Source: Isoptericola halotolerans (GTDB lineage Bacteria > Actinomycetota > Actinomycetes > Actinomycetales > Cellulomonadaceae). Taken from it: a DNA stretch of 64,000 bases. The notes under the pieces were generated by a model. The model saw only the letters and a list, made by a program, of their open reading frames with translations, did no database searches and was not told the DNA's origin. Made by a program: the position numbers and the translations under genes. The DNA is taken from positions 1,550,001-1,614,000 of the forward strand of contig NZ_JABEZU010000001.1 in NCBI RefSeq assembly GCF_013149785.1. Direction: 5' to 3'. Positions 1-64,000 of this stretch are shown in pieces. The stretch's first letter is position 1. Each line of letters opens with the position of its first letter.

Positions 1-873
1 GACGCGCCGTGGGGTGACGGCGTCGGGCGTCTGCACGCGGCACCGCTCGCCGTCGCCGGACTGATCAGCACCCAGCTGCTGGGTGAGCGCAGCGGGGTGC
101 TCACGTCGGCGACGCTGGCGCTCGGGGGCACCTTCGACCCGGTGGCGAGATCGTTGGGGCTCGCCGCCTCGACGGGCGACGACGACGCGGCGTGGCGAGG
201 CCTGGACGTCGGCAGCCCGTTCGACTACCGCAAGCAGGGCATCTGCTACGTCGCGAAGCACCTTCCCGCGCCGGGCCGGGAGCCGACGACGGCCGCGCAG
301 CTCGACGAGATCGCGGGACTCGTCGAGGCGGCGGGCGGGCGCACCCTCGGGCTGTTCTCGTCACGGCGGGCGGCGACGGCGGCCGCCGAGGCGATGCGTG
401 ACCGGCTGGACGTCCCGGTGCTCTGCCAGGGCGACGACCAGCTCCCGACCCTCGTGAAGCAGTTCGCCGAGGACCCGGAGACCTGCTTGTTCGGCACCCT
501 GTCGCTGTGGCAGGGCGTGGACGTCCCGGGGGACGCCTGCCGCCTGGTCATCATCGACAGGGTGCCGTTCCCGCGCCCTGACGACCCGGTCAGGTCGGCG
601 CGGGCGCGTGCGGTCGAGGAGGCAGGGGGCAACGGCTTCATGCAGGTCGCGGCGTCCCACGCGGCACTGCTCCTCGCCCAGGGCGCGGGCCGGCTGATCC
701 GGTCGGCGCAGGACCGAGGAGTCGTCGCGGTGCTCGATCCCCGCCTGGTCACGGCCCGGTACGGCTCGTTCCTCACGCGGTCGATGCCCGACTTCTGGCG
801 GACCACCGACGGCGACCTGGCTCGGTCGGCGTTGCGTCGTCTGGCGGAGACTCCTCCCTCTGGCGCTCGGTGA
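1..873 (+). CDS. DinG-family ATP-dependent DNA helicase, C-terminal part (5' end outside window)
   Basis: The reading frame is open from the first base, so only the last 290 residues are seen. They form the second RecA-like half of an XPD/DinG superfamily 2 helicase: VLTSATL (motif III-like) near residue 34, a motif V stretch with TLSLWQGVDVPG followed by IIDRVPFPRPDDP, and motif VI GAGRLIRSAQDRG near residue 230. Such proteins unwind DNA with 5'-3' polarity; actinobacterial versions are often annotated as DinG or as putative helicases. The Walker A motif and any iron-sulfur cysteines lie upstream and cannot be judged. It ends 22 bp before the lactate dehydrogenase gene. Confidence 0.85.
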   Translation, partial: DAPWGDGVGRLHAAPLAVAGLISTQLLGERSGVLTSATLALGGTFDPVARSLGLAASTGDDDAAWRGLDVGSPFDYRKQGICYVAKHLPAPGREPTTAAQLDEIAGLVEAAGGRTLGLFSSRRAATAAAEAMRDRLDVPVLCQGDDQLPTLVKQFAEDPETCLFGTLSLWQGVDVPGDACRLVIIDRVPFPRPDDPVRSARARAVEEAGGNGFMQVAASHAALLLAQGAGRLIRSAQDRGVVAVLDPRLVTARYGSFLTRSMPDFWRTTDGDLARSALRRLAETPPSGAR

Positions 874-883
874 GCGCGCGCCC

Positions 884-889
884 TAGCCT
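884..889 (+). promoter_or_regulatory. -10 element TAGCCT of a likely leaderless ldh promoter
   Basis: TAGCCT fits TANNNT and is separated from the GTG start of ldh by six bases (GGGCGC), which would put transcription start on the start codon. No Shine-Dalgarno sequence precedes the GTG. No good -35 element is visible. Confidence 0.5.
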
Positions 890-895
890 GGGCGC

Positions 896-1855
896 GTGAC
901 CGTACCTCGCAGGCAGACCAAGCTCGCCGTCGTCGGTGCGGGTGCCGTCGGTGCCACCCTCGCCTTCACCGCCCTGAACCGCGGCACGGCGCGCACCGTC
1001 GCCCTGATGGACGTCAACAAGGCCAAGGTGGAGGCCGAGGTGCTCGACCTCCAGCACGGCGCGATGTTCGTCCCGCAGGCCGAGGTGATCGGTTCCGACG
1101 ACGTCGAGGTCTGCCGTGACGCCGACGTGGTCGTCGTCACGGCCGGCGCGAAGCAGCGGCCGGGCCAGTCGCGGCTGGATCTCGCCGAGGCGACGATCTC
1201 GCTGACGCGCGCGATCCTGCCGGGACTGGTCGAGGTCGCCCCGCACGCCACCTTCCTGCTGGTCACGAACCCTGTCGACGTGGTGACGCGGGCCGCCCAG
1301 GAGATCTCCGGCCTGCCTCCCGAGCGGGTGTTCGGTTCGGGGACGGTGCTGGACTCGTCGCGGCTGCGTGCGGCGCTCGCCCAGCACTGCGGCGTCGCGA
1401 CGGCCAACGTGCACGCCTACGTGGCCGGTGAGCACGGGGACTCGGAGATCGCCCTGTGGAGCTCGGCGCGAATCGCCGGGGTGCCGCTGCTGGAGTGGGA
1501 ACCGTTGCCGGGCCGATCGCCGCTGGACGCCGAGGCGCGCAAGCTCATCGCTCGCGACGTCGTCGAGTCGGCGTACCGGGTGATCGCCGGCAAGGGTGCC
1601 ACCAACTATGCCGTCGGTCTGGCCGCCACACGGATCGTCGAAGCGGTGCTCAACGACGAGCACCGGGTGATGCCCGTGTCCACGAGGATCGACGGCTTCC
1701 ACGGGATCAGCGACGTGTGTCTGTCTCTCCCCACCCTGGTCGACGCCCGTGGCGCGACCACCGTCGTGGACACGCCGCTGTCCGACGAGGAGGCGGAAGG
1801 ACTGCGGTCGTCGGCCGCGAGCGTCCGCGCCGTCCAGCGGCGGTTCGACCTCTGA
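896..1855 (+). CDS. ldh: L-lactate dehydrogenase
   Basis: NAD-dependent interconversion of pyruvate and L-lactate in the cytoplasm, closing fermentative glycolysis. The 319-residue length is normal for the family. The Rossmann motif GAGAVGAT is at residues 14-21, the mobile substrate loop with its Arg is in GAKQRPGQSR near 86-95, NPVDVVT follows, and the catalytic His is in GEHGDSE near 180. The Gln before the loop Arg (KQRPG) favours lactate over malate specificity, since malate dehydrogenases carry Arg there. The GTG at 896 is chosen because it starts directly before the Rossmann fold and sits six bases after a -10 element. It converges on lexA. Confidence 0.9.
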   Translation: MTVPRRQTKLAVVGAGAVGATLAFTALNRGTARTVALMDVNKAKVEAEVLDLQHGAMFVPQAEVIGSDDVEVCRDADVVVVTAGAKQRPGQSRLDLAEATISLTRAILPGLVEVAPHATFLLVTNPVDVVTRAAQEISGLPPERVFGSGTVLDSSRLRAALAQHCGVATANVHAYVAGEHGDSEIALWSSARIAGVPLLEWEPLPGRSPLDAEARKLIARDVVESAYRVIAGKGATNYAVGLAATRIVEAVLNDEHRVMPVSTRIDGFHGISDVCLSLPTLVDARGATTVVDTPLSDEEAEGLRSSAASVRAVQRRFDL

Positions 1856-1889
1856 GGCCACCGCGAGGGCTGCGGGGCGATCGGTCGTT

Positions 1890-2651
1890 CTAGAGGCTGC
1901 GGAGCACGGCGACCACGCGACCGAGGATCTGCGCCTCGTCGCCGGCGATCGGGTCGTACGCCGAGTTCTGGGGCATGAGCCACGTGTGGCCGCCCGACTG
2001 CTTGAACGACTTGACCGTCGCCTCCCCGTCGAGCATGGCAGCCACGATCTCACCCTGCTCGGCCACGTTCTGGCGGCGTACGACGACCCAGTCGCCGTCG
2101 CAGATCGCGGCGTCGATCATCGAGTCACCCGCCACCTTGAGCAGGAAGAGCTCGCCGTCCCCGACGACCTGGCGGGGGAGGGGGAAGACATCCTCCACGA
2201 CCTGTTCGGCCAGGATGGGCCCGCCGGCCGCGATCCGACCGACGAGCGGGACGTAGGAGGGAGCCGGTGAGCCGCCCTCGCCGATCTCGGGTTCGGGCAC
2301 GGCCGAGGGCGCGAGGGGCGCCGGCACGGCTGAGCGGCCCGGGTCGAGCGCGACCGGGTCCACCACCTCCATGGCGCGTGGTCGGTGGGGGTCGCGCCGC
2401 AGATAGCCCTTGCGCTCGAGCGTGGTGAGCTGGTGCTTGACGGACGACGGGCTCGCCAGGCCGACGGCCTCCCCGATCTCGCGCATGGTCGGCGGGTAGC
2501 CGCGCTGCTCGACCGACGCGCGGATCGTCTCCAGGACGCGATGCTGGCGTGCGGTGAGCCGGTCCGGGCCTGGTGTGATCTCCGAGACGGACGCAAGGGT
2601 CTCGTCGCGCATGCCGGGGTCGGCGTCGTCGGTCTCGCGTGTCGTCGTCAT
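1890..2651 (-). CDS. lexA: SOS repressor LexA
   Basis: Transcriptional repressor of the SOS regulon that cleaves itself when RecA filaments form on damaged DNA. A winged helix-turn-helix DNA-binding domain spans residues 31-86. The S24 peptidase domain has the Ala142-Gly143 cleavage site (in RIAAGGP), the catalytic Ser177 (GDSMID) and Lys214 (ATVKSF). I start at the ATG at 2651, giving 253 aa with GGGAGAG as ribosome binding site. The open frame extends 29 codons further upstream, but those codons cross the promoter. Divergent from the LysM gene across a region with LexA boxes, so it is autoregulated. Confidence 0.95.
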
Positions 2652-2709
2652 ACGTCTCTCCCGTCGAACCTGACCTGCCGAACCAGACAAAACTGTCACC
2701 GCTCCCGTC

Positions 2710-2738
2710 AGCCTAGGGCAGATCGCCCCGGACATCAA
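2710..2738 (-). promoter_or_regulatory. lexA promoter (-35 TTGATG, 17 bp, -10 TAGGCT)
   Basis: Read on the minus strand, TTGATG at 2738-2733 and TAGGCT at 2715-2710 are 17 bp apart, the optimal spacing. The -35 hexamer overlaps the LexA box at 2735-2750, as expected for autorepression. Predicted transcription start is near 2703, leaving a leader of about 50 nt. Confidence 0.6.
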
Positions 2739-2750
2739 ACATCTGTTCGA
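2735..2750. promoter_or_regulatory. LexA operator (SOS box) TCAAACATCTGTTCGA
   Basis: It matches the actinobacterial and Bacillus-type SOS consensus TCGAAC-N4-GTTCGA at 11 of 12 fixed positions. It overlaps the lexA -35 element on one side and lies upstream of the LysM gene on the other, so it can serve both genes. Confidence 0.8.
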
Positions 2751-2790
2751 TGATTCTCGACCTCCGCGCCCTCCGCGTGGTATCTATGGG

Positions 2791-2835
2791 TACAGGTGTT
2801 CGTCGAACAGGTGTATGACGGACAGGTGTTCGACC
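2791..2835 (+). promoter_or_regulatory. Three 15-bp tandem repeats carrying LexA-box-like sites
   Basis: Three consecutive 15-bp units share the core ACAGGTGT (2791-2805, 2806-2820, 2821-2835). Two overlapping frames fit the SOS consensus: TCGAAC-AGGT-GTATGA at 2803-2818 (10 of 12) and ACGGAC-AGGT-GTTCGA at 2818-2833 (10 of 12). They lie between a TA-rich -10 candidate near 2781-2787 and the LysM gene start, a position suited to repression. A start codon at 2796 would make the repeats coding, but the better ribosome binding site is further down. Confidence 0.55.
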
Positions 2836-2864
2836 GGAAGGGTATGACCGGGAGGAGCAGGGCC

Positions 2865-3209
2865 ATGGCATCGATCACGACAGCCTCGGTGGGCGAGACA
2901 CGTGGGCTCGACGGGCTACGGCTGACGGCAAGAGGTCGGCGCGCGCTCGTCGGTCTCGCGGCGTTCCTGTTGTCGGTGCCGCTCGTGGCCTGGGGTGCCG
3001 GTGCCGTGGCCGATGCTCCCCGGAGCGCCGTCGAGGTGCGGCTGCAGACGGTGGCTCCCGGGGAGACGCTGTGGCAGTACGCCGCGACGGTGGCTGCGCC
3101 GGGGGAGGATCTGCGCGACGTCGTGGCGGACCTGAAGGAGCTCAACGGGATGCGCACGGCTGCGCTCCAGGTCGGACAGGTCGTGGTCCTGCCACAGACC
3201 GGTGAGTGA
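2865..3209 (+). CDS. LysM peptidoglycan-binding membrane protein, probable SOS cell-division inhibitor (YneA/DivS/ChiZ-like)
   Basis: A 114-residue protein with a basic N-terminus, one membrane segment at about 27-48, and a LysM domain at about 61-112 ([11 protein letters not shown] ... [10 protein letters not shown]). LysM domains bind peptidoglycan glycan chains, so the product should be membrane-anchored with LysM outside. Gene order lexA / LysM gene / nrdR matches the actinobacterial locus of Rv2719c (ChiZ) and DivS, and Bacillus yneA, which delay septation during DNA damage. The ATG at 2865 has GGAGG nine bases upstream; ATG 2844 and an upstream start at 2796 are possible but have poor sites. 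Its function is inferred from position and domain. Confidence 0.8.
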
Positions 3210-3226
3210 TCCGCGGCGGTGCGATG

Positions 3227-3256
3227 TTGCACGGAGGCCGCGCGTCCGCTTACTTT
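3227..3256 (+). promoter_or_regulatory. Candidate nrdR promoter (TTGCAC, 18 bp, TACTTT)
   Basis: TTGCAC at 3227-3232 and TACTTT at 3251-3256 are 18 bp apart and lie between the LysM gene and nrdR. The predicted leader of about 40 nt contains the AGGAGA ribosome binding site of nrdR. Confidence 0.4.
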
Positions 3257-3304
3257 CGTCGGGCCGCCGGGCACAGGCCCGGCCTCGATCGCAGGAGACA
3301 CCGG

Positions 3305-3796
3305 ATGCACTGCCCGTTCTGCCGACACGGCGACTCCCGCGTCGTCGACTCGCGCACGGCCGATGACGGCTCGTCGATCCGCCGTCGGCGTCAGTGTCCG
3401 GCCTGCCAGCGTCGCTTCACCACGATCGAGACGGCGAGCCTGTCGGTCGTGAAGCGTTCGGGCGTGACGGAGCCGTTCAGCCGCGAGAAGGTGGTCTCCG
3501 GGGTGCGCAAGGCCTGCCAGGGTCGCCCGGTCAGCGCGGACGACCTGGCGCTGCTGGCCCAACGCGTGGAGGAGACGCTGCGAGGATCGGGCAGCGCGGA
3601 GATCGACGCGTACGAGATCGGCCTCGCGATCCTCGGCCCGTTGCGGGAGCTCGACGAGGTCGCCTACCTGCGGTTCGCCTCCGTCTACCAGGCGTTCGAC
3701 TCGCTCGACGACTTCGATGCGGCGATCACGTCGTTGCGTGTCGAGCGTGCCGAGCGTGAGGCCTCGAACCCGTCGGACGACCCGCAGGATCTCTGA
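3305..3796 (+). CDS. nrdR: Transcriptional repressor NrdR
   Basis: A zinc-ribbon/ATP-cone repressor that senses (d)ATP and shuts down ribonucleotide reductase genes. The zinc ribbon uses C3, C6, C31 and C34 (HCPFC and CPAC), followed by the basic RRRQ and RRFTT segments. The ATP-cone spans about 47-137. The 163-residue length is typical. The ATG at 3305 is chosen because it directly precedes the zinc ribbon and follows AGGAGA; the open frame upstream is not conserved-looking. No NrdR box was recognised in this window, so its targets are elsewhere. Confidence 0.95.
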
Positions 3797-3846
3797 ACTG
3801 CCCCGGCTCTCGGTGGAATGGCTTCGCACGAGAGGCCCGAGAGGCG

Positions 3847-3852
3847 CATGCT
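3847..3852 (+). promoter_or_regulatory. Possible -10 element CATGCT for a leaderless DUF5302 transcript
   Basis: CATGCT is separated from the ATG at 3859 by six bases (GTCCTC), the same geometry as the TANNNT elements elsewhere in the window, but the first T is replaced by C. No ribosome binding site precedes this ATG. Confidence 0.3.
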
Positions 3853-3858
3853 GTCCTC

Positions 3859-4041
3859 ATGACCGAAGAGAAGAAGGCGACAGGACCCGGCGACGAGGCG
3901 AAGGCTCGTTTCAGGGAGGCACTCGAGAAGAAGAACGCAGCACAGCACCGCACGGCCGAGTCCGAGCGGAACACCGGTGCCGTGCACGGTTCGGAGACCA
4001 CCGGCCCCGTCCAGCAGATGTTCCGGCGCAAGTCGGGCTGA
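3859..4041 (+). CDS. Small DUF5302 family protein
   Basis: A 60-residue, highly charged protein (MTEEKKATG ... MFRRKSG). The central KARFREALEKK segment and the terminal MFRRKSG are the hallmarks of the actinobacterial DUF5302 family, whose function is unknown. There is no signal peptide, membrane segment or cysteine, and it is probably largely helical or disordered. It is monocistronic, flanked by nrdR in the same direction and by a strong terminator that it shares with the convergent serA. Confidence 0.8.
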   Translation: MTEEKKATGPGDEAKARFREALEKKNAAQHRTAESERNTGAVHGSETTGPVQQMFRRKSG

Positions 4042-4062
4042 CCTGGCACCAGGACGCTGAGC

Positions 4063-4100
4063 GCGAGCGGCCCCCCGAGGATCCTCGGGGGGCCGCTCGC
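4063..4100. terminator. Bidirectional terminator: perfect 38-bp palindrome
   Basis: The left arm 4063-4081 is the exact reverse complement of 4082-4100, giving a 19-bp inverted repeat with no spacer (17 pairs plus a 4-nt loop when folded). It lies between the convergent ends of DUF5302 and serA. There is no clear U-tract on either side, as is common in high-GC actinobacteria. Confidence 0.75.
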
Positions 4101-4116
4101 GGCGCCAGGGCGCAGG

Positions 4117-5388
4117 TCAGGCGGCGGCCGGCCCCGGGGGGAACTCAGGGCGGTCGAACGCATCGCGGATCCGCAGCCGGACCGTCGTGTCCATCGCCAT
4201 GAGCTTGGCGGAGGCGCCGCGCTGCGTGACGTCGGAGATGTCCGTGACGACATAGCCCAGCTCGCCCCGCGTGGCGAGCATCTGTGCCTCGATGTTGGCG
4301 CCGTGGTCGGCGAAGACCTGGTTCACCGCGGCGAGCACGCCCGGGACGTTGCGATGGAGGAGCGCGATGCGACCGACGCCCGTGTGCTCCAGCTGCAGGT
4401 TCGGCAGGTTCACCGACAGGGTCGTCGAAGCGGTCAGGAAGTAGTCGCGGAGCTTCTTGGCGACGAAGTGGCCGATCGACTCCTGCGCCTCGAGCGTCGA
4501 CCCCCCGACGTGCGGCGTGAGGATGACGTTGTCGAGCCCGCGCAACGGCGAGTCGAAGTGGTCCCCCCGCTTCTTCGGCTCGGTGGGGAAGACGTCCACG
4601 GCAGCACCTGCGAGATGGCCGGACAGGATGTGCTCGCGCAGCGAGGCGAGGTCGACCACGAATCCGCGCGAGAGGTTGAGGAAGATCGACCCCGGCTTCA
4701 TCCGGGCGAACATGTCCCCGGTGAACAGCCCGGCGTTCCCGGCGCGGCCGTCCACGTGGATCGTCACGGCGTCGGCCACCTGGAGCAGCTCGTCCAAGGT
4801 CTCGACCCTGCGGGCGTTGCCGAGGGCGAGCTTCTCGGCCGAGTCGTAGAAGACGACCTTCATGCCGAGGTTCTCGGCGAGCACGGAGAGCTGTGAACCG
4901 ATGTTCCCGTACCCGATGATCCCGAGGGTGCGGCCACGCACCTCGTGCGAGCCGTCGGCGGTCTTGTCCCACACGCCGTCGTGCAGGGCCTTGTCCCGCA
5001 CCGTGAGGCGGCGTGTCAAGGAGATGATCTCCGCCACCGCCAGCTCGACCACCGAGCGGGTGTTGGAGAACGGGGCGTTGAACACGGCCACACCCCGCGA
5101 GGCGGCGGCGTCGAGGTCGATCTGGTTGGTCCCGATGGAGAACGTCCCGACGGCCAGCAGGCCGGGGACGGACTCCAGGACATGACGGGTGACCTGGGTC
5201 TTGGACCGGATGCCGAGGATCTGGAAGTCGGCGAGCGTCTCGATCAGCTCCGCCTCGTCGAGCGCGCCGGAGCGGGTCTCGACCTCGATCCCCGCATCAC
5301 GGAGGATCTCGACGGCGGCAGGATGGACGTTCTCGAGGAGGAGGGCGCGCAGCACGGACCCATGGTGCGCCACCGGAGGCGCGGCCAC
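4117..5388 (-). CDS. serA: D-3-phosphoglycerate dehydrogenase with ACT domain
   Basis: NAD-dependent oxidation of 3-phosphoglycerate, the first step of serine synthesis. The order is substrate domain, Rossmann domain with GYGNIGSQL, substrate domain (catalytic His in TPHVGGSTLEAQ), and a C-terminal ACT domain (HRNVPGVLAAVNQVF) that in the E. coli-type enzyme binds serine for feedback inhibition. At 423 aa it is the short E. coli-like form, without the extra ASB domain of the mycobacterial type. The GTG at 5388 has GGGTGAG upstream; an in-frame GTG at 5355 directly before LRALLLENVHP is an alternative start. It lies 9 bp behind the helicase gene and may be co-transcribed with it. Confidence 0.92.
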   Translation of the reverse strand: MAAPPVAHHGSVLRALLLENVHPAAVEILRDAGIEVETRSGALDEAELIETLADFQILGIRSKTQVTRHVLESVPGLLAVGTFSIGTNQIDLDAAASRGVAVFNAPFSNTRSVVELAVAEIISLTRRLTVRDKALHDGVWDKTADGSHEVRGRTLGIIGYGNIGSQLSVLAENLGMKVVFYDSAEKLALGNARRVETLDELLQVADAVTIHVDGRAGNAGLFTGDMFARMKPGSIFLNLSRGFVVDLASLREHILSGHLAGAAVDVFPTEPKKRGDHFDSPLRGLDNVILTPHVGGSTLEAQESIGHFVAKKLRDYFLTASTTLSVNLPNLQLEHTGVGRIALLHRNVPGVLAAVNQVFADHGANIEAQMLATRGELGYVVTDISDVTQRGASAKLMAMDTTVRLRIRDAFDRPEFPPGPAAA

Positions 5389-5397
5389 AAGCTCGTC

Positions 5398-7659
5398 TCA
5401 CCCAGCGTGCACGAGACCTTCGGGGAGCGCACGGGAGTGCACGACGACGAGGACCTGCGTCGGCCGTGTCATGGCCACGTAGAGGTCCCCCCACCGGCCG
5501 GGACCGGCCGCGACGTCGGCGGGCTCCACGAGCACGACGGCGTCGTACTCGAGCCCCTTGGCCTCGCGCGGGGACGTCACGACCACCTGGGCGTCCTCCG
5601 GTCGCTGCCCTGCGAGACGCGTGGCCTCGTCGGCTCCCAGGGTGTCCGAGAGCGCAGCGGCGACCTGCTCGCGCAGCCCGGGCAGCGCGTCCTGCGCGGC
5701 GATGACCGCCACCCGGCCGGAGCCGTCGGCGGCCACGTGCTCCTGAGCGAGCGCGGCCGCGCGGGTGGCGGCACGCCCGGACGGGTCGTCCGAGCGGTCG
5801 ACCTGCAGGGAGTCGGGGACGTCCCGGGCCGCCGTCAGGGGCGAGACCGGGAGGCCCGCTGCGGTCGCGACGCGCTGCGCGGCGTCCGCCACGGCGGCGG
5901 GCGTCCGGTAGCTCACGGTCAGCTCGCTGAGCCGCCAGCCGTCGCGGAGCACGGGGTCGAGCGCCTGGGGCCACGACCGGGCGCCGGCCGCGGACGAGGT
6001 CTGGGCGACGTCACCCACGATGGTCAGCGACCGTGTCGGGACGCGGCGCACGATGGCGTGCCACGCCATCGGGCTGAGCTCCTGGGCCTCGTCGACCACG
6101 ACGTGTCCGTACGTCCAGGACCGGTCCGAGGCGGCACGCTCCGCGGTGGTCAGGGTGGGTCCTGTCTCGGCGAACCGGTCGGCGAGCGTCTGGGCGTCGA
6201 CCAGGCCCCCGCCGGCGCCGGTGGACTCCAGCACGGTCCGGGCGTACTCGAGCTCGGCGGCGCGCTGCGTCTCGGCGGCGCGGGACTCGGCCCGGGCCAC
6301 GGAGTCGTCGACTCCCAACAGCTCCGCCGCCTCGTCGAGGATCGGCACGTCGGACTCCGTCCACGGAGCGTCGGGGGAGCGGCGCAGCAGGCTGCGCTCG
6401 GCGGCCGTCAGCTCCGGTGCCGCCTCCTCGAGGCGGTGCGGCTTGGCCCACAGGTCGGCGACCAGCCTCTCGGGCGTCAGGGGGAACCACGCCAGGTTGA
6501 CGGCGACCCGGACGTCGCGGTCCGCGCGCAGGTCCTCCTGGAGCACCGCCACGTCGTGGTCCGACAGCTCGGAGTCGGTGCGCTCGCGGTACTGGTCGAC
6601 GAGCTTGGCGAGCATCTCGCGCACGAACGTCGCACGCGCCTCGTTGTGAGGCTTGTGCGTCCGGCGTGCCCGGGCGATCGCCTCGCGCACGTCCCGCCGG
6701 CGGATCGACAGGTCGACGCCGTCCACCCGTACGGCGACGTCGCGCACGGGAACCCGTTCCCGGGCGCGTACGGCGCGACGGACCGCCGCACGCCACAGCA
6801 GGCGGCCCTTGATCTCGGCGACCGGGCCGTCGTCGACGTCGGTGGCTCGCAGGCCCGGCAGCAGCTCGCCGACGGTGGTGGACACGACACCCGTCTCGCC
6901 GAGGGAGGGCAGCACCTGGTCGATGTAGCGCAGGAAGGCCCGGCTGGGACCCACGAGCAGGACGCCCGAGCGTTCGAGCACCCGGCGGTGGGCGTAGAGC
7001 AGGTAGGCGGCGCGGTGCAGCGCGACGGCGGTCTTGCCGGTCCCCGGGCCGCCCTGGACGACCAGGGCGCCACCGAGATCGTCGCGCACGATCCGGTCCT
7101 GCTCGCCCTGGATGGTCGCGACGATGTCCGCCATGCGACCGGTGCGGCGGGTGGCGAGCGAGGCGAGGAGCGCGCCCTCTCCGGACAGCGACGACACGTC
7201 CATCCCGTCCGTCACGGCGTCCAGGTCGAGCACCTCGTCCTCGTACCCGGTGACGGTCCGCGCGGAGGTGACCACGTGTCGACGACGCCGTACGCCGTCC
7301 GGGTGGCGGGCCGTGGCCCGGTAGAACGCTCGCGCGGCGGGTGCGCGCCAGTCGGTGAGGAGCGAGCGGTGCTCGTCGTCGGCCAGGCCCAGGCGACCCA
7401 CGTAGCGGACCTCGCCGTCCTCGAGGTCGAGGCGACCGAAGGCGAGCCGGTCCTCGACGGCGTCGAGCTGGGCAGCACGGTCCGCGTAGAGGGTCGCGAA
7501 GGCGTCCCGCTCGCTGCGGTTCTGCGGCGAGCCCGACGGCCCCTCGCGTCGTACCTCGGCGAGCCGTGCGCGCGCGACGGCGCGCAGCTCGTCGAGGCGG
7601 GCGTACAGCCGGGTGACGACCGCCTGCTCGCGTGCCAGCTCCTCGTGCCTGCCCGCCAC
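5398..7659 (-). CDS. helR: UvrD/Rep-like helicase of the HelD/HelR class, RNA polymerase-associated
   Basis: A 753-residue superfamily 1 ATPase. An N-terminal helical region (residues 1-60, rich in Arg, Leu and Glu, likely coiled coil) and the YADRAAQLDAVEDRLAFGRLD segment precede the Walker A GGPGTGKTA near residue 228. Walker B is VVVDEAQELSPMAW, and the C-terminal motor part holds YRTPAAVADAAQ, EAKGLEYDAVVLVEP and YVAMTRPTQ. HelD-class proteins insert arms into RNA polymerase and recycle stalled complexes; actinobacterial HelR displaces rifampicin. GTG at 7659 with AGGAGG before it. Assignment to HelR rather than another HelD paralogue is likely but not certain. I saw no rifampicin-associated element upstream. 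Confidence 0.75.
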   Translation of the reverse strand: MAGRHEELAREQAVVTRLYARLDELRAVARARLAEVRREGPSGSPQNRSERDAFATLYADRAAQLDAVEDRLAFGRLDLEDGEVRYVGRLGLADDEHRSLLTDWRAPAARAFYRATARHPDGVRRRRHVVTSARTVTGYEDEVLDLDAVTDGMDVSSLSGEGALLASLATRRTGRMADIVATIQGEQDRIVRDDLGGALVVQGGPGTGKTAVALHRAAYLLYAHRRVLERSGVLLVGPSRAFLRYIDQVLPSLGETGVVSTTVGELLPGLRATDVDDGPVAEIKGRLLWRAAVRRAVRARERVPVRDVAVRVDGVDLSIRRRDVREAIARARRTHKPHNEARATFVREMLAKLVDQYRERTDSELSDHDVAVLQEDLRADRDVRVAVNLAWFPLTPERLVADLWAKPHRLEEAAPELTAAERSLLRRSPDAPWTESDVPILDEAAELLGVDDSVARAESRAAETQRAAELEYARTVLESTGAGGGLVDAQTLADRFAETGPTLTTAERAASDRSWTYGHVVVDEAQELSPMAWHAIVRRVPTRSLTIVGDVAQTSSAAGARSWPQALDPVLRDGWRLSELTVSYRTPAAVADAAQRVATAAGLPVSPLTAARDVPDSLQVDRSDDPSGRAATRAAALAQEHVAADGSGRVAVIAAQDALPGLREQVAAALSDTLGADEATRLAGQRPEDAQVVVTSPREAKGLEYDAVVLVEPADVAAGPGRWGDLYVAMTRPTQVLVVVHSRALPEGLVHAG

Positions 7660-7790
7660 GCGTCCTCCTGGTGCTCCTCGATGTGCGGCCGACCATCATT
7701 CCACGCGCGGGCGGTGCGGCGCGCCGACAGGGGTACCCACGACCGACGCGCCGGGGCCCGTCGGCGATGACGCGAGCGGTCGCGACGACA

Positions 7791-7796
7791 TAGGAT
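7791..7796 (+). promoter_or_regulatory. -10 element TAGGAT before the PP2C gene
   Basis: TAGGAT is the classical actinobacterial -10. It lies seven bases before the ATG at 7804 and only one base before the in-frame ATG at 7798, so it supports 7804 as a leaderless start. ATGACG at 7767-7772 is a weak -35 candidate. Confidence 0.5.
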
Positions 7797-7803
7797 CATG
7801 GTC

Positions 7804-9120
7804 ATGATCAGCGGCGACGGGGGACGCGCCGGGTCCGGGGACGGTGAGCCGACGGGACCGGCGGTGGTGCTGCTCGTCGAGGACGACGACGGCGACGCCC
7901 TCCTCGTGACCGAGCTGCTCGCCGACGCGGAGGTCGAGATCGAGGTGCGGCGGGCGACGTCGGTCGCGGGGGCGGCCGAAGAGCTGGACAGGACGCGCGT
8001 CGACTGCCTGATCGTCGACCTGGGCCTGCCGGACGCGGTGGGGCTCGACGCCATCGAGCGCCTGCGTCGGTCCACGCAGCGCCACGAGGTCCCTCCGGCC
8101 CTCGTGGTGCTCACGGGGCACGCCGGGATCGACCAGGGGGTGCGCGCGGTCGCCGCCGGTGCCGACGACTACCTCGTCAAGGGTGAGACGGGCGCGGACC
8201 TGCTCGGACGTTCGCTGCGCTATGCCCTGCAGCGGCGACGGTCGGCGGCCCAGCAGCGTGCCCTGTACCGCAGCGAGGTACGTGCGGCCGAGACCGCGCG
8301 GCTGGAACGGGCGCTGCTGCCCAAGCCGCTGGTGGAGGACTCGACGGTCTCGGTGATGGTCGGCTACCTCCCGGGTGGGAACGGTCTGCTGGGTGGCGAC
8401 TTCTTCGACTCGGTCCAGACGGCGGACGGCACGGTGCTGTCGATGATCGGCGACGTGGCCGGCCACGGGCCGGACGAGGCGGCCCTCGGTGCGACCCTGC
8501 GCACGGCGTGGCGCACGCTCGTCCTGACCGGGACACCACCGCAGGACGTGCTCGGTCACCTGGAACGCGTCCTGGTGACCGAACGTCCTCGCCCGGAGAT
8601 CTTCGTCACGCTCTGCCAGGTGGCGGTGACCCCTGACCGGCACGGGATCGACCTGTACCTCGCGGGACACCCCGCGCCGATGCTGCTGACGGGACCGGTC
8701 GGCGCCGTGCGCTGCGACGACCTGCAGCCGACGGCCCGGGGGCGCGCGCTCGGTATCCCGATCGACGGCGGCTGGCGTGCGCAGCGCGTGGAGGTCGACG
8801 GCCCGTTCGCCGTGCTGATGTACACGGACGGGCTGGTCGAGGCCTCCGTCGTCGACGGAGCGGGCGCGCCGGTCCGGCGGGGCCGACGAGGGGCGCAACG
8901 GGTCGGGTTCGACGGTCTGCTCGGCCTGGTGCAGGCCGAGCTCGACGAGTCCGGGTTCGTCGGGGTCGTCGAGCGGGTCCTGCGCCGGGTGCGCGCAGCG
9001 CACGGCGGCCCGTTGGTCGACGACGCGGCGATGCTCGTCGTCGGGTGGACCGGTGCTCGGGAGGTCGTCGGCGAGAGGTCGTCGACGCTCGCCGACTCGG
9101 CAGAGTGGGCGCGTCCGTGA
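7804..9120 (+). CDS. Response regulator with C-terminal PP2C (RsbU/SpoIIE-type) phosphatase
   Basis: A CheY-like receiver (acidic pair in VEDDDGD near 26-28, phospho-acceptor Asp72 in IVDLGLPD, conserved Lys in DDYLVKGE) is joined by a helical linker to a SpoIIE-type Ser/Thr phosphatase domain. The phosphatase shows metal-binding GGDFFD, GDVAGHG, YTDGLVEA and DDAAMLVV. Such proteins dephosphorylate anti-anti-sigma factors in partner-switching pathways. The complete receiver suggests control by phosphorylation, most simply from the kinase encoded immediately downstream with a 4-bp overlap. No anti-sigma or antagonist gene is nearby, so the substrate is unknown. ATG 7798 is an alternative start. 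Confidence 0.88.
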   Translation: MISGDGGRAGSGDGEPTGPAVVLLVEDDDGDALLVTELLADAEVEIEVRRATSVAGAAEELDRTRVDCLIVDLGLPDAVGLDAIERLRRSTQRHEVPPALVVLTGHAGIDQGVRAVAAGADDYLVKGETGADLLGRSLRYALQRRRSAAQQRALYRSEVRAAETARLERALLPKPLVEDSTVSVMVGYLPGGNGLLGGDFFDSVQTADGTVLSMIGDVAGHGPDEAALGATLRTAWRTLVLTGTPPQDVLGHLERVLVTERPRPEIFVTLCQVAVTPDRHGIDLYLAGHPAPMLLTGPVGAVRCDDLQPTARGRALGIPIDGGWRAQRVEVDGPFAVLMYTDGLVEASVVDGAGAPVRRGRRGAQRVGFDGLLGLVQAELDESGFVGVVERVLRRVRAAHGGPLVDDAAMLVVGWTGAREVVGERSSTLADSAEWARP

Positions 9121-10277
9121 GCCGGCCGCGTTCCGTGCTGCACGGGCTGCGCCGACTCCTGCGCGGCGCAGGCCTGGTGCTCCTGCTGGTCCTGGTCGTG
9201 GCCTTCACGGCGATCTTCGTCTCGTTGCGTCTGCTGACGACCGAGGCGGACGCCGAGACCATCGCCCTCGCCCGCCGGTGGAACGAGGTGGTGCTGGTCG
9301 TCGTGGGCGTGCTCGGCGTCGTGTCGGTGGTGCTGGGCTGGATGGTCTGGCAGGCGGTGCAGCGCGGGGTGACGGCACCGCTCGGCACGCTCGCGGCCGA
9401 GGTCCGCAAGGCCAGCAGGGGGGAGCACGACCACGAGATCCCACGGGTCGGCACCGGCGAGGTCGCCGCGCTGAGCAGCGATGTCGAGGACATGCGCCGT
9501 GAGCTGGTCCAGCAGGTCGCCGAGGCGCGCGGGGCGCACGCCGAGGCCGAGGACGCGCAGGTGCGGCTGCTGGAGCAGGCCAGAGAGCTGGAGCGCTCGA
9601 ACCGCGACCTCGAGCAGTTCGCCTACGTCGCCTCGCACGACCTGCAGGAACCGCTGCGCAAGGTCGCCAGCTTCACCCAGCTGCTGCAGAAGAGGTACGG
9701 GGGCCAGCTCGACGACCGGGCCGACCAGTACATCGCCTTCGCGGTGGACGGTGCGCACCGGATGCAGCGGCTCATCCAGGACCTGCTGAGCTTCTCTCGT
9801 GTCGGACGGTCGGGGGCGGCCCCGGAGGACGTCGACCTCGGTGCCCTGATGGGCCAGGTCCTGGCAGACCTCTCCGACCGGGTCGAGGAGGAGGGCGCCG
9901 AGGTCACGTACGACTCGTTGCCAGTGGTCCGCGGCGAGCGGGGGCTGCTCCTCCTGCTGCTGCGCAACGTGGTGGGCAACGCGCTGAAGTTCCGGCACCC
10001 GGACCGGGTTCCCCGCGTCCACGTCTCGGCCGAGCCGACGGCCGGCGGCGCCTGGGAGCTGTCGTGCCGTGACAACGGCATCGGCATCGACCCGCAGTAT
10101 GCCGAGCGGGTCTTCGTCATCTTCCAGCGGCTGCACCCCAAGGAGGTGTACAGCGGCACCGGGATCGGGCTGGCCCTGGTCAAGAGGGTCGCGGAGCATC
10201 ACGGGGGTCGGGTGTGGATCGACACCGGCGCCACGCAGGGGACGACGATCCGGTGGACGCTCCCCGGGTCCGCATAG
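9117..10277 (+). CDS. Membrane sensor histidine kinase (HAMP, HisKA, HATPase)
   Basis: A 386-residue kinase with two membrane segments (about 18-40 and 57-79) separated by fewer than 20 residues, then HAMP (80-132), a coiled coil, and a dimerisation domain with phospho-acceptor His174 in YVASHDLQEPLRKV, the bacteriophytochrome-like signature. The ATPase domain has the N box LRNVVGNALKF, the G1 box DNGIGID and the G2 box GTGIGLALVK. The short loop leaves little room for an extracytoplasmic sensor. The GTG at 9117 overlaps the upstream stop (GTGA), indicating translational coupling to the PP2C gene. Its stop codon TAG is shared with the next gene's -10 element. Confidence 0.88.
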   Translation: MSRPRSVLHGLRRLLRGAGLVLLLVLVVAFTAIFVSLRLLTTEADAETIALARRWNEVVLVVVGVLGVVSVVLGWMVWQAVQRGVTAPLGTLAAEVRKASRGEHDHEIPRVGTGEVAALSSDVEDMRRELVQQVAEARGAHAEAEDAQVRLLEQARELERSNRDLEQFAYVASHDLQEPLRKVASFTQLLQKRYGGQLDDRADQYIAFAVDGAHRMQRLIQDLLSFSRVGRSGAAPEDVDLGALMGQVLADLSDRVEEEGAEVTYDSLPVVRGERGLLLLLLRNVVGNALKFRHPDRVPRVHVSAEPTAGGAWELSCRDNGIGIDPQYAERVFVIFQRLHPKEVYSGTGIGLALVKRVAEHHGGRVWIDTGATQGTTIRWTLPGSA

Positions 10278-10280
10278 GGT
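10275..10280 (+). promoter_or_regulatory. -10 element TAGGGT overlapping the kinase stop codon
   Basis: The first three bases are the TAG stop of the histidine kinase. Six bases (GGCGGG) follow before the ATG at 10287. TGGACG at 10254-10259 is a weak -35 candidate. AGGG inside the element could alternatively act as a Shine-Dalgarno sequence. Confidence 0.4.
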
Positions 10281-10286
10281 GGCGGG

Positions 10287-10727
10287 ATGACTGAGCAGCA
10301 GGTCGGCATCGAGGTCCTCCTCGTCGAGGACGATCCGGGTGACGTCCTCATGACGCGTGAGGCGTTCGCCGAGCACAAGGTCGCGAACCGGCTCTCGGTG
10401 GTCTCCGACGGTGTGAGCGCGATGGAGTTCCTGCGGCGCGAGGGCGACCACGCCGAGGCGCCCCGACCGGACCTCGTCCTGCTCGACCTCAACCTGCCGC
10501 GCATGGACGGCCGTGAGGTGCTGGCGCTGGTCAAGGAGGACCCGGTGCTCAAGCACATCCCGGTGGTCGTGCTGACCACGTCCGAGGCGGAGGAGGACGT
10601 GCTGCGCTCCTACGCGCTGCACGCCAACGCCTACGTGACCAAGCCGGTGGACTTCGAGCGGTTCATCGACGTCGTGCAGCAGATCGACGACTTCTTCCTC
10701 TCGGTGGTGCGGCTCCCGCGGCACTGA
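10287..10727 (+). CDS. Single-domain response regulator (Rcp1/CheY-like)
   Basis: A 146-residue stand-alone receiver with the acidic pair Asp15/Asp16, phospho-acceptor Asp67 ([13 protein letters not shown]), Thr in [12 protein letters not shown] and the conserved Lys in YVTKPVDF. The extended loop and PxxDG(R)E segment resemble Rcp1-type regulators that partner phytochrome-like kinases. There is no output domain, so it probably acts by protein contact or as a phosphate sink. It follows the kinase by 9 bp, completing a three-gene signalling unit. Confidence 0.88.
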
Positions 10728-10805
10728 CCACGGGAAGAACCTGGGGCTCCACCTGGTTGACGCTCGTGCGACGCCGACGCGTCGCTGTCGAGACGAGGAG
10801 GCACG

Positions 10806-11741
10806 GTGCTGGACCCCCAGGGGATCTACGAGGTCGACGACGAGGCGCTCGCGCGCACGCTGGGTGACGAGACGTCCCTCGCCGGCGAGCCGTCCGGACC
10901 GGTGCTCGTCCATGCGCTACGAGGATTCGTCGACGCCGGCGCGGCCGGCGAGATCGCGGTCGAGCACCTGGTCGAACGGTTCGCCGTCACCCGCCTGGTC
11001 ACGTTCGACGTCGACCGCCTGGTCGACTACCGGTCCCGCCGACCGGCGATGACGTTCGACGCGGACCGGTGGGCCGACTACGACGAGCCGTCGCTCGTGC
11101 TGGACCACCTCACCGACGACGAGGGGGCAGGATTCCTCCTGCTGCACGGGATCGAGCCGGACCTGCAGTGGGAGCGGGTCGCTGCCGCGGTGCGCGAGCT
11201 CGTGGAGCGGTTCGGGGTCTCGTTGACGGTCGGCGTGCACGGTATCCCCATGGGGGTGCCCCACACCCGCCCGCTGTCGTTGACGGCCCACGGGACCCGC
11301 GAGGGCCTCGTGGAGGACTACACGTCGTTCTTCGGGCGCGTCCGGGTCCCGGGTGCGCTCGCCGCCCTGCTGGAGCTGCGCCTGGGGCAGACGGAGCACG
11401 ACGCGCTGGGCGTGACGGTGCACGTCCCGCACTACCTGGCGCAGTCTCGCTACGTGCCGGCCGCCGTCGTCGCGCTGCAGCACGTCGAGAAGGCCACCGG
11501 GCTGGCGCTCGGGACGTCGGCGATGGCCGAGGCCGCGACCGAGGCGCAGGTGGAGGTCGCCGAGCTGGTGGCGCAGAACGAGGAGGTCGCGGCCGTGGTG
11601 CACCAGCTCGAGGAGCAGTACGACGCCTTCACCCGGTCCGTCGGCCGGACGAACCTGCTGGCCGAGGACGCCGCGCTGCCGACGGCCGAGGAGCTCGGCG
11701 CCGAGTTCGAGAGGTTCCTCGCCCAGCGGGACGAGGGCTGA
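10806..11741 (+). CDS. PAC2 family protein
   Basis: A 311-residue cytoplasmic protein of the PAC2 (proteasome assembly chaperone 2-like) superfamily, recognised from the [16 protein letters not shown] start, [15 protein letters not shown], the [16 protein letters not shown]-like core, [11 protein letters not shown] and the [15 protein letters not shown] segment. Bacterial members are common in actinobacteria; their function is not settled. The C-terminal 60 residues are acidic and helical. The GTG at 10806 follows GAGGAGG. A TTGACG at 10757-10762 may be part of its promoter, but I could not find a convincing -10 element. Confidence 0.82.
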
Positions 11742-11759
11742 CCGGCCAGCGACGGAGCC

Positions 11760-11784
11760 GTCACTCCGTGCGCGTCGGAGTGAC
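11760..11784 (+). terminator. Hairpin after the PAC2 gene (9-bp stem)
   Basis: GTCACTCCG at 11760-11768 pairs with CGGAGTGAC at 11776-11784 across a 7-nt loop. It lies 18 bp after the PAC2 stop codon and upstream of the cold-shock gene, whose roughly 120-bp leader region follows. There is no U-tract. Confidence 0.5.
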
Positions 11785-11905
11785 CCGTGCCACACTGTCG
11801 GGCGTCGCACCTGCTCACCGGCGTACGGCCGGCTCCGCGGGCCGGTGCGTCGGCGGGTGCCCGTCCGGTGCACCCGTGCATCGGACGGAAGGTCGAAGGA
11901 TCAGC

Positions 11906-12109
11906 ATGGCGCAGGGTTCTGTGAAGTGGTTCAACTCCGAGAAGGGCTACGGGTTCATCGCCCAGGACGGCGGCGGCGCCGACGTCTTCGTCCACTACTC
12001 GGAGATCCAGACGCAGGGGTACCGCACGCTCGACGAGGCCCAGCGCGTCGAGTTCGAGATCGCCCAGGGTCCGAAGGGCCCGCAGGCGGAGCAGGTCGTC
12101 CCGCTCTGA
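11906..12109 (+). CDS. Cold-shock domain protein (CspA family)
   Basis: A 67-residue single OB-fold protein: [17 protein letters not shown] carries RNP1-type aromatic residues and DVFVHYSEI is RNP2. Such proteins bind single-stranded RNA or DNA and act as RNA chaperones. The actinobacterial form with [10 protein letters not shown] is usually constitutively expressed. ATG at 11906 has AAGGA upstream. The region between the PAC2 terminator and this start is GC-rich with several self-complementary segments, which may be a structured leader; no defined thermosensor was identified. Confidence 0.93.
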
Positions 12110-12125
12110 CCTGCAGCAGCTTGAC

Positions 12126-12161
12126 GAGGGGTCGTCGCCCAGCACGGGGCGACGACCCCTC
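12126..12161. terminator. Bidirectional terminator, 15-bp stem
   Basis: The arms 12126-12140 and 12147-12161 are perfectly complementary with a 6-nt loop. The hairpin starts 16 bp after the cold-shock gene and ends 5 bp before the stop codon of the convergent gene, so it can serve both. Confidence 0.8.
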
Positions 12162-12166
12162 CTGCG

Positions 12167-13048
12167 TCAGGCGCCCAGCCCTGCGAAGCGGGCGACGTCG
12201 TCGGTCGTGAGCAGCCGCGCGGGGACCGGCAGGCTGCGCAGGGCACGAGCGAGTCCCGCGTCGCGCAGGTCGACGGACTCCGTGTCGCCGGTCGCGCGGT
12301 CGTCGGGGGCGCGGACGGCGGCCAGCACCACGTTGCCGTACCGGCGGCCCTTGAGGACCGAGGGCTCCGCGACGAGACCGAGCCGGCCCGACCTGGCGCT
12401 GTCCGTCCCGAAGGCGTCGGCGAGCGAGGACGCCTCCTGGCGGGCGAGCCGGAGCGGTGGGCGGTCGGCGCAGTTGACGAGCAGGACGCCCCCGGGGCGC
12501 AGCACCCGTCGGGCGGCCTCGGCGAACTCGCCGCCGACGAGGTGGTCGGGCGTCCGGTCGCCGTCGAACACGTCGCGCACGACGACGTCGAACGATGCGT
12601 CGGGCAGCCCGGCCAGCGCACGGCCGGCGTCCTCGGCGCGCAACCGCAGACGCGGCGACCGCGGAAGGTCGAACCACTGGCGCACGAGTGTGAGGAGGTG
12701 TGCGTCGACGTCGATCCCGAGCTGGCGCGAGTCGGGTCGCACGTGCTCGACCTGGCGCGGCAGGGCGCACCCTGCGGCGCCCAGGTGCAGGGCACGGACG
12801 GGGCCCGGGGGGAGCAGCTCGATCACCGCCGCCATCTGCTGGAGGTACTCGAAGGCGAGGAACCCGGGGTCGGCGAGGTCGAGGCACGAGCTCGGCACCC
12901 CGTTGACGTGCAGGGTCAGCCGCGCCGGATGGTCCGGGTCGTGCTCGACGTGCGCCGTGCCGGTGTCGATCTGCACGGGTCCGGCGGGAACTGTCGGTGC
13001 CTCGCGGGAGGATCTCTGAGGACGGGTCGTGCGGGAACGGCGGGCCAT
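12167..13048 (-). CDS. Spermidine synthase-like methyltransferase-fold protein
   Basis: A 293-residue Rossmann-fold protein with the SAM-type motif ALHLGAAGCALPRQV, acidic second strand LGIDVDAHLL and a FDVVVRDVFDGDRTP motif, followed by VLRPGGVLLVN. This is the fold of spermidine synthases (SpeE) and related aminopropyl- or methyltransferases; actinobacterial members are usually annotated as spermidine synthase-like or fused-MFS/spermidine synthase. The true substrate cannot be read from the sequence. The first 25 residues are basic and probably disordered. The ATG at 13048 has GAGGGAG upstream and is divergent from the HEPN-dinB operon. Confidence 0.75.
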   Translation of the reverse strand: MARRSRTTRPQRSSREAPTVPAGPVQIDTGTAHVEHDPDHPARLTLHVNGVPSSCLDLADPGFLAFEYLQQMAAVIELLPPGPVRALHLGAAGCALPRQVEHVRPDSRQLGIDVDAHLLTLVRQWFDLPRSPRLRLRAEDAGRALAGLPDASFDVVVRDVFDGDRTPDHLVGGEFAEAARRVLRPGGVLLVNCADRPPLRLARQEASSLADAFGTDSARSGRLGLVAEPSVLKGRRYGNVVLAAVRAPDDRATGDTESVDLRDAGLARALRSLPVPARLLTTDDVARFAGLGA

Positions 13049-13089
13049 GGGACCAGTCTCCCTCGCCGGGCCTCTTCTCCGGGGCGGCC

Positions 13090-13118
13090 TTGACAGGATC
13101 GAACAGGCGTTCGAAGAT
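13090..13118 (+). promoter_or_regulatory. HEPN-dinB promoter (TTGACA, 17 bp, GAAGAT) with perfect SOS box
   Basis: TTGACA at 13090-13095 is a consensus -35; GAAGAT at 13113-13118 is the -10 at 17-bp spacing. TCGAAC-AGGC-GTTCGA at 13099-13114 fills the spacer and matches the LexA consensus at all 12 fixed positions. LexA bound here would occlude RNA polymerase, so the operon should be SOS-induced. Confidence 0.85.
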
Positions 13119-13158
13119 GCGGTGAGGAGGGTCCCCCCGCGTGGTCAGGAGGTGCGCG

Positions 13159-13590
13159 ATGACAGCACGAGGCGGTGTACCGGTGCCCCAGCGTGTGGAG
13201 AGCCTGCTGGTGCGGGCGGACGCGGAGCTGGCGGCGGCCGTCCTCGCCACGGATCCGGGCGAGCGGTTCGTCCACGCCCACCTGGCGGCGCTGCGCTCGG
13301 CGGCGGCGGTGGTCGCGCTCCGCGGGGACGCGCCGCGCGGTCGGGCTCGCGCCGTCTGGGACCTGCTGGCGCGCATGGAGCCGGAGCTGGCGGCGTGGGG
13401 TGTCTACTTCGCCTCGGGGGCGCGACTTCGTGCTGCCGTGGATGCCGGGCTCGGCGACGAGGTGTCGCCGGCGCGCGCGGACGAGCTGCTGGCGTGCGCC
13501 GAGGACTTCCGCGACGAGGTCGGGCTGAGGGTGGACCCGGCGGCAGGGTTCGCGCTGCGGTCGACGCGGGCCGCGACGGCGGCCTCGTGA
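13159..13590 (+). CDS. SAV_6107 family HEPN domain protein
   Basis: A 143-residue all-helical protein of the SAV_6107-type HEPN family, often encoded next to dinB in actinobacteria. Recognisable parts are RVESLLVRADAELAAA, FVHAHLAALRSAAAVVALRG and ELLACAEDFRDEVG. The R-x4-6-H dyad of ribonuclease HEPN toxins is not evident, so nuclease activity should not be assumed. ATG at 13159 has AGGAGG seven bases upstream; an in-frame GTG at 13141 is less likely. Its end overlaps dinB by 4 bp, and both sit behind a perfect SOS box. Confidence 0.8.
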   Translation: MTARGGVPVPQRVESLLVRADAELAAAVLATDPGERFVHAHLAALRSAAAVVALRGDAPRGRARAVWDLLARMEPELAAWGVYFASGARLRAAVDAGLGDEVSPARADELLACAEDFRDEVGLRVDPAAGFALRSTRAATAAS

Positions 13591-14837
13591 GCCGTGGCCC
13601 GCGCTCTGCCGCCGTCCGGCGCGACTGGGGTCAGGACGAGGACGGGGCCTGCGTCCTGCACGTCGACATGGACGCCTTCTTCGCGTCGGTCGAGCTGAGG
13701 CGTCGTCCCGAGCTGCGCGGCCGCCCGGTGATCGTCGGTGGGCGCGAACGGGGGGTGGTGCTGGCGGCCACCTATGAGGCGAGAGCCTACGGCGTCCGGT
13801 CGGCGATACCGATGTCACATGCCCTGCGACGGTGCCCGGAGGCGGTCGTCGTTCCCCCCGACCACAGGCTCTACCGTGACGTCTCCCGGTCGGTCATGGC
13901 GATGCTGGGGGACGTGACGGCGGTGGTCGAGCAGGTCTCCGTCGACGAGGCCTTCCTCGACGTCGCCGGTGCTCGGCGCCGCCTCGGGCCGCCGACGCGG
14001 ATCGGGGCCGCCCTGCGCGAGCGGGTGCGCACGGAGCACGGCATCACGTGCTCGGTCGGCATCGGCCGGAACAAGCTGGTCGCCAAGCTGGCCTCGACCC
14101 ACGCCAAGCCGGACGGGATGCTGCTGGTGCCGGCGTCGGCGACGGAGGCCTTCTTGCGGGAGCTGCCGGTCGGCGCGTTGTGGGGCGTGGGGGAGAAGAC
14201 GGAACAGGTGCTGGCGCGGTGGGGCATCACGACGGTGGCCGGGCTGGCGGACACCGAGCTGGACATCCTGCAGGCGGCGGTCGGCAAGGTCACCGGCGCG
14301 CACCTGCACGACCTGGCGTGGGGGAGGGACCCGCGGCCCGTCGTCGCCGGACGGGCCGAGCGCAGCATCGGTGCGGAGTCGACGTTCGGGCAGGACGTGC
14401 GCGACCTCGACGAGGTGGCTCGTCGGTTGCGCGAGCTGTGCGACCGCGTGGCAGGTCGGCTGCGGCGGCAGGGCCTCGTCGCGCGCACGGTCGCGCTGAA
14501 GGTCCGCACGAGCGACTTCCGGACGATGACCCGGGCACGCACGCTCGACGTACCCACCGACGTGGCTCAGGAGGTCTATGGCGTCGCGCGCGAGCTGCTC
14601 GGCGCGGTCGATCTGGGAGGTCTGCCGGTGCGCCTGGTGGGGGTGCGAGGAGAGAACCTGCGCGAGCGCGCCGACCTCAGCTCGCAGCCCACGCTCTTCG
14701 ACCAGGACGGGGCGCAGCACGGTGCCCGTCGCGAGGCGGAGCTCGCCGTCGACGCCGTCCGAGAGCGGTTCGGGTCGGCGGTCATCGCTCTGGGGACCCC
14801 GTCGACTACCGTCGGGCGCTCAGCAGGCATATCCTAG
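13587..14837 (+). CDS. dinB: DNA polymerase IV (Y family)
   Basis: Error-prone translesion polymerase, cytoplasmic. At 416 aa it has the palm motif HVDMDAFFASVE (metal-binding Asp27), YEARAYGVRSAIP, the catalytic SVDEAFLD, and SVGIGRNKLVAKLAS of the thumb, followed by the little-finger domain. Near the C-terminus SSQPTLF resembles a beta-clamp binding motif. The GTG at 13587 overlaps the HEPN stop (GTGA), so the two genes are translationally coupled and should share the LexA-controlled promoter. The open frame runs far upstream but only as the shadow of the HEPN gene. Confidence 0.93.
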   Translation: MSRGPRSAAVRRDWGQDEDGACVLHVDMDAFFASVELRRRPELRGRPVIVGGRERGVVLAATYEARAYGVRSAIPMSHALRRCPEAVVVPPDHRLYRDVSRSVMAMLGDVTAVVEQVSVDEAFLDVAGARRRLGPPTRIGAALRERVRTEHGITCSVGIGRNKLVAKLASTHAKPDGMLLVPASATEAFLRELPVGALWGVGEKTEQVLARWGITTVAGLADTELDILQAAVGKVTGAHLHDLAWGRDPRPVVAGRAERSIGAESTFGQDVRDLDEVARRLRELCDRVAGRLRRQGLVARTVALKVRTSDFRTMTRARTLDVPTDVAQEVYGVARELLGAVDLGGLPVRLVGVRGENLRERADLSSQPTLFDQDGAQHGARREAELAVDAVRERFGSAVIALGTPSTTVGRSAGIS

Positions 14838-14875
14838 GGGTAGGCCACGAAACTACAGCGAGATCGGGGGGCCCG

Positions 14876-15283
14876 ATGCCTCTGTCCGAGTACGAGCAGC
14901 GCGTGCTGGAGCAGATGGAGCGCGCGCTGGAGAGCGACGACCCCCGGCTGGCTACGACGCTCCAGCGGTCCAGCCATCGATCCCCCCTGCGCTACGTCCT
15001 GGCCGGGTTGTGCGTAGTCCTGGGACTGGTGCTGCTGGTCATCGGTGTGGCGTCGTCGCTGACGCTGCTCGGGGTGGCCGGCTTCGTTCTGATGTTCGCC
15101 GGGGTGGTGTACGCCTTCTCGGCCCCCCGCAAGAAGGGTCCGCAGGGCGTCGTCGGTGCCGACGGCACGGTGCACCCGTCCTCCGCGAAGCAGCAGCCGG
15201 GTTCGTCCTCGGCGAAGGGTCCGGGTTTCCTCACCCGGCTCGAGGAGCGCTGGGACCGTCGTCGTGAGCAAGGGCGCGGGTGA
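14876..15283 (+). CDS. DUF3040 family membrane protein
   Basis: A 135-residue protein beginning MPLSEYEQRVLEQMERAL, the DUF3040 signature, with two closely spaced membrane segments (about 39-60 and 62-82) and a basic C-terminal tail (RLEERWDRRREQ). It is common in actinobacteria, and its function is unknown. A CATATCCTAGGGGTA stretch at about 14828-14842 may hold its promoter. It starts 38 bp after dinB and may be read partly from the SOS promoter. It converges on the transglutaminase gene. Confidence 0.82.
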   Translation: MPLSEYEQRVLEQMERALESDDPRLATTLQRSSHRSPLRYVLAGLCVVLGLVLLVIGVASSLTLLGVAGFVLMFAGVVYAFSAPRKKGPQGVVGADGTVHPSSAKQQPGSSSAKGPGFLTRLEERWDRRREQGRG

Positions 15284-15308
15284 GGTTCGGCGTTCGTGAG
15301 AAGGGGCG

Positions 15309-17540
15309 CTAGTCCCGGCTCGCCAGCTGCTCGGTGACCCTGGTCGCCACCTCGGCGAGGTCCGGTCCCTGGTTGTCGGTCTGCTCGGTCGGGGAGGCGT
15401 ACCGCGACCGCTCGACCGCGAGGGCCAGGGTCTCCAGGTCTTCACGAATCTGCGTCGGGGCCTGGCCCCGCCTGTGCTCGACGGCGTCGATCACGGCCTG
15501 CGGAGCCTGACGAGGGGTCGTGGGAGCGGGAAGCGTGACGCCGTCCCGCTCGAGCGTGGTGATCACGCGCTGCCAGGCGCTCTCGGCGTCCACCGGTCCC
15601 GTGGCGCGCCGACGTCGCCGCCAGAGGAACGCGGCGCTCCAGCCCCCCGCGACGAGGGTGATCGCGACGAGGATCCAGACCCACGCCGGCGCGGCGTCAC
15701 CCGGCTCGGGGCCGACGGCGACCGCCGGCTCTGTCGGGGCCGCGGTGGTCTCCTCCGGCTCGGGTCGCTCGGCGGCAGGTGGTGGCAGCTCCTGCGGCTG
15801 GTCCGCGGGAGCGGGTGCCGCAGCCGTGGCGGTCGTGTACTCGGGTGCCGCACCGGTCTGCGTCGCCGGCGTCGGCTCGAAGCGGACCCAGCCGATCTGG
15901 TCGAAGTAGAGCTCGGGCCAGGCGTGCGACTCCTGCCCGGTCACCTGCCAACGCTCCTCCCCGGTGGCGGGCTCCTCGACGGAGTCGCCGGGGAGGAAGC
16001 CGACGCCGAGGCGCGTGGGGATGCCCAGGGTGCGCGCCATGACCGACATCGTGGTCGCGAACTGGACGCAGTACCCGGTGCGATGCTGCAGGAAGTCCCA
16101 GACCGGGTCGCCCGTGCCGCCTCGGGGCAGCTGCGTGGAATAGGTGAACGTGGCGGGGTCGCGCAACCACTGCTGGAGTGCGACGGCCTGGTCGTAGGCG
16201 TTGTCGGTGCCGGCGACGACGTCGGCGGCGATCGCCGCCACCTCCTCCGAGTGCTCGGTGTCCGGGACCGCGAGGTAGGCGTCCTCGGCGACGCCAGGGC
16301 CGGCGTCGCGCAGGCGCTCGGGGTCGAGCTCCCGGTGGCGCACCCCGAGCACGTAGACGTCGCCCACGTCGGTCCGGTCGCCGACGACCTCGTCGCGCAG
16401 CGGGTCGTAGCCCCACGTCCCACCGGCATCGACACGCCGCGGCTCGACCGTCACGGGGAGCTGGTCGTCGCGCAGCGCCCCCACGGTGACGGCCACGTCC
16501 TGACGGCTTCCCAGGGTGCCCGTGTCCAGGTCGTCGGGCCAGAGCAGCGACTGCGCCTCGAACGGTTGGCCCGAGCGCTCCTCACCACGCTGCCAGCGGC
16601 GACCGTCGAAGGCGGTCGCCGTGTACGTGCGCAGCGGCCCGAGGTCCTGGCCGTCGCCGGTGTACGTCAGCACCACCTCGTGGGAGCGTTCGGTGAGGCT
16701 GCTCAGGACGTCGAGGTCCTCCGCGAGCTGGATCGTGTCGCCCGTCGTCGTGAAGCTCTGGTACCAGGCACCCGCGTACCCGGGCAGGTTGCTCGAGGCG
16801 GCGGCGACGCCGCCCGCGGCGACGGCGACCACCACGGCGACGGCGGTCGTCGTGACGGCTCGGGCGCCCTCGGCGCGGCGAACGGGAGCGGGCGGGCGTT
16901 CGGTGCGCGCCGGCCTGCGGTCGTCGATCGAGACCGACAGGATCAGCAGCAGGGAGGCGACCACCACGACGAAGACGGCGGTGGGCACCTCGCCGACCAG
17001 CACGAGCGGCGGGCACCAGAGGGCCAGCAGGGGCAGACCGGCCGCAGCGGGCCAGCGCAGGCCACCCACCAGCGCGTCCGCCAGCAGGAGCACCGCGAGC
17101 GTCCCCCCGACGGCCAGCAGGGCGATCGGCAGCGTCCCGGGCACCGGCGCCACCTCGGAGCGGATGACATCGCCGGCGTCACCGAGGCGGTCGACCACCC
17201 GGCCCAGGCTGTCGGGGCCCACCACGAGCTGCGGCCGGGACGTCGGAGCGCCGAAGTGCGCCGAGACGTACCACGAGGCCACGAGGGCGCCGGCGAGGGT
17301 GGGGACCGCCGACCCCGCTCCTGCGTCGTGGTGGCCCCGCCGTCGGGAGCGTCGGTCCAGCAGGATGCGGGCCGTGCCGGTCGACAGGGCCACGGCCATG
17401 ACACCGACGAGGCCGGTGCGGACCCAGTCGCCGGGCAGCACCAGTGCGGTCAGGGCGAGCATCGACGCGGCGACCGCGACCGCCACGAGGGCGGACGTGG
17501 CAGCGATCCGGGCAGCGGGGCCCGCGTACGCGGGGATCAT
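15309..17540 (-). CDS. TgpA-type membrane transglutaminase-like protein (DUF3488/DUF4129)
   Basis: A 743-residue membrane protein. About six N-terminal membrane segments (residues 1-220, DUF3488) lead to an extracytoplasmic transglutaminase-like domain with the catalytic Cys in TGYCVQFATTMSVMART, His in QESHAWPELYFD and the following Asp, then a Pro/Glu-rich linker, a final membrane segment (WVWILVAITLVAGGW) and a cytoplasmic DUF4129 tail. Bacterial members accompany MoxR and DUF58 genes, as here, suggesting a coupled assembly or peptide-processing role. The ATG at 17540 overlaps the DUF58 stop by 4 bp, which fixes the start although the frame is open upstream. Confidence 0.85.
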   Translation of the reverse strand: MIPAYAGPAARIAATSALVAVAVAASMLALTALVLPGDWVRTGLVGVMAVALSTGTARILLDRRSRRRGHHDAGAGSAVPTLAGALVASWYVSAHFGAPTSRPQLVVGPDSLGRVVDRLGDAGDVIRSEVAPVPGTLPIALLAVGGTLAVLLLADALVGGLRWPAAAGLPLLALWCPPLVLVGEVPTAVFVVVVASLLLILSVSIDDRRPARTERPPAPVRRAEGARAVTTTAVAVVVAVAAGGVAAASSNLPGYAGAWYQSFTTTGDTIQLAEDLDVLSSLTERSHEVVLTYTGDGQDLGPLRTYTATAFDGRRWQRGEERSGQPFEAQSLLWPDDLDTGTLGSRQDVAVTVGALRDDQLPVTVEPRRVDAGGTWGYDPLRDEVVGDRTDVGDVYVLGVRHRELDPERLRDAGPGVAEDAYLAVPDTEHSEEVAAIAADVVAGTDNAYDQAVALQQWLRDPATFTYSTQLPRGGTGDPVWDFLQHRTGYCVQFATTMSVMARTLGIPTRLGVGFLPGDSVEEPATGEERWQVTGQESHAWPELYFDQIGWVRFEPTPATQTGAAPEYTTATAAAPAPADQPQELPPPAAERPEPEETTAAPTEPAVAVGPEPGDAAPAWVWILVAITLVAGGWSAAFLWRRRRRATGPVDAESAWQRVITTLERDGVTLPAPTTPRQAPQAVIDAVEHRRGQAPTQIREDLETLALAVERSRYASPTEQTDNQGPDLAEVATRVTEQLASRD

Positions 17541-18874
17541 GCGGCGACCTCGGCGAGAGATGCCCAGGTGCGCTCGACAGGGGTGCCGGGCCGGCAGGCG
17601 GAGACGCGCCACCCCGCCGCGCGCAGGCCGTCCACGGTCGGTTCGACGTCGTGGTCCTTCCCTGTCCCGCGAGGCGTCACGACGAGCGCCCAGGCGACCC
17701 CGTCGGCGCCGAGCGCTGCGACCGCGGGCCGCAGGGAGGCGCCCATGGCGCCGAGCACGGCCACGGTGATCTCGGAGCGCACCCGGTCCGCTCGCAGCAC
17801 CTGAACCGTCGTGGACAACGCCTCGTCGGCGGTCGCCCCCCGCAGCCCGGTGAGGTCGACGGTCGCGTCCAGGAGCTGGGAGCGGCCGCTGCGGCGTCCG
17901 GAGGTGTGCTCGGTCCGGGTCGGCACCGTGCTCGTGGCGACCAGTCGTGTCGGGTGCCCGGCCTCGAGGAACGAGGTGGCCACCGAGGCGGCCAGCTCGA
18001 CGGCCCACTCGCCGTCGTCGATGTCGACCCTGGACGCAGGGCGCGCTCCGGGGCGACCGTCCGGGGGCGGTGCGAGCAGCCCCAGGTCGAGCAGGACCGT
18101 CACGGGTCGCAGGCCGGCGCTCTCGTCCGCGCGAACCATGATCCGTCCCTGCCGGGCGGACCCGGCCCAGTGGACGCGACGAGGATCGTCGCCGGGGACG
18201 TACTCACGCAGGACGGAGTCGTCGCTGGAGGCCAGACGCGCTCCGACGGCGGCGCGGTCGATGTCGCCGAGTGCTGCGGTGCGGGCCGGCAGCTCCACGG
18301 TCCGTGGCCAGACGGACACCCGGGTCGTGCCGCCGAGGGGCTGGGTCGTGCGGGCGAGCCCGAAGACGTCGGTGCGGGTCGTCAGAACCGGGCCCAACGG
18401 CCACCTGCCGCGTCGCGCGGGAGCGAGCGAGTACTGCACCGCGATGTGGTCGGGATGGGTGCGCACGCGGGCGCGGATGCCCGAGGGGCCGGCGAGCTCG
18501 TGCGCGGCCTGCTCCGACAGGCGCAGGCGGGCGAGCCGTTCGTAGGCGGCACCGGTCCGGGCGCGTACCCTCACGACCAGCCGGGTCGTGGCGGACCGGC
18601 CGGCGACGACGGGGTCCGGGTCGATGCGGCGTTCGACGTCGAGGGCCCCTCGCCCGGTGTCGAGCCGTTGCCAGGCCAGGGTCGACCACGCGGCGGCGAC
18701 GGTCATCACCGCCGCCGCCCCGAGGCCGACGAGGTCGGGCAGGTCGAGCACGATCCCACCCGCCGCCAGCACCAGCCCGACGGCGACGAGGGCCGCACCC
18801 CGTCCGGTCGGACGGACACGCGCCGGCCGTCGCGACGTGAGCACCCCCTCGCGCCGGGGGGACCGCCGGGCCAC
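17537..18874 (-). CDS. DUF58 domain protein
   Basis: A 445-residue protein with two N-terminal membrane segments (about 22-60), then a domain containing the DUF58 core REYVPGDDPRRVHWAGSAR and a following VMVRADES-like strand, and a C-terminal region resembling a von Willebrand A fold. It is always found with MoxR ATPases and often with TgpA, as in this operon. The GTG at 18874 begins one base after the moxR stop. An in-frame GTG at 18844 (before LTSRRPARV) is an alternative. The long upstream open frame is a shadow of moxR. Confidence 0.85.
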   Translation of the reverse strand: MARRSPRREGVLTSRRPARVRPTGRGAALVAVGLVLAAGGIVLDLPDLVGLGAAAVMTVAAAWSTLAWQRLDTGRGALDVERRIDPDPVVAGRSATTRLVVRVRARTGAAYERLARLRLSEQAAHELAGPSGIRARVRTHPDHIAVQYSLAPARRGRWPLGPVLTTRTDVFGLARTTQPLGGTTRVSVWPRTVELPARTAALGDIDRAAVGARLASSDDSVLREYVPGDDPRRVHWAGSARQGRIMVRADESAGLRPVTVLLDLGLLAPPPDGRPGARPASRVDIDDGEWAVELAASVATSFLEAGHPTRLVATSTVPTRTEHTSGRRSGRSQLLDATVDLTGLRGATADEALSTTVQVLRADRVRSEITVAVLGAMGASLRPAVAALGADGVAWALVVTPRGTGKDHDVEPTVDGLRAAGWRVSACRPGTPVERTWASLAEVAA

Positions 18875-18875
18875 C

Positions 18876-19967
18876 TCAGCGGCTCGGGTCGGCGAGCCTG
18901 CCGGCCGCCGGTCGCCGTGCGACGCTCCCGACGGTGCCGGGCCCGGCGGGGATGGCGGTCCGTTCGACGATGTCCTGCACCACCTCGGTGGCGCTGACCC
19001 CGGCCAGGCGGGACTCCGTCGAGAGGATGAGGCGATGCGCCAGCACAGGCACGGCGAGCGCCTGCACGTCGTCCGGCAGGACGTGCTGGCGGCCGGCCAT
19101 CGCCGCATGGGCCTTCGCGACCCGGAGCAGCTGGAGGGACGCCCGCGGCGAGGCACCCAGCCGCAGCCCAGCGTGGTCGCGGGTGCCGACGGCGAGGTCG
19201 ATGATGTACTGCTTGACGGCGGGGGCTGCGTGCACGGCTCGGGTCCAGGCGGTGTAGCGGGTCATCGCCTCCGCCGTGGTGACGGGCTCGAGGTGTGCGA
19301 ACGGGTCGGCGGACTGCTGCGCGTCGAGCATGGTCATCTCGGCGGCGTTGTCGGGGTACCCGACGGCGAGCCGCGCCATGAAGCGGTCGCGCTGCGCCTC
19401 CGGCAGAGGGTAGGTGCCCTCCATCTCCACGGGGTTCTGCGTCGCGACGACGAGGAAGGGCCGTGGCAGCGTGTACGTGGTCCCGTCGATCGTGGTCTGG
19501 CCCTCTTCCATGCACTCCAGGAGCGCGGACTGGGTCTTGGGGGAGGCACGGTTGATCTCGTCGCCGATCACGACGTTGTTGAAGACAGGCCCGGGGCGGA
19601 ACTCGAACTCACCGCTGGTGGACCGGTAGATGTTGACCCCGGTGAGGTCGCTCGGCAGCAGGTCGGGCGTGAACTGGACCCGGCCGACGCGGCAGTCGAT
19701 GCTGCGTGCGAGTGCCTTGGCCAGGGTCGTCTTGCCGACTCCCGGGACGTCCTCGACGAGGAGGTGACCTCCGGCCAGGAGCACGGCCACGGTGACCCGG
19801 ACGAGGTCGGGGCGGCCGGTCACCACGGTCTCGAGCGCCTGTCGCACCCGGCCGGTGGCAGCGACCAGCTCGCCGAGGCCTGCGCGGAGCGCGTCGGGGC
19901 CGGGTTCTGCGGGCGGGGCAGGAGGGTGGCCGGCGCTGACGGCGCTGGTGGCGTGGTCGGTCTGCAC
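18876..19967 (-). CDS. MoxR-family AAA+ ATPase
   Basis: A 363-residue AAA+ ATPase with Walker A EDVPGVGKTTLAKAL, Walker B NVVIGDEINRASPKTQSALLE, sensor 1 VVATQNPVEMEGTYPLPEAQ and a lid domain. MoxR ATPases are chaperone-like and act with VWA/DUF58 proteins. It is the first gene of the moxR-DUF58-TgpA operon. The GTG at 19967 has GGAGGG nine bases upstream. It is divergent from mraZ across 248 bp that hold operators for both sides. Confidence 0.9.
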   Translation of the reverse strand: MQTDHATSAVSAGHPPAPPAEPGPDALRAGLGELVAATGRVRQALETVVTGRPDLVRVTVAVLLAGGHLLVEDVPGVGKTTLAKALARSIDCRVGRVQFTPDLLPSDLTGVNIYRSTSGEFEFRPGPVFNNVVIGDEINRASPKTQSALLECMEEGQTTIDGTTYTLPRPFLVVATQNPVEMEGTYPLPEAQRDRFMARLAVGYPDNAAEMTMLDAQQSADPFAHLEPVTTAEAMTRYTAWTRAVHAAPAVKQYIIDLAVGTRDHAGLRLGASPRASLQLLRVAKAHAAMAGRQHVLPDDVQALAVPVLAHRLILSTESRLAGVSATEVVQDIVERTAIPAGPGTVGSVARRPAAGRLADPSR

Positions 19968-20005
19968 GGGTGGGCCCTCCGGATGGTGCGTCAGGTGCTG
20001 TGAGC

Positions 20006-20037
20006 AGCCTAGTCGCTCCGTGACCTGCGCGTGACCT
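20006..20037 (-). promoter_or_regulatory. moxR promoter region: -10 TAGGCT and an 8-bp direct repeat
   Basis: On the minus strand TAGGCT lies at 20011-20006, putting transcription start near 19999. The -35 region is covered by a direct repeat (CGTGACCT on the plus strand at 20019-20026 and 20030-20037, 11-bp period), which looks like an operator. No good -35 hexamer is present. Confidence 0.45.
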
Positions 20038-20062
20038 CGGTCACGCCACGCCGCTCACCTCC

Positions 20063-20078
20063 CTCCACCGCGCTCCAC
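20063..20078 (-). promoter_or_regulatory. Second, reversed MraZ-like box (two GTGGAG repeats)
   Basis: On the minus strand GTGGAG occurs at 20068-20063 and 20078-20073, exactly 10 bp apart, the same motif and period as the MraZ box in front of mraZ but pointing towards moxR. It lies roughly 65-80 bp upstream of the predicted moxR transcription start. Confidence 0.4.
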
Positions 20079-20159
20079 CAGCACCACAGCGACCTGACCT
20101 GGGGTGATGTCGGGACAGGGCGCGGGATGGGTACCTCTGCCCATGTCGTGACGCGCCTG

Positions 20160-20185
20160 GTGGAGGAAAGTGGAGTAGCGTGGAG
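20160..20185 (+). promoter_or_regulatory. MraZ box: three GTGGAG direct repeats at 10-bp period, over the mraZ -10
   Basis: GTGGAG occurs at 20160-20165, 20170-20175 and 20180-20185. MraZ is known to autoregulate the dcw operon by binding short direct repeats at about one per DNA turn. A -10 candidate TAGCGT at 20176-20181 lies inside the array, so binding would block transcription. Confidence 0.75.
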
Positions 20186-20215
20186 TGAGCGGGAGCCCGA
20201 GGGGAGGTGCGGACC

Positions 20216-20689
20216 GTGGCAGGAGCACTGGGGGACCAGTTCCCGGGCACGGGGCTGCTCCTCGGCACGTACACCCCTCGGCTCGACGAGAAGGGCCGGC
20301 TCATCCTCCCGGCGAAGTTCCGTGCTCGGCTCGCCGCAGGGCTCGTCATGACGCGGGGTCAGGAGCGATGCCTGTTCCTGCTGCCGATGGACGAGTTCTC
20401 CCGCATGTACGAGCAGGTCCGGCAGGCGCCGGTCACCAGCCGGCAGGCACGCGACTACCTGCGTGTGTTCCTGTCGGGGGCGAGCGACGAGGTGCCGGAC
20501 AAGCAGGGGCGCGTGGTGATCCCCGCGGCGCTGCGCGAGTACGCAGGCCTCGACCGGGACGTCGCCGTGATCGGCGCCGGCACCCGGGTGGAGATCTGGG
20601 ACGCCGGTGCCTGGGAGGCCTACCTGGCCGCGCAGGAGTCGTCCTACTCCGACGTGGCCGAGGAGATCTTCCCCGACCTCCAGTTCTGA
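20216..20689 (+). CDS. mraZ: Transcriptional regulator MraZ
   Basis: First gene of the dcw cluster; a ring-shaped AbrB-like DNA-binding repressor of the cluster. The 157 residues contain the two tandem SpoVT/AbrB-like repeats: [17 protein letters not shown] (about 20-36) and [15 protein letters not shown] (about 92-106). The GTG at 20216 is chosen because GGGGAGG sits eight bases upstream; an in-frame GTG at 20207 overlaps that site. It is followed by 170 bp without a gene before rsmH, which contains no recognisable element apart from the rsmH ribosome binding site. Confidence 0.93.
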
Positions 20690-20860
20690 ACCGGCACGAG
20701 CACGACGACAACAGCACGAAGCACTCGGGCGGCCCGCACGGCGAGGCCTCCTCCCGCGAGGGTCTGGCGCCACTTCCCCGGCGGCAGAACGGCGCGGAGG
20801 GAGACCTGGTCGGGTGGGCCGCGAGGGCCCCAGGACCGCCACAGCACGGAAGGAGGCGCG

Positions 20861-21889
20861 ATGAGCACGGACGACGACGGTGCGCGACCCGCGCACGAGC
20901 GGCACGTGCCCGTGCTGCTGCAGCGATGCGTCGACCTGCTGGCGCCGGCGCTCGCCGCGCCGGGCAGCGTGCTCGTGGACTGCACCCTCGGCATGGGTGG
21001 GCACACCGAGGCGGTCCTGGAACAGCTCCCCGGGGCCAGGGTGGTGGGTATCGACCGTGATCCCCAGGCGCTCGAGCTCGCCTCGGCCCGGCTGGCACGG
21101 TTCGGCGACCGCTTCATGCCCGTGCACGCCGTCTACGACGACGTCGCCGACGTCGCGGCCGAGCACGCCGGGAGCGACGACGGCCTCGTGCAGGCGGTCC
21201 TCATGGACCTCGGGGTGTCCTCGCTGCAGCTCGACGAGGCGGGACGGGGGTTCGCCTATGCCCAGGACGCCCCCCTGGACATGCGGATGGACCAGTCCCG
21301 CGGGCTGACGGCGGCGGACGTGCTCAACACCTACGAGGAGCGGGAGCTGGCCCGGATCCTGCGCGTCTACGGCGAGGAGCGGTTCGCGCCGCGGGTCGCG
21401 CGAGCGCTGGTGCGCCGCCGGGACGAGCGGCCCTGGGAACGCACGGCCGAGCTCGCCGAGGTGGTACGGGCGGCGATCCCGGCCGCCGCGCGCAAGACGG
21501 GGGGGAACCCGTCGAAGCGGACCTTCCAGGCTCTCCGCATCGAGGTCAACGGTGAGCTGGAGGTGCTCGAGCGCGCGGTCCCCGCGGCGATCGAGTCGCT
21601 CGCCGTGGGCGGCCGGATCGTCGTGGAGTCCTACCACTCGCTCGAGGACCGGATCGTCAAGCGGGCGATCGCCCGCGGCCTCACGTCGAGCGCTCCGGCC
21701 GGGCTCCCTGTCGAACCCGAGACGCACCGGCCGTACCTCGAGGCGCTCACCCGCGGTGCCGAGGAGGCCGACGCCGCCGAGCTCGAGCGTAACCCGCGGT
21801 CCGCGTCGGTCCGGCTCCGCGCCGCTCGACGCCTTCGCCCGACCCCCGACCACATGATCCGTACATCGCACGGCAAGGAGTCGCGATGA
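20861..21889 (+). CDS. rsmH: 16S rRNA (cytosine(1402)-N4)-methyltransferase
   Basis: SAM-dependent N4 methylation of C1402 in the decoding centre of 16S rRNA. At 342 aa it has the family motifs [27 protein letters not shown] (SAM loop), [43 protein letters not shown] and [15 protein letters not shown] at 20861 follows AAGGAGG. Second gene of the dcw cluster, overlapping ftsL by 4 bp. Confidence 0.96.
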
Positions 21890-22308
21890 GCGCCCTGCGA
21901 GCACCCGCACCGCTGCCCGAGCGTCGTGGCGACCCGACGCCGCGTCGCGCGCCGCTGACCGCTGTCGAGGGCGGCGGTGGCCGCCGCCTCGATGCCGTCC
22001 GGGCACCGCTGCAGGCCACCTCCGGCGTCCCGTTCATGATGCTCTGCGCGCTGGTGCTCGTCACGGCCCTGCTCTCCGCGCTGCTGCTCAACACCTCCAT
22101 GGCCCGAGGCTCCTACGAGATGTCGCGGCTGCAGCGTGAGGTCGGCCTGGTCGCGCAGGACGTCCAGGAGGTCCAGGCCCAGCTGCGCGAGGCCGAGGCG
22201 TCGCTGCCGCAGGAGGCGACGAGGCTCGGCATGGTCCCTGCCGAGGACATGACGATGCTCTCGGTGACCGACCGCGCGGTGGTCGCGGGGGTCGGACAGG
22301 GGTCGTGA
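21886..22308 (+). CDS. ftsL: FtsL-like divisome protein
   Basis: A 140-residue bitopic membrane protein in the ftsL position between rsmH and ftsI. It has a basic, Pro-rich cytoplasmic tail (1-48), one membrane segment (about 49-70) and an extracytoplasmic leucine-rich coiled coil ([19 protein letters not shown] ...). Sequence identity in FtsL is low, so the call rests on topology and position. FtsL with FtsB/DivIC and FtsQ activates FtsW/FtsI. ATG overlaps rsmH (ATGA), and its end overlaps ftsI by 4 bp. Confidence 0.82.
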
Positions 22309-24236
22309 GCGCGACACGCCCGGGCCGGCCCCGTGGATCGGGGGCCGCGCGGACGCAAGATCGAGGTGTGAGCAGACGCACGACCGCACGAGGGCGGGCC
22401 ACCACCCGGTCGACAGGTTCGTCGGCCGGCGTGGTGCCGCGACGCCGGCCGGCGGGTCGTCGGCCCTCCGCGCGCCGTGAGCCCGGCGACCCCGCCCGGC
22501 GCCAGCGGTGGCTCATCGTCCTGGTCGCGATCCTGCTGACGGTCTTCGTCGGGCGCTTGGTCCAGGTCCAGGTGGTCCAGGGGCCGGCGCTGGCGTCGAC
22601 GGCGCAGCAGGCGCGGCTGGCCACCCAGGTCACGCCGGCGCATCGCGGTGACATCCTCGACAGGGACGGCACCGTCCTGGCGACGTCGGTCGACCGGTAC
22701 ACGATCATCGCCGACCAGGACGCGATCCAGGACTTCCGCGCCAACGGCCGTCACGACGCCGACGGTCAACCGGTGCAGGACGGCGCGCTGGGTATCGCCC
22801 AGCTCCTGGGGCCCGTCCTCGGCGAGACCGAGGCGACGCTCGCCGCTCGGCTCAACGGCGAGAGCCGGTACGTCAAGCTCAAGCAGGGTGTGGTGCCCGA
22901 GGTGCAGCGGGCCGTCGCCGAGCTCGACCTGCGGGGGTACGTCTACGCCGAGCTGAGCTCGAAGCGGACGTACCCCTCGGGCGCCGTCGCCGGGCCGATC
23001 CTCGGGTTCGTGAACTCCGACCTGGAGGGACAGGGCGGCGCCGAGGCGGCGTTCGACGAGGTGCTGGCCGGGACCGACGGCACCTACACCTACGAGCGCG
23101 GACGTGACGGCGTGCCCATCCCCACCTCCGAGATCGAGTCCGTGGCAGCGGTGCCGGGCCAGGACGTGCGCCTGACGATCGACGCGGACGTGCAGTGGAA
23201 GGCGGAGGAGCTGCTGGACGAGGCCGTCCGCGACACGGGGGCCGAGTACGCCGTGGCGGTCGTCCACGACCTGCGGACCGGTGAGGTCGTGGCGATGGCC
23301 GACTCGGGGGACGTCGACCCCAACGACCGGTCCACGGCGGCCGTCGCCGATGGCTCGCGGGCCGTGAGCGTGGTCTTCGAGCCTGGGTCGACGGGCAAGG
23401 TCATCGCGATGGCCGCGGCGCTGGAGGGAGGCTACTGGGAGCCCGACGACCAGTTCGAGGTGCCGGACACGTACACCGTGGACGGCGAGACGTTCCGTGA
23501 CTCCCACCCGCACCCCGTCGAACGATGGACGCTCGCAGGGCTCTTCGCCCAGTCGTCGAACACGGGCACCGTGATGATGGGCGAGAAGATCCCCTTCGCC
23601 GTCCGCTACGACTACCTGCGCAAGTTCGGGTTCGGCGAGCGCACCGCGCTGGGGCTCGGTGGCGAGAGCGCCGGCCTCCTGCCGGCCGAGGACATCGACA
23701 CGGTCGAGAACCGCACGCCCTACACCATCCTCTTCGGGCAGGGGGTGGCGGTCAACGCCGTGCAGGCCACCCAGGTGTTCTCCACCATCGCCAACGGCGG
23801 GGTGCGGATGCCGGCCACGATCCTGGCCGGTACCCGGACCGCCGACGGCGTCACGACCGACGCCGAGCCGGGCGAGGGCACCCGGGTCGTGTCCGAGGAG
23901 ACGGCCGCCGACGTCATGACCATGATGGAGGCCGCCACGAGCGAGGAGGGCACGGGCTCGAGGGCCCAGGTGCCGGGCTACCGGGTGGCCGGCAAGACGG
24001 GCACCGCCCAGATGTTCGAGGGCGGCGGCACCACGTACGTCGCGTCGTACATCGGCGTGGCCCCCGCGGACGACCCACGCTTCACCGTCTCCGTCTTCCT
24101 CAAGAGCCCGCGGTCGTCGATCTTCGGCGGCGTGGTCGCCGCGCCCGTGTTCAGCGAGCTCATGGGCTACACGCTGCGCAAGGAGGGTGTGCCGCCCTCG
24201 CGCGAGCCCGTCGACCAGTTCCCGCTGACCTGGTGA
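22305..24236 (+). CDS. ftsI: Septal peptidoglycan transpeptidase FtsI (class B PBP)
   Basis: Crosslinks septal peptidoglycan in complex with FtsW. The 643 residues comprise a long basic cytoplasmic tail (1-68), a membrane anchor (69-90), the dimerisation/pedestal region (PAHRGDILDRDGTVLA at about 111) and the transpeptidase domain with catalytic Ser362 (EPGSTGK), SSN near 415 and KTGT near 564. GTG at 22305 overlaps ftsL (GTGA). The unusually long Arg-rich tail, common in actinobacterial FtsI, could contact cytoplasmic division proteins such as FtsZ; that is inference. Confidence 0.95.
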   Translation: MSATRPGRPRGSGAARTQDRGVSRRTTARGRATTRSTGSSAGVVPRRRPAGRRPSARREPGDPARRQRWLIVLVAILLTVFVGRLVQVQVVQGPALASTAQQARLATQVTPAHRGDILDRDGTVLATSVDRYTIIADQDAIQDFRANGRHDADGQPVQDGALGIAQLLGPVLGETEATLAARLNGESRYVKLKQGVVPEVQRAVAELDLRGYVYAELSSKRTYPSGAVAGPILGFVNSDLEGQGGAEAAFDEVLAGTDGTYTYERGRDGVPIPTSEIESVAAVPGQDVRLTIDADVQWKAEELLDEAVRDTGAEYAVAVVHDLRTGEVVAMADSGDVDPNDRSTAAVADGSRAVSVVFEPGSTGKVIAMAAALEGGYWEPDDQFEVPDTYTVDGETFRDSHPHPVERWTLAGLFAQSSNTGTVMMGEKIPFAVRYDYLRKFGFGERTALGLGGESAGLLPAEDIDTVENRTPYTILFGQGVAVNAVQATQVFSTIANGGVRMPATILAGTRTADGVTTDAEPGEGTRVVSEETAADVMTMMEAATSEEGTGSRAQVPGYRVAGKTGTAQMFEGGGTTYVASYIGVAPADDPRFTVSVFLKSPRSSIFGGVVAAPVFSELMGYTLRKEGVPPSREPVDQFPLTW

Positions 24237-24251
24237 CCTGCTCGCAGCAGG

Positions 24252-24257
24252 TAGGTT
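24252..24257 (+). promoter_or_regulatory. -10 element TAGGTT before murE
   Basis: TAGGTT is seven bases upstream of the murE GTG, in the short gap after ftsI. It could give a leaderless internal dcw transcript. AGGTAGG at 24249-24255 could instead act as a Shine-Dalgarno sequence, so the two readings compete. Confidence 0.35.
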
Positions 24258-24264
24258 CTACCCC

Positions 24265-25881
24265 GTGACATCCCCGACCGACCGCATCCGACCTGCGGAT
24301 CCCGTCCCACGTCGGCTGGCCGACCTGGTCGCGGCGTTCGACCTGGCCACGGCCCCCTCGGCGTCGACCGCGCCGGACGCCGCGACGTCCCGCACCACGG
24401 TGTCGGCCGTGGCGAGCGACAACCGGACCGTGGCACCGGGCGACCTCTTCGTCGCCCTGCCCGGAGCCCGCAGCCACGGTGCGCGGTTCGCCGCGGACGC
24501 GGTGCGGCGCGGAGCCACGGCGGTGCTCACCGACCCTGCGGGCGCGGCAGGTCTCGCGGACCTCGCGGTCCCCGTCCTGGTCACCCAGGACCCCCGGCTG
24601 GTGCTCGGACCGGTCGCGGCCTGGGTGCACGGTGAGCCGGCCGAGCACCTGGCGACGTTCGCGGTCACCGGGACGAACGGCAAGACGACGACGACGTACC
24701 AGCTCGACCATCTGCTGCGTGGGCTGGGGCACCGGGCCGGCCTCGTGGGTACCGTGGAGACACGGGCGGGCGACCAGGTCCTGCCGAGCCGCCTGACGAC
24801 CCCCGAGGCGGCCGACCTGCAGGCGCTGCTGGCGACGATGCGCGAGGTCGGGGTCGACGCGCTGGCGATGGAGGTCTCGTCCCACGCGATCGCGATGCAC
24901 CGCGTCGACGGCATCGTCTACGACGTGGCCGGGTTCACCAACCTCAGCCAGGACCACCTGGACTTCCACGGTGACCTGCCGACGTACTTCGCCGCCAAGG
25001 CCGACCTGTTCACGCCGCAGCGCTCGCGGCGCGGCGTCGTGGTGGTGGACGACGCCTGGGGCGAACGGATGGCGGCCACCGCCGGCGTGCCGGTCGAGAC
25101 GGTTCGCACCGTCCCGGCCCGCGGCGACGCCCCGGCCGCGGACTGGACCGTCGGCGACGTCACGCCCCATGGCACCGGTTCGGCCTTCACCCTCACCCAC
25201 GCCGACGGACGTGCCGTGCGCACCTCCACGTCGCTGCCGGGCGACTTCAACGTGTCCAACGCGGCCCTCGCGGTCGTCATGGTGCTCGCCTCCGGGGTCC
25301 CCCTGGACGAGGTGGCCACCGCGCTCGCCGGGGTCGACGGGCTGTCCGCCCGCGTACCCGGGCGGATGGAGGTCGTCGGTGCGGGCGGCGACGGTCACCC
25401 GCGGGTGGTCGTCGACTTCGCGCACAACACCGACGCGCTCGAGCTCGCGCTGGCAGCGCTGCGCCCGACGACGCCGGGCCGGTTGGTGGTGGTCTTCGGC
25501 GCGACCGGTGACCGTGACCCGGGCAAGCGGCCGGCGATGGGATCGGCGGCCGTCGCCGGTGCCGACGTCGTCGTGCTGACGGACGACGACCCGCACGACG
25601 AGGACGCCGCGAAGGTCCGTGCCGAGGTGCGGGCCGGCGCGACCGCCGCCCAGGAGACCGCGCGGGCGGCAGGACGTGACGTCGACCTCGTCGAGGTGGC
25701 CCCCCGCGGCGAGGCGATCCGGCGGGCGGTGCTCGAGGCCGGTCCGTCCGACACCGTGCTCGTCGCCGGTCGCGGGCACGAGACCATCCAGGAGGTCAGG
25801 GGCGTCGACCTCGAGCTGGACGACCGTCTCGAGGCACGCAGCGCCCTGCGTGCCCGCGCAGAGAGGACCCCTTCCGCATGA
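24265..25881 (+). CDS. murE: UDP-MurNAc-tripeptide synthetase MurE
   Basis: ATP-dependent addition of the third stem-peptide residue to UDP-MurNAc-L-Ala-D-Glu. 538 aa with the Mur ligase ATP loop [12 protein letters not shown] near 135, TTPEAADLQALL, the carbamylated-Lys region (YFAAKADLF), NLSQDHLDFHG and a C-terminal domain. The amino-acid-reading motif is DDDPHDE rather than the DNPR of meso-diaminopimelate enzymes, so the Arg that contacts the distal carboxylate is absent. This favours L-Lys or L-Orn, as in Cellulomonas relatives. 28 bp after ftsI; its end overlaps murF by 4 bp. Confidence 0.93.
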   Translation: MTSPTDRIRPADPVPRRLADLVAAFDLATAPSASTAPDAATSRTTVSAVASDNRTVAPGDLFVALPGARSHGARFAADAVRRGATAVLTDPAGAAGLADLAVPVLVTQDPRLVLGPVAAWVHGEPAEHLATFAVTGTNGKTTTTYQLDHLLRGLGHRAGLVGTVETRAGDQVLPSRLTTPEAADLQALLATMREVGVDALAMEVSSHAIAMHRVDGIVYDVAGFTNLSQDHLDFHGDLPTYFAAKADLFTPQRSRRGVVVVDDAWGERMAATAGVPVETVRTVPARGDAPAADWTVGDVTPHGTGSAFTLTHADGRAVRTSTSLPGDFNVSNAALAVVMVLASGVPLDEVATALAGVDGLSARVPGRMEVVGAGGDGHPRVVVDFAHNTDALELALAALRPTTPGRLVVVFGATGDRDPGKRPAMGSAAVAGADVVVLTDDDPHDEDAAKVRAEVRAGATAAQETARAAGRDVDLVEVAPRGEAIRRAVLEAGPSDTVLVAGRGHETIQEVRGVDLELDDRLEARSALRARAERTPSA

Positions 25882-27284
25882 TCGAGCTCACCGCCGCCGA
25901 GGTCGCCGCCGTCACCGCCGGCTCGCTGCACGCGGACGCCGCCGTGGCTGTGACGGGACCGGTGGTCGTCGACTCGCGGCAGGTCGTCCCCGGAGCGCTG
26001 TTCGTGGCCGTGGCCGGCGAACGGGTCGACGGTCACGGCTTCGCTGCCGCCGCGGTGGAGGATGGTGCTGCCCTCGTCCTGGCGACGCGGCCGGTGCACG
26101 GCGTGCCGTGCGTCGTGGTGGACGACGTCCAGGTCGCGCTCGGAGCGCTCGCCCGCACGGTGCTCGCCCGGTTGCGGGAGTCCGGCGAGGTGCGGGTCGT
26201 GGCCGTCACGGGCTCGGTCGGCAAGACGACGACCAAGGACCTGCTCGGCCAGCTCCTCGCCCCGGACACGGGCGCCGAGGCGATCGTCGTGCCGGCAGGG
26301 TCGTTCAACAACGAGATCGGGCTCCCGCTGACGGTCCTGCGGGCGACGCCGGCGACCCGGGTCCTGGTGCTGGAGATGGGTGCCGACGCCCCGGGCAACA
26401 TCGCCGACCTGACGGGTATCGCCCCGCCCGACGTCGGCATCGTGCTCGCGGTCGGCACGGCGCACCTGGGCCGGTTCGGCGACGTCGAGACCATCGCGCG
26501 GACCAAGGGGGAGATGGTCGAGGGGGTGCTGCCCGGCGGCACGGTGGTGCTCAACGTCGACGACTCGCGCGTGGCGGCGATGGCCGGCCGTGCCGCGCCG
26601 TCGACGGCGGTGGTCACCTTCGGCACGATCTCCTCGGCCGACGTGCGTGCTCGCGGCGTGGAGGTCGACGCCGGCCGGGCACGGTTCACCCTGGTCACCC
26701 CGGAGGGCGAGGCACCCGTGGCGCTGCGTCTGGTGGGGGCGCACCACGTCACCAACGCCCTGGCAGCTGCCGCGGCCGCCCGTCGGCTCGGCGTCTCTCT
26801 CGAGGACGTCGCCGCGCGGCTCTCGACGGCGACGCCGCTGAGCCCGCACCGCATGGCGGTGACCGAGCGCGGCGACGGGGTCACGATCGTGGACGACTCG
26901 TACAACGCCAACCCGGACTCGATGCGGGCCGCGTTGCGTACCCTGGCCGTGATGGCGGGGCGCACCCGCCGGTCGGTCGCCGTCGTCGGGGAGATGCGCG
27001 AGCTCGGCGACGCCGCGCGCGTGGAGCACGACGCGATCGGACGGCTCGCGGTCCGGCTGAACGTCAAGCGTCTCGTCGTCGTCGGCGAGGGGGCGTACCA
27101 CGTCCACGAGGGAGCCCAGCAGGAGGGCTCCTGGGGAGAGGAGTCGGTGTTCGTGCCCGATCTGGAGACCGCCCGTGCGGTCCTGGCGGCCGAGCTGACG
27201 GCCGGTGACGTGGTCCTGGTCAAGGCGTCCCAGGGCTCCGGCCTGTGGCGGCTGGCCGACCAGCTGGTGGAGGCCGACGCGTGA
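25878..27284 (+). CDS. murF: UDP-MurNAc-tripeptide:D-Ala-D-Ala ligase MurF
   Basis: Adds D-Ala-D-Ala to complete the UDP-MurNAc-pentapeptide. 468 aa, with the N-terminal domain ([14 protein letters not shown]), ATP loop [11 protein letters not shown] at 111-121, [21 protein letters not shown], and the C-terminal [12 protein letters not shown] and GEMRELG motifs. ATG overlaps murE (ATGA); the end overlaps mraY (GTGA). Confidence 0.95.
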
Positions 27285-28363
27285 TCGCCGTCCTCGCTGC
27301 CGCCGGGGTGTCGCTGCTCGTCGCGCTGCTCGGCACACCGCTGTTCATCAAGTTCCTGATACGCCGCAACTACGGGCAGTTCGTCCGGCAGGACGGTCCG
27401 ACGGCGCACTTCACGAAGCGTGGCACTCCCACGATGGGTGGTGTCGTCATCATCGGGGCCACGCTGCTCGGCGTGGCGGCGTCGATGATCCTCGCGGGCC
27501 GGCCCCCGAGCGCCTCGGCGCTGCTGGCGCTGTACCTCATGACGGGGCTGGGGCTCGTCGGCTTCCTCGACGACTTCACCAAGATCCGCAAGCAGCGCTC
27601 CCTCGGGCTGACGGCGCGCGCCAAGATCGTCGGCCAGGGGTTCGTGGGGATCTCGTTCGCCGTGCTCGCCCTGCAGTTCCCCAACGCGAACTCCCGCACC
27701 CCGGCCTCGACCCGGATCTCGTTCCTGCGCGACACGAACCTGGACCTCGCCTTCGCCGGGGCGACGGTGGGGCTGATCCTGTTCGTGATCTGGGCCAACT
27801 TTCTCATCACGGCGTGGTCGAACGCCGTCAACCTCACCGACGGGCTCGACGGCCTGGCCACGGGGTCGTCGCTGATCGTCTTCGGCGCCTACGTGCTGGT
27901 CGGCATCTGGCAGCTCAACCAGTCGTGCCAGCGCCTCGCCGCGGCCGGTCCGGGGTGCTACGAGGTGCGCGACCCGCAGGACCTGGCGGTCGTCGCGGCC
28001 GCGATCATGGGTGCGTGCGTCGGCTTCCTGTGGTGGAACGCGAGCCCGGCGAAGATCTTCATGGGCGACACCGGCTCGCTCGCGCTGGGTGGCGCCCTGG
28101 CCGGGCTGTCGATCCTCAGCCGGACCGAGATCCTCGCGGCGATCATCGGTGGGCTGTTCGTCATCATCGTGATGAGCGACATCATCCAGATCGGCTCGTT
28201 CAAGATGACCGGCAAGCGGGTGTTCAAGATGGCCCCGCTGCACCACCACTTCGAGCTGTCCGGGTGGGGCGAGGTGACGATCGTCATCCGCTTCTGGCTC
28301 ATCGCCGGGTTCTTCGCGGCGCTGGGGATGGGGATCTTCTACGCCGAGTGGGTCGTCAGTTGA
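27281..28363 (+). CDS. mraY: Phospho-MurNAc-pentapeptide transferase MraY
   Basis: Integral membrane enzyme that transfers phospho-MurNAc-pentapeptide to undecaprenyl phosphate, making lipid I. 360 aa and about ten membrane segments. Active-site motifs: [16 protein letters not shown] (Asp pair and Lys), [27 protein letters not shown] and the APLHHHFEL histidine loop. The GTG at 27281 overlaps the murF stop; the frame is open further upstream but only as a murF shadow. Confidence 0.96.
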
Positions 28364-29811
28364 CCCAGGACGCCGGTCCCTCCGCCGGGGCGGGCGGGGC
28401 GGTCGACCTCGTCGACGGCCGCCGCGTGGTGGTCGCCGGGCTCGGGGTCACCGGACGGGCCGTCGTCTCGGCGCTGCAGGGCCGGGCGGCCTCGGTCACG
28501 ACGGTGGACGCCCGGGCCGTGGACGCCGACGTGCGCGGGGCGGACGCCTCGGACCCGCAGGTCGTCGCGCGCCTCCTGACCGGCGCGGACCTCGTGGTCG
28601 TCTCGCCGGGGTGGCCACCGACGGCGCCGCTGCTGTCGGCGGCACGGGCCGCGGGCGTGCCGGTGTGGAGCGAGGTCGAGCTCGCCTGGCGGCTGCGCGC
28701 CGGCGCGCCGTGGCTGGCGGTGACCGGGACGAACGGCAAGACCACGACCGTGCAGATGCTCGCCTCGATCCTCACGGCAGCCGGGCTGCGGACCGCCGCG
28801 GTGGGCAACGTCGGCACCCCGGTGCTGCAGGCTGCGCAGGATCCCGGCCTCGACGTGCTCGCCGTCGAGCTGTCCAGCTTCCAGCTCCACCACACGTCGT
28901 CCATGGCGGTCGAGGCCGGCGCCGTCCTCAACGTCGCCGCCGACCACCTGGACTGGCACGGGTCGCTGGACGCCTATGCCGCCGCCAAGGGTCGCGTCTA
29001 CGCCGGCGCGCAGGTCGCCTGCGTCTACAACGTGGCCGACCCGCGCACCGAGCAGCTGGTGCGCGACGCCGACGTCGCCGAGGGGGCGCGGGCCGTCGGC
29101 TTCACGCTCGGCGCCCCGGGGCCGGGTCAGCTCGGCGTGGTCGAGGACGTCCTGGTGGACCGTGCGTTCCACGCCCCTGCGGACGCCCGTGACAGGCTCC
29201 GGACCGCCGCCGAGCTGGGGACCCTGGCCGACCTGGCCCACCTGGGACCGGACGGGGCACCGCCGCACGTGGTCGCGGACGCTCTCGCCGCCGCGGCGCT
29301 CGCCCGTGCCCACGGGGTGGAGGCCCGGGCCGTGCGCGACGGTCTGCGGGCGTTCCGTCCCGACGCGCACCGTGCCGCCGTCGTCCGCACGCTCGACGGC
29401 GTGGCCTACGTCGACGACTCCAAGGCCACGAACGCCCACGCGGCTGCCGCGGCGCTGGCGGCCTGCGCACCCGGGACCGCCGTGTGGATCGCCGGGGGGA
29501 TGGCCAAGGGCGCCTCCTTCGACGACCTGGTCTCGAGCCGGGCCGACCGGCTGCGAGCGGCCGTCGTCCTCGGGACGGACCCTGCCCCCTGGACGGACGC
29601 CCTGGCGCGACACGCACCCGAGGTCCCGCTGGTCGTGGTCGATCCCGGCGACACTGGGACCGTGATGCACCGGGCGGTCAGCGCCGCGCGGGAGCTCGCC
29701 GTCCGCGGCGACACCGTGCTGCTCGCACCCGCCGGGGCGTCGATGGATCAGTTCTCGTCCTACGCCGAGCGGGGTGACGCCTTCACCGCCGCGGTGCGGG
29801 ACCTGGCGTAG
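28360..29811 (+). CDS. murD: UDP-MurNAc-L-alanine:D-glutamate ligase MurD
   Basis: Adds D-Glu to UDP-MurNAc-L-Ala. 483 aa from a TTG start that overlaps the mraY stop (TTGA), in keeping with the 4-bp overlaps of the cluster; an in-frame GTG at 28348 is the alternative. Motifs: GLGVTGRAV (N-terminal Rossmann), [13 protein letters not shown] (ATP loop), [20 protein letters not shown] and [11 protein letters not shown]. It ends with TAG, 8 bp before ftsW. Confidence 0.94.
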
Positions 29812-29819
29812 GGAGCACG

Positions 29820-31055
29820 ATGGCCACCACCACCGGGGCACGGACCGAGGTCCGGCCGTGGCTCGGCCAGTGGAACTCCACGGTGACCAGCTACTACCTG
29901 CTCGTGGGTGCGACCGGACTGCTGCTCGTCATCGGGCTGGTGATGGTCTTCTCGAGCACGGCCGTCACCTCCATCGCCGCCGGGGACTCGCCGTACGCCG
30001 CCGGACTGGTCCAGGCGCGCTTCGCGCTGGTCGGCATCCCGTTCATGGTGGTGGCCATGCGGCTACCGGTGCGTTGGTACAAGCGTCTCGCGTGGCCGGG
30101 GCTCGTGGTCGCGCTCGGCCTGCAGTCGCTGACGCTGGTGCCCGCCTTCGGGCTGGGCAAGGGCGGCAACGTCGGCTGGGTGCACCTGGGCGGCGGCGTC
30201 GTCATCCAGCCCGCGGAGGTGAGCAAGGTGGCGCTCGCCGTGTGGCTCGGGGCCGTGCTCGGGCGCAAGCAGCACCTCCTGGGCTCGTGGGGTCACGTCT
30301 TCCTGCCGGCGGTTCCCGGCGCGCTCGTGCTGCTCGGCCTGGTGCTCGGGGGCCACGACCTCGGCACCGTGCTGGTGATGGCGGGTCTCGTGGCCGGCGC
30401 GCTGTGGGTCTCCGGCGCCCCGGCCAGGATGCTGGCCCTCGGCGGAGCTGTCGCGGCGTTCGTCGTCGTGGCGTTCTTCGTGGTCGGCAACGACAACCGC
30501 ATGCAACGGATCACCTCGACCTACGGCGGCTGCACGGATCCGCAGGGCGACTGCTACCAGGCGCTGCACGGGCTCTACGGGCTCGGCACCGGTGGGTTCT
30601 TCGGGGTCGGGCTCGGCGCGAGCAGGGAGAAGTGGCGGTACCTGCCGGAGGCGCACAACGACTTCATCTACGCCATCATCGGCGAGGAGCTCGGGCTGCT
30701 GGGCACCCTGCTGGTGCTCGCCCTGTTCGCCGTGCTGGGCGTGGCGATGGCACGGGTGATCCGCCGGCACCCGGACCCGTTCGTGAAGATCACCACGGCC
30801 GCCGTCGCCTGCTGGGTGGTGGGGCAGGCGCTGCTCAACATCGGGGTGGTCATCGGGCTCCTGCCCATCATCGGCGTGCCGCTCCCGCTCGTCTCCGCCG
30901 GAGGGTCCGCGCTGGTGACCACGATGGCCGCGCTCGGGATGGTGATGAGCTTCGCCCGTTCGGAACCGGGGGCCGCCGAGGCCTTCGCCGCCCGGCGGGG
31001 GGTCGTGCGGCGCTCGATGACGGTGCTCGGCCGGGGTCGCGTCGCGGCCCGGTAG
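29820..31055 (+). CDS. ftsW: Septal peptidoglycan glycosyltransferase FtsW (SEDS)
   Basis: SEDS-family lipid II polymerase that works with FtsI at the septum. 411 aa with about ten membrane segments. Signature elements include the catalytic-loop region with VGWVHLGG, QPAEVSKVALA, the large extracellular loop (STYGGCTDPQGDC, with a Cys pair) and PEAHNDFIYAIIGEELG. The ATG at 29820 has GGGAG upstream. Its stop codon TAG forms the first half of a -10-like element for murG. Confidence 0.94.
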   Translation: MATTTGARTEVRPWLGQWNSTVTSYYLLVGATGLLLVIGLVMVFSSTAVTSIAAGDSPYAAGLVQARFALVGIPFMVVAMRLPVRWYKRLAWPGLVVALGLQSLTLVPAFGLGKGGNVGWVHLGGGVVIQPAEVSKVALAVWLGAVLGRKQHLLGSWGHVFLPAVPGALVLLGLVLGGHDLGTVLVMAGLVAGALWVSGAPARMLALGGAVAAFVVVAFFVVGNDNRMQRITSTYGGCTDPQGDCYQALHGLYGLGTGGFFGVGLGASREKWRYLPEAHNDFIYAIIGEELGLLGTLLVLALFAVLGVAMARVIRRHPDPFVKITTAAVACWVVGQALLNIGVVIGLLPIIGVPLPLVSAGGSALVTTMAALGMVMSFARSEPGAAEAFAARRGVVRRSMTVLGRGRVAAR

Positions 31056-31058
31056 GGT
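31053..31058 (+). promoter_or_regulatory. -10 element TAGGGT overlapping the ftsW stop codon
   Basis: The TAG stop of ftsW is the first half of TAGGGT, seven bases before the murG GTG. It may drive a leaderless murG transcript; alternatively AGGG serves as a short Shine-Dalgarno sequence. Confidence 0.35.
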
Positions 31059-31065
31059 CCGTGGG

Positions 31066-32217
31066 GTGAACAGCTCCTCAGTGCGATCCGTCGTGCTGGC
31101 CGGCGGCGGGACCGCCGGCCACGTCAACCCCTTGCTCGCCGTCGCCGACGAGCTCCGAGCCCGTGAGCCCGAGGCGTCGTTCCTCGTCCTGGGCACCGCC
31201 TCCGGGCTGGAGGCCGAGCTCGTCCCGGCCCGCGGCTACGAGCTGCGCGAGGTCCCCCGGGTGCCGCTGCCGCGGCGCCCGAGCGTGGACCTGCTGCGGC
31301 TGCCCGGCCGGCTGGGCGTCGCCGTCCGGGCGGCCGAGGCCGCGATCGACGAGATCGACGCGCAGGCGGTCGTCGGTTTCGGCGGGTACGTCTCGACGCC
31401 CGCCTACCTGGCTGCCCGACGGCGAGGCGTGCCGGTGGTGATCCACGAGCAGAACGCGCGCCCCGGGCTGGCGAACCGGCTCGGAGCCCGGTGGGCGGCA
31501 GCCGTGGCGACCACGTTCGAGCAGACCGCGCTGCCGGGGGCGACCTGCGTCGGGCTGCCGCTGCGCGCGGAGATCGCCGCGCTGGTCGACGCCCGGCAGG
31601 ACGACGCCGTCGCAGCGCGGGCGCGGGCTGCGGACGTCCTGGGGCTGGACCCGTCGCTGCCGACCCTCCTGGTGACGGGCGGTTCGTCAGGGGCCGTGCG
31701 CGTGAACGAGGCCGTGGCCGGGGCGGCCGGGGCGCTCCTCGGCGCCGGCGTGCAGGTCCTGCACCTGACGGGCAAGGGCAAGGACGCGGCGGTGCGCGAC
31801 GTCGTCGACCGTGCGGTGGCTGCCGGCGGGCACGAGGCGTCGCGCTACCAGGTACGCGAGTACCTGCCCGAGATGCACGAGGCGCTGGCCGCGTGCGACC
31901 TGGTCGTGGCGCGGTCCGGTGCCGGCACGGTCTGCGAGCTGGCGGCCCTGGGGCTGCCCGCCGTCTACGTCCCGCTGCCCGTGGGCAACGGTGAGCAGCG
32001 TCTGAACGCCGCCGGGGTCGTCGGGGCGGGCGGCGGCCTCCTGGTCGAGGACGCGCAGTTCGACGCGGCCTGGGTCGCGGACTACGTGCCGGGCCTCGTG
32101 GTCGACGCCGACCGGCTCGGGCCGATGGCCGACGCGGCGCGCTCGGTCGGGGTCCGCGACGCCGCCGCGCGGGTGGCGGACCTGGTGGCCGGTGCTGTCG
32201 CCGGACGCGCCCGATGA
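31066..32217 (+). CDS. murG: MurG, GlcNAc transferase forming lipid II
   Basis: Peripheral membrane GT-B glycosyltransferase that adds GlcNAc to lipid I. 383 aa with the G loops GGGTAGHVNPLLAVADEL (about 10-27) and VTGGSSGAVRVNE, HEQNARPGLANR, and the UDP-binding C-terminal motif ARSGAGTVCELAALGLPAVYVPLP. The GTG at 31066 is 10 bp after ftsW; the end overlaps murC by 4 bp. Confidence 0.95.
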   Translation: MNSSSVRSVVLAGGGTAGHVNPLLAVADELRAREPEASFLVLGTASGLEAELVPARGYELREVPRVPLPRRPSVDLLRLPGRLGVAVRAAEAAIDEIDAQAVVGFGGYVSTPAYLAARRRGVPVVIHEQNARPGLANRLGARWAAAVATTFEQTALPGATCVGLPLRAEIAALVDARQDDAVAARARAADVLGLDPSLPTLLVTGGSSGAVRVNEAVAGAAGALLGAGVQVLHLTGKGKDAAVRDVVDRAVAAGGHEASRYQVREYLPEMHEALAACDLVVARSGAGTVCELAALGLPAVYVPLPVGNGEQRLNAAGVVGAGGGLLVEDAQFDAAWVADYVPGLVVDADRLGPMADAARSVGVRDAAARVADLVAGAVAGRAR

Positions 32218-33716
32218 GCGACGCCGCGAGCCCCGGTCCGGTGCCGTTGGCCGAGCTCGGCCGGGTCCACCTGGTGGGTGTCGGTGGGGCCGGGGTGTCG
32301 GTGGTCGCGCGGCTGCTGGCGGCCCGAGGGGTCCACGTCCAAGGTTCGGACGCGGCGGAGAGCCCCGCGCTGGCCGCTCTGCGTGCTGACGGGGTACGGG
32401 TCTGGGTGGGGCACGACGCGTCGCACGTGCTCGACGCCGACGGCCGCGCGGTGGTCGACACCGTCGTGGTGTCCTCGGCGGTGCGTGAGTCGAACCCGGA
32501 GCTCGCGGCGGCGCGAGCCGCCGGGCTGCGTGTGCTGCACCGGTCCGAGGCGCTGGCCTCGCTGATGGCCGACCGGCGCGCGATCGCGGTGGCCGGGGCG
32601 CACGGCAAGACGACGACCTCGGCCATGGTGGCAATCGTCCTGCGTGCCGGCGGGCTGGACCCGTCGTTCGCGATCGGTGGGACGGTGCGTCTCGACGGTG
32701 GTCGAGCCGTACCCGGCGGGCATGCCGGTTCCTCGGACGTCCTGGTCGCGGAGGCTGACGAGTCGGACGGCTCGTTCCTCAACTACGCCCCGACGGTCGC
32801 CGTGGTGACGAACGTCGAGGCCGACCATCTCGACCACTACGGCTCTCAGGAGGCGTTCGAACGAGCCTTCGTCGACTTCGCCGCCAGGATCGTCCCGGAC
32901 GGCTGGCTCGTGGCCTGCGCCGACGACCCCGGGTCGGCGGCGCTCGCGACGGCCCACCGCGACGCCGGTCGGCAGGTCGTGACGTACGGCACCCGGGAGG
33001 ATGCCGACGTCGTCGTGGGGGACGTCGTCGTCGGCGCCGGGACGGTGCGTGCCACGGTGGCCGGGGGGCCGCTCGGTCGGGAGCCCCGAGCGCTGGAGCT
33101 GCAGGTACCCGGTGCGCACAACGCGCTGAACGCCACGGCGGCGGTCGTGGTGGCGACGCTGCTGGGTGTCCCGGCGGCCACCGCCGTGCACGGGGCGACC
33201 GGGTTCGTCGGCACCGGCCGGCGGTTCGAGCCCCGGGGCGAGGTGGACGGTGTGCGGGTCTTCGACAGCTACGACCATCACCCCACCGAGGTCGAGGCGC
33301 TGCTGCGTGCAGCCCGCCCGGTCGCGGGGGAGGGGCGGGTGGTCGTCCTGTTCCAGCCGCACCTGTACTCGCGGACGCGCGCCTTCGCGGGGCGGTTCGC
33401 CGACGCGCTCGCGCTCGCCGACGAGGTGGTGGTCACCGGTGTGTACCGGGCGCGCGAGGACCACGACCCGACCGTCACGGCACGGACCATCACGGACCTG
33501 TCGCGCGGGACGGGCTCGGGAGGTGCGCTGCGGCCGGTCGAGGACCGCGTGGAGGCGGCTCGGGTCGCCGCCGACCTGGCACGTCCGGGGGACGTGCTGC
33601 TCACCGTCGGGGCGGGCGACGTGACCGAGCTCGGTGGGGTGATCCTCGACCACCTCGCCGCGCGGTCCGGCGTGGCGCGCGACGACCGGGGGCCCGACGG
33701 CGCGACCATGGGGTGA
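32214..33716 (+). CDS. murC: UDP-MurNAc:L-alanine ligase MurC
   Basis: ATP-dependent attachment of L-Ala to UDP-MurNAc, the first amino acid step. 500 aa with VHLVGVGGAGVSVVARLL (UDP-MurNAc Rossmann motif), AGAHGKTTTSAM (ATP loop, about 125), EADESDGSFLNY, NVEADHLDHYG, DSYDHHPTEVEALL and FQPHLYSRTRAF. ATG overlaps murG (ATGA). Confidence 0.96.
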   Translation: MSDAASPGPVPLAELGRVHLVGVGGAGVSVVARLLAARGVHVQGSDAAESPALAALRADGVRVWVGHDASHVLDADGRAVVDTVVVSSAVRESNPELAAARAAGLRVLHRSEALASLMADRRAIAVAGAHGKTTTSAMVAIVLRAGGLDPSFAIGGTVRLDGGRAVPGGHAGSSDVLVAEADESDGSFLNYAPTVAVVTNVEADHLDHYGSQEAFERAFVDFAARIVPDGWLVACADDPGSAALATAHRDAGRQVVTYGTREDADVVVGDVVVGAGTVRATVAGGPLGREPRALELQVPGAHNALNATAAVVVATLLGVPAATAVHGATGFVGTGRRFEPRGEVDGVRVFDSYDHHPTEVEALLRAARPVAGEGRVVVLFQPHLYSRTRAFAGRFADALALADEVVVTGVYRAREDHDPTVTARTITDLSRGTGSGGALRPVEDRVEAARVAADLARPGDVLLTVGAGDVTELGGVILDHLAARSGVARDDRGPDGATMG

Positions 33717-34669
33717 TGCGTCCGCCACCCCGTCCTCGCACGCCCCAGCGCCCGTCGCGTCCTGCGTCGGGCGGGGGGGAGACCGCGACGTCCGCGGGCA
33801 GCGCGGCGTCGGCCCGGAGCGCGTCCTCGCCTGAGCCCCCGCACCGTCCGAGGACGTCCGCCGGCCGGGAGGTCGAGCGCGTGCCGTCCGGGACGCGTGC
33901 GGCGCGAGCCCCGAGGAGCACGGCGCGTGAGGACCGGGTCACGGGGGCGATGGCGGACCGGCTCGCCGAGCGGTCGGCGATGCGGCGGCACCGCTCGTGG
34001 CGGATGGTCGTCGCCGCCGTCCTCGCCCTCGTGCTGCTCGGTGGCGCCGGGTGGGTGGTCGGCTGGTCGGACCTGCTGGCGTTGGAGAGCGGCGGCGTGA
34101 CCGTGTCCGGCGAGGGCAGCACCGTGGACGCGGACGCCGTCCGGGAAACGGTCGAGGCTGCCGTCGGGACGCCCCTGGTGCGGGTGGACACGGGGGCCCT
34201 GCGGGACGAGATCCTCGCGATGCGCGGTGTCAAGGACGTCACGGTCGCACGATCCTGGCCGCGGGGGATCGACGTCGCCCTGACGGCCAGGGTGCCGGTG
34301 GCGGCGGTTCCGGACGGCGGTCGCTACGTGCTGCTGGACGACGAGGGGGTGCGGGTCGGCTCACGCAAGAAGGTGCCCTCGAGCCTCCCCGTCGTGTCGG
34401 TGCCCCTGGACGAGGAGTCGGCGGGGAGCCTGCGGGCGGCGCTGGCGGTCGTCTCGGCCCTGCCTGCGGACCTGGCGCGCGAGGTCGAGCAGGTCAGCGC
34501 CCAGACCCAGGACGATGTCGAGACCCTCCTGCGCGACGGCGTGAGCGTGCGATGGGGCGGCGAGACGAACCTGCCGTTGAAGCTGGAGGTCGTCCTCACG
34601 CTGCGGGAGGTCGCGCAGGACGCCGGCGTGATCGATGTCTCGTCTCCCGAGCTGCCGGTGACACGGTGA
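33716..34669 (+). CDS. ftsQ: Divisome protein FtsQ
   Basis: Bitopic division protein that links FtsZ-side and septal components. 317 aa: a long cytoplasmic tail rich in Pro, Arg and Ser (1-94), one membrane segment (MVVAAVLALVLLGGAGWVVGW-like stretch near 95-116), a POTRA domain (GVTVSGEGSTVDADAVRETVEAAVG ...) and a beta domain (YVLLDDEGVRVGSR). ATG at 33716 shares one base with the murC stop (TGATG); the GTG at 33713 is the alternative. The open space to ftsZ (189 bp) is the only real gap in this part of the cluster. Confidence 0.88.
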   Translation: MRPPPRPRTPQRPSRPASGGGETATSAGSAASARSASSPEPPHRPRTSAGREVERVPSGTRAARAPRSTAREDRVTGAMADRLAERSAMRRHRSWRMVVAAVLALVLLGGAGWVVGWSDLLALESGGVTVSGEGSTVDADAVRETVEAAVGTPLVRVDTGALRDEILAMRGVKDVTVARSWPRGIDVALTARVPVAAVPDGGRYVLLDDEGVRVGSRKKVPSSLPVVSVPLDEESAGSLRAALAVVSALPADLAREVEQVSAQTQDDVETLLRDGVSVRWGGETNLPLKLEVVLTLREVAQDAGVIDVSSPELPVTR

Positions 34670-34858
34670 CACGAACGGGCGACACCGTGGCATGCTGCGC
34701 CCGGCCGCTCGCGACACGCCGGGCCACGTGCGGGCGGCACCGGTCACGGCGACCTACCGTCGTCACAGCAGCAACCTGACATAACTCTCACCTTCGACTA
34801 CAACCTGAGGGTTGGCGGCGGTGAGGTCAGGACCCGGATCGACCCGAGAGGCAACGAC
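34670..34858 (+). promoter_or_regulatory. ftsZ upstream region with candidate promoters
   Basis: 189 bp without a gene. TACCGT at 34755-34760 fits TANNNT and is identical to the -10 candidates of sepF and divIVA. A second TA-rich stretch, CATAACTCT, lies at 34780-34788. A small inverted repeat CAACC-TGAG-GGTTG (34801-34814) falls in the leader. GAGAGG precedes the ftsZ GTG. Separate transcription of ftsZ is usual in actinobacteria; which element is used cannot be told. Confidence 0.45.
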
Positions 34859-36166
34859 GTGGCAACTCCGCAGAACTACCTGGCAGTGATCAAGGTGGTC
34901 GGCATCGGCGGTGGCGGCGTGAACGCCGTGAACCGCATGATCGAGGTCGGCCTCAAGGGTGTCGAGTTCATCGCCATCAACACCGACGCCCAGGCGCTGC
35001 TGATGTCGGACGCCGACGTCAAGCTCGACGTCGGGCGCGAGCTCACCCGTGGACTGGGTGCCGGCGCCGACCCCGAGGTCGGGCGCAAGGCCGCCGAGGA
35101 CCACGAGGAGGAGATCGAGGACGTCCTGCGCGGGGCGGACATGGTCTTCGTCACCGCGGGCGAGGGAGGCGGCACGGGGACCGGCGGGGCTCCCGTGGTG
35201 GCCCGGATCGCCCGCTCCCTCGGTGCGCTGACCGTGGGGGTGGTGACGCGGCCGTTCACCTTCGAGGGCCGGCGACGCTCGGTCCAGGCCGAGCAGGGGA
35301 TCGAGGCGCTCCGCGAGGAGGTGGACACCCTCATCGTCATCCCCAACGACCGCTTGCTGTCGATGTCCGACAAGAGCGTCTCGGCGATCGCCGCGTTCCA
35401 CTCCGCCGACCAGGTGCTGCACTCCGGCGTGCAGGGCATCACCGACCTCATCACGACCCCCGGCCTGATCAACCTCGACTTCGCCGACGTGAAGTCGGTG
35501 ATGCAGGGAGCCGGTTCGGCGCTGATGGGCATCGGGTCGGCCCGAGGCGAGGACCGCGCGGTGCAGGCCGCCGAGCTCGCGATCTCCTCGCCGCTGCTCG
35601 AGGCGTCGATCGACGGTGCGCACGGCGTGCTGCTGTCCATCCAGGGCGGCAGCGACCTCGGTCTGTTCGAGGTGCACGAGGCGGCTCGGCTCGTCCAGGA
35701 GGCCGCCCACCCCGAGGCCAACATCATCTTCGGCACCGTGATCGACGACGCCCTCGGCGACGAGGTCCGTGTGACCGTGATCGCCGCCGGGTTCGACGGC
35801 GGCCTGCCGAAGGCCCGGGAGGACTCCCGGGCGCTGGGGCAGGTCAGCGGTGCCGGTGCCTCGCCGTTCGGCGACGGCGCCCGGACGGCGCCGGCGCCCT
35901 CCGGGACCTCCCCGGCGGGAGCGTCCCCGGCCACCGCACCGGTTCCCGCCGCGGAGCCCGCGCACGCGCGGCCCCGGCCGATCCCGGCGGACCCGGACGA
36001 CGTGCCGGCCAGCCTCCAGCCCGTCGGCACCACGCAGGCACGCCCGGCGTTCACGGTGGTCGAGAACGGCGAGGGCGTGACGGTGGAGCGTCCGGTCGAG
36101 GTGCCGCGCGTGGCCGAGCGTCCGCGTCCCGAGGTGGAGCTCGACGTGCCCGACTTCCTGAAGTGA
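34859..36166 (+). CDS. ftsZ: Cell division GTPase FtsZ
   Basis: Tubulin homologue that forms the Z ring. 435 aa: GTPase domain with [13 protein letters not shown], tubulin signature [23 protein letters not shown]7-type synergy loop with [11 protein letters not shown] and [11 protein letters not shown]; then a Pro/Ala-rich linker of about 90 residues and a conserved C-terminal peptide (ELDVPDFLK) that binds SepF and other tethers. The GTG at 34859 has GAGAGG upstream. Its stop overlaps the pgeF start (GTGA). Confidence 0.97.
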
Positions 36167-36972
36167 CGTCGTCGACGACCTGGGCCCAGGAGGCGCTGTT
36201 GCCCGCGGACCTCGGAGCCGGCCTCCTGCGCGCGGACCTCGGTCCGGGCGTGGTGGCCGGCTTCACCACGCGGCACGGCGGTGTCTCGCCGGCGCCGTGG
36301 GCGTCGCTCGACCTCGGCACGTCGACGGGCGACGAGGAGGCCCGGGTGCGTCGCAACCGCGAGCAGGTCGCCACGTGGGTGGGTGCGCCCGTCGCGTTCG
36401 CCACGCAGGTGCACGGCGAGGCGGTGCTCACCCTCGGGGCGGCCGAACGTGCCGAGTGGGAGTCCGTCGCCGCTCCGCTCAGCGCAGGGGAGGCCGACGG
36501 TCTCGTCACGGCCGAGGCGGCGCTCGGGCTCGGTGTGCTCGTCGCCGACTGCGTGCCGGTGCTGCTCGCCGACCCGGTCGCGCGCGTCGTCGGTGCCGCG
36601 CACGCCGGGCGGCGTGGTCTCGTGCTCGGCGTCGTCGACCGCGTGGTCGACGCGATGCTGGCCCGGGGCGCACGGGTCGGCGACCTGCGTGCCGCCGTCG
36701 GGCCCGCTGTCTGCGGGGGGTGCTACGAGGTGCCGCACGCCCTGCGCGAGGAGGTGTCCGCCGTCGTCCCCGCGACGTGGGCGACCACCGACCGGGGGAC
36801 CCCCGGCCTCGACCTGCCGGCCGGCGTCGTGGCGCAGCTGTCGGCCCGCGACGTCCCGAGCGCGCGGGTGGACCGGTGCACGCTCACCGACCCCGACCTG
36901 TTCTCGCACCGGCGCGCCACCGCCGCCGGGACCGTGGCAGGCAGGCAGGCGGGTGTGGTGGTCCTCGCCTGA
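36163..36972 (+). CDS. pgeF: Peptidoglycan editing factor PgeF (laccase-domain, DUF152)
   Basis: A 269-residue cytoplasmic metalloprotein of the YfiH/PgeF family. The conserved His-Cys-His zinc site is seen in [15 protein letters not shown] and AAHAGRRG, with [10 protein letters not shown] near the N-terminus and [11 protein letters not shown]. PgeF removes UDP-MurNAc-L-Ser, correcting MurC errors; related proteins have purine nucleoside phosphorylase activity. Its coupling to ftsZ (4-bp overlap) fits a role in wall-precursor quality control. Confidence 0.9.
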
Positions 36973-37044
36973 GTCGCGCCCGGTGTGCCGTCGCGTCGAG
37001 GGCTTGCCCGGCGTGTCGTACCTCGACTAGCGCCTCGTCGTGGT

Positions 37045-37050
37045 TACCGT
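37045..37050 (+). promoter_or_regulatory. -10 element TACCGT of a sepF promoter
   Basis: TACCGT lies about 37 bp before the sepF ATG. TCGACT at 37023-37028 matches four of six -35 positions at 16-bp spacing. The leader contains GGAGCAGGG as ribosome binding site. Confidence 0.45.
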
Positions 37051-37086
37051 CAAGTCACGGATCTACCGACGAAACGGAGCAGGGCG

Positions 37087-37560
37087 ATGGGCGGAGCGCT
37101 TCGCAAGACCATGCTGTACCTGGGGCTGGCCGACGACCAACGCCCCGACGGGGAGTACCTCGACGAGTTCGACGAGGAGCTGGAGCCGGTGCGGGACGAC
37201 GACTACCAGGCCGAGGTCACGCCGCTGCACCGGGACGGAGCACCGATGGACGCGTTCGCCGGGGGAGACCTGCGGCGGATCACGACGATCCACCCGCGGT
37301 CGTACAACGACGCCCGGCTGATCGGCGAGGCGTTCCGTGGTGGCACCCCGGTGATCATGAACCTGTCCGACATGGACGACGCCGACGCCAAGCGTCTGGT
37401 CGACTTCTCGGCGGGGCTCATCTTCGGCCTGCACGGTTCGATCGAGCGCGTCACCAACAAGGTGTTCCTTCTCTCTCCCGAGCACGTGGAGATCACCGGC
37501 GAGGAGCAGGTCGCCGAGCGTCCGGACCCGCGTGCCGGAGCCTTCTACAACCAGAGCTGA
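37087..37560 (+). CDS. sepF: Cell division protein SepF
   Basis: Membrane anchor and bundler of FtsZ in bacteria that lack FtsA; none is encoded here. 157 aa: an amphipathic N-terminal helix ([14 protein letters not shown]), an acidic linker, and the DUF552 core ([57 protein letters not shown]). The ATG at 37087 is supported by the helix and by the GGAG upstream. Confidence 0.94.
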
Positions 37561-37572
37561 CGACTTCCTCAC

Positions 37573-37603
37573 GCACGGCCCGGGAACGCCCCCCGGGTCG
37601 TGC
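37573..37603 (+). terminator. Terminator hairpin after sepF
   Basis: Arms 37573-37584 and 37592-37603 pair over 12 bp with one G-U wobble and a 7-nt loop. It starts 13 bp after the sepF stop and ends 14 bp before the yggT -10 element. Confidence 0.6.
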
Positions 37604-37616
37604 GTCGTGCGTCGGG

Positions 37617-37622
37617 TAGGTT
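37617..37622 (+). promoter_or_regulatory. -10 element TAGGTT of a leaderless yggT promoter
   Basis: TAGGTT is separated from the yggT GTG by six bases (GCCCTC). No Shine-Dalgarno sequence lies close enough to serve the start. Confidence 0.5.
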
Positions 37623-37628
37623 GCCCTC

Positions 37629-37928
37629 GTGAGTGTGATCTTCGGCATCGTCTCCTTCGTCCTGTTCCTGTTCCTCGTGTGCCTGATCGTGCGCCTCGTC
37701 TTCGACTGGGTGCAGGTCTTCGCCCGCGACTGGCGCCCGCGCGGCATCGTGCTGATCCTGGCCGAGGCGGTGTACACGGTCACCGACCCGCCGCTGCGGG
37801 CGCTGCGCCGCGTCATCCCGCCGCTGACGCTCGGCAGCATCCGGCTCGACCTCGCGTTCCTGGTGCTGTTCTTCGCCACGTCGATCCTCATGAACCTCGC
37901 CCGGGCACTGGCGGGCACCGTCGCCTGA
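37629..37928 (+). CDS. YggT family membrane protein
   Basis: A 99-residue protein with two hydrophobic segments (about 3-23 and 74-95) and the YggT core FDWVQVFARDWRPRG and YTVTDPPLRALRRVIPPL between them. The family sits next to sepF in actinobacteria, cyanobacteria and firmicutes and is thought to aid membrane or division functions; no activity is proven. GTG at 37629. Confidence 0.88.
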   Translation: MSVIFGIVSFVLFLFLVCLIVRLVFDWVQVFARDWRPRGIVLILAEAVYTVTDPPLRALRRVIPPLTLGSIRLDLAFLVLFFATSILMNLARALAGTVA

Positions 37929-38025
37929 ACCGAGGACTGTGCGACACGCGGGACCATGTCCCGTGCGACCTGTGAAGAGACCGTGAGTGCGCGGTCCCCG
38001 GGGGGCCCCTGCTGCGGGTGTCCGC

Positions 38026-38031
38026 TACCGT
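38026..38031 (+). promoter_or_regulatory. -10 element TACCGT upstream of divIVA
   Basis: TACCGT gives a predicted start near 38038 and a leader of about 55 nt that contains GAGGTG before the divIVA ATG. No clear -35 hexamer is seen. Confidence 0.4.
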
Positions 38032-38092
38032 GGGCTTCCACGGACGCTCCGGGTCCGTGCACTGGACCGCGCTACGGCAACGAGGTGACACG

Positions 38093-38743
38093 ATGGCACT
38101 GCTGACGGCAGAGGACATCCTCAACAAGAAGTTCTCGGCGACGAAGTTCCGTGAGGGCTACGACGTCGAAGAGGTCGACGACTTCCTCGACGAGGTGGTC
38201 CGCACGCTCACCTCCGTGCAGGAGGAGAACGACGACCTGCGCTCCAAGCTGGCTGCGGCCGAGCGTCGTGTGGGTGAGCTGAGCCGCAGCGATGCCGCCC
38301 AGCAGTCCGTGGTCGAGCAGCCCGACGTCGCGGCGCAGGTCCAGGCCGCGGCCGCTGCCGCGGCCGCCGCTCCGCCCGTCGGAGACGCGCAGCCCGCAGA
38401 GCCCGAGTCCGCCACGGGGATGCTCCAGCTCGCCCAGAAGCTGCACGACGACTACGTGCGCTCGGGCCAGGAGGAGGGCGACCGCCTGATCTCCGAGGCC
38501 AAGTCCGAGGGCAGCAGGATCGTCCGTGAGGCCGAGGAGACGAGCCACCGCACGCTCTCCCAGCTCGAGCAGGAGCGCTCGCTCCTCGAGCGCAAGATCG
38601 ACGAGCTGCGGCTGTTCGAGCGTGACTACCGCACCCGTCTCAAGAGCTTCCTGCAGAACCTCCTGGGCGACCTGGACGCGCGCGGGTCGGCACTGCCGCC
38701 GCAGCGTCAGAACGCGAGCGCAGGGCGTTCCCAGGAGCTCTGA
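38093..38743 (+). CDS. divIVA: Polar growth protein DivIVA (Wag31)
   Basis: Coiled-coil scaffold that marks negatively curved membrane at poles and septa and directs wall synthesis in actinobacteria. 216 aa: the membrane-binding N-terminal domain MALLTAEDILNKKFSATKFREGYD with the DivIVA motif, coiled coil 1, an Ala-rich linker with nine consecutive Ala near 94-102, and a C-terminal coiled coil (LHDDYVRSGQEEGDRL ... LFERDYRTRLKSFLQNLL). ATG at 38093 has GAGGTG upstream. Confidence 0.94.
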   Translation: MALLTAEDILNKKFSATKFREGYDVEEVDDFLDEVVRTLTSVQEENDDLRSKLAAAERRVGELSRSDAAQQSVVEQPDVAAQVQAAAAAAAAAPPVGDAQPAEPESATGMLQLAQKLHDDYVRSGQEEGDRLISEAKSEGSRIVREAEETSHRTLSQLEQERSLLERKIDELRLFERDYRTRLKSFLQNLLGDLDARGSALPPQRQNASAGRSQEL

Positions 38744-38763
38744 GCACGACCCGGAGCAGTCCC

Positions 38764-38829
38764 GCGCGGACCGGCTCGCACCCAGGACACGCCACGTCGG
38801 CGCGTGCTGTTGTGCGGGCCGGTCCGCGC
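38764..38829 (+). terminator. Large hairpin after divIVA: 18-bp stem, 30-nt loop
   Basis: Arms 38764-38781 and 38812-38829 pair over 18 bp with one G-U wobble. The 30-nt loop carries smaller self-complementary segments (CACGCC and GGCG). It begins 20 bp after the divIVA stop and ends four bases before the -10 candidate of the next gene. Confidence 0.55.
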
Positions 38830-38832
38830 ACT

Positions 38833-38838
38833 TACGCT
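38833..38838 (+). promoter_or_regulatory. -10 element TACGCT before the DksA-like gene
   Basis: TACGCT fits TANNNT and gives a short leader of about 24 nt with GAAGGG as ribosome binding site for the ATG at 38869. Its -35 region falls inside the right arm of the preceding hairpin. Confidence 0.4.
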
Positions 38839-38868
38839 GCGGTGACTCCACGAACGGAAGGGCAGCGA

Positions 38869-39330
38869 ATGTCCAAGCTCTCCACCTCTCAGCGCGCGAC
38901 GGTCCGCGACGAGTTCCCGAACCTGGCGAAGGACGTCAAGACGTTCCCCGTCCGCGACGGGGAGGATCCCTGGACGCTCCCAGAGGTCTCCGAGCTCGCG
39001 GTGCTCCTCCTCGAGGACCGGGAGCGCTTCACGCGCGAGCTCGCGGCCGCGGACGCCGAGCTGAGCGACCTCCTGCGCAACTCCGGCGACGGCGCCGGTG
39101 ACGACCAGGCGGACTACGGCTCGAGCGCCCTCGAGCGTGAGCAGGAGCTGACGCTGGTGAACAACCTGCGCGACCTGCTCGCACAGACGACCCACGCGAT
39201 CGGGCGCATCCGCAACGGCACGTACGCCACCTGCGAGATCACCGGGGCGCCCATCGGCAAGGCGCGGCTCCAGGCGTTCCCGCGAGCCACCCTGTCCGTG
39301 GAGGCGAAGGCGCGCGAGGAACGGCGCTGA
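38869..39330 (+). CDS. TraR/DksA-family protein lacking the zinc-finger cysteines
   Basis: A 153-residue protein with an acidic N-terminal helical hairpin (ELAVLLLEDRERFTRELAAADAELSDLL) and a C-terminal region aligned with the DksA/TraR zinc finger (GRIRNGTYATCEITGAPIGKARLQAFPRAT). The usual four Cys are reduced to one (in ATCEITG), so zinc binding is lost while the fold-defining G-x-Y and I-x-x-ARL residues remain. DksA-type proteins enter the secondary channel of RNA polymerase; whether this one does is unknown. It lies between divIVA and lspA, the usual place for this actinobacterial family. ATG at 38869. Confidence 0.8.
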   Translation: MSKLSTSQRATVRDEFPNLAKDVKTFPVRDGEDPWTLPEVSELAVLLLEDRERFTRELAAADAELSDLLRNSGDGAGDDQADYGSSALEREQELTLVNNLRDLLAQTTHAIGRIRNGTYATCEITGAPIGKARLQAFPRATLSVEAKAREERR

Positions 39331-39333
39331 CCG

Positions 39334-39339
39334 TAGAAT
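39334..39339 (+). promoter_or_regulatory. -10 element TAGAAT before lspA
   Basis: TAGAAT is eight bases before the lspA ATG, suggesting a leaderless or nearly leaderless transcript. No Shine-Dalgarno sequence is present in the intervening CGGGCGCG. Confidence 0.45.
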
Positions 39340-39347
39340 CGGGCGCG

Positions 39348-39980
39348 ATGTCCTCCACGCCCGCCGGTCACGACCCGGCTTCCGCTGTCCCTGACGACGA
39401 CGCTCCGGCCGCCGATCGGACGTCCTCGCGGCGTCGTCGGCTCGGTACCTGGGCACTCGCCCTCGCAGCGGTGGTACTCGTGGTGGACCAGCTCACCAAG
39501 TGGTGGGCGCTGAGCGCGCTGACCGTGGGTGAGCGGATCGACCTGGTGGGCGACCTGCTCGGACTGTCCCTCGTGTTCAACGACGGGGCAGCACTGTCGA
39601 TCGGGTCCGGGTACACGGGCGTCCTGACGGTCGTGGTGGTCGTCGTCGTGGTGGTGATCCTGCGCGCGATCCGCAGGATCGGCTCGGTCGGGTGGGCCGT
39701 CGCGCTGGGGCTGCTGCTCGGCGGTGCGGTCGGCAACCTGCTCGACCGGCTCTTCCGCGAACCAGGGTTCGCCCGCGGGCACGTGGTGGACATGATCGCC
39801 TATGCCGACTTCTTCGTCGGGAACGTGGCCGACATCGCCATCGTGGTCGCGGCAGGCCTGATCGTGGTGCTGTCCTTCCGTGGCATCGCGCTCGACGGCA
39901 CCCGGCACGAGGAGCAGGGCCGCGGCAAGGACGAGGCCGACGCGGACGCCCCGCCCCGCACGGACGAGGACCGTCCCTGA
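39348..39980 (+). CDS. lspA: Lipoprotein signal peptidase II
   Basis: Membrane aspartyl protease that removes signal peptides from prolipoproteins. 210 aa with four membrane segments after a 35-residue cytoplasmic tail. Conserved motifs: [27 protein letters not shown] (first catalytic Asp) and NVADIAIV (second catalytic Asp). The C-terminus is a charged tail. Its stop shares one base with the next start (TGATG). Confidence 0.95.
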
Positions 39981-40909
39981 TGGCGCTGAGGACGCTGCCC
40001 GTGCCGGACGGTCTGGCCGGCGAGCGCGTCGACGTGGCCCTCGGGCGGATGCTCGGCTTCTCGCGCACGCAGGCCGCCGAGCTGGCTGCGAGCGGCGCCG
40101 TGCACCTCGACGGCCGGGAGGTCGGCAAGTCGGACCGCGTCACCCCCGGCGGCTGGCTCGAGGTCGACGTCCCGGAGGCGCCGTCGTCGACGCCGGTGGT
40201 CGCCGAGCCCGTGGAGGGCATGGCGATCGCCTACGAGGACGACGACGTCGTCGTGATCGACAAGCCGGTCGGCGTGGCCGCCCACCCGTCGCCGGGATGG
40301 ACCGGACCGACGGTGGTCGGGGCGCTCGCTGCGGCGGGGTACCGGGTGTCCACCTCGGGGGCCGCGGAGCGCCAGGGCATCGTGCACCGGCTGGACGTGG
40401 GCACGTCGGGCCTCATGGCGGTCGCCAAGAGCGAGGCCGCCTACACCGGTCTGAAGCGCGCCTTCAAGGAGCGCACGGTCGACAAGGTTTACCACGCCCT
40501 GGCGCAGGGGCACCCGGAACCCACGACGGGCACGATCGACGCCCCGATCGGCCGGCACCCCCACCACGACTACCGGTTCGCCGTCGTGGCCGACGGCAAG
40601 CCGTCGGTGACGCACTACGAGGTCCTGGAGATGCTGCCGGCCGCGTCCCTGGTCGAGGTGCACCTGGAGACCGGGCGGACCCATCAGATCCGCGTGCACC
40701 TGTCGGCCCTGCGCCACCCGCTGGTGGGCGACCTCACCTACGGGGCCGACCCGGTGCTGGCCTCGAAGGTCGGGCTCGAGCGTCAGTGGCTGCACGCCAT
40801 GCGGCTCGCCTTCGACCACCCCGTGACCGGCGGGCGCGTCGAGGTCACCAGCGAGTACCCGGCCGACCTGCAGGACGCTCTCGAGGTCGTGCGCGGCGCC
40901 TACTCCTGA
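39980..40909 (+). CDS. rluD: RluD-type 23S rRNA pseudouridine synthase
   Basis: Isomerises uridines in RNA. 309 aa: an N-terminal S4 domain ([32 protein letters not shown]) and the RluA-family catalytic domain with active-site Asp in [11 protein letters not shown], the VVIDKPVG motif and GRTHQIRVH. lspA followed by rluD is a common bacterial arrangement. The precise target (1911/1915/1917 for RluD) is inferred. The ATG at 39980 is fixed by the TGATG overlap. Confidence 0.9.
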
Positions 40910-40912
40910 CCG

Positions 40913-41881
40913 TCAGGCCGACTCGCGGACCACCACGTAGGCCGGGTCGTCCGGCCACGGCGGGGAGACGAGACCGTCGAGCGCGGCCAGCACGACGGCC
41001 GCCAGGTGCTCCGACTGCGGGGTGACCGGCTGGGCGACGGTGGTCAGGGTCGGTGCGGCCACGGCGGCTGCGGGGGAGTCGTCGACCCCGATCACCGCCA
41101 GGCTCTCGGGCACGCCGAGCCCGGCGACCCGGGCGCCGGCCAGCACGGCCAGCGCCACCTCGTCGTTGTAGGCCGCCACGGCCGTGACGCCGTCCCGGTG
41201 CCAGCGGCGGACGGCGTCGGTGGCGGGTTCGTCCGTCCGCACCGCGGTCCGTCCTGGCCGCGGCAGCCCTCGGTCGGCGCAGGCGTCCTGGACGCCGGTG
41301 TACCGGGCGTCACCGAACCGGCGGAGCCGGTCGTCCGTGGTCGTGGCGAACGCCACGGACCGGTGCCCGCGGGCGGCGAGATGGTCGACCTGCAGTGCCG
41401 CGAGGTCGTGCTGGGACCGGTCGAACGCCCCGGCGTCGGCGGGCTCGACGGGTCCCACGACGGTGATCCCCGCCTGCTGCATCGCGCGCGCGTCGTCGGC
41501 GGCGAACGGGGCCAGCCCGACGACCGCCTGCGGCGTCACGGCCCGCCACAGGTCGCTCAGGGCGCGCGAGTCGCGGTGGTGGTGGACGAGCACGAAGAGC
41601 CCGCGTTCCGCGAGCACGTCGGTCAGATGGTCCAGCAGGGAGTCCACGACCGGACCGGTGGGCCAGTCGGGCAGCACGCAGACCACCAGGTCGCTGCGAC
41701 CGCGCCGCAGCGTGCGTGCGGCCGCCGACGGCGCGTAGCCGAGCTGCGCGGCGGTCTCCCGCACGTGCCGGCGGGTCGCCTCCGAGACCGACGCCCCCGG
41801 GGTGTCGTTGAGGACGTAGCTGACGGTGGTACGAGAGACCCCCGCGGCACGGGCGACGTCGGTGCTCGTCACTGAGCCCAC
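40913..41881 (-). CDS. LacI-family transcriptional regulator
   Basis: 322 aa: an N-terminal helix-turn-helix (TSTDVARAAGVSRTTVSYVLN) with hinge helix, and a periplasmic-binding-protein-like effector domain (VVCVLPDWPTGPVVDSLLDHLTDVL ... NDEVALAVLAGARVAGLGVPESLAVIGVDDSP). The effector is presumably a sugar or related metabolite. No sugar-use operon is adjacent, so its target is not evident. The GTG at 41881 is chosen because of AGGAGGAGG seven to ten bases upstream; GTG 41872 is an alternative. It is convergent with rluD (3-bp gap) and divergent from dnaE. Confidence 0.9.
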   Translation of the reverse strand: MGSVTSTDVARAAGVSRTTVSYVLNDTPGASVSEATRRHVRETAAQLGYAPSAAARTLRRGRSDLVVCVLPDWPTGPVVDSLLDHLTDVLAERGLFVLVHHHRDSRALSDLWRAVTPQAVVGLAPFAADDARAMQQAGITVVGPVEPADAGAFDRSQHDLAALQVDHLAARGHRSVAFATTTDDRLRRFGDARYTGVQDACADRGLPRPGRTAVRTDEPATDAVRRWHRDGVTAVAAYNDEVALAVLAGARVAGLGVPESLAVIGVDDSPAAAVAAPTLTTVAQPVTPQSEHLAAVVLAALDGLVSPPWPDDPAYVVVRESA

Positions 41882-41962
41882 GGATCCTCCTCCTGCGACC
41901 GGACGTTGGGCAGCACTGTACTGGGCCGCGCGGCGCGGCCGGGAGGTGTCACCCGCGGGACC

Positions 41963-41968
41963 TAGACT
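41963..41968 (+). promoter_or_regulatory. -10 element TAGACT of a leaderless dnaE promoter
   Basis: TAGACT lies seven bases before the dnaE ATG; the same hexamer precedes hisD and hisC. No Shine-Dalgarno sequence is present. Confidence 0.55.
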
Positions 41969-41975
41969 CGTGGCC

Positions 41976-44900
41976 ATGTCGGACGCCGCTGCACCCCCCG
42001 GACCTGCCTCCACCGCAGAGAAGGCGGACGACTTCGTCCACCTCCACGTCCACACCGAGTACTCGATGCTGGACGGCGCGGCACGGATGAACGACCTGTT
42101 CACCGAGGTCGCCCGGCTGGGCCAGAAGGCCATCGCGATCACCGACCACGGGTACCTGTTCGGAGCGTTCGACTTCTGGAGCACGGCGCAGAGGTTCGGG
42201 GTCAAGCCGATCATCGGCGTCGAGGCGTACGTCACGCCGGGCACCAGCCGTCACGACCGCACCAAGGTCCTGTGGGGGGACCAGAACCAGCGGCGCGACG
42301 ACGTCTCCGCCGGTGGCGCGTACACCCACATGACGCTGTGGGCCCGCGACAACGTCGGGATGCACAACCTCTTCCGCGCGTCGTCGCTGGCCTCGCTCGA
42401 CGGTCAGATGGGCAAGTGGCCGCGCATGGACCGCGAGCTGCTGGAGACGTACTCCGAGGGACTGATGGCCACCACGGGCTGCCCCTCGGGAGAGGTGCAG
42501 ACGCGGTTGCGGCTCGGTCAGTGGGACGAGGCCGTGCGGGCGGCCGGCGAGCTCCAGGACCTGTTCGGCAAGGAGAACTACTTCGTCGAGCTGATGGACC
42601 ACGGGATCGAGATCGAGTCCCGCACCTCCAAGGACCTGCTGCGCCTGGCCGAGCACATCGGTGCACCGCTGGTGGCCACGAACGACCTGCACTACACCAA
42701 GCAGGAGGACTCCCACGCGCACGAGGTGCTGCTCGCGGTGAACTCCGGATCGACCCTCGACGAGCCCACGTACGACCAGGGCGGGAGCCGGTTCGCGTTC
42801 AGCGGCGACACCTTCTACGTGAAGTCCGGGGCGGAGATGCGCCGGCTCTTCGCCGAGATGCCCGAGGCGTGCGACAACACGCTGCTCATCGCCGAGCGGT
42901 GCGAGGTGTCCTTCGACACCGGCGCGAACTACATGCCGAACTTCCCGGTGCCCGAGGGCGAGGACGAGATCTCCTGGTTCGTCAAGGAGGTCGAGCACGG
43001 GCTGCACCGGCGCTACCCTTCCGGCATCCCGGACGAGGTGCGCAAGCAGGCGCAGTACGAGACCGAGGTCATCATCCAGATGGGCTTCCCGGGGTACTTC
43101 CTCGTGGTCGCCGACTTCATCAACTGGGCCAAGGAGCAGGGCATCCGGGTAGGCCCTGGCCGTGGGTCCGCGGCGGGCTCCATGGTGTCCTACGTGATGG
43201 GCATCACCGAGCTCGACCCGCTGGAGCACGGGCTGATCTTCGAGCGGTTCCTCAACCCGGAGCGCGTCTCGATGCCCGACGTCGACGTCGACTTCGACGA
43301 GCGCCGGCGCTCCGAGGTCATCCGGTACGTGAGCGACAAGTACGGCGACGACCGCGTGGCGATGATCGTCACGTACGGCTCCATCAAGGCGAAGCAGGCG
43401 CTCAAGGACGCCTCGCGCGTGCTGGGCTTCCCGTTCGCGATGGGGGAGAAGCTCACCAAGGCGATGCCGCCGCCCGTCATGGGCAAGGACATCCCGCTGT
43501 CGGGGATCTTCGACCCGTCCCACGAGCGCTACTCGGAGGCGGCGGAGTTCCGGCAGATGCACGACGCGGACCCCGAGGCGCAGCGCGTCGTGGAGACGGC
43601 ACGCGGCATCGAGGGCCTCAAGCGGCAGTGGGGGGTGCACGCGGCCGGCGTCATCATGTCGAGCGAACCGTTGATCGACGTCATCCCGATCATGCGCCGG
43701 CCCCAGGACGGCGCGGTCATCACGCAGTTCGACTACCCGACGTCCGAGGGCCTCGGCCTGATCAAGATGGACTTCCTCGGCCTGCGCAACCTGACGATCC
43801 TGGACGACGCGCTCGAGAACATCACGATGAACGGCAAGGACGCCGTGGAGATCGAGCACGTGCCGCTCGACGACGTCGACACCTACGCCCTGCTCGCCCG
43901 CGGTGAGACGCTCGGCGTGTTCCAGCTCGACGGCGGGCCGATGCGCTCGCTGCTGCGGCAGATGCGCCCGGACAAGTTCGACGACCTGTCGGCCGTCATC
44001 GCGCTGTACCGCCCCGGCCCGATGGGCATGAACTCGCACGTCAACTACGCGCTGCGCAAGAACGGCCTGCAGAAGATCGAGCCGATCCACCCCGAGACGG
44101 CCGAGCCCCTGTCGGAGGTGCTCGACGAGACGTACGGCCTGATCGTCTACCAGGAGCAGGTGCAGCGCGCCGCCCAGATCCTCGCGGGCTACTCGCTCGG
44201 TCAGGCGGACCTGCTGCGCCGCGCCATGGGCAAGAAGAAGCCCGAGGTGCTGGCCAAGGAGTTCGTGAACTTCGAGGCCGGCTGCAAGGAGCGCGGCTAC
44301 TCCGACGCGGCGATCAAGGCGGTGTGGGACGTGCTGGTGCCGTTCGCCGGGTACGCCTTCAACAAGGCGCACTCGGCGGGCTACGGGCTGGTGGCCTACT
44401 GGACGGCGTACCTCAAGGCGAAGTACCCCACCGAGTACATGGCCGGCCTGCTGCAGTCGGTGCGGGACGACAAGGACAAGATGGCGCTGTACCTCGGCGA
44501 GTGCCGCCGGATGCGCATCACGGTCCTGCCGCCCGACGTCAACGAGTCGGCGGCGAAGTTCACGGCCGTCGGCGACGACATCCGGTTCGGGCTGACGGCC
44601 GTGCGCAACGTCGGGGCCAACGTGGTCTCGGCGATCATCGCCGCCCGGGAGGAGCACGGCGACTTCACCTCGTTCACCGACTTCCTCGACAAGGTGCCCG
44701 CGGTCGTCTGCAACAAGCGCACCATCGAGTCGCTCATCAAGGCCGGGGCGTTCGACTCGCTCGGGCACCCGCGGCGCGCCCTGCTCGTCGTCCACGAGCA
44801 GGCGGTGGACTCGGTGATCTCCGTCAAGCGCAAGGAGGCCGAGGGGCAGTTCGACCTGTTCGCCGACCTCGGCGGGGGCGGCGACGACCCGGTGACCTTC

Positions 44901-45563
44901 GCCGTCGAGGTGCCGGACCTGCCGGACTGGGACAAGAAGCAGCGTCTCGCGTTCGAGCGGGAGATGCTGGGGCTCTACGTCTCGGACCACCCGCTGTCGG
45001 GCATGGAGCACGTCCTCGCCCGGGCGGCCGACACCTCGATCGCGTCGTTGGTCGCGGACGAGGGCCGGCCGGACGGCTCGTCGGTCACCGTCGCCGGGCT
45101 GCTGACCTCGGTGCAGCGCAAGATGAGCAAGAACGGCAACCCGTGGGCGGCCGTGACGATCGAGGACCTGGAGGGCTCGGTCGAGGTGATGTTCTTCGGC
45201 GAGACCTACCTGGCGTACTCGACGGTCCTCGCCGAGGACCAGGTGGTCACGCTCAAGGGCCGCGTGCGGCGCCGTGACGAGCAGATGCAGCTCCAGGCGC
45301 AGGAGGTCACGCTGCCCGACACCTCGGCCGTGGCCGACGCGCCGGTCCAGGTGACCGTGCCGCACACACGCTGCGTCGAACCGGTCATGGTGCGGCTGCG
45401 CGAGGTGCTGGTGTCGCACCCCGGACCGGCCGAGGTCCACGTGCACGTCGCCGAACCCGGCAAGAAGACGGTCGTGCGGGCCGCCGACCGGCTGCGCGTC
45501 GAGAAGTCGCCGGCGCTGTTCGGCGACCTCAAGGCGCTGCTCGGACCGAGCTGCCTGTCATGA
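41976..45563 (+). CDS. dnaE: DNA polymerase III alpha subunit
   Basis: Replicative polymerase of the chromosome. 1195 aa: PHP domain (HLHVHTEYSMLDGAARMNDL), palm with the catalytic Asp pair in SMPDVDVDFDERRR, GPGRGSAAGS, fingers (GYSLGQADLLRRAMGKKK), a tandem helix-hairpin-helix region and an OB fold (VAGLLTSVQRKMSKNGNPWAA) before the C-terminal tail. The length is normal for actinobacterial DnaE1. ATG 41976 is preferred; GTG 41970 is in frame. The end overlaps the Nudix gene (ATGA). Confidence 0.97.
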   Translation: MSDAAAPPGPASTAEKADDFVHLHVHTEYSMLDGAARMNDLFTEVARLGQKAIAITDHGYLFGAFDFWSTAQRFGVKPIIGVEAYVTPGTSRHDRTKVLWGDQNQRRDDVSAGGAYTHMTLWARDNVGMHNLFRASSLASLDGQMGKWPRMDRELLETYSEGLMATTGCPSGEVQTRLRLGQWDEAVRAAGELQDLFGKENYFVELMDHGIEIESRTSKDLLRLAEHIGAPLVATNDLHYTKQEDSHAHEVLLAVNSGSTLDEPTYDQGGSRFAFSGDTFYVKSGAEMRRLFAEMPEACDNTLLIAERCEVSFDTGANYMPNFPVPEGEDEISWFVKEVEHGLHRRYPSGIPDEVRKQAQYETEVIIQMGFPGYFLVVADFINWAKEQGIRVGPGRGSAAGSMVSYVMGITELDPLEHGLIFERFLNPERVSMPDVDVDFDERRRSEVIRYVSDKYGDDRVAMIVTYGSIKAKQALKDASRVLGFPFAMGEKLTKAMPPPVMGKDIPLSGIFDPSHERYSEAAEFRQMHDADPEAQRVVETARGIEGLKRQWGVHAAGVIMSSEPLIDVIPIMRRPQDGAVITQFDYPTSEGLGLIKMDFLGLRNLTILDDALENITMNGKDAVEIEHVPLDDVDTYALLARGETLGVFQLDGGPMRSLLRQMRPDKFDDLSAVIALYRPGPMGMNSHVNYALRKNGLQKIEPIHPETAEPLSEVLDETYGLIVYQEQVQRAAQILAGYSLGQADLLRRAMGKKKPEVLAKEFVNFEAGCKERGYSDAAIKAVWDVLVPFAGYAFNKAHSAGYGLVAYWTAYLKAKYPTEYMAGLLQSVRDDKDKMALYLGECRRMRITVLPPDVNESAAKFTAVGDDIRFGLTAVRNVGANVVSAIIAAREEHGDFTSFTDFLDKVPAVVCNKRTIESLIKAGAFDSLGHPRRALLVVHEQAVDSVISVKRKEAEGQFDLFADLGGGGDDPVTFAVEVPDLPDWDKKQRLAFEREMLGLYVSDHPLSGMEHVLARAADTSIASLVADEGRPDGSSVTVAGLLTSVQRKMSKNGNPWAAVTIEDLEGSVEVMFFGETYLAYSTVLAEDQVVTLKGRVRRRDEQMQLQAQEVTLPDTSAVADAPVQVTVPHTRCVEPVMVRLREVLVSHPGPAEVHVHVAEPGKKTVVRAADRLRVEKSPALFGDLKALLGPSCLS

Positions 45564-46060
45564 CCGGGTCCGACGACGGCAGCGCCGACCACCGGTTCCG
45601 GGTGGTCCCGGCCGCGTACGTCCTGCTGCGACGTGAGGGGCAGGTCCTGCTGCAGCTGCGGGCCGGCACGGGGTTCATGGACGGGTACTGGGCCGCCGGT
45701 GCGGCCGGTCACGTCGAGGCCGGGGAGTCCGTGCTGGAGGCCGCGGTCCGCGAGGCGCGCGAGGAGCTCGGCGTGACGGTGGGCCCGGCGGACCTCGAGC
45801 CGCTGACGGTCGTGCACCGGGGGGAGCCCGGTGGTCCTGCGCTCGAGCAGCGCGTGGACTTCTTCTTCGCGACGACCCGGTGGCAGGGGGAACCGGCGCT
45901 GCAGGAGGCGGACAGGGCCGCGGACCTGCGCTGGTTCCCGTTCGTGCACCTGCCGGACCCCGTCGTGCCGCACGAGCTCGCGGTGCTGCGTGCCCTGCAC
46001 GACGGCGACGTCCCGCGGGTGATCACCCTCGGCTTCGGCGACCCGGGCGACGGCGCGTAG
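45560..46060 (+). CDS. Nudix hydrolase
   Basis: 166 aa with the Nudix box GHVEAGESVLEAAVREAREELGV (G-x5-E-x7-REVxEELG) at about 54-76, the metal-binding and hydrolase motif for nucleoside diphosphate-linked substrates. The substrate is not predictable. Its ATG overlaps the dnaE stop, so it is translationally coupled to the polymerase; a nucleotide-pool role is an inference from position. It ends with TAG, which also begins the next -10 element. Confidence 0.9.
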   Translation: MTGSDDGSADHRFRVVPAAYVLLRREGQVLLQLRAGTGFMDGYWAAGAAGHVEAGESVLEAAVREAREELGVTVGPADLEPLTVVHRGEPGGPALEQRVDFFFATTRWQGEPALQEADRAADLRWFPFVHLPDPVVPHELAVLRALHDGDVPRVITLGFGDPGDGA

Positions 46061-46063
46061 GCT
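46058..46063 (+). promoter_or_regulatory. -10 element TAGGCT overlapping the Nudix stop codon
   Basis: The TAG stop of the Nudix gene is the first half of TAGGCT, which lies seven bases (CACGCAG) before the GTG of the next gene. Confidence 0.4.
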
Positions 46064-46070
46064 CACGCAG

Positions 46071-46478
46071 GTGATCCGTCTCAACCCCGAGCAGCTCGTC
46101 TTCGTCACCGAGCGCCACCTGGCCACCCTGACCACCCTGCGCGCCGACGGCACGCCGCACGTGGTCCCGGTGGCCTTCACGTGGGACGCCGAGCAGGGCG
46201 TGGCGCGCGTCACGGCACGGCGGACGTCGGTCAAGGCCCGTAACGCGGGCCGCCGCGGGCCGGACGGGCAAGCCCCGCGGGCCGCCCTCTGCCAGGTCGA
46301 CGGCGGCCGCTGGATGACGCTCGAGGGGACGGTCGAGGTGGTCGAGGACCCCGACGAGGTCGCCGAGGCCGTGCGTCGCTACGCCACCCGGTACAGGCAG
46401 GTCGAGTACGACCCCCGCCGGATCGTGCTGCGGCTCACACCCGACCACGTCATGGCGTCGGCCTACATGTCCTCCTGA
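46071..46478 (+). CDS. PPOX-class F420-dependent enzyme
   Basis: A 135-residue split-beta-barrel protein of the pyridoxamine 5'-phosphate oxidase-like superfamily (FVTERHLATLTTLRADGTPHVVPVAF, then GRWMTLEGTVEVVEDPDEV). Short actinobacterial members of this type, usually named PPOX class F420-dependent, reduce or oxidise small molecules with F420 or flavin. Substrate unknown. It ends 16 bp inside the convergent S4 gene. Confidence 0.82.
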   Translation: MIRLNPEQLVFVTERHLATLTTLRADGTPHVVPVAFTWDAEQGVARVTARRTSVKARNAGRRGPDGQAPRAALCQVDGGRWMTLEGTVEVVEDPDEVAEAVRRYATRYRQVEYDPRRIVLRLTPDHVMASAYMSS

Positions 46479-46702
46479 ACGACCACGGCGGTCTGGTCGC
46501 CCTCGGGTCCCGCGACGGTCACGCGGGCACCGGCTCGCAGCTGGCGGCCGCGCCGGGTCTCGGTCTCGCCGTCGACGCGCACGTCGCCGTCGGCCACGAG
46601 GTCGCGGGCGTGGTTGCCCGACTCGGCGAGCCCTGCCAGCTTGAGGAACTGGCCGAGCCGGATGACGTCGTCGCGGATGGGGACCTCGAGGGGGGTGTCC
46701 AT
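46463..46702 (-). CDS. RNA-binding S4 domain protein
   Basis: A 79-residue stand-alone S4 domain (IRLGQFLKLAGLAESGNHARDLVADGDVRVDGE), the YaaA/RbpF-type small RNA-binding protein; function not established. ATG at 46702 has GGGAGG upstream. The open frame continues upstream but without similarity. The 3' ends of this gene and the PPOX gene overlap by 16 bp on opposite strands, so there is no room for a conventional terminator between them. Confidence 0.82.
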   Translation of the reverse strand: MDTPLEVPIRDDVIRLGQFLKLAGLAESGNHARDLVADGDVRVDGETETRRGRQLRAGARVTVAGPEGDQTAVVVQEDM

Positions 46703-46800
46703 CCGTCCATCCTCCCAGGCCGCTGCCGGCCGCGGTCGCGGGTGCGCGTGGCGCGGGGTCCTGAGGGTGGACCGCAGGGAGAGGCTCGGCGGCGATCTCC

Positions 46801-46806
46801 TAGACT
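46801..46806 (+). promoter_or_regulatory. -10 element TAGACT of a leaderless hisD promoter
   Basis: TAGACT is six bases (GGAGCG) from the hisD GTG. No leader, attenuator or His-rich leader peptide can be fitted between promoter and start. Confidence 0.55.
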
Positions 46807-46812
46807 GGAGCG

Positions 46813-48135
46813 GTGATCCGACGCATCGATCTTCGCGGGCAGGTCCTGTCCCGTTCCGAGCTGCTGCAGGTGCTGCCGCGCCCCGAGGTGGGCGTGGAGC
46901 AGGCGGTCGACGCCGTGGCTCCCGTCCTGGCGGACGTCCGTTCCCGCGGTGGTGCCGCCCTGCGCGACCTGGCCGAGCGCTTCGACGGGGTGCGGCCACA
47001 GCATCTGCGGGTGCCGGCCGCCGCGCTCGACGAGGCGCTCGCGGGCCTCGACCCGGTCGTCCGTGCGGCTCTCGAGGAGGCGGTGGTGCGGGTGCGTGCC
47101 GTGCACGCCGACCAGCTGCCCGGCGAGCACACGACGGTGCTGGCCGACGGCGCCGAGGTACGGCAGCGGTGGATCCCGGTGCAGCGGGTCGGCCTCTACG
47201 CGCCCGGGGGCCTGGCCGTCTACCCGTCGTCGGTCATCATGAACGTGGTCGCCGCCCAGGAGGCCGGCGTCCCCGAGCTGGCGGTGGCCTCCCCGCCGCA
47301 GAAGGATTCCGGCGGGCTGCCGCACGCGACCATCCTCGCGGCCTGCGCCCTGCTCGGCGTCGACGAGGTGTACGCGGTCGGGGGAGCGCAGGCCGTGGCG
47401 ATGTTCGCCTACGGGGCGACCGGGAGCGAACCGGCCGACGGCGAGGTGCTGTGCGAGCCCGTCGACGTCGTGACCGGCCCCGGGAACGTCTACGTCGCGG
47501 CGGCCAAGCGCCTGGTGCGGGGCGTCGTCGGGATCGACGCGGAGGCCGGCCCGACCGAGATCGCGGTGCTGGCCGACGACTCCGCCGACCCCGGGCACGT
47601 GGCGCTCGACCTCATCAGCCAGGCCGAGCACGACCCGATGGCGGCGTCGGTGCTCGTCACGCCGTCCGTGGAGCTCGCCGGTGCGGTGGAGTCCAAGCTG
47701 GTGGACCTGGCGGAGGCGACCAAGCACACCGCCCGGGTGACGACGGCGCTCGCGGGTCCGCAGTCGGCCGTGGTGGTGGTCGACGACCTCGACCAGGGGC
47801 TGGCGGTGGTGGACGCCTACGGTGCCGAGCACCTGGAGATCCAGACCGTGGGCGCTGCCGAGCTGGCTCAGCGGGTGCGTTCGGCGGGGGCCATCTTCGT
47901 GGGGCCGTACTCGCCGGTCTCCCTCGGTGACTACATGGCCGGCTCCAACCACGTGCTGCCCACGGGGGGCACGGCGCGCTTCGCCAGCGGTCTGGGGGTC
48001 CACGCGTTCCTGAGGTCGGTGCAGGTGGTCGACTACTCGCGCGAGGCCCTGGCGGAGGTCGCCGAGCGCATCGTCGCCGTGGCGAACGACGAGGACCTGC
48101 CCGCCCACGGCGAGGCGGTGCGCGGGCGGTTCTGA
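46813..48135 (+). CDS. hisD: Histidinol dehydrogenase
   Basis: Last two steps of histidine synthesis, histidinol to histidine, NAD- and zinc-dependent. 440 aa, typical length. Motifs: [51 protein letters not shown] and the zinc/catalytic [10 protein letters not shown]. The GTG at 46813 is the start set by the -10 spacing. It is separated from hisC/hisB by about 8 kb of unrelated genes. Confidence 0.95.
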
Positions 48136-48154
48136 GCCGCCTGGTCGGTGGCTG

Positions 48155-48997
48155 TCACAGGCCCGCGGCGTCGGCGAGGCGGTCGACGGCGTCGGCCACG
48201 TCGGGCCCGAACATCACCGGGTCGTTGTGGTCGGCGCCGGGCAGCGCGAGACGCTCGGCGAGCCGGGGTGCGGCCTCGGCCACCGCGTGGCTCTGGTCCG
48301 GCGGGACCACCGAGTCGGCGTCACCGTGCACGACGGTGACCGGCACCTGAGCGGCGGCGACGTGCTCGCGCACCTCGTAGCGGTCGCGCAGCAGGCTCCG
48401 GACGGGCAGCACGGGATAGTGGTGCTCGCCGACGTCGGCGAGCGAGGTGAAGGGCGAGCGCAGCACGAGCCCGGCCCCGGGATCCTCGGTGTGGAGCCGG
48501 GCCACCACCGCGGTGCCCAGCGACTCGCCGAGGTAGACGGTGCGCTGCGGCGGGTACCCGCGGTCGTCGAGCGCCTCCAGCGCGGCGAGCGCGTCGGCGT
48601 GCAGGCCGTCGGCGGACGGTGACCCCGGGTTGCCGCCGTAGCCGCGATACTCCAGCAGCAGCACCGCGAACCCGCGGTCGGCGAGGCGCTGAGCGAGACC
48701 GGTGCGGCCGAGCCGGTTGCCGCCGTTGCCAGGGGCCATGAGCACGGCGGCGTCGCGTGCCGTGGCGCCGGCCGGCACGAACCACGCGGTGAGCTCCAGC
48801 CCGTCGTCGGTCCGGAGCGTGACGTCCTCGCCGCCGTCGAGGACGGAGGCTGCGGGACCGGGGTCGGTGCGGTCGGGGTGGTAGACGAGCAGGTCCTGCC
48901 CCCACCAGACCAGGGCGAGCAGGAGCGCGCCGACGGCGACCAGGGCGACGAGGCCGCCCAGCGCCCGGCGCCTCCACGGGGACGTGGTCGTGTCCAT
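48155..48997 (-). CDS. Membrane-anchored alpha/beta hydrolase
   Basis: 280 aa: an N-terminal signal-anchor (about 12-33, VALVAVGALLLALVWWG), then an alpha/beta hydrolase domain with the nucleophile motif YLGESLGTAVV, acid in VVHGDADSVVPP and His in LPGADHNDP. This resembles the FrsA/YfhR type of serine hydrolases. Substrate unknown. ATG at 48997 is taken because it starts just before the anchor; an upstream TTG at 49045 is possible. Ribosome binding site weak. It converges on hisD (19-bp gap). Confidence 0.8.
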   Translation of the reverse strand: MDTTTSPWRRRALGGLVALVAVGALLLALVWWGQDLLVYHPDRTDPGPAASVLDGGEDVTLRTDDGLELTAWFVPAGATARDAAVLMAPGNGGNRLGRTGLAQRLADRGFAVLLLEYRGYGGNPGSPSADGLHADALAALEALDDRGYPPQRTVYLGESLGTAVVARLHTEDPGAGLVLRSPFTSLADVGEHHYPVLPVRSLLRDRYEVREHVAAAQVPVTVVHGDADSVVPPDQSHAVAEAAPRLAERLALPGADHNDPVMFGPDVADAVDRLADAAGL

Positions 48998-49095
48998 CCG
49001 TCCATCGTCGCCGATCGGTCGCTCGGTCCAGAAATACTGTGCCAAGCGCGCCGCCTCGTGGGTCCGCTGTCAGCGCGGGGTGCGAGCATGGGCAC

Positions 49096-52000
49096 GTGCC
49101 CCCGCCGTCCTCCGCGCCACCCCGCATCGACCCGCTCGTCGTCGGCGGGATCGTCGGCACCACGACGTTCCGTCGGGCACAGGGATATCAGCGCGCGGGA
49201 GCCGTCGTCTCCTGGCGGTGGGAGGCCGAGACGCTGGTCCTGACGTCCCAGGTGGGGGGCAGCGGCCCGCGGCCGTACGCCTGTCGGGTGTGGTTCGACC
49301 TCGACGCCGCGGGACGGTACGCGTTCGTGGACTCCTCCTGCTCGTGCCCGGTGGGCGTCGACTGCAAGCACGTCGCCGCCACGCTCCTGCACGTCGGACC
49401 GCACGGCGTGGCCGGGCCGCGGGCACCGGCACCGGACGACACGGGGTGGCGCAGCCGGCTCGCCGCGGTGACCGGACGCTCGACCCCGACGGCGGCGCCA
49501 CCGTCGGGCGCGGCCCTGCCCGTCGCGCTCCGCTTCCGCCTGGACGGGGCGTTCGGCGACGCCGACCCCGGCCTGTCGGTGCGACCGGTGGTCCCCGCCC
49601 GCAACGGGGGGTGGAAGACGGCGCCCGAGGCGAGCTGGGACGCCCTCGCCCGTGGCCTCTACGCGTTCGCCGACGTCAGGGCGACGCCGACGCCGCCGGT
49701 GCGGCGATGGTTCGCCGACCTCGGCGCCGCGCTGCAGGACGGCACGTCCCGGCCGCGGGAGGCCTGGCGGCCGCTGGCGACGGGAGGCCGAGGTCTCTGG
49801 CCGTTGCTGGCCGAGGCCGCGGAGCTGCGCATCCCTCTCGTCGGGCACGGCCACCAGGACGAGGTCGTCCTGGCGGGGGCCGCGACGGTACGGCTCGAGG
49901 TCTCGGCCTCGGACACGGGGGTCCGGCTGGCGCCCGTGGTCTCCCTCGACGGCGTCGACGTCGGGAGCGCCGCGCAGCTCGGCGTGGTCGGGGACACCGG
50001 CCTGTTCGCCGCCGAGCCCGGGTCCGGCCGCACGACGCTCCGCCTCGGCCCGGCACCGCGTCGGCTCGGCGACGGGGTGCGTGAGCTCGTCACCCTCGGC
50101 CCCACGGAGGTGCCGGCGTCAGACGTCGACGAGCTCTTCGCCGAGCACCTGCCGGCGCTGCGGCGGACCGTCCGCGTGGTCCCGGACGGCAGCGTCGAGC
50201 TGCCCGAGAACCCTCGCCCCCGGCTCGTCGCCACGACCCGGTTCGCCTCGCCCGAGCAGGCCGAGCTGACCTGGGGCTGGCACTACCCGCGGGGTGACGG
50301 GGGTCCGTGGACCGTCCCGCTCGACGGTGCCCGGCTCGACCCGGCGCGAGACCCCGAGGCGGAGTCCGAGATCCGCGCCAAGGCCACCTCCGCCGTCCGC
50401 GGCGTGGTGGGCTTCGAACGGTTCGAGCCCGAGGCCCACCACCGGTTCACCGGGCTCGACGCCCTCGACCTCGCGCACGACGTGCTGCCCGCGCTCGCCG
50501 CGGCCGGGGTCGTCCTCGACGGCGACCCGGCGCCCGACTACCACCACCTCGACGGCCCGGCCCGGGTGGTGGTCGACGGGGCGCCGTCCGGCGGCTCGGA
50601 CTGGCTCGACCTCGGTGTGTCGGTGACCGTCGGCGGCAGGGAGATCCCGTTCACCCGACTCTTCACCGCGCTGTCCCAGGGACGCAAGCGCCTGCTCCTG
50701 GTCGACGGCTCCTGGATGATGCTGAACCAGCCGTCGCTCGGGCGCCTGCGATCGCTCATCGAGGAGGCGACGGCGCTCAGCGACAAGCCCGGTCGGCTGC
50801 GGGTCAGCGGCTACGACGCCCAGCTCTGGGGCGAGCTCGAGGACCTCGCCGACGACGTCCGCGTCCCGGAGCGCTGGCACCGCACGGTGTCGGGGCTGCG
50901 AGAGCTGGCCGACGGCCGGCGCACCCCGGAACCGCTCGAGGCGCCGGACGGGTTGCGGGCCGCGCTGCGGCCCTACCAGCACCAGGCGTTCGAGTGGCTG
51001 ACGTTCCTGTGGCGGCACGGGCTCGGCGGGATCCTCGCCGACGACATGGGGCTGGGCAAGACGATCGAGACGCTGGCCTTCCTCGAGCACGTCCGCGCCG
51101 AGAGCGCGGCCACGCACGACGTCACGTCCCCACCTCCGTTCGTCGTGGTGGCACCGGCGTCCGTGGTCGGCAACTGGGTGGACGAGGCCGCGAGGTTCAC
51201 CCCGGGACTCACCGTGGTCGCGATGACCGCGACGACGAAGAAGCTCGGCCGCGGCCTCGCCGACGTCGCCCGGGACGTGGACGTGCTGGTCACCTCCTAT
51301 GCCGTCTACCGGTTGGAGTTCGAGGCGTTCGCCGGCCTGGAGTGGTCCGGCCTGATCCTCGACGAGGCCCAGTTCGCGAAGAACCCGCGCACCCGCGCGA
51401 ACCAGATGGCGCGGCGCCTCGACACACCGTTCAAGCTCGCGATCACCGGCACGCCGATGGAGAACAACCTCACCGAGCTGTGGGCGATGCTCGCGATCGT
51501 GGCCCCGGGCCTGTACCCGTCGCTGCACCGGTTCCGGGCCGAGACCGTCCGGCCGGTCGACGCCGCGGCGCAGGACGACGACCCGGCGGTCGTCGCGGCC
51601 GGCAACCGTGCGCTCGCACGTCTCCAGCGGCGCATCCGGGCACTCATGCTGCGCAGGACGAAGGAGCAGGTGGCGCCCGAGCTGCCGGAGCGGCAGGAAC
51701 AGGTGCTGAGGGTGCCGCTGTCGCCGGACCACCGGCGCGTCTACGACACCCACCTGCAGCGCGAGCGCCAGCGGCTGCTCGGGCTGCTGACGGACTTCGA
51801 GGCGAACAAGGCCGCGATCTTCCGCTCGTTGACGACCCTGCGCCGGCTCGCCCTCGACGCCTCGCTGGTCGACCCCGCGTACGCCGGCGTGGGGTCCGCC
51901 AAGCTCGACGTGGTCGTCGACCAGCTCGTCGAGATCGCGGCCGAGGGCCACCGCGCGCTCGTCTTCTCCCAGTTCACGTCGTTCCTGCGACGGGTCGAGG

Positions 52001-52404
52001 AGCGATGCGCCGCAGCGGGTGTGGCGACGGTCTACCTCGACGGGAGCACCCGTGACCGCCCGGCGGTCATCCGGAGCTTCAAGCAGGGGCGGGCGCCGGT
52101 GTTCCTCATCAGCCTCAAGGCGGGTGGGTTCGGTCTCAACCTCACCGAGGCCGACCACGTCTACCTGCTCGACCCGTGGTGGAACCCGGCAGCGGAGGCC
52201 CAGGCGATCGACCGCACGCACCGCATCGGCCAGACCCGTCACGTCGTGGTCACCCGGCTGGTCGCGGCCGACACCATCGAGGAGAAGGTCATGGCTCTCG
52301 CGCAGCGCAAGGCCGCTCTCTTCGACGCCGTCGTGGACGACGACGCCGGGGCGTTCGCCGGGGCGCTCGCGGCCGACGACGTGCGCGGCCTGCTGGAGGC
52401 CTAG
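49096..52404 (+). CDS. SWIM zinc-finger SNF2-family helicase
   Basis: 1102 aa. An N-terminal SWIM zinc finger has CSCPVGVDCKH near residue 80; a long middle region (about 110-620) of unassigned beta-rich sequence precedes the Snf2 ATPase with ILADDMGLGKTIETLAFLE (about 650), TSYAVYRLEFEAF, DEAQFAKNPRTR, TGTPMENNLTELW, and the C-terminal half with VFSQFTSFLRRVEERC, GFGLNLTEADHVYLLDPWWNP and DRTHRIGQTRHV. Such enzymes remodel protein-DNA complexes; the bacterial HepA/RapA-like role here is uncertain. The GTG at 49096 is my choice; a GAGCAT sequence lies six bases before it. It converges on the recQ gene. Confidence 0.85.
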   Translation: MPPPSSAPPRIDPLVVGGIVGTTTFRRAQGYQRAGAVVSWRWEAETLVLTSQVGGSGPRPYACRVWFDLDAAGRYAFVDSSCSCPVGVDCKHVAATLLHVGPHGVAGPRAPAPDDTGWRSRLAAVTGRSTPTAAPPSGAALPVALRFRLDGAFGDADPGLSVRPVVPARNGGWKTAPEASWDALARGLYAFADVRATPTPPVRRWFADLGAALQDGTSRPREAWRPLATGGRGLWPLLAEAAELRIPLVGHGHQDEVVLAGAATVRLEVSASDTGVRLAPVVSLDGVDVGSAAQLGVVGDTGLFAAEPGSGRTTLRLGPAPRRLGDGVRELVTLGPTEVPASDVDELFAEHLPALRRTVRVVPDGSVELPENPRPRLVATTRFASPEQAELTWGWHYPRGDGGPWTVPLDGARLDPARDPEAESEIRAKATSAVRGVVGFERFEPEAHHRFTGLDALDLAHDVLPALAAAGVVLDGDPAPDYHHLDGPARVVVDGAPSGGSDWLDLGVSVTVGGREIPFTRLFTALSQGRKRLLLVDGSWMMLNQPSLGRLRSLIEEATALSDKPGRLRVSGYDAQLWGELEDLADDVRVPERWHRTVSGLRELADGRRTPEPLEAPDGLRAALRPYQHQAFEWLTFLWRHGLGGILADDMGLGKTIETLAFLEHVRAESAATHDVTSPPPFVVVAPASVVGNWVDEAARFTPGLTVVAMTATTKKLGRGLADVARDVDVLVTSYAVYRLEFEAFAGLEWSGLILDEAQFAKNPRTRANQMARRLDTPFKLAITGTPMENNLTELWAMLAIVAPGLYPSLHRFRAETVRPVDAAAQDDDPAVVAAGNRALARLQRRIRALMLRRTKEQVAPELPERQEQVLRVPLSPDHRRVYDTHLQRERQRLLGLLTDFEANKAAIFRSLTTLRRLALDASLVDPAYAGVGSAKLDVVVDQLVEIAAEGHRALVFSQFTSFLRRVEERCAAAGVATVYLDGSTRDRPAVIRSFKQGRAPVFLISLKAGGFGLNLTEADHVYLLDPWWNPAAEAQAIDRTHRIGQTRHVVVTRLVAADTIEEKVMALAQRKAALFDAVVDDDAGAFAGALAADDVRGLLEA

Positions 52405-52427
52405 GGCGGACCTCGGACCGAGCCGCC
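52405..52427. terminator. Hairpin between convergent SNF2 and RecQ genes
   Basis: GGCGG at 52405-52409 pairs with CCGCC at 52423-52427, and CTCGG (52412-52416) with CCGAG (52418-52422) inside it, leaving two unpaired bases (52410-52411) as a bulge. It lies directly after the SNF2 stop and 18 bp from the recQ stop. Confidence 0.4.
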
Positions 52428-52445
52428 ACGGCCGGGAGCGACGCG

Positions 52446-54908
52446 TCAGCGCGTCCCCAGGACGAACGGGTGGACCGCGGCGGCCCCGGCCTGGCGCAGG
52501 AGCCGTGCCGCGACCGCGAGCGTCCAGCCCGACTCCGTCCAGTCGTCCACCAGCAGGATCGTGCGTCCGGGCAGGCCCGAGAGGGCGGCCTCACCGAGCT
52601 CGAGCCGCAGGCGCCGGGCGACACCGGCGAGGCGCATCGCCGAGTTCACGTCGTGCCGGCCGGGTTCCTCCTCGCCCGGCGCCGGACCCACCGCACCGAT
52701 CATCGGCACGCCCAGGTACGCCGCGAGGCCGGTCGCCAGGTGGTAGGTGAGCTGCGGTCGGGTCACCGATCGCACCGCCACGACCCCCTCGATGCGCAGC
52801 GGTCGTCCGGCATCGCCCGGCCTGATGTCGCCGTCCGGGTCCGCCGAGTCCTGCGTGTCGTCCGGGACCCGGATCGCGTCCCAGTCGTCCAGCACCCGCG
52901 CCGCGGCGGTGCGCAGGGCGACCGGGGTCTCGCCGTCAGGGGTCGTGGGGGCGAACAGCTCACGAACCGGTCCTGACCATCCCAGGCCGTCGAACCGGGC
53001 CACGGCCCGCCCGGGCTCGGCGCGCTCGGCCTCGGGGATCTTCCCCTTCATGTCCAGCCCGAGCGTCGCCAGCCCGGAGGGCCACATCTTGCGGGGCTCG
53101 ACCTCCACTCCGGGACGGTCCATCTCGGAGCGCGCCTCGGCCACCGACTCCGAGGAGGGCGGCGGGGGCAGCAGCACGCCGCCGCACCTGTCGCACCTCC
53201 CGCACGTCCATCCGTCCGGGAGGGCGGGGTCGTCGAGCTGCGCCCGCAGGTAGCGCATCCGGCAGCCGTCGGTCGCCACGTAGTCGAGCATGGCCTGCGC
53301 CTCGACGCGCCGGGTCTCGGCCACCCGCTCGTAGCGGGCGGCGTCGTACACCCACTCGACGCCCGTGGCGACCCAGCCGCCCTTGACCCGTCGGACGGCA
53401 CCGTCGACGTCGAGCACCTTGAGCATCGACTCCAGGCGGGAACGCTTCAGGTCCACCCGCGTCTCCAGCGCTGCCGTCGAGACGGTGCCGCCCTCGTCGG
53501 CCAGCGCGGCGAGGGTGGCGCGCACCTGCGCCTCGGCGGGAAAGGCCTGGGAGCCGAACCATTCCCAGATGGCCTTGTCCTCGTGCCCGGGCAGCAGCAC
53601 GACCACCGCGGAGTCCACCCCACGGCCGGCACGTCCGACCTGCTGGTAGTACGCGATGGGCGACGACGGTGCCCCGAGGTGGACGACGAACGACAGGTCG
53701 GGCTTGTCGAAACCCATGCCGAGCGCCGACGTCGCGACCAGGGCCTTGACGCGGTTCTCCTTGAGGTCCTCCTCGAGCTGGGCGCGCAGCGTCGGGTCCG
53801 TGCGACCGGTGTACGCCGCCACGGCGAGCCCTGCGGAGCGCAGCTGCGAGGCGACCTCGTCGGCCGCGGACACCGTGAGGCAGTACACGATCCCGGAGCC
53901 GTCGATCTCCTGCAGCGCCTCCACGAGCCAGGCGACGCGGGTCGGCTGGTCGCCGAGCTCGAGCACCGCCAGGTGCAGGGACTCCCGGTCCAGGCCGCCG
54001 CGCAGCACGAGCACCTCGTCCGAGGAGGCCATGGCGCCGTCCACGGCGGCGACGCCGCCGCCGTCGTGCCCGCCCGTCCTGACCGCCAGCTGTTCGGCGA
54101 CGTCGCGGGTGACACGCTCGTTCGCCGTCGCGGTCGTGGCGAGCACCGGGATGCCCGGTGGCAGGTCTGCGAGCAGGGTGCGGATGCGCCGGTAGTCGGG
54201 GCGGAAGTCGTGGCCCCAGTCCGAGATGCAGTGGGCCTCGTCGATCACGACGAGGCCGGCGTCGGCCGCCAGCCGGGGGAGCACCTCGTCCCGGAACGCG
54301 GGGTTGTTGAGGCGCTCGGGCGAGCACAGCAGCACGTCGACCTCACCGGCGGCGATCCCGGCGTGCACCTGGTCCCACTCGGTGACGTTCGAGGAGTTGA
54401 TCGTCACCGCGCGGATGCCGGCGCGCGCGGCGGCGGCGATCTGGTCGCGCATCAGTGCCAGCAGCGGCGAGACGATCACCGTCGGCCCGGCACCCCGGGC
54501 CCGCAGCAGGCTGGTGGCGACGAAGTACACGGCCGACTTGCCCCACCCGGTGCGCTGCACCACCAGGGCTCGGCGGTGGAAAGCCACCAGTGCCTCGATG
54601 GCGCTCCACTGGTCGTCACGCAGCTCGGCGTCGTCGCGCCCGACGAGCGCCCGCAGGGACTCGGTCGCCTGCTCGCGCAGCGTGCCCCCGGCACCTCCCG
54701 CGGTGTCCATCAGACCGCGCAGCATGGCGAGCTTGGCGCGCTTGGCCGCGTCGTCGTGCGCGGTCGGGGCGGGCATGTCAGGGGCCGGTGGAGGAGCGTC
54801 GTGGGGTGGTGGGACGTCGTCGGGCGGGGGAGCGTCGTCGGGTGGTGGGACGTCGTCGTCGGTCCAGGTGGGCACGAGGTCGGCGTACGGGTCGTCCGAG
54901 GAGGTCAC
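52446..54908 (-). CDS. recQ: RecQ-family ATP-dependent DNA helicase with C-terminal phosphoribosyltransferase-like domain
   Basis: 820 aa. N-terminal Pro/Asp repeats (about 12-50) are followed by a RecQ helicase core: VVQRTGWGKSAVYF (Walker A), VSPLLALMRDQIAAAARAG, VIDEAHCISDWGHDFRPDYRRI, TATANERVTRDVA and GRAGRGVDSAVVVLLPG. Four zinc-type cysteines (GC near 545 and WTCGRCDRCGG) form the RecQ-type zinc site. The tail ends TILLVDDWTESGWTL, which resembles the PRPP-binding loop of type I phosphoribosyltransferases. GTG at 54908 follows TACGAT by six bases, so it is probably leaderless. Confidence 0.85.
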   Translation of the reverse strand: MTSSDDPYADLVPTWTDDDVPPPDDAPPPDDVPPPHDAPPPAPDMPAPTAHDDAAKRAKLAMLRGLMDTAGGAGGTLREQATESLRALVGRDDAELRDDQWSAIEALVAFHRRALVVQRTGWGKSAVYFVATSLLRARGAGPTVIVSPLLALMRDQIAAAARAGIRAVTINSSNVTEWDQVHAGIAAGEVDVLLCSPERLNNPAFRDEVLPRLAADAGLVVIDEAHCISDWGHDFRPDYRRIRTLLADLPPGIPVLATTATANERVTRDVAEQLAVRTGGHDGGGVAAVDGAMASSDEVLVLRGGLDRESLHLAVLELGDQPTRVAWLVEALQEIDGSGIVYCLTVSAADEVASQLRSAGLAVAAYTGRTDPTLRAQLEEDLKENRVKALVATSALGMGFDKPDLSFVVHLGAPSSPIAYYQQVGRAGRGVDSAVVVLLPGHEDKAIWEWFGSQAFPAEAQVRATLAALADEGGTVSTAALETRVDLKRSRLESMLKVLDVDGAVRRVKGGWVATGVEWVYDAARYERVAETRRVEAQAMLDYVATDGCRMRYLRAQLDDPALPDGWTCGRCDRCGGVLLPPPPSSESVAEARSEMDRPGVEVEPRKMWPSGLATLGLDMKGKIPEAERAEPGRAVARFDGLGWSGPVRELFAPTTPDGETPVALRTAAARVLDDWDAIRVPDDTQDSADPDGDIRPGDAGRPLRIEGVVAVRSVTRPQLTYHLATGLAAYLGVPMIGAVGPAPGEEEPGRHDVNSAMRLAGVARRLRLELGEAALSGLPGRTILLVDDWTESGWTLAVAARLLRQAGAAAVHPFVLGTR
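54795..54860 (-). repeat. 36-bp tandem repeat in the 5' coding part of recQ
   Basis: Two near-identical 36-bp units (54795-54830 and 54831-54866, the second diverging near its end) encode PPPDD/PPPHD-type repeats near residues 15-45 of the protein. It is a coding low-complexity repeat and may vary between strains. Confidence 0.6.
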
Positions 54909-54914
54909 CCTGTG

Positions 54915-54920
54915 ATCGTA
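54915..54920 (-). promoter_or_regulatory. -10 element TACGAT of a leaderless recQ promoter
   Basis: On the minus strand TACGAT is followed by six bases (CACAGG) and the GTG start. No other ribosome binding site is available. Confidence 0.5.
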
Positions 54921-54960
54921 GGGGGAACCGGCGACATGCCGCGGGCTGTCTCCACAGGGG

Positions 54961-55383
54961 TCAGCGGGCCTGCTCGCGGACCAGCGCGATGGTGGACGCG
55001 ACGACGGCGACGAGCTCTGCGGCCGCGGCGACGAGCTCGGTGGTGCCCACGACCTGCGTCGTGATCCCCAGCAGGTCCGAGGTGGCCGAGGCGACGAAGG
55101 CGAGCAGCGTGGCGGCCCCGAAGATGATGCCGCCCACCAGCGGGAGCCAGTGCCGCCAGGTCAGGAGCAGCACCGCCAGGACGACGCCGCTGATCGCGTT
55201 GACGAGGAACAGCGGCCCCACCAGCGGGATGTCGTCGTAGCCGCGGGTCCACAGCACCAGGTGCACCAGCGCCGAGACGACCACCCCGGCCGCAGCCAGG
55301 GACCGCCACACCCACGAGGGGGCGACGGCGGGTCGCCCGTGTGCCGCTGGCACCTTCGGTGTGGGTGCGTCCATGATGGACAT
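54961..55383 (-). CDS. Small four-helix membrane protein, unknown
   Basis: A 140-residue protein with about four hydrophobic segments (roughly 26-45, 57-77, 80-104 and 114-134) after a short polar tail (MSIMDAPTPKVPAAHGR). I do not recognise a family. Starts at ATG 55383 (GGTGG upstream) or at 55374. It is divergent from the Rieske gene by 41 bp and may share a control region with it, but no motif shows this. Confidence 0.65.
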   Translation of the reverse strand: MSIMDAPTPKVPAAHGRPAVAPSWVWRSLAAAGVVVSALVHLVLWTRGYDDIPLVGPLFLVNAISGVVLAVLLLTWRHWLPLVGGIIFGAATLLAFVASATSDLLGITTQVVGTTELVAAAAELVAVVASTIALVREQAR

Positions 55384-55424
55384 GCTGCCACCGAGTTCAC
55401 CCTGCGTCACCACCGAGGAGCTCC

Positions 55425-55892
55425 ATGACCGAGACGATCCGCACTCCTGAGGCGTCGACCGCACGAGGCTGTTCCCGCCGACAGCTGCTGCGCCGCGCCG
55501 GCGTGGCCGCCGGGACCGTCGCCGGTGCGGGGGTCCTGGCAGCCTGCGCCGAGGGGGCCGACCCGGCGGCATCGGTCAGCGAGGCCTCCGGCTCCGGGGC
55601 GGGCGAGTTCGTGGTGGCCCTGTCGGACGTCCCGGTCGGCGGCGCGGTGAGCGCCGAGGTCGCCGGCGTGGCCGTGCTGGTCACCCAGCCCGTCGAGGGC
55701 GAGGTCCACGTCTTCAGCGCGGTCTGCACGCACCAGGGCTGCACGGTCACCCCGGGTGACGGCGAGCTCGAGTGTCCCTGCCACCGGTCGGTCTTCACGC
55801 TGACCGACGCCGCGGTCGTCTCCGGACCCGCCCCCGAACCCCTCGGTGAGATCGCGGCCGAGATCGTCGACGGCGAGGTCGTCGTGGCCTGA
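55425..55892 (+). CDS. Rieske (2Fe-2S) protein with Tat/lipoprotein-type signal
   Basis: 155 aa. The N-terminal SRRQLLRRAGVAAGTV resembles a twin-arginine signal, followed by LAAC, a lipobox at about residue 41, so it is probably Tat-exported and lipid-anchored. The Rieske cluster ligands are in VCTHQGCTV and CPCHRSVF (Cys-His and Cys-His pairs). Such small extracytoplasmic proteins carry electrons in or near the respiratory chain; the partner is not in the window. ATG follows GAGGAG. Confidence 0.88.
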   Translation: MTETIRTPEASTARGCSRRQLLRRAGVAAGTVAGAGVLAACAEGADPAASVSEASGSGAGEFVVALSDVPVGGAVSAEVAGVAVLVTQPVEGEVHVFSAVCTHQGCTVTPGDGELECPCHRSVFTLTDAAVVSGPAPEPLGEIAAEIVDGEVVVA

Positions 55893-56016
55893 CCGTCCGG
55901 CCGTCGGCCGCTCGGCAGCTCCGTGACCTGCGCCGTCGTCGGCGGCACGACCCGCGCCGGCGCCTCGTGGATCGCGGTGTCGCGGTACCCGCGACGAGGC
56001 AGGCCCGAAGGGTTCG

Positions 56017-56022
56017 TAGACT
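56017..56022 (+). promoter_or_regulatory. -10 element TAGACT of a leaderless hisC operon promoter
   Basis: TAGACT is six bases (GGTGCG) before the hisC GTG, identical in sequence and spacing to the hisD element. Confidence 0.55.
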
Positions 56023-56028
56023 GGTGCG

Positions 56029-57153
56029 GTGACCACCCCCGACGCTCCGGCCCTGCCGCTGCGCCCCGAGCTCGCCGACGAGGTGCCCTACGGTGCACCG
56101 CAGCTCGACGTGCCCGTCCGGCTCAACGTCAACGAGAACCCCTACGCGCCGTCCGACGACGTCGTGGCGACCATCGCCGAGCACGTCGCGCACGCCGCGC
56201 GCGGGCTCAACCGGTACCCCGACCGCGACTTCGACGCGCTGCGCGACGACCTCGCGCAGTACCTGGCCGTGGAGTCGGGGGTCCACCTCCACCGGTCGCA
56301 GCTGTGGGCGGCCAACGGGTCGAACGAGGTCATGCTGCACCTGCTGCAGGCGTTCGGCGGGCCCGGCCGCACGGCCGTGTCGTTCGCGCCGACGTACTCG
56401 ATGTACCCCGAGTACGCGCGCGACACGCACACCCGCTGGGTGACCGGCCGCCGCGCCGAGGACTTCACGATCGACACCGCCGAGGCGGTCGGGCTCGTCG
56501 AGACGGAGCGGCCGTCGGTGATCCTCCTGGCCAGCCCGAACAACCCCACCGGCACGGCCCTGGACCTCACCACGATCCGGGCGGTGCTGGACGCGGCGGC
56601 GCGGATCCCCGCCGTCGTCGTCGTCGACGAGGCCTACGCCGAGTTCCGGCGCGCGGGCACCCCGTCGGCCCTGGAGCTGCTCGACCGCTACCCGCACCTG
56701 GCTGTGACGCGCACCATGTCCAAGGCGTTCGCCGCCGCCGGGCTGCGCCTGGGCTACCTCGCCGCCTCCACGGAGCTCGTGGACGCGCTGCGGGTGGTGC
56801 GGCTGCCGTACCACCTGTCCGCCGTCACCCAGGCGACGGCGCGTGCGGCGCTCTCGCACCGGGACTCGCTGCTCGCCCAGGTGGCGGACCTGCGTGCGGG
56901 GCGGGACGACCTCGTGGGATGGTTGCGCGCGCAGCGTGTCGACGGCCGGCCGCTGCAGGTGGCCGACAGCGACGCCAACTTCGTGCTGTTCGGCACCTTC
57001 GACGACCGGCACGCCGTCTGGCAGGGGCTGCTCGACCGCGGTGTGCTCATCCGCGAGACCGGCCCGGAGGGCTGGTTGCGGGTCTCGGTGGGGACACCGG
57101 GGGAGACCCAGGCGTTCAAGGACGCGTTGACCGACGTGATCGGAGAGAAGTGA
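56029..57153 (+). CDS. hisC: Histidinol-phosphate aminotransferase
   Basis: PLP-dependent transamination in histidine synthesis. 374 aa, fold type I: substrate Asn in RLNVNENPY, the PLP-binding Asn in ASPNNPTGT, the Asp in [10 protein letters not shown] and the PLP Lys in [15 protein letters not shown], plus RVSVGTPGE at the C-terminus. GTG at 56029; the stop shares one base with hisB. First gene of a his operon. Confidence 0.94.
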
Positions 57154-57755
57154 TGGAAGACCGCACCGCGCGCGTGGAGCGCGCCACGAGCGAGTCGAAC
57201 GTGGTCGTCGAGGTGAACCTCGACGGCAGCGGGCGCACCGACGTCTCGACCACCGTGCCCTTCTTCGACCACATGCTCACCGCCCTCGGCAAGCACTCCC
57301 TCATCGACCTCACCGTCAGGGCGACGGGCGACACCCACATCGACGCCCACCACACCGTCGAGGACACCGCCATCGTGCTCGGCGAGGCGCTCGAGCAGGC
57401 GCTCGGGGACAAGCGCGGCATCTCCCGCTTCGGCGACGCGCTGGTGCCGCTCGACGAGGCGCTCGCCCAGGCCGTCGTCGACGTCTCGGGCCGCCCGTAC
57501 CTCGTCCACTCCGGCGAGCCCGCGGGCCAGGAGTACCACCTCATCGGCGGGCACTTCACCGGGTCGCTCACCCGGCACGTGCTCGAGTCGATCGCCCACC
57601 ACGCGAACATCTGCCTCCACGTGCGGGTCCTGGCCGGCCGTGACCCGCACCACATCGTCGAGGCGCAGTTCAAGGCCCTGGCCCGCGCGCTGCGGGCCGC
57701 CGTCGCGCGGGACCCCCGCGTCGACGGCATCCCGTCGACCAAGGGAGCGCTGTAG
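57153..57755 (+). CDS. hisB: Imidazoleglycerol-phosphate dehydratase
   Basis: Mn-dependent dehydration of imidazoleglycerol phosphate, sixth step of the pathway. 200 aa, monofunctional (no phosphatase domain). Metal-binding His clusters are seen in [35 protein letters not shown]-like segments and [17 protein letters not shown] shares a base with the hisC stop (TGATG). Confidence 0.95.
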
Positions 57756-57756
57756 C

Positions 57757-58281
57757 GTGCCCATCCACCCTGAACCCGACCTGCCCGAGGTCCCCGACGA
57801 CCTCGAGATCCCGGACGACCTGTCCGGGCTGAGCGGGTCGCAGGACCCGGACATCGCGGTGCTCATCACCCAGGTGGCGGCGGCCGAGCCGCTGGCCGCC
57901 GCCTGCGTGCTCGCCGACGTGGAGGTCGACGCCGTCCCGACGCCCGTCGGGGCGCTCGCGGTGCTGCGTGACCGCGCGGACGACGCGCCCCGCCGCGCCG
58001 CGGAGACGATCTCCCAGCTGGTCACCGGTGTGCCCCTGATCCTCGTCACACGCCACGGCGAACAGCTCACCTGCCGCCGCTTCGCCGACGGCGTCGAGGA
58101 CGGTGAGCTGCCGGCCGGCCTCGTGCTCGGCGGGGCCCCCGACGCCCTCGAGGACCTGCTGACCGGTCACGTGACGCTCGACGACCTGCCCGGTGTCGTG
58201 CCCTCGTCGGGCATCGGACGCCTGAAGGCCGTGCGGATGCTGTCCCAGGTCTCCCGCAAGGCACGGAGGAAGAAGGGATGA
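57757..58281 (+). CDS. Conserved hypothetical protein inside the his operon
   Basis: 174 aa, starting with an acidic Pro/Asp-rich stretch ([20 protein letters not shown]) and continuing with a domain of about 130 residues ([21 protein letters not shown] ... [18 protein letters not shown]) ending in a basic tail. No known domain recognised. The GTG at 57757 is one base after hisB and its stop overlaps the hisH start by 4 bp, so it is translated as part of the operon. Comparable actinobacterial his operons also carry an unnamed gene at this place. Confidence 0.75.
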
Positions 58282-59018
58282 CGGAAGCGCCCGACCTGCT
58301 GCCCGACGGCGGCGCCGCGGCCGAGCTCAACGCACGCCCCTCCGCACGGCCCGCAGCGGGCGGCCGTCCGAGGGTCGTGGTGCTCGACTACGGCTTCGGG
58401 AACGTGCGCTCCGCGGTCCGCGCCCTGGAGCGGGTCGGTGCCGACGTCGAGCTCACGGCGGACCGACGCACCGCGATCGAGACCGACGGGCTCGTGGTGC
58501 CCGGGGTGGGCGCGTTCGCCGCGTGCATGGAAGGACTGCGTGCCGTCGGCGGTGACCAGGTCGTCGACCGTCGCCTCGCCGGGGGGCGGCCGGTCCTGGG
58601 CGTCTGCGTCGGCATGCAGGTGATGTTCGGCGCGGGCGTCGAGCACGGGGTCCGGGCCGACGGGCTGGGCGAGTGGGCCGGCGTCGTCGACCGGCTCGAG
58701 GCGCCGGTGGTCCCCCACATGGGCTGGTCCGCCGTCGAGCCCGCGGAAGGCTCCACGCTCTTCCGGGGCGTCGAGCACGAGCGCTTCTACTTCGTGCACT
58801 CCTACGCCGCGCAGACCTTCACCCAGGGCCACGACGACGCGGCGGACCCGCGGTACACGCCGCCACGCGTCACCTGGGCGTCGCACGGCCCGGAAGGTTC
58901 AGCGGCTCGGTTCGTCGCGGCCGTCGAGGACGGCCCGCTGTCCGCCACGCAGTTCCACCCCGAGAAGTCCGGCGACGCCGGCGCCACCCTGCTCGAGAAC
59001 TGGGTGCGGTCGCTCTGA
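58278..59018 (+). CDS. hisH: Imidazole glycerol phosphate synthase glutaminase subunit
   Basis: Class I amidotransferase that makes ammonia from glutamine for HisF. 246 aa with catalytic Cys in [11 protein letters not shown], the oxyanion-type GWSAVEP and the His-Glu pair in [10 protein letters not shown]. About 35 residues precede the usual start (VVLDYGFGN), so it is slightly long; an internal start near there is conceivable. hisF is not in the window. ATG overlaps the previous gene (ATGA). Confidence 0.93.
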
Positions 59019-59062
59019 GGCGACCCCGCACCCACCCCGCCACACGACTGGAGACCTGACGC

Positions 59063-59794
59063 ATGACCGAACGACTCGTGCTGCTGCCCGCCGTCGACGT
59101 CGCCGACGGCCAGGCCGTCCGCCTCGTCCAGGGCGAGGCCGGATCGGAGACCTCGTACGGCGACCCGCGCGCCGCCGCGCTCGACTGGCAGGCCGGAGGT
59201 GCCGAGTGGATCCACCTGGTGGACCTCGACGCCGCGTTCGGTCGCGGCTCGAACGCCGAGCTCCTCGCGAGCGTCGTGGCGGAGGTCGACGTGCAGGTCG
59301 AGCTCTCCGGCGGCATCCGGGACGACGCCTCGCTGGAGCGTGCGCTCGCCACGGGTGCCCGGCGGGTCAACATCGGCACGGCCGCGCTCGAGGACCCGGA
59401 GTGGACCGCCCGTGTCATCGCCGAGCACGGGGACAAGGTCGCCGTGGGCCTGGACGTGCGGGGGACCACCCTCGCCGCTCGCGGCTGGACGCAGGAGGGC
59501 GGCGACCTGTGGGAGGTCCTCGCCCGTCTCGACGACGCCGGGTGCGCCCGCTACGTCGTCACCGACGTCACCAAGGACGGCACGCTGCGGGGGCCGAACG
59601 TCGAGCTGCTGCGCGAGGTCGCCGCACGCACCCCCGCCAAGGTGGTGGCCTCCGGGGGCATCTCGTCGCTGGCGGACCTCGAGGTGCTGCGCGGGCTCAC
59701 CGGCGACGGCGTCGAGGGCGCTGTGGTGGGCAAGGCGCTGTACGCGGGCGCGTTCACCCTGCCCGAGGCGCTCGACGTCGCGGGTCGCCCATGA
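59063..59794 (+). CDS. priA: Bifunctional HisA/TrpF isomerase PriA
   Basis: (beta-alpha)8 barrel isomerase, ProFAR isomerase for histidine and, in most actinobacteria, PRA isomerase for tryptophan. 243 aa with [18 protein letters not shown], the first catalytic Asp in PAVDV, SGGIRDD, the second catalytic Asp in [14 protein letters not shown], and phosphate-binding [10 protein letters not shown]. The dual role is inferred from phylogeny; no separate trpF is in the window. ATG has GGAGA upstream. Confidence 0.92.
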
Positions 59795-60528
59795 GGTCCA
59801 TCCAGCCGACCAGCCAGTTCGCCGGCGACGACGGCTCGGCCGACCCGGAGCTCGCCCGACGCCTCGAGGGCCTGCAGGCGGGCACCACCCCCCTGCGGGA
59901 CGTCGTGGCCCGCCTGGCCGAGACGCGCGTGCTGGTGCCGGTGCTCGCCGAGCTCGAGGCCACCGGCACCGTCTCGCACGACGGTGTCGAGCACACCGTC
60001 GACAAGGAGGCCTCCTCCGGCGTCGTCGCGCTGGAGTCCGCCGACGGCCGCCGCGCCCTGCCGGTCTTCACGTCGGTGGCGGCGATGCAGGCCTGGCGTG
60101 CCGACGCCCGCCCGGTCCCTGTCGAGGCAGCCCGGGCCGCGTTGTCCGCGGTGAACGAGAAGTGGTCGCTGCTCGTCGTCGACCCTGCCGGGCCCGTGAC
60201 GGCGCTCGTGCCACGCCCGGCGGTGTGGGCGCTGGCGCAAGGGGTCGAGTGGCGCCCGGCGCTCGTGGCGACGGACGACGGGATGGAGGTCGACGCCGAG
60301 GTGGCCCGCGCCATCGGCGACGCCGCCGCGCCGGTCCAGCACGTCGTGCGGGCGTCCGCCGAACCCGGTCGCCAGGCCGAGGTGGCTGTCGTGCTGGCGA
60401 TCGATCCTGGTCTGGACCGTGCCGGGCTGGACGTGGTCCTCGGCCAGGTCAACGCCCGCCTCGCTGCGGCGAAGGTCGTCGCCGACCGGGTGGACTCCCT
60501 CGAGCTCCGGATCGGCGCGGCCCGCTGA
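59791..60528 (+). CDS. SseB family protein
   Basis: 245 aa containing two SseB-type modules: an N-terminal one ([24 protein letters not shown]) with the [10 protein letters not shown] motif and a C-terminal SseB_C-like half ([25 protein letters not shown]). The molecular role in actinobacteria is unknown. ATG overlaps priA (ATGA), so it is the last gene of the his operon. Confidence 0.85.
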
Positions 60529-60547
60529 CGGACGCCCGCGAGGGTCC

Positions 60548-61282
60548 TCAGCAGGGTTCGAGCGTGGTGAAGGCCGAGGCGTCGTCGAGCATCCCGCGCA
60601 GCGTGGACTGCGGCACCAGCAACGACCGGCCGTCGGTGGTCTTGGCGTAGACGACGCCGATGACGTCGCCGGCCTCGTCGAGAGCGGCAGAGCCCGAGGA
60701 CCCGGGTTCGACCGGGGCGTCCGTGACGAGCACCTCGCCGAGGTTCTCGTGCAGGGGGTCGGTCGTGGTGCCGATGACGCTCCCCGCGGTGACGGTCAGA
60801 CGACCTCCGGCCGGGTAGCCCACGACGGTGACCTCGTCACCCTGCTCGGGGTCGTCGTCGGCGAGCCGTGGGAACGACGGCAGCGGGTCCTCGGTCCGGA
60901 CGACGGCGAGGTCGGCCAACGCGGCCGTGCTCGCTGCCGAGACGTCGAGGTCCCGACCGTCGTACGTGCTCACCTGCAGCGCGGACGAGTCGGCGACGAC
61001 GTGCCGGTTCGTGATGAGCGTGTGCTCGTCGACGGCGAACCCGGAACCGGTCGACAGCGCGTCGCAGCCGACGTTGCGGATGCGTACCGCCATGCGTTGC
61101 ACCGCGTCGAAGCCGTCAGGGGAGAGCTGGTCGGAGCCCTCGGCGGACAGCGACGGCGCCGCGAGGGTGGGGACGATGTCTTCCGGCACGGCGGGCGGCA
61201 TCTCGGGCAGCGCGGCGCACCCACCCAGCAGGAGCCCTGCGGCGGTCGCGGCGACCGCCTGCCGCCACCCGGCAGACCTCAC
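60548..61282 (-). CDS. Lipoprotein trypsin-like serine protease
   Basis: 244 aa. N-terminal signal with lipobox LLLGGC at residues about 19-24, then a chymotrypsin-fold domain with the triad: His in TNRHVVAD, Asp in LADLAVVRT, Ser in EPGSSGSAAL. There is no PDZ domain. It should be an extracytoplasmic, lipid-anchored protease. GTG at 61282 overlaps the coiled-coil gene stop by 4 bp, which fixes the start. Substrate unknown. Confidence 0.85.
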   Translation of the reverse strand: MRSAGWRQAVAATAAGLLLGGCAALPEMPPAVPEDIVPTLAAPSLSAEGSDQLSPDGFDAVQRMAVRIRNVGCDALSTGSGFAVDEHTLITNRHVVADSSALQVSTYDGRDLDVSAASTAALADLAVVRTEDPLPSFPRLADDDPEQGDEVTVVGYPAGGRLTVTAGSVIGTTTDPLHENLGEVLVTDAPVEPGSSGSAALDEAGDVIGVVYAKTTDGRSLLVPQSTLRGMLDDASAFTTLEPC

Positions 61283-61878
61283 TGCGCCAGCTCCTGCTGC
61301 AGCTGGGTGTTCGCGTCGTTCGCCTCGTCGCACAGCCCTTCGACATCGGAGGCGAACCGTTCGAGGTCGTCGGGGTCGTACGAGTCGCGGTCCTCGAGGT
61401 AGCCGATGAGCTGCGACTGCGCGGCGGTGCACTGCCCGAGGGCGGTCGCCACGACGCCGGCCGCCTCGCTGACCCTGCGCTGGTAGTCGAGGTACTGCTG
61501 GCTGGCGACGTTCTCGTCACCGAGCTGGGCCTTCTCGTCGGCCAGGTCGGTGATCCGGGCGGTGGCCGTGTCGAGCTGCTCGCGGGCGGCGACCAGCTCG
61601 GCCGTGACCCCGTCGAGCTCCGACCGGAGCACCGCCACCTCTTCGGCGTACGCGTGCGCGTCGCTCTCCCACCGGGCGGCGTGCTCCTCCCAGGCCGTCG
61701 TGGCCTGCCAGAGATAGCCGGCGACGGCGATGGCCCCGAGGAGCAGGAGGGCCAGCACGACGGCCGTGACACGTGCGGCCCGACCGCGGCGACGGCCCGG
61801 CCGCCCCGGGGGTGGCGGCCCGGGGACGGCCTGCCTCGAGGTCGGCGCAGGTTCCCACGGTGCCGAGGACTGCGCCAT
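61279..61878 (-). CDS. Membrane-anchored coiled-coil protein
   Basis: 199 aa: a basic, Pro-rich cytoplasmic tail (1-36), one membrane segment (about 37-57, VTAVVLALLLLGAIAVAGYLW) and a predominantly helical extracytoplasmic part with coiled-coil heptads (TWRSELDGVTAELVAAREQLDT-like) and two Cys. No named family. Its coupling to a lipoprotein protease suggests that the pair acts together on the outer face of the membrane. Confidence 0.78.
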   Translation of the reverse strand: MAQSSAPWEPAPTSRQAVPGPPPPGRPGRRRGRAARVTAVVLALLLLGAIAVAGYLWQATTAWEEHAARWESDAHAYAEEVAVLRSELDGVTAELVAAREQLDTATARITDLADEKAQLGDENVASQQYLDYQRRVSEAAGVVATALGQCTAAQSQLIGYLEDRDSYDPDDLERFASDVEGLCDEANDANTQLQQELAQ

Positions 61879-61879
61879 G

Positions 61880-62251
61880 TCAGACGACGGAGCCCGTGTA
61901 CTTCTCGCCGGGGCCCTCGCCGGGCTCGTCGGGGATCACCGAGGCCTCCCGGAAGGCGAGCTGGAGCGACCTGAGGCCGTCCCGCAGGGAGCGGGCGTGC
62001 TGGTTGCCGATGTCCGGGGCGGCAGCGGTCACGAGCGCGGCGAGCGCCGTGATGAGCTTGCGCGCCTCGTCGAGGTCGAGGTGCTCGGCGGAGTCCTCCT
62101 CCGCGAGGCCGCACTTGACGGCCGCGGCACTCATGAGGTGCACGGCGGCGGTGGTGATGACCTCGACGGCCGCGACGTCGGCGATGTCCCGGGTCGCTGC
62201 GCCGGCGTCGGGTGCTGCGCCGGGCTCGGTGGTGTGGCTCATGGGGTCCAT
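61880..62251 (-). CDS. DUF1844 domain protein
   Basis: 123 aa with the DUF1844 core VITTAAVHLMSAAAVKCGL and DEARKLITALAALVTAAAPD. The family is common in actinobacteria; function unknown. ATG at 62251 has GAGG eight bases upstream; ATG 62242 is possible. It is followed after one base by the coiled-coil gene, so the three genes form an operon. Confidence 0.82.
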   Translation of the reverse strand: MDPMSHTTEPGAAPDAGAATRDIADVAAVEVITTAAVHLMSAAAVKCGLAEEDSAEHLDLDEARKLITALAALVTAAAPDIGNQHARSLRDGLRSLQLAFREASVIPDEPGEGPGEKYTGSVV

Positions 62252-62280
62252 CTTGGCACCTCTGCGGCGGACAGATGCCC

Positions 62281-62313
62281 GAGGCCGGGCCCGCGCACGG
62301 CGGGCCCGGCCTC
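62281..62313. terminator. Hairpin between katA and DUF1844, 14-bp stem
   Basis: Arms 62281-62294 and 62300-62313 are perfectly complementary with a 5-nt loop. On the minus strand it lies behind katA and before the DUF1844 gene, so it is most simply a second terminator of katA. Confidence 0.6.
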
Positions 62314-62359
62314 GGGTGGGGGGTTCGCACCGGCGGGGGCCGGTGTCACGGGACGTCTG

Positions 62360-62388
62360 CCTCAGGCGGCGCTGGTGGCCGCCTGAGG
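62360..62388 (-). terminator. katA terminator hairpin, 11-bp stem
   Basis: CCTCAGGCGGC at 62360-62370 pairs with GCCGCCTGAGG at 62378-62388 across a 7-nt loop. It lies 17 bp downstream of the katA stop codon on the minus strand. Confidence 0.6.
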
Positions 62389-62405
62389 CCGCGGTTCCGC
62401 TCCGG

Positions 62406-63857
62406 TCAGGCGGCGGCGACCTCGGTGCGGAGCTTGGCGCCCAGCTCGGCGTCGACGTTGGTCCAGTACTGGAAGAACCGCTCACGGATCTCGGCGATCG
62501 TGATGGCCCGGCCCTGGCCGGTCAGGGTCTCCAGGAAGCGCGCCCTGGCGGCGTCGTCGAAGACCTCGCGGTAGAGCGTGCCGGCCTGGCCGAAGTCGTC
62601 GTCCTCGGAGTGCAGGGTGTAGGCGGAGCGCAGCAGCTCGCCGTCGGTCTCCCAGCTGCCCTCGGAGGCGAGCGCCGGGTCCGCGGCCGGCCCACCGAAC
62701 GAGTTCGGCGTGTAGACGGGGTGCTCGGGGCCGTTGAAGTGGTAAGCCATCGGGCCCTGGTGCATGTAGTTGCTCACCGGGGCGGCGTGCGGCTGGTTCA
62801 CCGGCAGCTGGTTGAAGTTCGCGCCGATGCGGTGGCGGTGCGCGTCGTTGTACGCGAACACGCGGGCCATGAGCATCTTGTCCGGGGAGATGTCCGTGCC
62901 GGGCACCTGGTTGCCGGGGGAGAACGCGGCCTGCTCGATCTCCGCGAAGAAGTTGCGCGGGTTGCGGTTGAGCGTGAACGTCCCGACCTTGATCAGGGGG
63001 TAGTCCGCGTGCGGCCAGACCTTGGTCATGTCGAACGGGTTGAACCGGTAGGTCTTGGCGTCCTCGTACGGCATGACCTGGACCTTGACGTCCCACGAGG
63101 GGTGCTCGCCCCGCTCGATCGCCTCGTACAGGTCGCGGCGGTAGTAGTCGGCGTCCTCGCCGGCGATGCGCTCGGCGTCGGCGGGCGACATGTGCTCCAC
63201 GCCCTGCTGGGAGATGAAGTGGTACTGCACCCAGAACCGCTCGCCGGCGGCGTTGATCCACTGGTAGGTGTGCGAGCCGTAGCCGTTGAGGTGACGCCAG
63301 GACTTCGACAGCCCGCGGTCGCCCATGAGGTAGGTCACCTGGTGGGCCGACTCCGGGGAGAGGGTCCAGAAGTCCCACTGCATGTCGGCGTCGCGCAGGC
63401 CGGAGGCACCGAGCCTCTTCTGCGAGTGGATGAAGTCGGGGAACTTCATCGCGTCGCGCAGGAAGAAGACCGGCGTGTTGTTGCCCACGACGTCGAGGTT
63501 GCCCTCGGTCGTGTAGAAGCGCAGGGCGAAGCCGCGCACGTCGCGCCAGGTGTCGGGCGAACCCTGCTCACCGGCGACGGAGGAGAAGCGCAGGACGGTC
63601 TCGGCCTTGGCCCCCGGCTGGAAGACCGCGGCGGAGGTGTACCGCGAGACGTCCTCGGTCACCTCGAACTCGCCGAAGGCGCCGCCGCCCTTGGCGTGGG
63701 GGTTGCGCTCCGGGACGCGCTCGCGGTTGAAGGAGGCGAGCTTCTCGACCAGGTACCGGTCGTGCAGGACGGTGGGGCCGTCGGGGCCGACGGTGAGGGA
63801 GTACTGGTCGCTGGTGACCGGCGTGCCGGTCTGCGTCGTCGTGAACGGGGTCGTCAT
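62406..63857 (-). CDS. katA: Monofunctional heme catalase KatA
   Basis: Decomposes hydrogen peroxide. 483 aa, small-subunit (clade 3) catalase. Distal His in [16 protein letters not shown], Asn in [14 protein letters not shown], and the proximal heme-ligand Tyr in [15 protein letters not shown] at 63857 has AAAGGA upstream. It is preceded on the same strand by furA after 38 bp, the classical FurA-controlled arrangement in actinobacteria. Confidence 0.95.
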
Positions 63858-63895
63858 GGACGTCCTTTCTCGGGGACTTCTGGGGGGTCGGGTGG

Positions 63896-64000
63896 TCAGT
63901 GGGCCGGGGCGCAGGCGGGGCACAGGCCCCAGAACGTCACCTCGGCGAGGTCGACGGCGAAGCCGTGCGTGTCGCCCGGCGTCAGGCAGGGAGAGTGACC
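63896..64000 (-). CDS. furA: FurA, peroxide-sensing Fur-family repressor, C-terminal end (5' part outside window)
   Basis: Only the last 34 residues are visible, reading from the window edge: [14 protein letters not shown], then [18 protein letters not shown]. The [11 protein letters not shown] ending with its CPxC zinc pair is typical of actinobacterial FurA. The frame runs off the end of the window. Its location just upstream of katA supports peroxide- and iron-dependent control of katA. Confidence 0.88.

Follow-up and report, generated by a model that had tools for sequence, protein, structure and literature searches.

The intergenic region between moxR and mraZ of Isoptericola halotolerans contains two arrays of MraZ-type boxes, a promoter-proximal array (F) and a second, inverted array (R1). 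Computation established that R1 has the box sequence of F, recurs across relatives in inverted orientation, lies at whole helical turns from F and occurs independently of moxR. We consider it probable (roughly 0.62) that R1 serves the mraZ (dcw) promoter, and not moxR, as an auxiliary operator for MraZ, and that MraZ complexes on F and R1 loop PmraZ. MraZ would have to bind R1, the two complexes would have to bridge, and the effect would presumably be repressive.

Opposed arrays of MraZ-type boxes between moxR and mraZ

Within the window (the whole 64,000-nucleotide stretch of DNA analyzed), moxR-DUF58-TgpA on the minus strand diverge from mraZ-rsmH-ftsL and the remaining dcw cluster on the plus strand; the identities of moxR, DUF58, TgpA, and MraZ were confirmed by Pfam. 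The moxR gene (18876..19967, minus strand) matches AAA_3 and AAA_lid_2, and mraZ (20207..20689, plus strand) is an open reading frame matching both halves of the MraZ family. The listed mraZ start, GTG 20207, adjoins a ribosome-binding-like AGGGGAGG at 20200-20207, and GTG 20216 is more likely to be the start. The gap between the genes is ∼240-248 bp and contains both F and R1.

Array F (20160..20185, plus strand), the putative main MraZ operator, consists of three GTGGAG boxes at 20160-65, 20170-75, and 20180-85. It reads GTGGAGGAAA GTGGAGTAGC GTGGAG and spans the predicted mraZ -10 element, TAGCGT (20176..20181, plus strand), which overlaps box 3; TANNNT occupies this position in most relatives. 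Upstream of it, R1 (20063..20078, minus strand) has two inverted GTGGAG boxes at 20073-78 and 20063-68 (GTGGAGCGCG GTGGAG, read from 20078 to 20063), with the motif and the 10-bp step of F. A sequence-only reading had described three copies at a 10-bp period over the mraZ -10 and two upstream on the other strand at the same period, and its coordinates and orientations proved exact for both. The 5′ base of R1 is 82 bp from the 5′ base of F, and the arrays are 97 bp apart from start to start. Short GTGG-type boxes at a 10-bp step, as expected of MraZ operators, are thus present three times in F and twice in R1, and the same matrix recognizes them in relatives.

The -10 elements, start sites, and moxR promoter used here are predictions. 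That of moxR, TAGGCT (20006..20011, minus strand), was assigned from the sequence and an alignment of the genus, and the start site that it implies would place R1 at about -79 to -64.

The inverted array recurs across Actinomycetes

Regions upstream of mraZ from the window, 56 order-level relatives, and 80 genomes drawn from the class formed a first set, in which array F was found in 120 of 137 loci. A reverse-strand pair with at most one mismatch occurred within 600 bp in 68 of the 137; block shuffles gave a mean of 0.8, and the mirrored pattern gave 5. Scanning 40-125 bp upstream of F with a matrix built from the boxes of both F and R1, to which the F-R1 distance was not an input, gave an inverted array at 56 of 136 loci versus 2 in the same orientation. 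When F was fixed by its own TANNNT, 39 inverted matches were found versus 0 in the same orientation, again phased. In 80 named loci (Isoptericola, Cellulosimicrobium, Cellulomonas, Oerskovia, Actinotalea, Kocuria, Micrococcus, and others), from species partly shared with the first set, an inverted array was present at 59 versus 1 in the same orientation, searched over 40-300 bp. The genomes are related, so that kinship inflates these statistics and the p values in this work are indicative.

The inverted pair recurs across the order and the class. It was also kept close to home: loss of the reversed pair among close relatives would have counted against the sequence-only reading, yet 13 of the 18 genomes of the genus set, including the window, retain it with at most one mismatch, 11 as R1 and 2 only as a more distant array, R2. 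Some congeners (L005, L006, L012, and L013) have lost R1 or kept a single box, and at the motif stringency used R1 is missing from more than half of the class-wide loci.

The arrays go with mraZ, which is present in this genome; they are absent where MraZ is absent. One family of large genomes (f35; G072 and others), probably Streptomyces as judged indirectly, has rsmH and no MraZ match at all, and in it neither a pair upstream of rsmH nor an excess of pairs was found. Separately, a contig titled Vibrio cholerae strain 35D (L219; WNZI01000013.1) has an Arthrobacter-like actinobacterial mraZ region, and this assembly is probably mislabelled or contaminated.

F, R1, and R2 share a helical phase

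The distances between F and R1 are confined to values near 62, 73, 83, 94, and 105 bp and so follow 62 + ∼10.5n. In the matrix scan, they fell at 60-64 (21 loci), 71-74 (14), 81-83 (14), 94-95 (2), 104-106 (3), and 117-119 bp (2), and the gaps between these classes were empty. A search for R1 and F as exact patterns joined by a gap of 50-111 bp matched 45 + 11 of 396 genomes of the order, with 0 for the control pattern; measured to the nearest F pair, their distances were only 60-62, 70-73, 82-84, and 94-95 bp. All scans pooled gave only 60-64, 71-74, 81-84, 91-95, 104-107, and 114-119 bp. The centers of the arrays are ∼83, 94, 104, or 115 bp apart, about 8, 9, 10, or 11 helical turns, so that across species the two arrays have the integral-turn separation of a looping pair.

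The best period of the F-R1 spacing is 10.9-10.95 bp, with a resultant of 0.85-0.87 at 10.5-11 bp versus 0.75 at 10 bp; the permutation test of the spacing used 15 departures from 62 bp, listed by hand. Arrays that gain or lose boxes in 10-bp steps were considered as a cause of the spacing classes, and this is disfavored, since the steps between classes measure 10.5-11 bp (62, 73, 83, 94.5) and not 10 bp; moreover, the TGACCTG element described below moves by whole turns with respect to R1 as well as F. Insertion or deletion of whole turns of DNA is therefore favored.

Many loci carry the further inverted array R2 in the same phase, 156-249 bp from F (54 of 80 named loci), with clusters near 168, 177, 188, 199, 210, 220, and 230 bp in the named set. 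The joint best period of F, R1, and R2 is 10.55 bp. The phasing of R2 alone is modest, with p about 0.006-0.03 on unique values.

A phased TGACCTG element lies between the arrays

A conserved TGACCTG element (20095..20101, plus strand) is located in the interval separating the arrays, at a distance of 17 bp from R1 and 65 bp from F. This element next to R1, TGACCTG(C/G)G, was found at 28 of 56 loci with R1 and at 26 of 80 without it (control, 1 of 56). Its distances to F in relatives, 54-56, 65-66, 75-76, 87, and 98 bp, are helically phased, and those to R1, likewise phased, are 6-7, 17, or 28 bp. A second TGACCTG is present at 20021-20027 (plus strand), ∼10 bp upstream of the predicted moxR -10, and one factor on this sequence might act at both the mraZ and moxR promoters.

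The element bears on the main alternative to a loop, in which MraZ bound at R1, alone or together with a TGACCTG-binding factor, contacts RNA polymerase at PmraZ, as activation or anti-activation, with no protein bridge. Upstream activator sites likewise need to be phased with their promoter, and TGACCTG keeps both its phase with F and its set distances from R1. Another regulator, MtrA, acts at the mraZ promoter of Dietzia (PMC9602371), a likeness in that a second regulator serves an actinobacterial mraZ promoter, and another factor between R1 and F is therefore plausible; no site motif that could be matched to TGACCTG was found in that paper. However, R2 shares the phase at 156-249 bp, a long reach for touching polymerase directly; R1 is built of the boxes found in F; and the reported action of MraZ is repression (PMC8475190). 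On balance, polymerase contact is an unlikely explanation.

The inverted array accompanies mraZ and not moxR

The sequence-only reading had also proposed that MraZ co-regulates the divergent moxR-DUF58-TgpA operon, with R1 as its operator. R1 and R2 do face moxR, R1 would lie ∼64-79 bp upstream of the predicted moxR start in the window, and in Cellulomonas relatives R2 is often 28-51 bp upstream of the predicted moxR -10. However, R1 was found at 37 of 87 loci with a divergent moxR versus 19 of 49 without. Presence of moxR was scored from tblastn and simple ORF calls, and a few contigs stop close to mraZ. Relatives lacking moxR there (Micrococcaceae such as Kocuria, Micrococcus, and Arthrobacter agilis, and others) retain R1 and often R2. 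The nearest upstream gene at the moxR-less loci inspected is usually a co-directional DUF3040 gene, a family with a member beyond TgpA in the window as well.

Insertions of foreign-looking genes have put the moxR and mraZ operons ∼5 kb apart in two relatives (L024/L138 of G019 and L031/L139 of G031). No array was found adjoining moxR in either, and R1 itself is lost; TGACCTG stays with mraZ in both. In a third relative, moxR is 10 kb away and R1 is kept 63 bp from F. Exact pairs did not fall at relocated or other moxR copies.

Measured from the predicted moxR -10, R1 is scattered over 63-429 bp with a resultant of 0.04, versus 0.92 relative to F; for R2, the values are 0.25 and 0.65. R1 thus neither depends on nor travels with moxR, and it is neither fixed nor phased with respect to the predicted moxR promoter. 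Since it is independent of moxR, kept where moxR is gone, and out of phase with the moxR -10, the reversed array can be assigned to mraZ. The moxR-less and moxR-separated genomes, with the absent phase, lead us to reject co-regulation of moxR as the main reason for R1; moxR is probably not the target of R1, and a dedicated moxR operator appears quite improbable. A side effect on moxR of MraZ at R1 or R2 is possible, because MraZ on R1 would sit upstream of the predicted moxR start and because R2 lies near the predicted moxR -10 in the Cellulomonas relatives.

Exact pairs in this genome are confined to the mraZ/moxR region

The exact pattern GTGGAGN4GTGGAG has 3 matches in the whole 3.97-Mb genome, all in the mraZ/moxR intergenic region. 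The reversed control pattern has 0 matches in this genome and 0-7 per genome in relatives, so that the probability of a chance pair within 248 bp is ∼1e-4. Lone GTGGAG hexamers do occur at chance level in the window (63 versus 56 expected), but that the reversed pair arose by coincidence or belongs to a hairpin is a very remote reading when the only exact pairs of the genome sit here, conservation far exceeds the controls, phasing is strict, and the single-strand folding energy of the region is ordinary (z = -1.16), which also led us to reject an F-R1 hairpin. The reversed pair is a probable second docking site for MraZ, real and widely conserved.

Pairs that are exact in several relatives were also noted ∼8-9 kb downstream, with a counterpart at 28665-28680 in the window that has one mismatch. 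This pair was rejected as an operator: it lies in murD coding DNA (VWSEVELA) and probably reflects coding conservation.

A proposed loop at the mraZ promoter

In the mechanism that we favor, an auxiliary operator at R1, MraZ rings would sit both on F, at the promoter, and on R1 farther upstream. With R1 inverted and whole turns away from F, the two MraZ-DNA complexes would share one face of the helix. Their interaction would form a small DNA loop of about 60-100 bp, by which the dcw operon would be autorepressed more strongly or more finely, and many relatives would add R2 as a third phased array. Geometrically, a simple wrap around one rotationally symmetric ring would call for two arrays in the same orientation; inverted arrays would suit two face-to-face rings or a full-turn loop. 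Bridging of the arrays by MraZ rings had been raised from the sequence alone. It gains indirect support from the spacing at integral turns, held over many genera, and from the near absence of same-orientation arrays, and the bridge itself we infer.

Apart from this geometry, the auxiliary operator is favored by the only exact pairs of the genome lying here and by a phase that is tight to F and absent to moxR. Against it, the phasing would also fit contact with RNA polymerase or with the TGACCTG factor, and R1 is absent from some congeners. Taken together, the comparisons suggest a small loop formed by MraZ at its own promoter, and not control of the neighboring moxR genes. The chances are about even for the broader proposal that MraZ rings package the dcw promoter into a small loop across Actinomycetes through F, R1, often R2, and a TGACCTG-bound factor, with the ring shape bridging DNA segments.

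Few regulators of the bacterial division and cell-wall cluster are as conserved as MraZ. If the proposal holds, bridging DNA segments would be what the shape of the ring is for. Promoter fragments with the proximal boxes alone would omit part of the operator in these bacteria. A conserved inverted array at whole turns offers a direct and cheap test of looping, by half-turn versus full-turn insertions.

Comparison with known systems

MraZ represses its own cluster in Mycoplasma genitalium and in E. coli, the latter as cited in the same paper (PMC8475190), and it binds promoter repeats in Burkholderia cenocepacia (PMC7761207). A toroidal MraZ octamer is cited for Mollicutes in the latter paper, and solved MraZ chains in the PDB include 1n0e, 9qlg, 9sx6, 9qlr, and others. 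The boxes at the mraZ promoters of E. coli, B. cenocepacia, and Mollicutes resemble F, being 10-bp direct repeats over or next to the promoter that serve autorepression (PMC7761207; PMC8475190). In contrast to those reports, which describe one proximal array, the loci studied here add an inverted one 60-119 bp upstream and, in many cases, a third, all in phase. A literature search, with many subscription papers outside its reach, found none linking MraZ with control of moxR or with looping, and none describing a remote inverted array held strictly in phase with the helix. Boxes for MraZ at its own gene are already known, and the remote, inverted, phased array appears new relative to the literature searched.

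Looping repressors at lac (O1-O3), gal, and araBAD use phased auxiliary operators. The system described here differs from these in that a MraZ ring and arrays of boxes take the place of a LacI- or AraC-type protein, and in that the loop is one we infer. It resembles them in having at least two operators for one regulator, whole helical turns apart, at about 80-230 bp.
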